Shown here piece by piece: positions 1 to 25,808 of a DNA stretch of 25,808 nucleotides. The notes under the pieces are model-generated. The model saw only the letters and a list, made by a program, of their open reading frames with translations. It was not told the DNA's origin and made no database searches. The DNA comes from a virus. The stretch's first letter is position 1. Each line of letters begins with the position of its first letter. The translations under genes and the position numbers were made by a program. The stretch is taken from positions 1 to 25,808 of the IMG/VR virus record IMGVR_UViG_3300030119_000984; one strand, given 5' to 3'.

Positions 1-588
1 ATGGCAAGACGCGGACGGCCTCGCAAATCAGGTAAGCGCACAGCAAGCGGGCGCCTCAAAGCCCAGCCTGTGACATTCGACAAGGGCACCGAGCGCACAC
101 AGGACAAGTTTAGCGTTTATGGCGCAGATGGGTCCGACGCTATCGGCAGGGCCTACGTCATGGGACTCCTGGGGGCAGACGGCAGCGGCCATCCGACGAG
201 CGAGGCGCTTGACCTGCGCAACCTCGCCCGCAAGATACACCGCGCCTACTGGCCCATGCTGGCGGTGGGGCGTGAAAAGTCCTGCCTTGGCCTCGACATC
301 AACGGGCAGGCGGTGAACGATAACCTGCTCGACCCCGAAGAGCGCGAATACAAGATCAGGCGCGAGAAACGGCTGACGGACACCCTGCGAGCGGTGGAGC
401 GCATGTCCCGCCAGCACCGCAAAGCATTCGATGACCTGTGCATTGAGATACACCCTGACAGCGGACCTGCATGGCTGGACGGACTTATCTGGGCCAAGAC
501 GCACAGCAAGCCGGTTGATCCTGCCCATAAGCAGGCGATGGCGCGGGCAATTGAGGCGCTGGAACAAATCGGGCCTAAATGGGGATAG
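1..588 (+). CDS. Hypothetical basic phage protein with AT-hook-like N-terminus
   Basis: I do not recognise this 195-residue protein. The first 20 residues are strongly basic and contain RRGRPRKSGKR, which resembles an AT-hook (GRP core flanked by Arg/Lys), so DNA contact is possible. The rest is a soluble, charged, probably helical domain with a basic stretch around residues 115-145 (EEREYKIRREKRL and following) and no membrane segment or Cys cluster. The window begins exactly at the ATG, so no ribosome binding site can be judged and the true start could lie further upstream. It lies before the non-coding RNA block and packaging genes, a position where some phages carry late regulators; that role is only a guess. 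Composition matches the neighbouring genes. Confidence 0.7.
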   Translation: MARRGRPRKSGKRTASGRLKAQPVTFDKGTERTQDKFSVYGADGSDAIGRAYVMGLLGADGSGHPTSEALDLRNLARKIHRAYWPMLAVGREKSCLGLDINGQAVNDNLLDPEEREYKIRREKRLTDTLRAVERMSRQHRKAFDDLCIEIHPDSGPAWLDGLIWAKTHSKPVDPAHKQAMARAIEALEQIGPKWG

Positions 589-614
589 AAACGCAAGCGA
601 ATGCAGAACAGGGG

Positions 615-643
615 TTGACCACCGCCTAAAAAGCTGCTATGCG
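615..643 (+). promoter_or_regulatory. Candidate sigma70-type promoter of the RNA block
   Basis: TTGACC (615-620), a 17-base spacer and TATGCG (638-643). TG two bases upstream of TATGCG gives an extended -10 (TGCTATGCG). Transcription would start near 650, ahead of the tRNA-like segments and the terminator at 908-940. The -35 hexamer and spacer length are the same as at 1903-1875 (minus) and 2633-2661. The -10 match is weak (3 of 6). Confidence 0.4.
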
Positions 644-682
644 CGTAAATGATATTCGGAATTGTGCCTATTGCCCGTTAGG

Positions 683-773
683 TGTGAGGCGCAACCGAAA
701 CGAGATTGCTGCGGCGGCGCGCCGTGGCTCCGATAAGCCAGAGGTCGGCGGTTCGAATCCGCCCCTCCCGACG
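683..773 (+). tRNA. tRNA-like segment with canonical T-arm, aberrant anticodon arm
   Basis: The T-arm is perfect: GGCGG (747-751), loop TTCGAAT, CCGCC (759-763). It is followed by CCTCCCG (764-770), which pairs with TGTGAGG (683-689) except for one mismatch, giving a 91-base class II-like layout. GCAA (691-694) and TTGC (706-709) can form a D-stem. Then TGCGG/CCGTG (710-714/722-726) can form a wobble-rich anticodon stem, and TGGCT/AGCCA (726-730/737-741, roughly) a long variable arm. The putative anticodon loop CGGCGCG lacks U33, the D-loop lacks the usual GG, and no CCA follows. It is either a degenerate tRNA, a tRNA 3' half fused to other sequence, or a tRNA mimic. The T-arm is certain; a functional tRNA is not. 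Confidence 0.4.
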
Positions 774-782
774 ATAGCCAAT

Positions 783-828
783 GCGGAGTTAGCTCGAACC
801 GGTGTAGGGCGACACAATGCTGCGGTGA
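783..828 (+). other. tRNA 5'-half-like segment
   Basis: GCGGAGT (acceptor-like, 783-789), TA, then D-stem GCTC (792-795) with an 11-base loop containing GG, and GGGC (807-810). The next bases can form only a partial anticodon stem (CAC/GTG with T then GCT in the loop). No T-arm or matching 3' acceptor follows before the next tRNA-like segment starts at 837. It is best read as a tRNA remnant or half; chance resemblance is possible. Confidence 0.25.
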
Positions 829-836
829 CAATAGGG

Positions 837-907
837 ATCAAGGTAGCTCAGCTGGATAGAGCGCTGGCACATTGCATTCGAGGTCGCTCCTGAACAGCGA
901 TTTCGTA
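837..907 (+). tRNA. tRNA-like segment with canonical D-arm, no TTC T-loop
   Basis: The D-arm is textbook: TA (844-845), GCTC (846-849), loop AGCTGGATA, GAGC (859-862). A perfect TCGCT/AGCGA stem (884-888/896-900) with a 7-base loop CCTGAAC sits where a T-arm should be, but the loop is not TTCRANY. The anticodon region (863-883) is two bases short and forms no good stem, and ATCAAGG (837-843) does not pair with the expected 3' acceptor. The length (71) is tRNA-like. It ends directly at terminator 908-940. It is likely a decayed tRNA or a tRNA-derived RNA; not accepted as functional. Confidence 0.35.
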
Positions 908-940
908 GGGGCTGAGGGTTGGCGCTCTCAGCCCCTTTCT
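908..940 (+). terminator. Rho-independent terminator of the tRNA-like block
   Basis: Perfect 9-bp stem GGGGCTGAG (908-916) and CTCAGCCCC (927-935), a 10-base loop, then TTTCT. It directly follows the last tRNA-like segment, so it closes a unit running from the candidate promoter at 615-643. Confidence 0.8.
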
Positions 941-943
941 ATT

Positions 944-1030
944 GGCCAGCGTCGCAACGACAAGGCCGGCCCGCACCTCGAAAAGCACCGATCACGGACC
1001 CTAGTGGGATAGCGTTGGTAGCGGGCAAAC
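944..1030 (+). repeat. Imperfect direct repeat, copy 1
   Basis: Copy 1 shares ordered blocks with 1229-1320: GGCCAGCGTC, CGACAAGGCC, CCCGCACCTC, GAAAAGCA and finally GTTGGTAGCGGGCAAA. The spacing between the last two blocks differs slightly between copies. It lies between two + strand terminators, so it may be part of a separate short transcript ending at 1097. Its function is unknown. Confidence 0.6.
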
Positions 1031-1060
1031 ATCCCCCCGGTAAGTTTCGACGAACCGGAA

Positions 1061-1097
1061 AAGGGGGCCAAGCTGCGGCTAGCCCTCTTATTTTTTT
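1061..1097 (+). terminator. Rho-independent terminator with seven T
   Basis: AAGGGGG (1061-1067) pairs with CCCTCTT (1083-1089). An internal loop follows, then AGC/GCT closing a TGCG loop (1071-1080). After the stem come A and seven T (1091-1097). A smaller inverted repeat CCGGT/ACCGG (1037-1041/1054-1058) lies just upstream. No gene on the + strand precedes it after the terminator at 940, which implies a short non-coding transcript between the two. Confidence 0.7.
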
Positions 1098-1228
1098 GTC
1101 CAACGCTTGCGGCGCTCGCCCTGCCTCATATGGCCGGAGTAGCGACCGGCCCGCAGCATGCCAACATCCGCCCCGTGGAGTAGGCCCACCGACGAACTGG
1201 TGATGCCGAAACGCGGGGCTTTTGCTCA
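1098..1228. other. Gene-free stretch with an inverted repeat
   Basis: I see no credible gene here on either strand. It holds a perfect 6-bp inverted repeat GGCCGG/CCGGCC (1132-1137/1146-1151) with an 8-base loop, flanked by ATG..CAT, which could be a hairpin or a protein-binding site. The minus-strand operon that ends at 1321 would be transcribed into this stretch; no strong terminator is visible for it. Confidence 0.35.
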
Positions 1229-1320
1229 GGCCAGCGTCCATTGCGACAAGGCCCGTCCCGCACCTCCGAAAGCATAGCAAGCCGATGAGCATTATCTGGC
1301 AGGGTTGGTTGCGGGCAAAA
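1229..1320 (+). repeat. Imperfect direct repeat, copy 2
   Basis: Second copy of the repeat at 944-1030, with the same block order (GGCCAGCGTC, GCGACAAGGCC, CCCGCACCTC, GAAAGCA, GTTGGTTGCGGGCAAA). It ends exactly at the stop codon of the minus-strand gene at 1321, so the repeat is also the 3' flank of that operon. Unlike copy 1 it is not followed by a T-run terminator on the + strand. Confidence 0.6.
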
Positions 1321-1467
1321 TTAAGAGCGATGCTTGCGAACGCGGGCAAGGGTAAGGAGCCGCTTGCGTTCGGCCTTTAGGGGCTTGGCTTTCGCTTCCA
1401 ATTCGGCAAGCGCCGCCTCGATCCTGTCAAGGTGGCGGTGCTCGTCGGGGGTTAGGTGGTCAGTCAC
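1321..1467 (-). CDS. Small coiled-coil-like hypothetical protein
   Basis: A 48-residue protein reading VTDHLTPDEHRHLDRIEAAL at its N-terminus, followed by a Lys/Arg/Glu-rich amphipathic helix with regular Leu/Ala spacing and a basic C-terminus ending ARVRKHRS. It is probably one long helix that dimerises. It starts at GTG, and its first bases overlap the end of the preceding gene by 8 bases, so translation is likely coupled. It is the last gene of the three-gene minus-strand operon. I do not recognise the family. The overlap pattern is the main support, because an ORF this short could occur by chance. Confidence 0.55.
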   Translation of the reverse strand: MTDHLTPDEHRHLDRIEAALAELEAKAKPLKAERKRLLTLARVRKHRS

Positions 1468-1618
1468 TGGCTTCGTGCCTCAGTCTGTTGATTTCGAGCC
1501 AAAGCACCCACGCCATATCTTTCTTGCCGCGATGGTATTCAGATTTGGCGGCGAACGTGTCGGTCATATTCGCGTAAGCCAAGTTCCAAAGGCGGTCTAG
1601 GGCGCTTGCCTCGTCCAT
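1460..1618 (-). CDS. Small hypothetical phage protein
   Basis: A 52-residue protein starting MDEASALDRLWNLAYANM and ending EINRLRHEASD. It appears soluble and helical, with several Trp residues and no Cys pairs or membrane segment. The start ATG overlaps the stop of the upstream gene (TGATG), and the stop overlaps the GTG start of the next gene, which is typical of a tightly coupled operon. I do not recognise a family. It probably belongs to the class of small accessory proteins carried by siphoviruses between early and late modules. Confidence 0.6.
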   Translation of the reverse strand: MDEASALDRLWNLAYANMTDTFAAKSEYHRGKKDMAWVLWLEINRLRHEASD

Positions 1619-1848
1619 CAGGCCACCTCGCTTTCAAGGAGGTGGCATCCGATGGCGCTGGCGGCGTTGTTGCTGAAGCTGGTCACGTGCTTCTGTTTAC
1701 CGTTCTCGGTGAGGACAATCAGGCGGGTGCCCCAGCGGTTGGTTTCGTGGCCAACGACCCAGCCACATTCGCCGCCGTACATGCAGCCATATTCGAAGCG
1801 GACCTTGGCGTTGAGGAAGTCGGCGGCGTTCTGTTCGGTGATTTGCAT
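1618..1848 (-). CDS. Hypothetical protein, first gene of minus-strand operon
   Basis: A 76-residue soluble protein, MQITEQNAADFLNAKVRFEY at the N-terminus, then two Cys (CMYGGEC) and a Trp/Gly-rich central stretch with an alternating strand-like pattern (WVVGHETNRWGTRLIVLTEN). It could be a small beta-barrel or SH3-like fold. AAGGA lies 8 bases before the ATG, a good ribosome binding site. It is transcribed leftward, opposite to the structural genes, from the promoter/operator at 1875-1903. The family is unknown. Translation of the opposite strand gives longer frames, but these lack binding sites and are shadows. Confidence 0.7.
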   Translation of the reverse strand: MQITEQNAADFLNAKVRFEYGCMYGGECGWVVGHETNRWGTRLIVLTENGKQKHVTSFSNNAASAIGCHLLESEVA

Positions 1849-1874
1849 TGTGTCGTTCCTTGTCTTGATGACCC

Positions 1875-1903
1875 CTTGTAACGCGGTGCGGCGTTACGGT
1901 CAA
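1875..1903 (-). promoter_or_regulatory. Promoter overlain by a palindromic operator
   Basis: On the minus strand TTGACC (1903-1898), a 17-base spacer and TACAAG (1880-1875) form a sigma70-like promoter for the three-gene operon. The perfect inverted repeat GTAACGC-6-GCGTTAC (1878-1897) fills the spacer and runs into the -10, so a dimeric repressor bound there would block the promoter. The rightward gene at 1946 starts about 50 bases away, so the site could also act on it. The regulator is not identifiable here. Confidence 0.55.
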
Positions 1904-1945
1904 GCGTAAAAGTGCAGACAGGGCAAATTATTTTCGGGGGACAGG

Positions 1946-2155
1946 ATGAACGATCTAACGATCCCCCACCATGACGCAGAGGCGGTTCGCCTGACATGCC
2001 TGGAGGCAGCCACGGCGCTAAACTGCATGAGGGAAGATCCGAAGGACGCGGCCGGTGTGGTGGACGACGCCACGCTGTTTGAGTTCTACGTAAGCAACGG
2101 GCAGTCTGTAGCGGTGTATTGCGGCAACGGGCTTGAGCGGGTCATCCGTGGCTAA
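1946..2155 (+). CDS. Hypothetical phage protein
   Basis: A 69-residue protein starting MNDLTIPHHDAEAVRLTCLE. It has an N-terminal helix-rich half and a C-terminal strand-like half (ATLFEFYVSNGQSVAVYCGN) with two Cys overall. A GGGGGACAGG purine stretch just before the ATG is an acceptable ribosome binding site. It is divergent from the minus-strand operon and followed, with a short overlap, by the gene at 2148. I do not recognise the family. No clear -10 of its own is visible; an A/T-rich stretch around 1926-1934 is the best candidate. Confidence 0.6.
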   Translation: MNDLTIPHHDAEAVRLTCLEAATALNCMREDPKDAAGVVDDATLFEFYVSNGQSVAVYCGNGLERVIRG

Positions 2156-2279
2156 GCCGCGCAACCCCCACGCAACGGCACTGATACACCACAGGCCCCA
2201 GGTAATGGACAAACACCGCAAGCGCAGCCGATCGCAGCGCAGGCGGGATGCGATAGAGCGGGAGCAGCGCGGTGACTAA
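2148..2279 (+). CDS. Very basic 43-residue protein
   Basis: The ORF starts at GTG (2148), overlaps the end of the upstream gene by 8 bases and ends inside the start of the HNH gene (GTGACTAA). The product begins VAKPRNPHATALIHHRPQ and continues with a dense Arg/Lys/His run (MDKHRKRSRSQRRRDAIER), so it would bind nucleic acid if made. No strong ribosome binding site is visible; expression by coupling is plausible. Being wedged with overlaps on both sides supports it as a gene. The alternative is a chance open frame between two genes. Confidence 0.45.
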   Translation: MAKPRNPHATALIHHRPQVMDKHRKRSRSQRRRDAIEREQRGD

Positions 2280-2544
2280 GCGCACACGCGGTCGCAAGTG
2301 GATGGCCATAAGGGACCAAGCCCTAGCCAAGACGCAATACCGATGCGCTGAGTGTCTCCGCAACGATAGGCTGAGCATAGCCGATCAGGTCGATCACATC
2401 GTCCCGCTGTATAAGGGCGGAACGGATGACTTGGGCAACCTCGAGGGACTGTGCCTGACCTGCCATGGGCGCAAGACGGCGAAGGACATGGGCTACAGGG
2501 CGAAGACAACCTTCGGGGCAGACGGGTGGCCCACCGGGGGGTGA
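2272..2544 (+). CDS. HNH endonuclease (short, packaging-associated type)
   Basis: A 90-residue HNH nuclease. A zinc-binding CAEC (residues 25-28) pairs with CLTCHG (61-66). The beta-beta-alpha metal core contains VDHIVPLYKGG (DH at 41-42), then NLEGLCLTCHGRKT with Asn56 and His65. Start is GTG, overlapping the previous ORF. Small HNH proteins beside terminase genes are common in HK97-like phages; HK97 gp74 is needed together with terminase for cos cleavage (established for that family). Position here fits that role, but a homing-type or other nuclease role cannot be excluded. A second HNH gene follows at 2723. Confidence 0.85.
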   Translation: MTKRTRGRKWMAIRDQALAKTQYRCAECLRNDRLSIADQVDHIVPLYKGGTDDLGNLEGLCLTCHGRKTAKDMGYRAKTTFGADGWPTGG

Positions 2545-2632
2545 GGGAAACTCTAGGGACTGAGAGCGCGGAAACCGCCGCCAAACTTCACTTTTATTGC
2601 TATTACAGTTCCCGCCCGCGCGCGCGAGGGAG

Positions 2633-2661
2633 TTGACCTGCGCGGAGCGGGATGGTTTAGT
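2633..2661 (+). promoter_or_regulatory. Candidate promoter upstream of the packaging operon
   Basis: TTGACC (2633-2638), 17 bases, TTTAGT (2656-2661, 4 of 6 to consensus). It lies downstream of the first HNH gene and would drive the second HNH gene, terminase and head genes. A (CG)-alternating tract (about 2614-2625) lies just upstream. Confidence 0.45.
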
Positions 2662-2665
2662 GTTC

Positions 2666-2700
2666 GAGCCGATGAGGGGTTGCAGCCCCGTCACCGGCTC
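2666..2700. repeat. Strong inverted repeat before the second HNH gene
   Basis: GAGCCG (2666-2671) pairs with CGGCTC (2695-2700), and inside it TGA-GGGG pairs with CCCC-g-TCA (2673-2679/2686-2693) around a TTGCAG loop. It starts at the predicted transcription start and lies between two HNH nuclease genes next to terminase. Possible roles: operator, structured leader, or part of a DNA end/cos-type recognition site. Confidence 0.5.
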
Positions 2701-2722
2701 TAACCAGCGATGAGGTGACATC

Positions 2723-3385
2723 GTGGCTGACACGCCCACTAACGAAGACTCTACGTGCATACAATGCCAGGCTTGCATTCCTGCCACGGGGAAACGCGGG
2801 CCAGCCCGCGTGTTTTGCGCAGAGTGCAAGCATGCGCGCAACAGGGAGAGTACCCGCCTCCACTTCGCTAAACAAAGGTTGGCGCAGGGTAAGGTGAAGC
2901 GGCGCGAGGGTATGGCTGACCACCACACCATTTTGCTTGACGCGATCAAAAGGTATGTAGTCAACCCCAAGCGCCAGTGCATTGATTGCGGCAAGGCAAT
3001 GGGCAGAACCGTGCCCTTTGGTGATCGCTGCGATGAATGCGGTTCGAGCCGAAACGAAGCCATATTGAGGCAGTGCCGAAGCGCCCGAAAGGTGAAGGTG
3101 CGCGATGGTCAGTTCGACCCATTTGAGGTGTTCACTACAGCCAAATGGAAATGCCATTACTGCGGGGTGCCCACCCCAAGAGAGCATAGAGGGGGCGTTA
3201 AGCCTACGGCTCCAGAGATCGACCACCTTTTGCCCATTTCGCGCGGGGGTTCGCACAACCGCCAGAACGTCGTTTGCGCCTGTCGAAAATGCAACAGTGA
3301 CAAGCGGTGCAAGACCCCTGAGGAATTTGAGGTTTGGCGCTCCGCGCGGAGGTTACAACATGCCACGCAAGCAAAGGGTCGATAG
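2723..3385 (+). CDS. Zinc-ribbon HNH endonuclease
   Basis: A 220-residue protein with three Cys clusters. The first two look like zinc ribbons: Cys12/15 with Cys32/35, and Cys86/89 with Cys103/106. The C-terminal part is an HNH core: CHYC (144-147), EIDHLLPISRGGSHNRQNVV (166-185, DH at 167-168), then CACRKCN (185-191). A GTG start with GAGG 7 bases upstream is preferred. The 3' end overlaps terminase small subunit by 26 bases. HNH nucleases are metal-dependent DNA nickases or cutters; beside terminase they often assist genome end formation, but the extra ribbons could indicate a selfish site-specific nuclease instead. Confidence 0.8.
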   Translation: MADTPTNEDSTCIQCQACIPATGKRGPARVFCAECKHARNRESTRLHFAKQRLAQGKVKRREGMADHHTILLDAIKRYVVNPKRQCIDCGKAMGRTVPFGDRCDECGSSRNEAILRQCRSARKVKVRDGQFDPFEVFTTAKWKCHYCGVPTPREHRGGVKPTAPEIDHLLPISRGGSHNRQNVVCACRKCNSDKRCKTPEEFEVWRSARRLQHATQAKGR

Positions 3386-3815
3386 CAACACGGCAGCGGT
3401 AAAGATCATGCAGGCTGCGGCGTCTGAATTGATGCCCCCTGCCCACGTTCCATTGGCTGATACTGACCTCCCCTTCTGGCACAACATCATTGCCGAGAAG
3501 GCGAAGGCGGAATGGACCGCGCACGACCTGGAGATTGCGGCGCTACTGGCTCGGGCAATGGCCTCGCTTGAGGGCGAGGAAACTAAGCTGCGGTCGGAAG
3601 ACACGGTAATGTCGAACGCTGGTGGGACGCCGATGCAGAACCCGCGCCTTCGGGTTGTCGCGGACCTGCACGCTCGGGCAATCAAATACCGGCAGACGCT
3701 CGGCATCCACAACCGAGGCAAGAACGGCGAAAAGCGGGACACCGACAAGCGGAGCGCTATGGCAAAGGGCATCGAGGCTGAGCTTGGCGACGATCTCTTG
3801 GCGAGGCCGCATTGA
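3360..3815 (+). CDS. terS: Terminase small subunit (P27-like)
   Basis: The small terminase recognises phage DNA and regulates the large subunit. I chose ATG 3360 because GAGG lies 8 bases upstream; the product is 151 residues, usual for the P27 family. After a basic N-terminus it has LPFWHNIIAEKAKAEWTAHD, a long helix region (LEIAALLARAMASLEGEE) and the family-like NPRLRVVADLHARAIKYRQ before a basic tail. It overlaps the HNH gene upstream, and its stop overlaps the TTG start of the large subunit (TTGA), so the two are translationally coupled. A longer in-frame extension upstream exists but runs through the HNH gene. Confidence 0.85.
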   Translation: MPRKQRVDSNTAAVKIMQAAASELMPPAHVPLADTDLPFWHNIIAEKAKAEWTAHDLEIAALLARAMASLEGEETKLRSEDTVMSNAGGTPMQNPRLRVVADLHARAIKYRQTLGIHNRGKNGEKRDTDKRSAMAKGIEAELGDDLLARPH

Positions 3816-5317
3816 CGCGCGGCGAACGGGTAATCGCCTTCATCGAGCGGTATTGCAAGGTGCCCGAGGGCGCGCAGGTTGGGCAGCCGATCAAGCTGGC
3901 CGATTTCCAACGGCGCTTCATTCTGGAGGTTTACGACAACCCGCACGGGACGCGGCGCGGGTATCTGTCGATTGGGCGCAAGAACGGTAAGACCGCGATT
4001 ATCGCCTGCATTCTGTTGGCCAATCTGGTCGGGCCAGAGGCGCAGCTAAACGGGCAGCTCGTGTCGGGGGCGCTGTCCCGCGATCAGGCGGCGCTAGTTT
4101 TCAATCTTGCGGCCAAGATGGTTCAGCTCTCGCCCGAGCTGTCGAAGATCATTCGGATCGTGCCGAGTGGCAAGCGGTTGCTCGGACTGCCGATGAATAC
4201 GGAATACAAGGCCCTCGCGGCGGAAGGAAAAACCGCGCACGGCCTGTCGCCCTTCTTGGCCATCCTCGACGAAATGGGGCAGGTCAAAGGCCCGCAAAGC
4301 GACTTCGTTGACGCGATCACAACTTCACAGGGCGCGCACGAAGCGCCGCTGTTGCTGGCAATCTCAACGCAAGCCCCGACCGATGCGGACTTGTTCAGTA
4401 TTTGGCTCGATGACGCGGAGCGCAGCGACGATCCTTCGATTGTCAGCCACGTTTACACCGCGCCAGAGGATTGCGAGCTTGAAGATCCAAAGGCTTGGGC
4501 GGCGGCTAATCCGGCACTTGGACTGTTCCGCAGCGAGAAGGATGTCGCGGAGCAAGCGGCACAGGCAAAGCGGATGCCTACGAATGAGGCGACGTTCCGC
4601 GTTCTGACGCTTAACCAGCGCGTCAACATGGTGGCGGCCTTCGTGTCGCCTTCGGTGTGGAGGGCCGGGAACGGCAAGCCAGATGCGCTCGATGGGGTCT
4701 GTTACGGCGGGTTGGACTTGTCGGCAACGACCGACTTGACCGCTTTCGTTCTGACCTGCCGCAAGGATGATGTTGTTTCGGTGCATCCGTTCTTCTGGAT
4801 GCCTGCCGATAACGTGCAAGAGGCGGCACGGCGCGACCGCGCGCCCTATGACATGTGGGTCAAGCAGGGCTTGCTACGGACAACCCCCGGCAAGGTGATC
4901 GACTACGACTTCGTTGCGAGGGACATTGGCGAGATTACGGCGGGGCTGGATGTCGGCAAGGTCGGTTTCGACCGCTGGCGAATGGACCGAATGCAAGGCG
5001 CGCTGGAGCGGCAGGGGGTTTCCTTGCCGTTGGAGCCGTTCGGTCAAGGTTATGTGAGCATGTCGCCCGCGCTTGACGCGCTGGAGGCTGATCTACTCGC
5101 GGAGAAGGTTAGACACGGCGGGCATCCTGTCCTTGCTATGTGCGCGGCCAATGCGGTCGCCCTGCCCGATCCTGCGGGCAATCGTAAATTGGACAAGAGC
5201 AAAGCGACGGGCCGCATCGACGGGATGGTGGCGCTGGCGATGGCGGAAGGGGTTGAGGCTATGGCGACAGACTCCGAAGTCTCGGTCGATGATTGGCTCG
5301 CGGGGCTGGCTGCATGA
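3812..5317 (+). CDS. terL: Terminase large subunit
   Basis: ATP-driven DNA packaging motor and nuclease, 501 residues, typical for HK97-like TerL. The ATPase domain shows a Walker A-like GRKNGKT (55-61) and Walker B LAILDEMG (149-156, D153/E154). The C-terminal RNase H-like nuclease domain shows GLDLSATTDLT (D302), FDRWRMDR (D387) and a final GRIDGMVALAMA (D470), matching the acidic triad pattern of the family. Start is TTG overlapping the terS stop. The stop overlaps the portal ATG (ATGA). No frameshift, intein or missing motif is seen. Confidence 0.95.
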   Translation: MTRGERVIAFIERYCKVPEGAQVGQPIKLADFQRRFILEVYDNPHGTRRGYLSIGRKNGKTAIIACILLANLVGPEAQLNGQLVSGALSRDQAALVFNLAAKMVQLSPELSKIIRIVPSGKRLLGLPMNTEYKALAAEGKTAHGLSPFLAILDEMGQVKGPQSDFVDAITTSQGAHEAPLLLAISTQAPTDADLFSIWLDDAERSDDPSIVSHVYTAPEDCELEDPKAWAAANPALGLFRSEKDVAEQAAQAKRMPTNEATFRVLTLNQRVNMVAAFVSPSVWRAGNGKPDALDGVCYGGLDLSATTDLTAFVLTCRKDDVVSVHPFFWMPADNVQEAARRDRAPYDMWVKQGLLRTTPGKVIDYDFVARDIGEITAGLDVGKVGFDRWRMDRMQGALERQGVSLPLEPFGQGYVSMSPALDALEADLLAEKVRHGGHPVLAMCAANAVALPDPAGNRKLDKSKATGRIDGMVALAMAEGVEAMATDSEVSVDDWLAGLAA

Positions 5318-6609
5318 ACGGATACAAACTATCGGCCCGCGCGGAGGCCGCTGAAAAGCGTTATCGCACGCAGGCCATGCCCGCGAAGTCGCGCAAGGAG
5401 ATCATTGGGGGCGGTGCGCTCGCGGACTGGGCTGGTGCAAGCCGCCAGGACGGGGTGAACTTTCGCACCAATTCGGTAACGCTGGCGGAATACATGGACG
5501 CGCCTCGCGGTAACGCGCTTGGGCTGTCTGCTACATACGCCTGCGTTAACTTGCTGGCGGGCACGCAGGCATCGCTGCCGCTGATGGTGTATCGCACGGA
5601 CGAAAACGGCACCCGCACGGTTGCTCGCGACCACCCGCTGTATTTTGTCCTGCATGAAAGCCCGAACTTTGACCAGTCGGCGGTCGATTTCTGGGAGTTC
5701 ATGTGCGCCGGTATTGAGCTTCACGGCAACGGTTTTGCTGAGATTGCGCGCCGCGCCGATGGGCAGATTTATTCGCTTACGCCAATCCGGCCCGACATTG
5801 TGACGGTTCGGCGCGATGGTAACGGGGAAATCGAATATAGCTGGGCCGATGACGGCGAAACGCGCAGGCTGGGCCAGCGCGACGTGCTGCATATTCGCGG
5901 CTTCGGCGGAAGTCCGCTAGGCGGGGCATCTACCTTGTCGGTATGCCGCCAGACTTTCGCGGGTTCGCTTGCTGCCGAGCGTGCAGCCAACGGCATGTTC
6001 ACCAACGGGGCAATGCCGAGCGGCATTCTCTCGACCGACAAGACACTGACGCCCGAACAGCGAAAAGAGGCCGAGCGCCTGCTAGTCGAGAAGTTCGTCG
6101 GTGCGCTAAATGCCGGTCGCCCGATGCTGCTCGACAACGGGGTTAAGTGGGATCAGCTAACGATCTCCCCCGAGGACGCGCAGATGCTGGAAACCCGCCG
6201 CTTCGGCGTGGAGGAGATCTGCCGCGTGTTCGGCGTTCCGCCGCACATGATTGGGCACACCGAGAATAGCACAAGCTGGGGGACCGGGCTGGAGCAGCAA
6301 ACGCTGGGCTTCGTCAAGTTCACGCTGCGCCGCCGCCTGAAGCGGATCGAGCATGCGCTGGAAAAGCAGTTGCTATCACTGAGCGAGCGCCGTGCAGGCA
6401 TTCGCATCGAGTTCAATCTGGAAGGGCTTTTGCGCGGTGATAGCGCGGGTCGGGCCTCTTTCTACCAAACCATGACGCAGATGGGCGCAATGACGGTCAA
6501 CGAAGTCCGCGCGCTTGAGAACCTGCCGCCAATCGAGGGCGGCGATGTGGCGCGCGTGCAGATGCAAAACCAGCCTCTGACCGCGCAGGAGAGTGACGAT
6601 GCAGCGTAG
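5314..6609 (+). CDS. Portal protein (HK97 family)
   Basis: Forms the dodecameric ring at one capsid vertex through which DNA enters and to which the tail attaches. I place the start at ATG 5314, overlapping the terL stop; an upstream in-frame start lies inside terL without better support. The product has 431 residues, normal for HK97-type portals. Family-like segments include YACVNLLAGTQASLPLMVYR, SPNFDQSAVDFWEF, ELHGNGFAEIARR, LTPIRPDIVTVRRDGNG, DVLHIRGF and ICRVFGVPPHMIGHTENST, then a helical C-terminus (VNEVRALENLPPIEGGD). The 3' end overlaps the protease gene by 11 bases. Confidence 0.95.
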   Translation: MNGYKLSARAEAAEKRYRTQAMPAKSRKEIIGGGALADWAGASRQDGVNFRTNSVTLAEYMDAPRGNALGLSATYACVNLLAGTQASLPLMVYRTDENGTRTVARDHPLYFVLHESPNFDQSAVDFWEFMCAGIELHGNGFAEIARRADGQIYSLTPIRPDIVTVRRDGNGEIEYSWADDGETRRLGQRDVLHIRGFGGSPLGGASTLSVCRQTFAGSLAAERAANGMFTNGAMPSGILSTDKTLTPEQRKEAERLLVEKFVGALNAGRPMLLDNGVKWDQLTISPEDAQMLETRRFGVEEICRVFGVPPHMIGHTENSTSWGTGLEQQTLGFVKFTLRRRLKRIEHALEKQLLSLSERRAGIRIEFNLEGLLRGDSAGRASFYQTMTQMGAMTVNEVRALENLPPIEGGDVARVQMQNQPLTAQESDDAA

Positions 6610-7300
6610 TTCGTTCGCCTGGGAAATTAAGGGCATTGACGAGACGGGATATATCGAGGGCCTTGCCGCCGGTTATGGCAACGTGGACTTCGGCGGCGAC
6701 CGCATCCTTCCCGGCGCGTTCAGCAAGTCGCTCGACGGGCGCGCTGGCGTCCCGATGCTGCTCTTTCACGACCAGCACCGCCCGGTCGGCAAGTGGGCTG
6801 AGTTTGAAGAAAGCCCTGACGGTCTGATCGCAAAGGGCAAGATTAGCACGAAGACCCGCGATGGCGGTGAGGCTTACGAGTTGGTCAAGGATGGCGCACT
6901 TGCGGCGCTGTCAATTGGATATGACGCGACCAAGAAGCGCATGGCTGGTAAGGTCCGCGAACTGGTCGAGCTGTTCCTTCACGAGGTGTCGCTGGTGTCC
7001 ATCGGGATGAACCCGAAGGCGCTGGTCTCCGGTGTGAAGGAAATTGAGGATTCTCGCAATCGGTTGGCAGCCGGGGAACGGCTGACCGAGCGCGAGTGGG
7101 AAGGGCTTTTGAAGGACTCCTTCGGGCTTTCCAATTCGGAGGCTGAGCGCGTGGTGCGCGTTCACAATCTCCGTGCAGGTCAGGGGGAACCTGACACCAC
7201 CGAACGCGACCCGTTGGAGGCACTTTTCGCCGCCATGACGGACGCGCCGATCATCTGCGTCGATGAGAATGGAAACCAAGTCTCTTTCGACGACCTCTGA
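6599..7300 (+). CDS. Prohead protease (HK97/S78 family)
   Basis: Cleaves the capsid protein scaffold domain and itself during head maturation. I prefer ATG 6599 (GGAG 7 bases upstream) over GTG 6593, whose purines lie too close; length is then 233 residues. The fold signature is GYIEGLAAGYGNVDFGGDRI, then LLFHDQHRPVGKW (candidate catalytic His57) and ALAALSIGYDA (candidate catalytic Ser105), and HEVSLVSIGMNPKA (a usual end of the protease core). About 80 further residues (from ~150) form a helical, charged tail that is probably removed on maturation. It follows the portal and precedes the capsid gene, as in HK97. Confidence 0.92.
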   Translation: MQRSSFAWEIKGIDETGYIEGLAAGYGNVDFGGDRILPGAFSKSLDGRAGVPMLLFHDQHRPVGKWAEFEESPDGLIAKGKISTKTRDGGEAYELVKDGALAALSIGYDATKKRMAGKVRELVELFLHEVSLVSIGMNPKALVSGVKEIEDSRNRLAAGERLTEREWEGLLKDSFGLSNSEAERVVRVHNLRAGQGEPDTTERDPLEALFAAMTDAPIICVDENGNQVSFDDL

Positions 7301-7314
7301 CAAGGAAATACCAC

Positions 7315-8541
7315 ATGACGACTGAAACGAAGTCGGTTGCGGAAGTCGCAGCCGAAACCAAGAAGCTGTTCGAAGAACGTTTCGACAACCTCAAGGCTCT
7401 GGCCGAAGAAGCTGTCGGCAAGGCGGACAACGGCGAAAAGCTGTCCAACTCCATCAAGGAACTGGCTGACCAGGCGCTGACCGGCGTTAACGAAGCCAAG
7501 AGCCGCATGGACGAAATGGAACAGAAGATGGAAGCGCGCATGAAGCGTGCCCATTCGGAAGCCAAGTCGCTCGGCGCACAGGTTCTGGAGAACGATGGCG
7601 TCAAGGCCATGATGGCTGCTGGCAAGGGCCGCGTGTCGGTCGATGTGGACAGCAAGGCGATTATCTCGGGCCTGACCACCGATGCCAATGGCTCTGCTGG
7701 CGATCTGGTTGTCGAGCAGCGCGTGGGCCTCGTCCCCGGCGTTGAGCGCCGCCTGACCATCCGCGATCTGCTGATGCCGGGTCGGACTTCGAGTTCCTCG
7801 ATCCAGTATCCGAAGGAAACCGGCTTCACGAACTCGGCTGACACCCACACGGAAACCGCTGGCACCGCCAAGCCGCAGTCGGAACTCAAGTTCGACCTTG
7901 TTACGTCGAACGTGACCACGATTGCCCACTGGGTTCAGGCAACGCGCCAGATCCTCGATGACGCTCCGATGCTTCAGAGCTACATCGACGGACGCCTTCG
8001 CTACGGCCTTAAGCTGGTCGAAGAAGATCAGCTTCTGAACGGCGGCGGCACCGGCACCGATCTGAACGGCATCTACACGCAGGCGACCGCCTCGACGGCC
8101 AATCTTGCCGTTGTGGACGCGCCCACGAAGATCGACGTTCTGCGCTACGCCATGCTCCAGGCTTCGCTTGCCGAGTTCCCGGCAAACGGTGTGGTTATCA
8201 ACCCTATCGACTGGGCGGGCATCGAAACCGAGAAGGATACCGCTGGTGCCTACATCATCGGTAACCCGCAGGACTCGGCTCAGCCGCGCATCTGGGGACT
8301 TCCGGTGGTCGCTACGCAGGCGATGACGGTGGACAAGTTCCTCGTCGGTTCGTTCGGCATGGGCGCGCAGATTTTCGACCGCAGCGATGCGAGCGTGGAA
8401 ATCTCGACCGAGGACAGCGACAACTTCCGCAAGAACCTTGTGACGATCCTGTGCGAAGAGCGTCTTGCTCTCGCCGTGTATCGCCCCGAGGCCTTCGTGA
8501 AGGGCGACTTCTCGGATCAGATTACCGATCTGACCTCGTAA
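7315..8541 (+). CDS. Major capsid protein (HK97 fold)
   Basis: Builds the icosahedral shell. 408 residues. Residues 1 to ~104 are a Lys/Glu/Ala-rich coiled coil matching the delta (scaffold) domain of HK97 gp5, which the protease removes. From about 125 the mature domain begins (DANGSAGDLVVEQRVG), with RLTIRDLLMPGRTSSSSIQY, the E-loop stretch, ATRQILDDAPMLQSYIDGRL, NGVVINPIDWAGIE, IWGLPVVATQAM and a C-terminal TILCEERLALAVYRPEAF. AAGGA lies upstream of the ATG. A terminator follows within 10 bases. Codon use is somewhat richer in C-ending preferred codons than in its neighbours, as expected for a highly expressed gene. Confidence 0.95.
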   Translation: MTTETKSVAEVAAETKKLFEERFDNLKALAEEAVGKADNGEKLSNSIKELADQALTGVNEAKSRMDEMEQKMEARMKRAHSEAKSLGAQVLENDGVKAMMAAGKGRVSVDVDSKAIISGLTTDANGSAGDLVVEQRVGLVPGVERRLTIRDLLMPGRTSSSSIQYPKETGFTNSADTHTETAGTAKPQSELKFDLVTSNVTTIAHWVQATRQILDDAPMLQSYIDGRLRYGLKLVEEDQLLNGGGTGTDLNGIYTQATASTANLAVVDAPTKIDVLRYAMLQASLAEFPANGVVINPIDWAGIETEKDTAGAYIIGNPQDSAQPRIWGLPVVATQAMTVDKFLVGSFGMGAQIFDRSDASVEISTEDSDNFRKNLVTILCEERLALAVYRPEAFVKGDFSDQITDLTS

Positions 8542-8549
8542 CATTGGAA

Positions 8550-8577
8550 GGGGTGGCTTTCGGGTCGCCCCTTTTCT
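8550..8577 (+). terminator. Intra-operon terminator after the capsid gene
   Basis: GGGGTGGC (8550-8557) pairs with GTCGCCCC (8564-8571) with two G-T wobbles and a TTTCGG loop, followed by TTTTCT. It probably ends part of the transcripts after the capsid gene, lowering expression of downstream connector genes; the same operon continues beyond it with no obvious new promoter. Confidence 0.75.
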
Positions 8578-8615
8578 CAAGCCCTGTGCGCAGGGTTTCA
8601 GAAAGGAGTAAGCCA

Positions 8616-8957
8616 ATGGCCCGCAATTCTCGTTACACCACGGCAGGACGTAGGGCGGCTTCGCGCGCTGCGGATGCTGTCGCAAAGCTTCCAGTCAACT
8701 CGGTGGCCCCGGCCATCACCGGCACGGAAACCGAAGGCGAAGACCTGTCCTGTTCGTCGGGCACATGGTCGAACACGCCTTCCTATTCTCGCATCTGGAA
8801 GCGCGACGGCGTGGCTATCGCTGGCGAAACCGGCGCTACCTATACGCTGACTTCGGACGATGTTGGAGCGGTTATCTCTGCTTCGGTGGTCGCCACGAAT
8901 GACGGTGTGCAGGCGGTGGCCGAAGCCGCTGCGACTGGCGAGATTGCGGCAGCCTAA
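8616..8957 (+). CDS. Ig-like head decoration protein (probable)
   Basis: 113 residues. After a basic N-terminal stretch (MARNSRYTTAGRRAASRAAD), residues ~33-105 show the recurrent bacterial/phage Ig-like domain pattern: ITGTETEGEDLSCSSGTWSN, IWKRDGVAIAGET, ATYTLTSDDVGAVISASVVA. Such domains commonly decorate phage capsids or tails and are thought to bind surfaces weakly. Position directly after the major capsid gene suggests a head decoration role. AAAGGAG sits 8 bases before the ATG, one of the best ribosome binding sites in the window. The frame is open upstream into the capsid gene, but the site fixes the start at 8616. Confidence 0.75.
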   Translation: MARNSRYTTAGRRAASRAADAVAKLPVNSVAPAITGTETEGEDLSCSSGTWSNTPSYSRIWKRDGVAIAGETGATYTLTSDDVGAVISASVVATNDGVQAVAEAAATGEIAAA

Positions 8958-9448
8958 TGGCCGTGGATCTCGCCCTCGCCAAGCAGCACCTACGGGTTTT
9001 GCATGATGACGAAGACGCATTGATCGCGCAGTATCTGGCTGCGGCGATTGCGTGGGTGGAGAACTACACCGGCAAGCTAATGACGCGGCGCGAGGTCGAG
9101 CAAGAAGCGTCGGCGTTTGGCGACTACCTCCCGCTATTCTATGGTCCGAACCCGGCAACGTTGGAAATCGCTTACACCGATAGCGACGATGCGCCGCAGA
9201 CGGTAACTGACGCGAAGATCGTCCAGGCGCGGGCTTATCCAGCATCCTCTTGGCCGAGCATCGCAGACGATGCGCCTGTGACGCTGACCTATACGGCGGG
9301 CTATGCAACCACGCCTGCGGATCTCGACAGCGCCGTTCTACTGCTTGTGGGTGAGTTCTACGATAACCGAGAGGCTGGCGAGGCTGCACCGGCTGTTACG
9401 ATGGCGGTGGAGGCCCTGTGCCGCCCCTACCGGAGTTTGATGGTGTGA
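8957..9448 (+). CDS. Head-tail connector (gp6-like)
   Basis: 163-residue member of the HK97 gp6/SPP1 gp15-type adaptor family, which docks under the portal as a ring. The N-terminus VDLALAKQHLRVLHDDEDAL, followed by IAQYLAAAIAWVENYTGKL, is the family's usual helical start. A strand-rich middle (VTLTYTAGY) and a C-terminal helical stretch (LDSAVLLLVGEFYDNREAGE) complete it. The ATG shares a base with the preceding stop (TAATG), and its 3' end overlaps the next gene. Length and order after the capsid and decoration genes agree with the call. Confidence 0.88.
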   Translation: MAVDLALAKQHLRVLHDDEDALIAQYLAAAIAWVENYTGKLMTRREVEQEASAFGDYLPLFYGPNPATLEIAYTDSDDAPQTVTDAKIVQARAYPASSWPSIADDAPVTLTYTAGYATTPADLDSAVLLLVGEFYDNREAGEAAPAVTMAVEALCRPYRSLMV

Positions 9449-9768
9449 CCGCAGGACGTAGGAGCGAGCTTGTCACGCTGGAGCGGTTTACCTCGACCCA
9501 GAACAGCTACGGCGAAGAGGTCGAGACTTGGGCTGCTATCGGGCAGGAATATGCGGCGGTTTACTACGGCAAGGGAAGCGAGCGTCGGCAGGCTGCTATG
9601 GAGCAGGGAAGCCAGCCCGCTAACTTCCAATTCCTATCGAACGCGCAGACGCGGGGCCTGACGTTAAAGGACCGGATCGAGCATAACGGGGTCTGGGATA
9701 TTGTCGGAATAAGCCCCGATACGCCCGAGCGCGGTTTGCTGGAGGTTACGGCAGTTCGCGCAGCCTAG
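9445..9768 (+). CDS. Head closure / head-tail joining protein
   Basis: 107-residue SPP1 gp16/HK97 gp7-like protein that plugs the connector and joins the tail. The start is set at GTG 9445, overlapping the previous stop (GTGA), with GGAG about 9 bases upstream; GTG 9418 would add nine residues. Motifs: TAGRRSELVTLERFTSTQNS, then EEVETWAAIGQEYAAVYYG, and KDRIEHNGVWDIVGISPDTP near the C-terminus, all characteristic of the joining family. Its stop codon overlaps the stop of the opposite-strand lipoprotein gene (shared CTAG). Confidence 0.85.
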   Translation: MTAGRRSELVTLERFTSTQNSYGEEVETWAAIGQEYAAVYYGKGSERRQAAMEQGSQPANFQFLSNAQTRGLTLKDRIEHNGVWDIVGISPDTPERGLLEVTAVRAA

Positions 9769-10082
9769 GCCACACACTGCTTCCAAGCCGCACCGATAGT
9801 CCCGAAGGCGCGGCGATATTCAACGCGGCTGCCATCCCCATCGGGCCAGATCGTAAAGGCGAGAGACACGCCGCCATAACCGTTCTTGATGAGAACGACC
9901 TTTGATCCATCGTCGCGGTCCATCGCGGGGGTGTTGTTCTTGTTCGCAAGACAGAACGCCACTTCGTTCGGGCTGCTGTCCGTAAAGAACACTTGTTCCG
10001 GCGCTTCGCTGAGAACGGTTTGCGTGGAAGCGCAGGCCGAAAGGCTGACGGCGGCGAATAGTGCGAGTGCGGTTCTTTTCAT
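9765..10082 (-). CDS. Opposite-strand lipoprotein (probable moron)
   Basis: 105 residues on the strand opposite to all surrounding structural genes. A classic lipoprotein signal peptide is visible: MKRTALALFAAVSLSACAST with lipobox LSAC (Cys17). The mature part is small, with charged and Gly-rich segments (AMDRDDGSKVVLIKNGYGG, SLAFTIWPDGDGSRVEYRR) and one further conserved-looking Cys pair (AFCLAN, KQCVA). It would be membrane-anchored in the periplasm. It sits between head-closure and neck genes, converging with the first. Phage lipoproteins with this setting often block superinfection or alter the lysogen's envelope; that is inference. No good ribosome binding site is seen. Confidence 0.75.
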   Translation of the reverse strand: MKRTALALFAAVSLSACASTQTVLSEAPEQVFFTDSSPNEVAFCLANKNNTPAMDRDDGSKVVLIKNGYGGVSLAFTIWPDGDGSRVEYRRAFGTIGAAWKQCVA

Positions 10083-10090
10083 GGCCCAGC

Positions 10091-10119
10091 AATAGCGGCC
10101 AAGTTTAGCAAAAAGTCAA
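10091..10119 (-). promoter_or_regulatory. Candidate promoter of the opposite-strand lipoprotein gene
   Basis: Minus strand TTGACT (10119-10114), 17 bases, GCTATT (10096-10091; 3 of 6). A start point would fall within a few bases of the ATG at 10082, implying a nearly leaderless message, which agrees with the missing ribosome binding site. Weak on its own. Confidence 0.3.
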
Positions 10120-10130
10120 GGGGTGCGGCA

Positions 10131-10592
10131 ATGAAGTTCAGCACCAAGACAACGGGCTTTGAGGGCCTAGAAGGCATGCTCATCGAGTTGGAGCAGTTCA
10201 GCGGGCGCACGACCACCGGCAAGAACGCGGTTCAGCGCGGGCTTAAAAAGGCAATGAAGCACGTCGAGGACAAGGCAAAGTCGCTTGTCGCGGTGGACGA
10301 AGGCGACCTGCGTGACAGCATCACGACGAAGAAGGAGCGGGCCAAGCGCCAACGCGGTTCGGCAAAGTTCGCTCGGCAGACCGGCGTTTCGATGCTGACC
10401 GGCCCCACCGGCAAGCCCGAGGGCGGCAATCCAGCTTGGCAGGAGTTCGGCACAGTCAAGATGACGCCGCAGCCGTATATGCGCCCCGCTGCGGATAGCC
10501 AAGCAGACAAGGTGATCGCGGACGTAGCGAAAGAGCTGCAGGACGCGGTGAAGAAGTCGGTCGCACGCGCACGCAAGAAGGCGGGGAAGTAA
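10131..10592 (+). CDS. HK97 gp10-like neck/tail completion protein
   Basis: 153 residues. Matches the gp10 family of head-tail/neck proteins: an N-terminal helical half (AVQRGLKKAMKHVEDKAKS), the family-like GDLRDSITTKKERAKRQRG, then NPAWQEFGTVKMTPQPYMRP (the usual 'xxxEFGTxxMxxxPxMRPA' region) and a Lys/Ala-rich C-terminal helix. AAGGGG lies upstream of the ATG. It resumes the + strand operon after the lipoprotein gene and is followed with no gap by the tail terminator gene. Confidence 0.88.
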   Translation: MKFSTKTTGFEGLEGMLIELEQFSGRTTTGKNAVQRGLKKAMKHVEDKAKSLVAVDEGDLRDSITTKKERAKRQRGSAKFARQTGVSMLTGPTGKPEGGNPAWQEFGTVKMTPQPYMRPAADSQADKVIADVAKELQDAVKKSVARARKKAGK

Positions 10593-10988
10593 ATGGCAGA
10601 CCTGCAAAGCGCGCTGTTTTCGCGCCTGACCACTGCGCTTTCGGGCACCATCGGAACCCGCGCCTACTGGTCGAAAGTCCCGCAAGGTGCGGCAATGCCG
10701 TATCTGCGCCTGTCCACGATCAGCGACGAGCGCCCACAGCACCTTGGGGGATATGACGAAAGCCGCATCACCCGCGTGCAGGTGGATGTGTTCTCGCGCT
10801 CCTACGCGGAAGCGCGGGCGATCTCGGAAAGCATCATTAGCGCAGTAGCGCAGCCCGCCACGGTCGCGGGCGTAAAGTTTGGTCGCACGAAGGCGGAAGG
10901 CCCGCGCGACCTTGGGGAAGACGTTGAAGGCGTCGGATTTGTGCATCGGCTCAGTCTTGACCTGCTGGCCGAGCATTCACTGGCATAA
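10593..10988 (+). CDS. Tail terminator protein (DUF3168-like)
   Basis: 131 residues. Caps the tail tube and joins it to the neck. Family-like features are LQSALFSRLTTALSGTIGTR at the N-terminus, MPYLRLSTISDERPQ, ITRVQVDVFSRSYAEARAIS (the diagnostic 'QVDVFS' strand followed by a helix) and a C-terminal VHRLSLDLLAEH strand. The start abuts the preceding stop. Order (gp10-like, terminator, tube) is standard for HK97-like siphophages. Confidence 0.88.
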   Translation: MADLQSALFSRLTTALSGTIGTRAYWSKVPQGAAMPYLRLSTISDERPQHLGGYDESRITRVQVDVFSRSYAEARAISESIISAVAQPATVAGVKFGRTKAEGPRDLGEDVEGVGFVHRLSLDLLAEHSLA

Positions 10989-11006
10989 GGTCCACGGAGT
11001 AACACA

Positions 11007-11465
11007 ATGGCTGAAACGCAAGAACCTAGCACCGGCTGGGGCGGCGAGTTCTGGCTGAGCACCGATGAAACTGCGGGGAACGCGGTGGAGCTTGTCCAGG
11101 TTCTCAACTTCCAGATCCCTGAAGTAACGGTGGAGCAGGTGGAGACCACTCATCTGAAGAGCCCGAACCAGTTTCGCGAGTTTATCGACGCGCTTGCCGA
11201 AGGTGGCGAGGTCGAGATACCTTTTAACTTCCGCCCCGGTTCGGACACCGACGAGATGCTTGATGATTGGGAAGCGGCGCGCGGGAAGCGTTACGCCCAC
11301 TTCAACGTCCCTATTGGCGGCACTCCGGTGAAGACCTACAGCGGCACCTTTAGCTTTGCCGGTTACAATCGCGGCACGATTCAGCCCGGTGAGAAGATGG
11401 AAGCCTCACTGCGCGTGAAGCTGTCCGGCCCTCTGACTACTGCCGCCTATTCGGCTCCGGCATAA
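11007..11465 (+). CDS. Major tail tube protein
   Basis: 152 residues, polymerises into the hexameric tail tube. The N-terminus begins with a flexible stretch (AETQEPSTGWGGEFWLSTDE), then LVQVLNFQIPEVTVEQVETT, HLKSPNQFREFIDALAEGGE and VEIPFNFRPGSDTDEMLDDW, ending in a strand-rich Ig-free tube domain (YSGTFSFAGYNRGTIQPGEK). ACGGAGT precedes the ATG. It lies directly before the tail assembly chaperones, with which it shares TAATG, the usual order. Confidence 0.88.
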   Translation: MAETQEPSTGWGGEFWLSTDETAGNAVELVQVLNFQIPEVTVEQVETTHLKSPNQFREFIDALAEGGEVEIPFNFRPGSDTDEMLDDWEAARGKRYAHFNVPIGGTPVKTYSGTFSFAGYNRGTIQPGEKMEASLRVKLSGPLTTAAYSAPA

Positions 11466-11842
11466 TGGCGAACGCAATCAAAGGCGAAACCCCGCTCGTC
11501 CTTAGCGACGGGCGGGAGTTCACTCTCGTTCTCGACATGGAAGCTCTTGTCGAAGCGGAAGGCATCTACGGCAAGCCGCTGGCTAAACTGATGGGCGAAG
11601 CTGCGGCGGGCTTCATGGGCGCGACGGCTGCACTGTTGCAGGGTGCGGCTTCGCGCAATCATGCCATGAACCGCAGCGAGGCGCTGGAGATACTGCGCGT
11701 CGATGGCGAGGCCGTGGCTGAAGCGTTGGCCAAGGCAAGCGAAGCGGCATTCCCCGATGAGGACAAGTCGGGAAACGCAAAAGCGCCCGCGAAGAAGCGG
11801 GCTGGGAAAGCCTCTGGTCGCAGTGGTGCGAAGCAGGGTTAG
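11465..11842 (+). CDS. Tail assembly chaperone G (GTA gp10-like)
   Basis: 125 residues, the non-shifted product of the tail chaperone pair. The N-terminus GETPLVLSDGREFTLVLDME, with an ALVEAEGIYGKPLAKLM helix, matches the chaperone family found in alphaproteobacterial phages and gene transfer agents (TAC_11 type). The C-terminus from ~100 is a Lys/Ala/Gly-rich disordered tail (NAKAPAKKRAGKASG), encoded downstream of the slippery site and therefore dispensable in the fused product. Chaperones coat the tape measure during tail assembly. It starts at the tube gene's stop (TAATG). Confidence 0.85.
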   Translation: MANAIKGETPLVLSDGREFTLVLDMEALVEAEGIYGKPLAKLMGEAAAGFMGATAALLQGAASRNHAMNRSEALEILRVDGEAVAEALAKASEAAFPDEDKSGNAKAPAKKRAGKASGRSGAKQG

Positions 11843-12123
11843 AGCCTGACGCATTCTGGAGGGCAACCCCGCGCACCTTTGCGCTGATCGTCAGCGCACG
11901 AATGAAGGCGACGGGCGACCTCGCCACGATGATCGGTTGGAGTTCCGAGCGGTTCGCGCGGACCCAGAAGGTCAAATCGCTGGGGGAATATCTCCAGCCA
12001 CCGAAGGGCCAGCAGCAGCAGTGGGACGAAGACGCCCGCAAGCTGATCGCGATGTTCGACAACATCGCAGCTAAGCAGTCCGAGGGGGACACTAAGAGCC
12101 AATCCGACGCCCCTTCACCTTAG
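11465..12123 (+). CDS. Tail assembly chaperone GT fusion made by -1 frameshift
   Basis: Predicted joined product: residues 1-104 as in G, then a -1 slip at 11776 and 115 residues in the other frame, about 219 in all. The -1 frame is open from 11761 to 12123. The added T domain carries an EPDAFWRATPRTFALIVSAR segment, resembling GTA-type TAC proteins (short helical, 'FWR.TPR..AL'), then QKVKSLGEYLQPPKGQQQQW. The downstream frame also contains ATG 11902, but no ribosome binding site precedes it and it would cut the conserved motif. In lambda the equivalent G-T fusion recruits the tube protein to the tape measure. Confidence 0.8.
11770..11802 (+). promoter_or_regulatory. Programmed -1 ribosomal frameshift signal
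   Basis: The heptamer GGGAAAC (11770-11776) is in the correct phase (TCG GGA AAC) and fits X XXY YYZ. After an 8-base spacer comes a perfect 6-bp hairpin, GCCCGC (11785-11790) and GCGGGC (11797-11802), loop GAAGAA. Lambda uses GGGAAAG for its G-T shift. The overlap of the two open frames (11761-11842) contains this site. Confidence 0.85.
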
Positions 12124-12382
12124 CGCGGACGCAAGGGGTTGCGACGGTCCAGTCCACAAACCGGCCTCGCTTCCCCTTCGTCATGCACGCGGCCAGTTCG
12201 GAGCGGGGCAAGTTAAATCCGGCCATCATGGTCGCGAAGTGGCCGAGTTCCTTCCGCTGCTTTGCAACACAAGCCGAACCGCCATCAATCGACCGACAGT
12301 AGGTTCCAATATCCGCCCGCGCTTTCGCAAACGGGTCGCCATTCTGTGCCGCCAGTATCAGCGCCGCACTCATCAACAACAT
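12092..12382 (-). CDS. Opposite-strand small secreted four-cysteine protein (probable moron)
   Basis: 96 residues on the minus strand between chaperone and tape measure genes. An N-terminal hydrophobic stretch (MLLMSAALILAAQNGDP) resembles a short signal peptide, though it has no positive n-region. The rest carries four Cys (29, 38, 66, 84), compatible with two disulfides, and a basic C-terminus (VRAKVKGRRIGS), so a periplasmic role is likely. AAAGGAG lies 7 bases before the ATG, a strong ribosome binding site. The stop lies inside the end of the GT chaperone ORF (32-base convergent overlap). Family unknown; envelope modification, inhibitor or exclusion functions are possible. Confidence 0.75.
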   Translation of the reverse strand: MLLMSAALILAAQNGDPFAKARADIGTYCRSIDGGSACVAKQRKELGHFATMMAGFNLPRSELAACMTKGKRGRFVDWTVATPCVRAKVKGRRIGS

Positions 12383-12385
12383 AAC

Positions 12386-12405
12386 GCAGCTCCTTTAAGG
12401 GCTGC
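12386..12405 (-). promoter_or_regulatory. Hairpin around the ribosome binding site of the secreted protein gene
   Basis: GCAGC/GCTGC arms (12386-12390 and 12401-12405) enclose the AAAGGAG of the minus-strand gene. Folded in the message it would partly hide the binding site. TACAGT (about 12411-12406, minus) just upstream could be its -10, but no clear -35 is seen. Confidence 0.3.
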
Positions 12406-12426
12406 ACTGTAGCATGGAGGCCGCAC

Positions 12427-14466
12427 ATGGCGCTAGGTGATGTGATCGCGAGGCTCGCGGTCAACCTCAGCTTGGAAACGGCCGCCTTCGAAAAGGGCGC
12501 TACCAAGTCCGAAAAGCGCATGAACCGGATGCGCGGCAAGTTCTCCGATTTCAGCAAGTCGATTGCCATTGGCGCGGCGGGCATCGGGACGGCCATCGCG
12601 GGCATCAACAAGGTCTTTGGCGACCTTGCCCAGAAGTCGAAGGAAATGGGCAACGCGGCGCAGGTCGCGGGCGAAAGTTTCGAGGACTTCCAGCGCCAAG
12701 CCTACGGCGCACGGATGGTCGGCGTCGAGTTCGACAAGCTGGGCGACATTTTCAAGGACGTTCGGGACCGTATCGGTGACTTCGCCCAGACGGGCGGCGG
12801 GCCGATGGCCGACTTCTTTGAGAACATCGCCCCCAAGGTCGGCGTAACGGCTAAGGCGTTTGAGGGCCTAGGTGGGCGGGAATCTCTCCAGCTTTATTAC
12901 GACAGCTTGAAGAAGGCGAACGTCAGCCAGGAAGATATGGTCTTCTACCTGGAGGCTATGGCGTCGGACGCTACAAACCTGATCCCGCTGCTTGAGAACG
13001 GCGGCGCGGCTTGGGAAAAGTATGGCGACAAGGCCGCTGTCATCACCGAGGACCAGCGGGCGCAGCTTCAGCGTTACGAAGCCGCGATGATGAAGATGGA
13101 GAACTCTCTCCAGCAGCTTGCCTTGACGTTGGTTGATAGCGGGCTGATCGACAAGTTTGCCAACTTCGCAACCCAGCTTGCGGCCGTCACCGAGGGCTTT
13201 AGCGGCGTATCGGTTGCGGCCAGTGCCGCCGATGAGGAAATGAAAAAGACCGAGGGGGCGCGCAAGTTCGGCAGCGACCTTCGGGAACTCAGCGACAATA
13301 TCAACAAGTGGTATCTGGCGACCGACAAGGCGTTTGCTGACGCGGGAACGGGCATCCGCAATTTCTTTATCGAAGCCTATGCGCGCTTTGATCGCTTTGC
13401 CCAGACGCTGAACAATCTGCCCATCACGGCGGCAGCGGCCATGCAGCGTCTTTATCAAGGCGTAAAAACGTGGCTGCAAGATAAGCTGGGCGCGGTGTTC
13501 TCTTGGGTTCAGGACAAGGTGCGCGCTGTCGAGGCCACCTTCGCTTGGCTGTATAACGAGGTGGTCGGGAACTCTTGGATTCCCGATATGGTCGAAGAAG
13601 TCGGCCAGCACATGAATAAACTCGACAAGCTGATGGTTGACCCGACCGTCAAGGCGACCAAGAAAACCGAAGAGGCGTTTCGCGACCTCGCCCGCGAAGT
13701 AAGCGGCATCCTTGACCGGCTGTTCCCGAAGGTCGCTGCGCTTAACGCGATGAAGGACGATATTTCCGCTGTCGAGCGGGGCGTCAAGGCGGGGATCATC
13801 AGCCCCGAGATTGGCGAAGAAGCGCGGCGTCGGGCACGGCGTGTCGGGGCGGGGCTGGACATTGAAGGCCCCAACGCGACGGTTAGCGATAACATCCTCA
13901 ACGCGCCCAAACTCACCGATGGCATGAAGACGGTTGGCGATGGCCTTAAGGGGCTTGCGGACAAGGCCAAGATCCAGACCGTTCGGGTTGCCGAGACGTT
14001 CAAGGACATGGCCGAAGGCACGCTTGCCGCGCTCGACCGGATGACGAACGCAATTAAGGGTGGCGGGTTTCTCGACATCCTTTCCGGCATTGTCGGACTG
14101 GGCATCCAGCTTGGCAGCGTGGGCGCATTCGGCAAGACTATTCAGGGCGACATCAACAAACCGATTGGCAATAACGCGAACGGCACCAACAATTGGCGCG
14201 GGGGCCTTTCGTGGGTCGGTGAGCGCGGCCCTGAGTTGGTAAACCTCCCGCGCGGTTCGCAGGTGTTCAGCAACAGCGATAGCCGCGCGATGATGGGCGG
14301 TGGGCTTCAGGTCGAGGTGGTCGCGAACAATAACGGGTTTGGGGCTATCGTTCGCAACTACGCGGGCCAAGTGGTCGCGGAGTCTGCCCCCGCCCTGATC
14401 CAAGGGGGTGCGCAGCTTTCCGCTCAGAACTCCCGCTTCGCAGCATCGCGGAGGCTTGGCCGATGA
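12427..14466 (+). CDS. Tail tape measure protein
   Basis: 679 residues. Sets tail length and leads DNA ejection. The N-terminus (SLETAAFEKGATKSEKRMNR) opens a long helical region, with a glycine/alanine hydrophobic segment (IAIGAAGIGTAIAGI) typical of membrane-inserting tape measures. The C-terminal part carries the family-like GGLSWVGERGPELVNLPRGS motif and a Gly/Asn-rich end. GGAGG lies upstream of the ATG. By the roughly 1.5 angstrom per residue rule, the tail would be near 100 nm. The stop overlaps the next start (ATGA-type overlap). Confidence 0.93.
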   Translation: MALGDVIARLAVNLSLETAAFEKGATKSEKRMNRMRGKFSDFSKSIAIGAAGIGTAIAGINKVFGDLAQKSKEMGNAAQVAGESFEDFQRQAYGARMVGVEFDKLGDIFKDVRDRIGDFAQTGGGPMADFFENIAPKVGVTAKAFEGLGGRESLQLYYDSLKKANVSQEDMVFYLEAMASDATNLIPLLENGGAAWEKYGDKAAVITEDQRAQLQRYEAAMMKMENSLQQLALTLVDSGLIDKFANFATQLAAVTEGFSGVSVAASAADEEMKKTEGARKFGSDLRELSDNINKWYLATDKAFADAGTGIRNFFIEAYARFDRFAQTLNNLPITAAAAMQRLYQGVKTWLQDKLGAVFSWVQDKVRAVEATFAWLYNEVVGNSWIPDMVEEVGQHMNKLDKLMVDPTVKATKKTEEAFRDLAREVSGILDRLFPKVAALNAMKDDISAVERGVKAGIISPEIGEEARRRARRVGAGLDIEGPNATVSDNILNAPKLTDGMKTVGDGLKGLADKAKIQTVRVAETFKDMAEGTLAALDRMTNAIKGGGFLDILSGIVGLGIQLGSVGAFGKTIQGDINKPIGNNANGTNNWRGGLSWVGERGPELVNLPRGSQVFSNSDSRAMMGGGLQVEVVANNNGFGAIVRNYAGQVVAESAPALIQGGAQLSAQNSRFAASRRLGR

Positions 14467-15032
14467 TCGAACTGCCCGCAGGCGTAGTGCCGAGCGAAAT
14501 GGAAGTGCTGTCGCTCGATCAGGGCAGCGTCGTGCGCGGTGCATCGTCGCTGCGTATCGACCGTCCCGGCACCCGCTATGCAATCGGCTTCACGTTCCCG
14601 CCCAGCGCCAAGCCTAAGCTTGCAAGGATCGTGCGCGCCAAGCGGGAGGGCATTCGTGTCTATCTGCCGCTGAAAGTGCCGCAGGGATCGCCGGGAGCGC
14701 CTGTGGTCGATGGCGCGGGCCAGTCGGGCACCTCGCTTGACGTTCGCGGCTTCACGCCGGGGTATTTCGCCAAGGAAGATTACTGGCTGACCATCGTGGA
14801 CGCCAGCGGCAATGGCTATCTGCACCAAGTGGTCGAGACGGTGGGCGCGGATGGCACCGGTGAGGCAACCCTGAGCATCGAGCCGCCCTTGCGTGAAAAG
14901 TTCGCTGACGGCGCGACTATCGAGTTCGCCAAGCCCTACATTGAGGGTTTCATCGACGGCGAAGACTGGGGCTGGAACACGCCGACTAACTGGCTGGTGT
15001 CGGTTGGTTTCGTGGTGGAGGAATACGAGTGA
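14463..15032 (+). CDS. Distal tail / GTA gp12-position protein
   Basis: 189 residues, strand-rich, no membrane segment. It directly follows the tape measure, where the distal tail (Dit) protein normally lies, and in GTA order it occupies the place of gp12. Features: SLRIDRPGTRYAIGFTFPPS, VYLPLKVPQGSPGAPVVDGA and a C-terminal GFIDGEDWGWNTPTNWLVSV segment followed by the acidic VEEYE. The call rests mainly on order; the sequence alone does not identify the family to me. It overlaps both neighbours by 4 bases. Confidence 0.6.
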   Translation: MIELPAGVVPSEMEVLSLDQGSVVRGASSLRIDRPGTRYAIGFTFPPSAKPKLARIVRAKREGIRVYLPLKVPQGSPGAPVVDGAGQSGTSLDVRGFTPGYFAKEDYWLTIVDASGNGYLHQVVETVGADGTGEATLSIEPPLREKFADGATIEFAKPYIEGFIDGEDWGWNTPTNWLVSVGFVVEEYE

Positions 15033-15646
15033 GCCGCGTAGCCCTAACCGGCCTCCTGACAATCGAACTGCCCGAAGCGACCCTGCGCTTCACTGATGGC
15101 GGGTTCATCGAATACGGCGGCGAAACCTACCGCGCCAAGGATGACACGTTCGGCACCATCCAATCGGTGCAACCGTTGTCCGAAGGCGTAGGCGATAGTG
15201 TCCCCGCCCTTTCGATCACCCTCCTGCCGCCTGACACTAGCGCGGTGGCCGAACTAGCAAAGCCGGGGCATCAAACCGCACAGGTGCAATTCGTGCTGGC
15301 GGAATACGATGTGGACGCGGGCACGATCAATTCGGCGGATGTTCTGTTTACCGGCCAGATCGACCAAAGCGTGCTGACGGTCGGCAAGGGCAAGCGCGAA
15401 CTGTCAATGTCGGTGGTTAGCCTCGCTGAGCGGCTTTTTGAGGGCAACACCGGCAACTCGCTCAATCCTACGTTTCACAAATCGGTGTGGCCTGGAGAGA
15501 CGGGCCACGACAACGCAACGGGGCTAGCTGTTCCGGTCGCATGGGGCGTCGAGCGCCCTAGCGGTGGCGGAAGCACCTACGGCGGCGGCGGTGGGCCTTC
15601 CGGTCGCGGGAATGTCTTCGGCGGCCCGAGATACGATTACCTCTGA
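15029..15646 (+). CDS. Tail hub protein, GTA gp13-position (DUF2163-like)
   Basis: 205 residues, GTG start overlapping the preceding stop. The N-terminal three-quarters is strand-rich with VALTGLLTIELPEATLRFTD, GFIEYGGETYRAKDDTFGTI and DVLFTGQIDQSVLTVGKGKR, the last like the hub domain pattern seen in GTA gp13/DUF2163 proteins. It is shorter than usual for that family. The C-terminus (from ~178) is almost pure Gly/Ser/Pro with a final FGGPRYDYL, so probably a flexible linker with a docking tail. It should sit in the baseplate ring below the tube. Confidence 0.6.
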   Translation: MSRVALTGLLTIELPEATLRFTDGGFIEYGGETYRAKDDTFGTIQSVQPLSEGVGDSVPALSITLLPPDTSAVAELAKPGHQTAQVQFVLAEYDVDAGTINSADVLFTGQIDQSVLTVGKGKRELSMSVVSLAERLFEGNTGNSLNPTFHKSVWPGETGHDNATGLAVPVAWGVERPSGGGSTYGGGGGPSGRGNVFGGPRYDYL

Positions 15647-15647
15647 T

Positions 15648-16073
15648 ATGAAAAAGCTACCGGAACTCGAACGCCGCAGGATCGCGACGGAAAAGACCCT
15701 TGCCCGCTATCGGGACAAGGAGTTCGACTGGTCCAAGGGCATCACCTGCGTTCACTTGGCGCGCTTCCACCTGCGCAACATGGGGCACAAGGTCGAGACG
15801 TTGCCGCGCTTCCGTAGCGCGCTGGGGGCCAAGCGGGCGCTTAGTGCGAAAGGCTACGGCAGTCTTGGGCGGCTGATGGATAAGAAGCTGGCCCCGATTG
15901 CGCCCGCGCAGATGATGCTTGGGGACCTCGCAATGGTCCCCGGTGAGCAGGGCTTGGACGCGCTGTTTGTCTGCGCTGGTCCGCTGAAGCTGTTTGGCTG
16001 GCGCGAGGATGCGCCGAAGCTGGTTGTTCTCGACGTATCACTTGACGAGCTAACCGCCGCGTGGAGGGTCTGA
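15648..16073 (+). CDS. NlpC/P60-like tail protein, GTA gp14-position
   Basis: 141 residues. The start ATG 15648 follows the previous stop by one base; a longer frame upstream lies inside the Gly-rich tail of the previous gene. Residues 25-42 (EFDWSKGITCVHLARFHL) resemble the catalytic-Cys helix of NlpC/P60-like peptidases (Cys34), as in GTA gp14 and the DUF6950-type phage proteins. The second half (PAQMMLGDLAMVPGEQGLDA) matches the 'GDLxx' strand, but I do not see the usual active-site His, so it may be a structural or degenerate member. Order supports a tail tip protein. Confidence 0.65.
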   Translation: MKKLPELERRRIATEKTLARYRDKEFDWSKGITCVHLARFHLRNMGHKVETLPRFRSALGAKRALSAKGYGSLGRLMDKKLAPIAPAQMMLGDLAMVPGEQGLDALFVCAGPLKLFGWREDAPKLVVLDVSLDELTAAWRV

Positions 16074-18041
16074 ATGGCTAAGGCAGTCAAGACCATAGGG
16101 GTAATCGCGGGCGCGGTTGCACTTGCTGCTACCGGCGTCGGTGCGTTCGCAGCCGCAGGCACGGCCCTAGCGGCCACTGCGTCGTCGGTCGCTACCATCG
16201 CAACGGTTGTATCCGGTGTGGCCAACATCGGCGCGCAGGCCCTCACCAAGCCGCCTCCGGCGCGGGGCAGCGTCACGCAGATACTGATCGACCCGAACGC
16301 GCCTCAGCCATATGTCATGGGCGAAGGCTATTTCGCAGGCGTCCTGCGGCATGACACTGGCTATGGCCCGACGCTCAAGAAGGTCCCCAACCCCTACCGT
16401 TTCATGCCGGTGGTGTATTCGGGTGGCGGGCCGGTTGAGGGTATATCACCTCGCACCGACTTCGCGGCGGTTTCGTCCTGGTATAGCGGCTTCCTCTACA
16501 CCGACACGCAGCTTGGCGCATGCCCCGAGGCGGATGCGCTATCGCCGCAGTGGTCGGGTGCGCCGGGGTGGAGTTCGTCGTCCAGGCTGTCTGGCCAAGC
16601 GGCAATCGGGTGGTCGCTCAAGTTCGACAAGAACGGGAAGCGGTTTGCTGGCGGCCTGCCGGTCATGGGTGCCTATGGGCAGTGGGTAAAGGTCTATGAT
16701 CCGAGGCTGGATAGCACGTTCCCCGGCGGCTCCGGCTCGCACCGCATCGGTGATGAAACCACCTACGAATACAGCGCCAACCCTGCCCTGCACGCGGGCA
16801 CGTATGCTTATGGCCGCTATCAGAACGGCAAGCGCGTCATGGGCATGGGGCTGGCTGCTGATGCAATCGACTGGGCCGTTATCGCGGCGTGGGCGAATGT
16901 CTGCGAAGCGAACGGGTGGGAGAACTTCTTCGGCGTCGTTTACGAGCCGGGGGATCGCTGGGCGAACCTGAAGGATATTTGCTTTGCGGGCGGGGCCGAT
17001 CCGGTTGCCCTTGGGCAGCTTACCTTCCGCTACCGCGCACCCACGGTTGCGCTGGACACGATCACCGAGGCGGACCTTACGGACGACGATCAGAGCGTCA
17101 TGGCGATGCAGTCGTTCCGCGACCGCATCAACACCGGCATTCCTAAGTATCGCAGCCCTGCCCACAATTGGGAAATGGTCGATGCGGAGCCGGTGGTTAA
17201 CTCCACCTTCCTGACCGAAGACGGCGAGGAAAAGCGCGAAACGTGGCCTTGCAACTTCGTCACCGACGAGGACCAGGCATCGCAGCTTGTGGCCTACCAT
17301 ATCTGGGACAGCCGCGAACTGGCCCCCATCACGCTAGTGTGCAAGCCCCGTATGCGGTCCTACCGCCCCGGCGAGTGCCTGCACCTCGACCTGCCCGAAC
17401 TGGGGCTGGACACAACGGCCATCATCCTGCGCCGCGAACTCGATCCGGCAACCATGAAGGTCAAGCTGGAACTGATGGGCGAAACGAGCGCCAAGCACGC
17501 CTACTGCTTGGGCCTGACTGGCACCGCGCCGCCTACACCGGCAATCGGGCAGACAGCGCAAGAGAAGGACGAGCTGGCCTCCGCCGCAAGTGATCCGGCG
17601 GGCTTGGGCACACTCAAGCTGTCGAGCAGCTACACGCGGGGCCTTGCTGGCAACATCACGCAGCTTCACGATGGCACCGGGACCGGCACAGTAACGGTTA
17701 CCATTCCCGATCACACCCGCGTCTATGCGGACGGCACCGAGGCGTCGGTTACCGGCGGCGATTTCACGCTGGACGAAACCACAAGCTATCTCCTGTCCTA
17801 TGATGATCCCGACTTTGCGGGTGGTGAATTGGGCGTGGACTTCGCGCTGGTTGAAATCACCCCCGGCACAGGCGGGCAGACCGGCGGCGATGCTTATTTC
17901 AGCGCGGCCAATCCAAGCCGCCATTACCTCGCCAGTATCAGCACGGTGAACGAAGCTGGCGAAGGCGGCGGCGCGGGCGGCTCCTCGCCCCCCGGCGGCG
18001 GTGGCTGGGACAATGACGATCCCGGCGGCGACATACCCTAA
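16074..18041 (+). CDS. Central tail tip / host-specificity protein, GTA gp15-position
   Basis: 655 residues, the largest tail-tip gene. The N-terminus is a 45-residue Ala/Val/Thr-rich hydrophobic stretch (VIAGAVALAATGVGAFAAAG), usual for J-like or GTA gp15-like proteins that pass through the hub or insert in the host membrane. The rest is strand-rich: SVTQILIDPNAPQPYVMGEG, AADAIDWAVIAAWANVCEAN, and DDQSVMAMQSFRDRINTG. The C-terminus is fibronectin/Ig-like, followed by a Gly/Asp-rich tail (GGAGGSSPPGGGGWDNDDPG). It is far shorter than GTA gp15 (over 1200 residues) and lambda J, so receptor binding is probably moved to the genes downstream. Confidence 0.75.
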   Translation: MAKAVKTIGVIAGAVALAATGVGAFAAAGTALAATASSVATIATVVSGVANIGAQALTKPPPARGSVTQILIDPNAPQPYVMGEGYFAGVLRHDTGYGPTLKKVPNPYRFMPVVYSGGGPVEGISPRTDFAAVSSWYSGFLYTDTQLGACPEADALSPQWSGAPGWSSSSRLSGQAAIGWSLKFDKNGKRFAGGLPVMGAYGQWVKVYDPRLDSTFPGGSGSHRIGDETTYEYSANPALHAGTYAYGRYQNGKRVMGMGLAADAIDWAVIAAWANVCEANGWENFFGVVYEPGDRWANLKDICFAGGADPVALGQLTFRYRAPTVALDTITEADLTDDDQSVMAMQSFRDRINTGIPKYRSPAHNWEMVDAEPVVNSTFLTEDGEEKRETWPCNFVTDEDQASQLVAYHIWDSRELAPITLVCKPRMRSYRPGECLHLDLPELGLDTTAIILRRELDPATMKVKLELMGETSAKHAYCLGLTGTAPPTPAIGQTAQEKDELASAASDPAGLGTLKLSSSYTRGLAGNITQLHDGTGTGTVTVTIPDHTRVYADGTEASVTGGDFTLDETTSYLLSYDDPDFAGGELGVDFALVEITPGTGGQTGGDAYFSAANPSRHYLASISTVNEAGEGGGAGGSSPPGGGGWDNDDPGGDIP

Positions 18042-18055
18042 GAAGGAAAACATAA

Positions 18056-18454
18056 ATGACCCAGCATGGTGACTGGCTGCGCTCGCTTGCGTCAGCCGGA
18101 AAGGGCGGCGTTGAGCTTCCGCCGATTGACCGGGGCTTGCCCTACGAGCTGATCCTGAACGTGCCGATTGACGTTAGCGGGGATGCTTTCAGCGCATCGC
18201 TGCGTGTCTCCCCCGATGCTTCAGGCAGCACCCTTGCCGACTTCTCGGTTTCGGTCGGATCGTGGGATGGCACTTATACGCCGGTCACGCTGAGCCTGAC
18301 CGATACGCAAGTGAATGCGCTTCCCTCCGATGACGACGCAGACGGGCAGGTCGAACTTGTCATGGACGTTCTGCGCGACCCGAGCGGCAGCGCCATCGAA
18401 TACCGCTTCCTGGGCGGTAATATCTACGTAAACGGAAAGGTGACCGATGCCTAG
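18056..18454 (+). CDS. Tail-tip accessory protein
   Basis: 132 residues, strand-rich and acidic. It begins MTQHGDWLRSLASAGKGG, then PYELILNVPIDVSGDAFSAS, giving a pattern like an immunoglobulin-like or BppU N-terminal-type fold, and ends YRFLGGNIYVNGKVTDA. AGAAGGAA lies upstream of the ATG. It follows the tail tip gene and overlaps the GDSL gene by 8 bases, so it is likely a baseplate adaptor for receptor-binding proteins. Family assignment is not certain. Confidence 0.6.
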   Translation: MTQHGDWLRSLASAGKGGVELPPIDRGLPYELILNVPIDVSGDAFSASLRVSPDASGSTLADFSVSVGSWDGTYTPVTLSLTDTQVNALPSDDDADGQVELVMDVLRDPSGSAIEYRFLGGNIYVNGKVTDA

Positions 18455-19481
18455 CATTCAACTGGTTTTGGACGCGAACGAGCGGGTCATTGGCCTCGGC
18501 TCCGATGTAGCCGAAGCCGCGCGTCAAGCGGCGATTGCGAAGGATGCTGCTGAGGATTTGCAGCAGCTTCTCGACATCACGACCGCCGAACCGGAGGCAG
18601 GAACGTTTCTGCGCGACCAGTTCACCGAAAAGCACCTGCTGGGCTTCCATCGAGAGGGCAATGCCACCGTAAACGGCCTGCGCGTTGTGCGAGATGTGAA
18701 TATCGCAGCCGACGAGGATGGCTGGTATCACATAATCTCGACTTCGGACCCGCTCGGCATCCTCGCAGTCCATGTCGGCAATGATGAGAACCCCGGCACG
18801 GGTCAGATCAAAATCGGTTCGCTTTCGGACGACTCGATTTCCCGCATTGCCGCCCGCCTTGGCGTTGCGCAAACGGGTGGAACGATTTGGTGTTGGGGTG
18901 ACAGCATGACCTACGGGCAGGGGGCGACCACTCCTGCCACCGACAGCTACCCGGCTGTGTTGGCGAGCCTTTCGAGCCGGGCGGTTCGCAACGAAGGTGT
19001 CCCCGGCGAAACCTCGACCGAGATCGCAACGCGAATGCTCGCCACAACCGACGCGCATGGTTCGCTGAATATCCTATGGGTTGGTCGCAACGACCTTGGG
19101 CAGCGTGAAACCATCCGCGACAATGTAGTGGCGATGGCCGCTGCTGTTCGCGAGGCAGGTGGGCAACTTCTCGTCATGCCCCCGGCCAATGGGGAGGATG
19201 AAGGCGTCGGTCAGGCGAATGCCTTTCGCCACACCTACGTTACCGAAAACGAACAGACGTTGGAGGCTGTTGCGGGCGGCGATTTCATCCCACTGCGCCG
19301 CTGGGCAATCGACTTCGGGCTTGAGGAGGCGGGCATCACACCCACCACCCAGGACGACACGGATGTTGCTGCCGATACGGTCCCAGACAGCCTGCGCTTT
19401 GACGGGGTTCACTGGAACACGGATGCCTACGCAGCCGCCGCATCCTTCATTTACAATTGCATCCAGACAAGGGGTTACTGA
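18447..19481 (+). CDS. Tail-associated GDSL/SGNH hydrolase
   Basis: 344 residues. Residues 1-45 form an Ala/Glu-rich helix (VAEAARQAAIAKDAAEDLQQ) like a tail-fibre trimer stalk, then a strand-rich domain (~60-130). From ~145 an SGNH hydrolase follows: IWCWGDSMTYGQGA (block I, Ser153), a GVPGETS (block II Gly), LNILWVGRNDL (block III, Asn215) and RFDGVHWNTDAYA (block V, Asp319/His322). All four catalytic blocks are visible. Such enzymes remove acetyl or other acyl groups from surface polysaccharides, so it probably trims the host O-antigen or capsule during adsorption. Confidence 0.85.
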   Translation: MPSIQLVLDANERVIGLGSDVAEAARQAAIAKDAAEDLQQLLDITTAEPEAGTFLRDQFTEKHLLGFHREGNATVNGLRVVRDVNIAADEDGWYHIISTSDPLGILAVHVGNDENPGTGQIKIGSLSDDSISRIAARLGVAQTGGTIWCWGDSMTYGQGATTPATDSYPAVLASLSSRAVRNEGVPGETSTEIATRMLATTDAHGSLNILWVGRNDLGQRETIRDNVVAMAAAVREAGGQLLVMPPANGEDEGVGQANAFRHTYVTENEQTLEAVAGGDFIPLRRWAIDFGLEEAGITPTTQDDTDVAADTVPDSLRFDGVHWNTDAYAAAASFIYNCIQTRGY

Positions 19482-19483
19482 AC

Positions 19484-20263
19484 ATGGGCACTGCCTCGCT
19501 TATCGACATTCCTATCAACCTTTCCGACCCCGACAGCAGCATTCCGGTGCGCGCGAATTACACCGAGGACCTTCCGGCCCTTTCGGAACTTTTCGGGTGG
19601 TATACCGCTGGCGCGGATTACGTGACGAAGGATGGAAGCAATAACGTTTCGGCCATGATCGACCGCTCGACGAACGGCGAGAACATGGTCGCAGTCACGG
19701 GCAATCCGCTGTGGGTCGATGAGGTGATGAATGGTCGCCCGATCCTTCGCTTTGCTGCCGATGCCGTGATGCGTTGGGGCACTGCTTCCGTGGCCAGTTT
19801 CCCTACCACCGGAAGCTGGACGAAAGTCGTCATCATGCGCCCCGACGGCGTTACGGCCACAAGCAACCAGAATATCCTTTCTGACAGCCGTTCGTCGAAG
19901 CACACCCTATTCCGCGTCAACGGCACAGGTGATATTCGGAACGACAACAGTTCCAGCAATTCCGCGACTGCGTCCGCTGCTGCGGCAGGCGATGAGGATC
20001 GCCTGATCGTGGCCTCGTGGGATGCGGACACTAAGACATCGAAGATTGCGATTGATGGCGGTGCGGTGTCGAGCGACACGAATGCATCGGCAGCCCCTAC
20101 CGCGAACTACCTCTTCCTTGGCGGGCCTTCTACCACCGCGCAGCTTCGCGCAGATGTCGCGGATGTGATGCTTTTCAACGTGGATATTCTCGCGGCGGGC
20201 AACGCCTCGATCTACAATCTTGTGAAGGCGTATGCGGAGAGCAAATACGGCATCGGCGCGTGA
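19484..20263 (+). CDS. LamG/concanavalin-like tail protein (possible receptor binder)
   Basis: 259 residues. The start ATG 19484 has AAGGGG upstream; a longer frame begins inside the previous gene. The middle shows a jellyroll-like pattern (RPILRFAADAVMRWGTASVA, SWTKVVIMRPDG, RLIVASWDADTKTSKIAIDG) and LRADVADVMLFNVDI near the end, as in laminin-G/concanavalin-fold proteins, where 'D..ADVMLFN..L' closes the fold. Such modules bind carbohydrates. Position after the GDSL hydrolase suggests a second receptor-contact protein. Confidence 0.65.
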   Translation: MGTASLIDIPINLSDPDSSIPVRANYTEDLPALSELFGWYTAGADYVTKDGSNNVSAMIDRSTNGENMVAVTGNPLWVDEVMNGRPILRFAADAVMRWGTASVASFPTTGSWTKVVIMRPDGVTATSNQNILSDSRSSKHTLFRVNGTGDIRNDNSSSNSATASAAAAGDEDRLIVASWDADTKTSKIAIDGGAVSSDTNASAAPTANYLFLGGPSTTAQLRADVADVMLFNVDILAAGNASIYNLVKAYAESKYGIGA

Positions 20264-20358
20264 TGACCCGCGCTCTGACCTGCCTCGGGGTAATGTGCCT
20301 AGCATGGCCGTTAAGCGAGTGCGCGTTTGACTTTGTTCAAGGCAGGAGGCGGCGGTGA
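20263..20358 (+). CDS. Tiny 31-residue membrane/secreted peptide
   Basis: The ATG shares a base with the preceding stop (TGATG), and the stop overlaps the next gene's GTG start. The product starts MTRALTCLGVMCLAWPLSEC and ends with four Arg (GRRRR). The first half is hydrophobic like a short signal or membrane segment; LSEC could be an imperfect lipobox. No separate ribosome binding site is seen. The start/stop overlaps support it as a gene, its size argues against. Confidence 0.3.
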   Translation: MTRALTCLGVMCLAWPLSECAFDFVQGRRRR

Positions 20359-20750
20359 TCGAGGGTATCCTAACGGGCCTTCGCATCGGCGCTTCCCTAC
20401 TTTGGGCGTGGATTGCCGTGCGGGTCCTGATCGAAAGCTGGCACGTAACCGAGCAGTCGGTGTCGGTGCGCAAGCGGGCGTGGCACTACTGGCGGCTGAT
20501 GCTGCTGGTGATGGCATTCGTGATTGTCTGCCTGTTCTCGCCTGAAAACATCCTGCGGGCAAACGGATATATCACCGAGCAGACCGGATTCTGGATGATG
20601 TCTGCGGGAGTGGTGGGCCTACATATATGTGCCTACCTCACCCTGATGGGGCTAGATATAGCGACCGGCAAGGGCAACCGCGCTTGGCCCGCCTATCCGC
20701 TGCTTTCAATCGTCTCTCTCATCTACGGCCTCATCAGAGGAATTGTATGA
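20355..20750 (+). CDS. Integral membrane protein with four predicted segments
   Basis: 131 residues, GTG start with AGGAGG 5 bases upstream. Four hydrophobic stretches are visible: ~12-30 (IGASLLWAWIAVRVLIES), ~46-61 (WRLMLLVMAFVIVCLF), ~78-99 (FWMMSAGVVGLHICAYLTLM), and ~113-131 (YPLLSIVSLIYGLIRGIV). A basic loop (SVRKRAWHYW) lies between the first two. Its stop overlaps the ATG of the holin-like gene. It is likely part of the lysis or membrane module; it could be an antiholin-like or holin-like protein, but the family is unknown to me. Confidence 0.7.
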   Translation: MIEGILTGLRIGASLLWAWIAVRVLIESWHVTEQSVSVRKRAWHYWRLMLLVMAFVIVCLFSPENILRANGYITEQTGFWMMSAGVVGLHICAYLTLMGLDIATGKGNRAWPAYPLLSIVSLIYGLIRGIV

Positions 20751-21154
20751 AACCCCTTCTAGCGCACCTCCACGAATACGGCGCGGTGATTTTTGGGCTG
20801 GTGGTCGGCACGGTAGCGCACTTTGGGCGGCTGCTGTCTGACGGGCAGATGCCGACTTGGACGCAGGCGCTTGGCTATTTCATGCAGCTTGGCATGATCG
20901 GACTGGTGGCCGTTGTGGCGACCAAGATGCTGGGGCTGACCGATGCCGACACGCGGGCGCTTGCCACGGCCATCCTTGCGATCTCGACGCAAGAGGTGGT
21001 GCGGTATCTGAAGGCGCGCGGTTGGCAGCAACTTGCCCGCTATGCCGCCCCCGGTGAAGCCGCCCAAGCAGAGCAGGAGTTGCGGGCGTGGGAGCGCCAG
21101 TTGTCGAAGGGCGACCTTCATCGGCTGCTCAAGAAGATTGACGAGCAAGACTGA
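20747..21154 (+). CDS. Probable holin
   Basis: 135 residues; ATG 20747 overlaps the previous stop (ATGA). An N-terminal hydrophobic segment (YGAVIFGLVVGTVAHFGRLL) is followed by a second (FMQLGMIGLVAVVATKMLG) and a third weaker one (ADTRALATAILAISTQE), then a charged amphipathic C-terminus rich in Glu/Arg/Lys. This three-segment layout with a charged tail is like class I phage holins. It is followed by 98 bases without a gene. Another holin candidate is encoded at 24521, so either could be the pore-former. Confidence 0.65.
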   Translation: MKPLLAHLHEYGAVIFGLVVGTVAHFGRLLSDGQMPTWTQALGYFMQLGMIGLVAVVATKMLGLTDADTRALATAILAISTQEVVRYLKARGWQQLARYAAPGEAAQAEQELRAWERQLSKGDLHRLLKKIDEQD

Positions 21155-21221
21155 GTTTTCCCCGAACATTTACAGAACAACGTAGTCCGCGAAGGTGGGC
21201 CGCGCTAGCATGCATTCCGAA

Positions 21222-21235
21222 GCCTAGCAATAGGC
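21222..21235 (+). promoter_or_regulatory. Short hairpin before the phosphoesterase ribosome binding site
   Basis: GCCTA (21222-21226), loop GCAA, TAGGC (21231-21235) forms a stable 5-bp stem with a GNRA tetraloop, ending 6 bases before GGGAGGG. The surrounding gap 21155-21252 holds no gene, no clear promoter and no T-run terminator. A role in controlling translation is possible but unproven. Confidence 0.3.
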
Positions 21236-21252
21236 GTTGTGGGAGGGATCGT

Positions 21253-22419
21253 TTGAAGATCGACCCTGAACTTTATTCGTATTGCACCGACCGCCAACGC
21301 GAGGTGCTTGAAGCCTACGAAGAACACGGCACCGGCCCTGCGGCTGCGGAGGCCCTGGGCGGCACCGACCGCACCTATCCCGACAAGGTATTGCGCGACG
21401 TTCGTAAGAAGGCGGCTCGGGAGGGGTATGCTCCGGGGCACTTTCAAGACGGCGTTGCCCCCGGCTACCTTATGGGCAAGGTTACGGTGCAGCGAGGCCC
21501 GGGTGGCGTCGAGCGCGTATGGGAGCGCCAGTTCCCCGATCAAACCCGCGCGCTTGAGGCGCTTAGGGAAGTCGTTGAAGGCATCCAGTCGGATATCGAG
21601 CCAGCGCCCCGGGTCAAGGCCCCGGCGGTTGCTAACTCGGACCTCTGCAACCTTTTCACTTTCACGGATTATCATCTCGGAATGCTCGCTTGGCATCGCG
21701 AGGGCGGGCAGGACTGGGATCTCCAAATTGCCGAAATCACTCTGCGCAAGGCGATGGCCGCGATGGTTTCGCAAAGCCCCATCGCCCATACGGCGGTGGT
21801 CAACATTCAGGGTGACTTCCTGCACACGGATGGCCTGACTCCGGTTACTCCCGGGCATGGCCATGTCTTGGATGCTGACAGTCGTTTCCCGAAGATCCGC
21901 AAGGCGGCTATCCGCCTGATCCGCGAACTTTGCCGGATGGCGCTGGAAACGCACATGGAGGTGCATCTTATCCTAGCGGAAGGCAACCACGATCAGGACA
22001 GCATGGGCTGGCTGGCTGACAGCTTCGCGGTCCTTTATGAAGATGAGCCGCGCTTGACGGTCAACGACAGCAACCTCCCCTTCTACGTGGTGGAATGGGG
22101 CGAGACGATGATCGGTGTCCATCACGGGCACAAGGTCAAGAACGAACAGCTTCCGCTCTTGTTCGCGGCTCAATACGCGCAGGCGTGGGGCCGCACCCGC
22201 CGCCGTGAAATCCATTGCGGGCACCGGCACCATCGGGACGAAAAGGAATACAACGGCGTCACGGTTGTGCAGCATCCGACACTGGCGGCCCGGGATGCCT
22301 ATGCAGCGCGCGGGGGCTGGATTGCCGACCGCGCGGCTCAGGCGATCACCTACCACAAGCGATACGGGCAAGTGGGCCGCGTTATGGTCTGCCCTGAAAT
22401 GCTGGAGCAGGCGGCATGA
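21253..22419 (+). CDS. Calcineurin-like metallophosphoesterase with N-terminal helical domain
   Basis: 388 residues from a TTG start with GGGAGGG upstream. Residues ~1-60 form a compact helical domain (RQREVLEAYEEHGTGPAAAE) that resembles helix-turn-helix modules fused to phage phosphoesterases. The catalytic domain has all metal motifs: FTDYHLG (D139, H141), QGDFLH (D188), AEGNHDQ (N245, H246, D247), VHHGH (H290-H293) and CGHRHH (H324, H326). The family cleaves phosphodiesters or phosphomonoesters with two metal ions; in phages it is usually a nuclease or nucleotide-acting enzyme. It is out of place in a lysis region; target unknown. It overlaps the next gene (ATGA). Confidence 0.88.
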   Translation: MKIDPELYSYCTDRQREVLEAYEEHGTGPAAAEALGGTDRTYPDKVLRDVRKKAAREGYAPGHFQDGVAPGYLMGKVTVQRGPGGVERVWERQFPDQTRALEALREVVEGIQSDIEPAPRVKAPAVANSDLCNLFTFTDYHLGMLAWHREGGQDWDLQIAEITLRKAMAAMVSQSPIAHTAVVNIQGDFLHTDGLTPVTPGHGHVLDADSRFPKIRKAAIRLIRELCRMALETHMEVHLILAEGNHDQDSMGWLADSFAVLYEDEPRLTVNDSNLPFYVVEWGETMIGVHHGHKVKNEQLPLLFAAQYAQAWGRTRRREIHCGHRHHRDEKEYNGVTVVQHPTLAARDAYAARGGWIADRAAQAITYHKRYGQVGRVMVCPEMLEQAA

Positions 22420-22610
22420 GCTGGACCCAAGGAGTCATGCCCCGCGAGGATATGGACGAGCAGATGATTGCGCGTCTTGAAGCGGCTTACACGCGCCAGA
22501 CCGGCGAACAGGCTAAGGTCGAATACCTGACTTGGTTCACGCTTGATGGCTCGGACGCGATTGCTCACTTCGACAGCCAGCGTGGCTTTAGGCTCGGGAG
22601 GGCGGCATGA
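22416..22610 (+). CDS. Small hypothetical protein
   Basis: 64 residues, MSWTQGVMPREDMDEQMIAR at the start and FDSQRGFRLGRAA at the end; a mixed helix/strand soluble protein without Cys. The start overlaps the phosphoesterase stop and its stop overlaps the next start, so it is part of a coupled run of four small genes (22416-23113). I do not recognise the family. Confidence 0.6.
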   Translation: MSWTQGVMPREDMDEQMIARLEAAYTRQTGEQAKVEYLTWFTLDGSDAIAHFDSQRGFRLGRAA

Positions 22611-22738
22611 TTGCTCCCCTTCCCATTCCCGCCGCCCCTACGGCTGAAAAGGTCGCCCGCAATATCGAGCGGCGAACACAGCGGGAGGTAGAAAAGGCAC
22701 TGGTCGAACGTGACCGCCAGTTGAGAGGTGCACCATGA
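22607..22738 (+). CDS. 43-residue charged helical protein
   Basis: Starts at ATG 22607 (overlapping the previous stop) and ends overlapping the next ATG. The sequence is MIAPLPIPAAPTAEKVARNI followed by a strongly Arg/Glu-rich helix (ERRTQREVEKALVERDRQL). The Pro-rich start and helical, probably coiled-coil, remainder are like short phage accessory proteins. It is too short to be assigned; support comes from its tight overlaps. Confidence 0.5.
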   Translation: MIAPLPIPAAPTAEKVARNIERRTQREVEKALVERDRQLRGAP

Positions 22739-22938
22739 TACCCTCTGTTTTTGACATCGGCGTAGATGCAGCGGACTACGTTGCCCCCTACCCTGTCACC
22801 TATAGCAATTGGGATTTGTGCGAGGGGCTTCCTGACGAGGAATTGACGGTGGTTTTCGAACCGGACTTCTGCGCCAAGCTGCCGGAGGAATGCCCTGAAA
22901 TGCTGGTGGTGGACGAAGGCGACTTCGGCGATGAATAG
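22735..22938 (+). CDS. Small acidic hypothetical protein
   Basis: 67 residues with a strong negative charge, MIPSVFDIGVDAADYVAPYP at the start, then three Cys (LCEG, FCAK, ECPE) and a C-terminal LVVDEGDFGDE. The composition is reminiscent of acidic DNA-mimic proteins, but also of many phage orphans, so no function is claimed. AGAGGTG lies upstream of the ATG. It is coupled to both neighbours by overlaps. Confidence 0.55.
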   Translation: MIPSVFDIGVDAADYVAPYPVTYSNWDLCEGLPDEELTVVFEPDFCAKLPEECPEMLVVDEGDFGDE

Positions 22939-23113
22939 CGCCGCCCAAGCCCTCCGCGATGCTGCCGATTGCGTGGAAGCCTGCGCCCTCTCGGATGCCC
23001 AGCTAGACCTAATCGAAATGATCGGCCTTCATGTGAAGGACAAGGCAACCGGCGGCATAACCGACCGATGCCGCACAACCAAGCTGCTGCTTAGGATGCT
23101 GGATCGTGGTTAG
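22931..23113 (+). CDS. Small hypothetical protein
   Basis: 60 residues, soluble and helical with three Cys (DCVEACAL, DRCRT). It starts NSAAQALRDAADCVEACALS and ends TTKLLLRMLDRG. It begins 8 bases before the previous stop, and its stop codon overlaps the stop of the opposite-strand gene 23110-23268 (shared TTAG). Last member of the run of four small coupled genes. Not recognised. Confidence 0.55.
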   Translation: MNSAAQALRDAADCVEACALSDAQLDLIEMIGLHVKDKATGGITDRCRTTKLLLRMLDRG

Positions 23114-23268
23114 CGCAGCAGCACGTGAAGGAAGCGGTCAACCCACGGCATCCGCTGGTCTTCCTCTTGGATTAAGCGCTTGGCCTCGCCCACGTCGATT
23201 TCGCCTTTATCCATCCTTCGCAGGATTGCGCCAATCCGCCGTGCCGGTGCGTGGTCGATTTCAGCCAT
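23110..23268 (-). CDS. Small opposite-strand hypothetical protein
   Basis: 52 residues on the minus strand, MAEIDHAPARRIGAILRRMD at the start and RMPWVDRFLHVLLR at the end, basic and helical with alternating charges. The reading frame has the GC-rich third positions expected of real genes here and ends sharing its stop with the opposing gene. The ribosome binding site is weak (GTGGGG very close to the ATG), and no promoter was found upstream. It fills the gap between the small-gene run and the endolysin. Confidence 0.5.
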   Translation of the reverse strand: MAEIDHAPARRIGAILRRMDKGEIDVGEAKRLIQEEDQRMPWVDRFLHVLLR

Positions 23269-23303
23269 GCCCCACGGCTACCACAAAAGCGAGGACATAG
23301 CAA

Positions 23304-23969
23304 GTGAACCGAACCCATATTTTCGACGCTGTGCGCGAGATACTCAAAGGCCGCGACCGCAAGCCCGTGTTCCGCCAATTCGAGGTTGACGCACTGGACG
23401 CTGCGATTGATGCGGCCATGCGCGAGACTGGCGAACAGCTTGCGACCGAAAGCCGGGGCGCGGATGCCTTCGACCGCGCCTTGCCTATCCTGCTGGCTCA
23501 GGAGGGCGGCTATGTTAATCATCCGTCAGATCCCGGCGGCAGAACCAACCTAGGCGTTACACAGCGCACGTGGGAGGCGTGGACGGGCCACAAGGCTACG
23601 GAAGCGGAAATGCGCGGCCTGTCTGTTGCTGATGTGGCCCCGCTTTATCGCGCCCGGTATTGGGACGCTGTGCGAGGCGATGACCTCCCGCCTGGAATCG
23701 CGCTGTCGGTGTTCGATTTCGGCGTTAACGCTGGCCCTGCCCGCGCCATCCGATATTTGCAGATCGCGGTGGGCGCTACGCCTGACGGAAAGATTGGCCC
23801 CAAGACGCTAGCGCGGGTGAATAGGCGCACCGACGCGGACCTAGTGCGGGAGTATGCCGAGCATCGCCGCAGCTACTACCGCCGCCTCAAGACCTTTAGC
23901 GTGTTCGGCAAGGGCTGGCTACGGCGCGTGGACCACATCGAAGCGGAAGCACTCAAACTCGCAACCTAG
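23304..23969 (+). CDS. Endolysin, GH108-type lysozyme with C-terminal PG-binding domain
   Basis: 221 residues, GTG start with GAGG 9 bases upstream. After an ~50-residue helical N-terminus, residues ~54-150 form the GH108 core: FDRALPILLAQEGGYVNHPS (candidate catalytic Glu67), then DPGGRTNLGVTQRTWEAWTG and YRARYWDAVRGDDLPPGIAL. The C-terminal part (FDFGVNAGPARAIRYLQIAV, then TPDGKIGPKTLARVNR) is the usual peptidoglycan-binding domain of this family. It cuts host peptidoglycan once holin makes the membrane leaky. No signal peptide is visible, so it depends on a holin. Confidence 0.9.
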   Translation: MNRTHIFDAVREILKGRDRKPVFRQFEVDALDAAIDAAMRETGEQLATESRGADAFDRALPILLAQEGGYVNHPSDPGGRTNLGVTQRTWEAWTGHKATEAEMRGLSVADVAPLYRARYWDAVRGDDLPPGIALSVFDFGVNAGPARAIRYLQIAVGATPDGKIGPKTLARVNRRTDADLVREYAEHRRSYYRRLKTFSVFGKGWLRRVDHIEAEALKLAT

Positions 23970-23978
23970 GGGGATGCC

Positions 23979-24098
23979 ATGAAGGGCGGGTTATTCGTGG
24001 GCGGTATGAGCATTGCCGCTACAGGGAATATAGTCGCCTTCTGGTGTGCAGCTGTCTCGGTGGGATTGGTTATTGCTTGGCGGTGGGTGGCGAATTAG
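23979..24098 (+). CDS. 39-residue membrane peptide
   Basis: Starts at ATG with AGGGGG 5 bases upstream, a strong site. The peptide begins MKGGLFVGGMSIAATGNIVA and has one long hydrophobic stretch (about 10-36) with a WRWVAN end. It could be a pinholin-like or antiholin peptide, or an accessory membrane peptide. The 3' end overlaps the opposite-strand gene 24070-24312 by 29 bases. Confidence 0.5.
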   Translation: MKGGLFVGGMSIAATGNIVAFWCAAVSVGLVIAWRWVAN

Positions 24099-24312
24099 CG
24101 GCGACGTAACCCAGCAGCCATCGCAGATCCTCAACAGTGCCCGCGATGCCCTCGGGGCACCCGTCATCGGCCCATTCTTGCGATCCCTTGATGCGAGCCT
24201 GCTTGGCGTCAAATGGCTCAGCCACCGCATCGGTGCAGGAGGGGCATCTGTCTAGGCAAAGACCTGCGTGGTCAAGGAACCCAGTCCCTTGGCAAAAACT
24301 GCACACGTTCAT
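24070..24312 (-). CDS. Opposite-strand zinc-finger protein
   Basis: 80 residues, minus strand. The N-terminus has CSFCQGTGFLDHAGLCLDRC, then PSC: CxxCxGTG followed by CLDRCPSC, like a single DnaJ-type zinc-binding repeat. The rest (SQEWADDGCPEGIAGTVEDL, then RWLLGYVAAN) is helical. The start overlaps the stop of gene 24309-24488 (ATGA), so the two form a coupled minus-strand pair. Function unknown; nucleic-acid or protein binding would be usual for such a finger. Confidence 0.6.
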   Translation of the reverse strand: MNVCSFCQGTGFLDHAGLCLDRCPSCTDAVAEPFDAKQARIKGSQEWADDGCPEGIAGTVEDLRWLLGYVAANSPPTAKQ

Positions 24313-24488
24313 CCTTCACTCGCTTTCTTCCGCTTATGCAGACGGTCCATGATCTTGCGCCCATAGCGCGCCGTGGCTCCGCAATCACACTCGAAAGCAT
24401 ACTGGTCCAAGTGGAACGTGCAATCGCGCGCGTGGTTGCGCGGATCGTGCTTGCCATAGTCTTGCTCAGCCATGCCCCTGAGTAGCAC
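24309..24488 (-). CDS. Opposite-strand small Cys/His-rich protein
   Basis: About 59 residues from GTG 24488, chosen because AAGGA lies 5 bases upstream; ATG 24473 would give 54 residues. Central CTFHLDQYAFECDCGATARY contains Cys, His, Cys, Cys in a possible zinc-site arrangement, and the C-terminus is basic (KIMDRLHKRKKASEG). It is first of the two-gene minus-strand pair inside the lysis region. Family unknown. Confidence 0.55.
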   Translation of the reverse strand: MLLRGMAEQDYGKHDPRNHARDCTFHLDQYAFECDCGATARYGRKIMDRLHKRKKASEG

Positions 24489-24520
24489 GAATTTCCTTGC
24501 CAAACAAGCCGGAACATGTC

Positions 24521-24736
24521 ATGAACAAAACACCATGCGAGACGCCGTTTTTCCAATGGCTCGACAAGCTGAACCGCCCCGTCACGCGCTGGGGGTTTTC
24601 CATCGTGGCGGTCGCATACGGAGCGCGGGCTGTGTTCGGGGCTGACTTTGACCCGATGGCCTTTGCCGCATTGGTCGCCCCCGCTGGCTTTACCTACTGG
24701 CGGCGCGGTGATGAGAAGCTGAAAGGAATTGAGTGA
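24521..24736 (+). CDS. Probable holin (two to three membrane segments, 3TM-holin-like)
   Basis: 71 residues from ATG 24521 (GGA about 7 bases upstream); an in-frame TTG at 24497 would add eight residues. Hydrophobic segments are FSIVAVAYGARAVFG and MAFAALVAPAGFTYW, separated by GADFDP, with a C-terminal RRGDEKLKGIE. The RPVTRWGF start and 'FDP..FAALVAPAGFTYWRRG' end match short alphaproteobacterial phage/GTA holins. The stop overlaps the next start (TGATG). Confidence 0.7.
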   Translation: MNKTPCETPFFQWLDKLNRPVTRWGFSIVAVAYGARAVFGADFDPMAFAALVAPAGFTYWRRGDEKLKGIE

Positions 24737-24942
24737 TGGCATTCACCGTGGATTTTGGCTGGTGGCTTCTGCCGCTGGCTATCACGCTCGCAGCCTTTGG
24801 ACGCCTATGGGTGTGGTCCGCGCAGCAGCCCCCGTCGAGCGGGTATGGCGCTATCGGAACGGTCATGGCTCACGCTTTCCTTTTCGCTATTGCCTTGATC
24901 GTCTCACTGGTTGCGTGGCTCGTCTACGCAATTTTTACATAA
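24736..24942 (+). CDS. Small membrane protein of the lysis cassette
   Basis: 68 residues with two hydrophobic stretches, ~8-26 (WWLLPLAITLAAFGRLWVW) and ~42-67 (VMAHAFLFAIALIVSLVAWL). ATG 24736 is preferred over GTG 24733 because AAAGGA lies 8 bases before it. The start overlaps the upstream stop. Two-segment topology beside a holin candidate suggests an antiholin or partner holin, but the sequence alone does not decide. Confidence 0.65.
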   Translation: MAFTVDFGWWLLPLAITLAAFGRLWVWSAQQPPSSGYGAIGTVMAHAFLFAIALIVSLVAWLVYAIFT

Positions 24943-24954
24943 GGGAGATTGCCT

Positions 24955-25101
24955 GTGCCCCTCGGCAGCATTGATGACGGCTTTATCCTCCGCGCTGTCT
25001 GGCGACGCTTCAAGGCGTGGTGGCAGGCAGGCACGGGTGGTTGGCCCACGGCAGCTGTCCTGTTGGCGTCCGCCGTGTTCGCGGCGGCTATGCTGTCATG
25101 A
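24955..25101 (+). CDS. 48-residue single-pass membrane protein
   Basis: GTG start with AAGGGAG 7 bases upstream, a strong site. The product starts MPLGSIDDGFILRAVWRRFK and has a C-terminal hydrophobic segment (AAVLLASAVFAAAMLS). The tail anchor after a basic, Trp-rich stretch (RRFKAWWQAG) suggests an inner-membrane peptide. Its stop overlaps the Rz start (ATGA). Unknown family; part of the lysis operon. Confidence 0.6.
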   Translation: MPLGSIDDGFILRAVWRRFKAWWQAGTGGWPTAAVLLASAVFAAAMLS

Positions 25102-25385
25102 TCGCAGCATGGCTTGGAACGAAGGCGCTTGGCCTTCATCGGTGGATCTGGCTGCTTGCCCTCCTGGCGGCAATCGCTGGCGGCATTCTGTGGCTACAGG
25201 CCCGCGAGGAAGCAGACGACAAGGCAAACCAAGAGATTGGCGCAAAGGTCCAGCGCGAAGGCGACCTGCGCAAGACTATCGAACGGGCGGAGACAGCCAA
25301 TGAAGCTGCTGAAAATATCAAGCGTGATCCTGATGCTCGGCGCGACGGGTGCCTGCGCCACTCACGAACCCCCGAGAACTGTTGA
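25098..25385 (+). CDS. Inner-membrane spanin subunit (Rz-like)
   Basis: 95 residues, ATG overlapping the upstream stop. One N-terminal membrane segment (WIWLLALLAAIAGGILWLQA) is followed by a charged, probably coiled-coil periplasmic part (EEADDKANQEIGAKVQREGD, then KTIERAETANEAAENIKRD), as in Rz i-spanins, and a short C-terminal HSRTPENC. With the lipoprotein encoded inside its 3' end in another frame, it should span the periplasm and fuse the membranes at the end of lysis. It is a little shorter than lambda Rz. Confidence 0.8.
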   Translation: MIAAWLGTKALGLHRWIWLLALLAAIAGGILWLQAREEADDKANQEIGAKVQREGDLRKTIERAETANEAAENIKRDPDARRDGCLRHSRTPENC

Positions 25386-25578
25386 CACATCCTGCCTGAC
25401 GTTCCGCGCGATAAGCTATGCGGAACTAGCTGCTGGCGAGGTGGACGATCCCGGCAACGTAGCTGATAGCAAGCCGACCGTTGACGAGATCGAGGCGCAT
25501 AACGCCAAGTGGGATGCTATCTGCGGGACTAGCCGAACACCGCCCCAATCACCCCCGCTAGTAACCCCAGCCCGATAA
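25300..25578 (+). CDS. Outer-membrane spanin lipoprotein (Rz1-like)
   Basis: 92 residues, starting at ATG 25300 inside Rz in another frame, with CGGAG 8 bases upstream. A short signal peptide with a lipobox-like TGAC (Cys19) is visible (MKLLKISSVILMLGATGAC), and the mature part is Pro-containing (HEPPRTVDTSC, TPPQSPPLVTPA). Overlap with Rz is 86 bases, and it extends well beyond, which is the usual overlapped Rz/Rz1 design. The lipobox has Thr where Leu is common, so processing should be confirmed. It continues past the Rz stop. Confidence 0.78.
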   Translation: MKLLKISSVILMLGATGACATHEPPRTVDTSCLTFRAISYAELAAGEVDDPGNVADSKPTVDEIEAHNAKWDAICGTSRTPPQSPPLVTPAR

Positions 25579-25606
25579 GCACCTGGACTGGCTTAGGTAG
25601 GCGCAT
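25529..25606 (-). CDS. Possible 25-residue membrane peptide
   Basis: Minus strand, starting MRLPKPVQVLIGLGLLAGVI; the hydrophobic part fills most of it. Its start lies 14 bases inside the end of the gene 25593-25808, in another frame, and its stop lies inside the end of Rz1. There is no clear ribosome binding site, so it could be expressed only by coupling. Low support; chance is likely. Confidence 0.25.
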   Translation of the reverse strand: MRLPKPVQVLIGLGLLAGVIGAVFG

Positions 25607-25808
25607 TGGATGCCAGCCACTCGTAGACGGTGCCGAAGCCCGCTTTCTTAGTGCGGCGGCGCATTTCACGGTTAGCCGCTCCGATGTTCTGGCAATCGGT
25701 GGGCGAGGACCATCCAAACATACCGCGCGGCTCAGTGGGCCTCCACGCGATCAGATCTGCATCGGAGAGTCCGCGAAAAAAGCGGCGGCCTAGCGCGAGG
25801 TCAGTCAT
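25593..25808 (-). CDS. Hypothetical protein running off the window
   Basis: 71 residues visible, minus strand, with ATG exactly at the last bases, so the true start may lie outside. Soluble, basic in the middle (NREMRRRTKKAGFGTVYEWL), with several Trp. It converges with the spanin genes (the stop lies 15 bases beyond the end of Rz1). No membrane segment or Cys pair; family not recognised. It probably marks the boundary of another leftward operon after the lysis cassette. Confidence 0.55.
   Translation of the reverse strand: MTDLALGRRFFRGLSDADLIAWRPTEPRGMFGWSSPTDCQNIGAANREMRRRTKKAGFGTVYEWLASNAPT

Follow-up and report, generated by a model that had tools for sequence, protein, structure and literature searches.

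A putative late-operon leader RNA with an exchangeable, permuted tRNA-like domain in an HK97-type phage

The window analyzed here is a 25.8-kb linear virus record from an HK97-type phage, whose TerL shares 63% identity with its counterpart in phage HK022. On balance, we read positions 615 to 940 as the leader unit of a late operon, of the lambda pR'-tR'/StxS type, which carries an exchangeable Y-RNA-like domain in the form of a permuted tRNA. What the sequence itself presents is a conserved promoter and hairpin, a characteristic position, an interior that is swapped among relatives, and T- and D-arms that are not random; from these we infer transcription, antitermination, the in vivo fold, and a function.

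RESULTS

The unit lies 3' of replication and methylase genes and of a gene of about 200 amino acids without a family, and 5' of HNH, terminase, and portal genes; in the window, a block of minus-strand genes (about 1330 to 1850) separates it from the late genes. The features discussed below are collected in Table 1. The ORF at positions 1 to 588 gave no match to a known family, and its AlphaFold model was poor, with no usable fold; we treat a Q-like antiterminator role for its product as an unproven candidate only.

Table 1. Features in and around the proposed leader unit (L numbers denote the loci used for comparison)
Feature	Positions	Strand	Details
195-aa ORF upstream of the promoter	1-588	+	Late-regulator position; homologues in L002 (91% identity), L003 (91%), L004 (88%), and L005 (73%)
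Sigma70-type promoter	615-643	+	TTGACC 615-620, 17-nt spacer, TATGCG 638-643; layout kept in L002, L004, L097, L098, and L047
5' leader hairpin	655-699	+	TTCGG AA TTGTGCC (19-nt loop) GGCGCAA CCGAA; from folding; covarying equivalents in L097, L098, L047, L019, L020, L053, and L023
Invariant stretch GTTAGGTGTGAGGCGCAACCGAAACGAGATTG	676-708	+	Common to the window, L004, L097, and L098; one change in L002
Closing stem of the variable interior, 5' strand	701-711	+	Pairs with 895-905; pair probability 0.998
3'-half of the tRNA-like domain	737-763	+	GCCAG (tRNA positions 39-43), AGGTC, perfect T-arm 747-763 (pair probability 0.97)
Acceptor-like stem	764-843	+	CCTCCC 764-769 with GGG 834-836, ATCA bulge, AGG 841-843; about 64 nt in the loop, corresponding to an insertion in the YrlA alignment
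5'-half of the tRNA-like domain	844-868	+	TA, perfect D-arm 846-862, G26, CTGGC (tRNA positions 27-31) pairing with 737-741
3' strand of the closing stem	895-905	+	Pairs with 701-711; from folding
Terminator-like hairpin and T-tract	907-944	+	Hairpin 907-936, 13 pairs (8 GC); modest T-tract TTTCTATT
Post-terminator structured module, copy A	944-1032	+	From alignment and a search with model R1
Second unit (B), without leader	1090-1225	+	CTTGCGG..CCCGCAGCATGCC; terminator-like hairpin CCCCGTGG..ACGCGGGGCTTTT; same hairpin in L098
Post-terminator module, copy B	1229-1322	+	From the model R1 search

The promoter proposed in a first-pass annotation of this DNA was verified, and its layout recurs in relatives. 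A strict sigma70 scan of the window did not call it, because the -10 element lacks the final T. Sequence comparison found TTGACN-17-TATGNG followed by GTTAGGTGTGAGGCGCAACCGAAACGAGATTG in L002-L004, L097, and L098 (with one change in L002), the last two loci having been identified by way of a downstream module; the form TTGACN-17-TATGNN is the promoter type of the relatives and is sited 5' of late genes. Over the whole locus set (855 kb), the pattern TTGACN-17-TATG.. occurs seven times on the forward strand and once on the reverse. When followed by GA[AG]TTG[CT]G, the promoter was found on the terL strand only, with 0 reverse matches and with the complementary arm present in most cases. Among the wider TerL relatives (L019, L020, L022, L023, L045, L047, and L053), the promoter is followed by GA[AG]TTGCG on the late-gene strand, never on the reverse. 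In eight leaders the 5' arm of the hairpin starts 40 to 49 nt after the -35 element, and the stem has changed on both sides, an outer G-C pair being replaced by A-T and an inner C-G pair by T-A; the 5' strand reads TTGTGCC in the window, TTGCGCC in L097 and L098, and TTGCGTCC, paired with GGACGCAA, in L047. The invariant stretch GTTAGGTGTGAGGCGCAACCGAAACGAGATTG is confined to a handful of relatives, and scans of genome contigs with the DNA pattern and with the ORF at 1 to 588 returned no matches. Because the promoter spacing and the 5' hairpin are conserved across relatives, the earlier proposal of a dedicated transcription unit is supported, with transcription itself predicted.

A short ORF running across the leader (MRVNDIRNCAYC...) was rejected as a gene, as the reading frame is not kept in L097 and L098, which do retain the RNA hairpin. 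The leaders of L002 and L004 contain a further hairpin of about 45 nt between AGATTGC direct repeats, absent from the window, L097, and L098; it resembles a small mobile insertion.

Between these flanks the interior is exchanged. The window and L004 are 100% identical over positions 634 to 709 (76 nt) and then unrelated, and the homologues replace the tRNA-like segment of the window entirely: the interior of L098 is a tRNA-Met (ARAGORN; 60 bits in Rfam), that of L004 a piece of 16S rRNA helix 11 (nt 237 to 283; E value, 1.3e-5) with many matches in plasmid records, and that of L002 a separate RNA hairpin, CCCGCTCTGCTTCGGCATCGGGCTT, each flanked by conserved sequence. The near-exact 16S rRNA piece of L004 (7703-7749) sits between GCTGCGG and CCGCAGC. 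Since the 5' flank is identical to that of L004 while the interior is wholly different, the tRNA parts of the window entered as a block, already fragmentary.

The first-pass annotation had described three tRNA-like segments, of which two are real. Its perfect T-arm (747 to 763) and perfect D-arm (844 to 862) were both verified, and rule-based scans of 832 kb of related loci, on both strands, confirm that they lie far from chance: the T-arm rule matched the window and five other places (four ARAGORN tRNAs and one likely chance match), and the D-arm rule matched nothing beyond the window and one intact tRNA-Arg, in L047. The middle segment, a supposed 5'-half at about 784 to 830, matched no rule or family used. 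The two remaining segments are complementary. In tRNA numbering, 737 to 769 corresponds to positions 39 to 71 and 841 to 868 to positions 5 to 31; positions 27 to 31 (CTGGC) and 39 to 43 (GCCAG) are fully complementary (5/5), and in the acceptor parts CCTCCC pairs with GGG-[ATCA]-AGG, giving 6 bp and a 4-nt bulge. Because the anticodon-stem and acceptor parts pair, the order is that of the 3' half followed by the 5' half of one tRNA-type fold, and the two arms are best read as a single permuted tRNA-like domain: T-arm, acceptor-like stem, and D-arm, closed by GCCAG/CTGGC. This arrangement, together with the 76-nt flank shared with L004, disfavors the idea of three tRNAs decaying slowly in place.

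A complete cloverleaf was sought in the window with a tRNA finder and covariance models; ARAGORN reported 0 tRNAs, RF00005 gave no match at its gathering score, and the same held for every other Rfam family. Both arms, T and D, are intact, in contrast to the broken acceptor and anticodon parts. As first noted, there is no CCA; segment 1 does carry a poor anticodon-like arm, TGGC-TCCGATAA-GCCA, with an 8-nt loop that includes GAT. The 3' half resembles a tRNA-Ile(GAU) encoded by Salicola phage SCTP-2, with 91% identity across 35 nt, and 24 nt of the D-arm part match an Azospirillum tRNA-Arg(CCG) without a difference. Constrained to the permuted form, the RNA folds into a long irregular stem that ends in a tRNA-like head, at 2.5 kcal/mol (730 to 870) or 6.7 kcal/mol (699 to 906) above the minimum; unconstrained, the D-arm and the outer stem are unpaired (pair probabilities of 0.007 and 0.003, in a calculation that models no tertiary contacts). 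Among the loci compared, the permuted interior has no copy in relatives; it occurs in the window only and hence is without covariation support.

Fragments of tRNA 3' halves that begin near the anticodon loop typically serve as attP cores, and several phage matches of the 3'-half fragment are unannotated single copies, as might be expected if the 3' half were the remnant of an attachment site. We consider this most improbable. The site heads a late operon, the 3' half is followed by a separate 5' half, the relatives carry different inserts at this position, and no integrase was identified nearby (the window's ORFs having been scanned in part against the family library). An att site was rejected as being in the wrong place.

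The best Rfam match over the domain is the bacterial Y RNA family YrlA (RF02553), with 26.0 bits, an E value of 0.0033, and coverage of model positions 23 to 85; the gathering score is 69 bits, so the match falls below threshold. An alignment with checked coordinates places the permuted module (T-arm, acceptor-like stem, D-arm, closing stem) as it is found in YrlA, and the two share this order, the anticodon-like closing stem, and a long end stem. However, the window differs in its subthreshold score, in the large insertion in the acceptor loop, and in being embedded in a longer late-leader RNA. The YrlA model also matches weakly in 12 to 13 of the 14 genomes used as controls, where tandem tRNA genes are presumably the cause, so a YrlA match alone proves nothing. 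The records of L002-L005, L096-L098, L110, L115, and others yielded no TROVE/Ro60 gene; these records are fragments, and the ORFs of the window were scanned in part. Because the score lies below the threshold and the relatives' records yielded no Ro60 gene, we do not claim YrlA membership. A true YrlA RNA, acting with a Ro60/Rsr protein encoded by the host or by a missing portion of the phage, is in our view improbable. It would agree with the rank of RF02553 as top match, with the stem and tRNA-like head of the constrained fold, with published Y RNAs of phages (PMC12282133), and with YrlA-like matches in L115 (26 bits; E value, 5e-5) and in the phage of L110 (44.6 bits), but it is opposed by the distance from the gathering score, by the roughly 64 nt inserted in the acceptor loop, by the lack of a TROVE/Ro60 match in the records searched, and by close relatives that lack the interior.

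The unit ends in a terminator-like hairpin, for which the first-pass annotation had given a 9-bp stem. The hairpin exists, its stem is longer, and its T-tract is only modest; terminator-like hairpins are found in L002, L045, and L097 as well. Beyond it lies a structured module of about 90 nt (GGCCAGCG..CCCGCACCTC..GTTGGTNGCGGGC), present in the window directly 3' of both terminators and, in L002, L004, L096, and L098, 5' of the ribosome-binding site of the next gene. A search with model R1 of this module found no copies outside the known lineage. The terminator-like hairpin at 1166 to 1224 shows a weak, subthreshold likeness to Staphylococcus aureus TEG147 (33 bits) and is near-identical in L098; TEG147, mir-6794, and other subthreshold Rfam matches were set aside as mere resemblance.

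The 25-nt hairpin from the interior of L002 (CCCGCTCTGCTTCGGCATCGGGCTT; UUCG loop; L002:10849-10876) is not present in the window. It was noted at L002, L104, L105, and L107-L131; 27 viral stretches have it exactly, and two plasmids, one phage-like from Endozoicomonas and one from Sphingomonas, have it with near-exact sequence, in each case 3' of very different genes. For L002 and L104, the two loci compared with Rfam, there was no match, and the sequence is not printed in any paper of the literature searched; by these comparisons it is a widespread, uncatalogued phage hairpin. In L105, L107, L113, L125, and L126, the hairpin RNA has its own promoter (TTGACN-17-TA....), which overlaps the end of an upstream ORF; that of L105 is annotated as a PemK/MazF-family toxin and the other four look similar, so that ORF and hairpin RNA may form a toxin-RNA pair. 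Two of the loci with the hairpin also carry unusual tRNA-like folds. In L115, a tRNA-Met and the hairpin are followed by an intact permuted tRNA-like RNA (reverse strand, near 7310 to 7390) with a 9-bp outer stem, T-arm, capped acceptor stem, and D-arm, which is its own minimum-energy fold. In L118, a tRNA-like RNA that has acceptor, D-, and T-arms and lacks the anticodon arm lies 3' of the hairpin (reverse strand, near 1400 to 1500).

A tentative alternative to a working domain, one with an appreciable chance of being right, is that the interior is a functionless passenger: a piece of host tRNA DNA, comprising halves of one tRNA type or of two neighbors, would have recombined into a tolerant gap between leader and terminator, and the leader would work anyway. 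The 16S rRNA piece of L004 and the whole tRNA of L098 at the same site point to recurrent capture of host stable RNA, the weak YrlA matches of ordinary genomes fit as well, and the permuted order is just what would be expected of a fragment that runs from the end of one tRNA into the beginning of its neighbor. Against this, the two halves are mutually complementary in both the anticodon and the acceptor stems, which is rare for unrelated neighbors, the T- and D-arms are perfect, and the domains of L115 and L118 occur in other phage noncoding RNAs.

It had also been suggested that the segments are tRNA mimics made on purpose. The intact arms and the odd folds of L115 and L118 are compatible with mimicry; nothing links the domain of the window to a nuclease or a processing enzyme. 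Phage tRNAs counteract tRNA-cutting defenses (PMC11555353), and YrlA has been proposed to inhibit an anticodon nuclease by competition (PMC7790460), which, with an intact elbow beside a broken anticodon, could fit a decoy or inhibitor RNA that either keeps anticodon nucleases away from host tRNAs or ties up enzymes of tRNA processing or modification. Yet an RNA without an anticodon loop cannot mimic most anticodon-nuclease targets, no associated counterdefense gene was identified, and the interior differs between relatives; we regard such a decoy as quite improbable.

DISCUSSION

In the late-leader reading that we prefer, a sigma70 promoter behind the gene in the regulator position would make an RNA of about 290 nt, consisting of the conserved 5' hairpin, the closed variable domain, and the terminator, with the late genes (HNH, terminase, and portal) beyond. 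Transcription would end at 907 to 944, and overcoming this termination would open the way to the late genes. The variable domain, probably acquired as a block, would hold one circularly permuted tRNA-like fold, in which a long imperfect stem is capped by T-arm, acceptor-like stem, and D-arm in the layout of a YrlA-type Y RNA. Its intact T/D elbow probably stabilizes the leader RNA or engages elbow-binding host proteins. Points against this reading are the weak T-tract, the minus-strand gene block ahead of the late genes, and the unpaired D-arm and outer stem of the unconstrained fold.

In Stx phages, the pR'-tR' region is transcribed and terminated during lysogeny, and the product is processed to the small RNA StxS (PMC7873438; PMC8065619), an example of pR'-tR' transcripts that can act as functional small RNAs (PMC7873438). 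The window shares with these systems a promoter behind a regulator gene, a short RNA, a terminator, and late genes next in order, and published work describes the interval from Q to the late genes as diverse (PMC8065619, PMC7873438, PMC6266700). Unlike them, the window has no recognized Q homologue, a different 5' hairpin, an interior that carries tRNA or rRNA pieces, and a second structured module 3' of the terminator. With phage-encoded tRNA genes it has in common the exact T-arm and D-arm consensus, and the sister unit in L098 contains a tRNA-Met; it differs from them in having no linear-order cloverleaf, no usable anticodon loop, and no CCA.

A broader proposal, which we offer as a rather unlikely speculation, is that late leaders are exchangeable platforms, in which a fixed promoter, 5' hairpin, and terminator surround a slot for mimics of host stable RNAs (a permuted Y-RNA-like tRNA, a whole tRNA, 16S helix 11) whose targets in trans, during lysogeny, would be RNA-binding proteins of the host, nucleases, or ribosome assembly. 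For HK97-type phages of this group, the promoter followed by a GARTTGCG hairpin 40 to 49 nt after the -35 element would serve as a signature of late promoters. If the late-leader reading is right, what looks like a tRNA graveyard is the leader RNA of a late operon, with a domain that can be exchanged; such leaders would be sites where structures resembling tRNA and rRNA are gained by phages again and again, and the occurrence of permuted tRNA-like domains would extend beyond the Y RNAs linked to Ro60.
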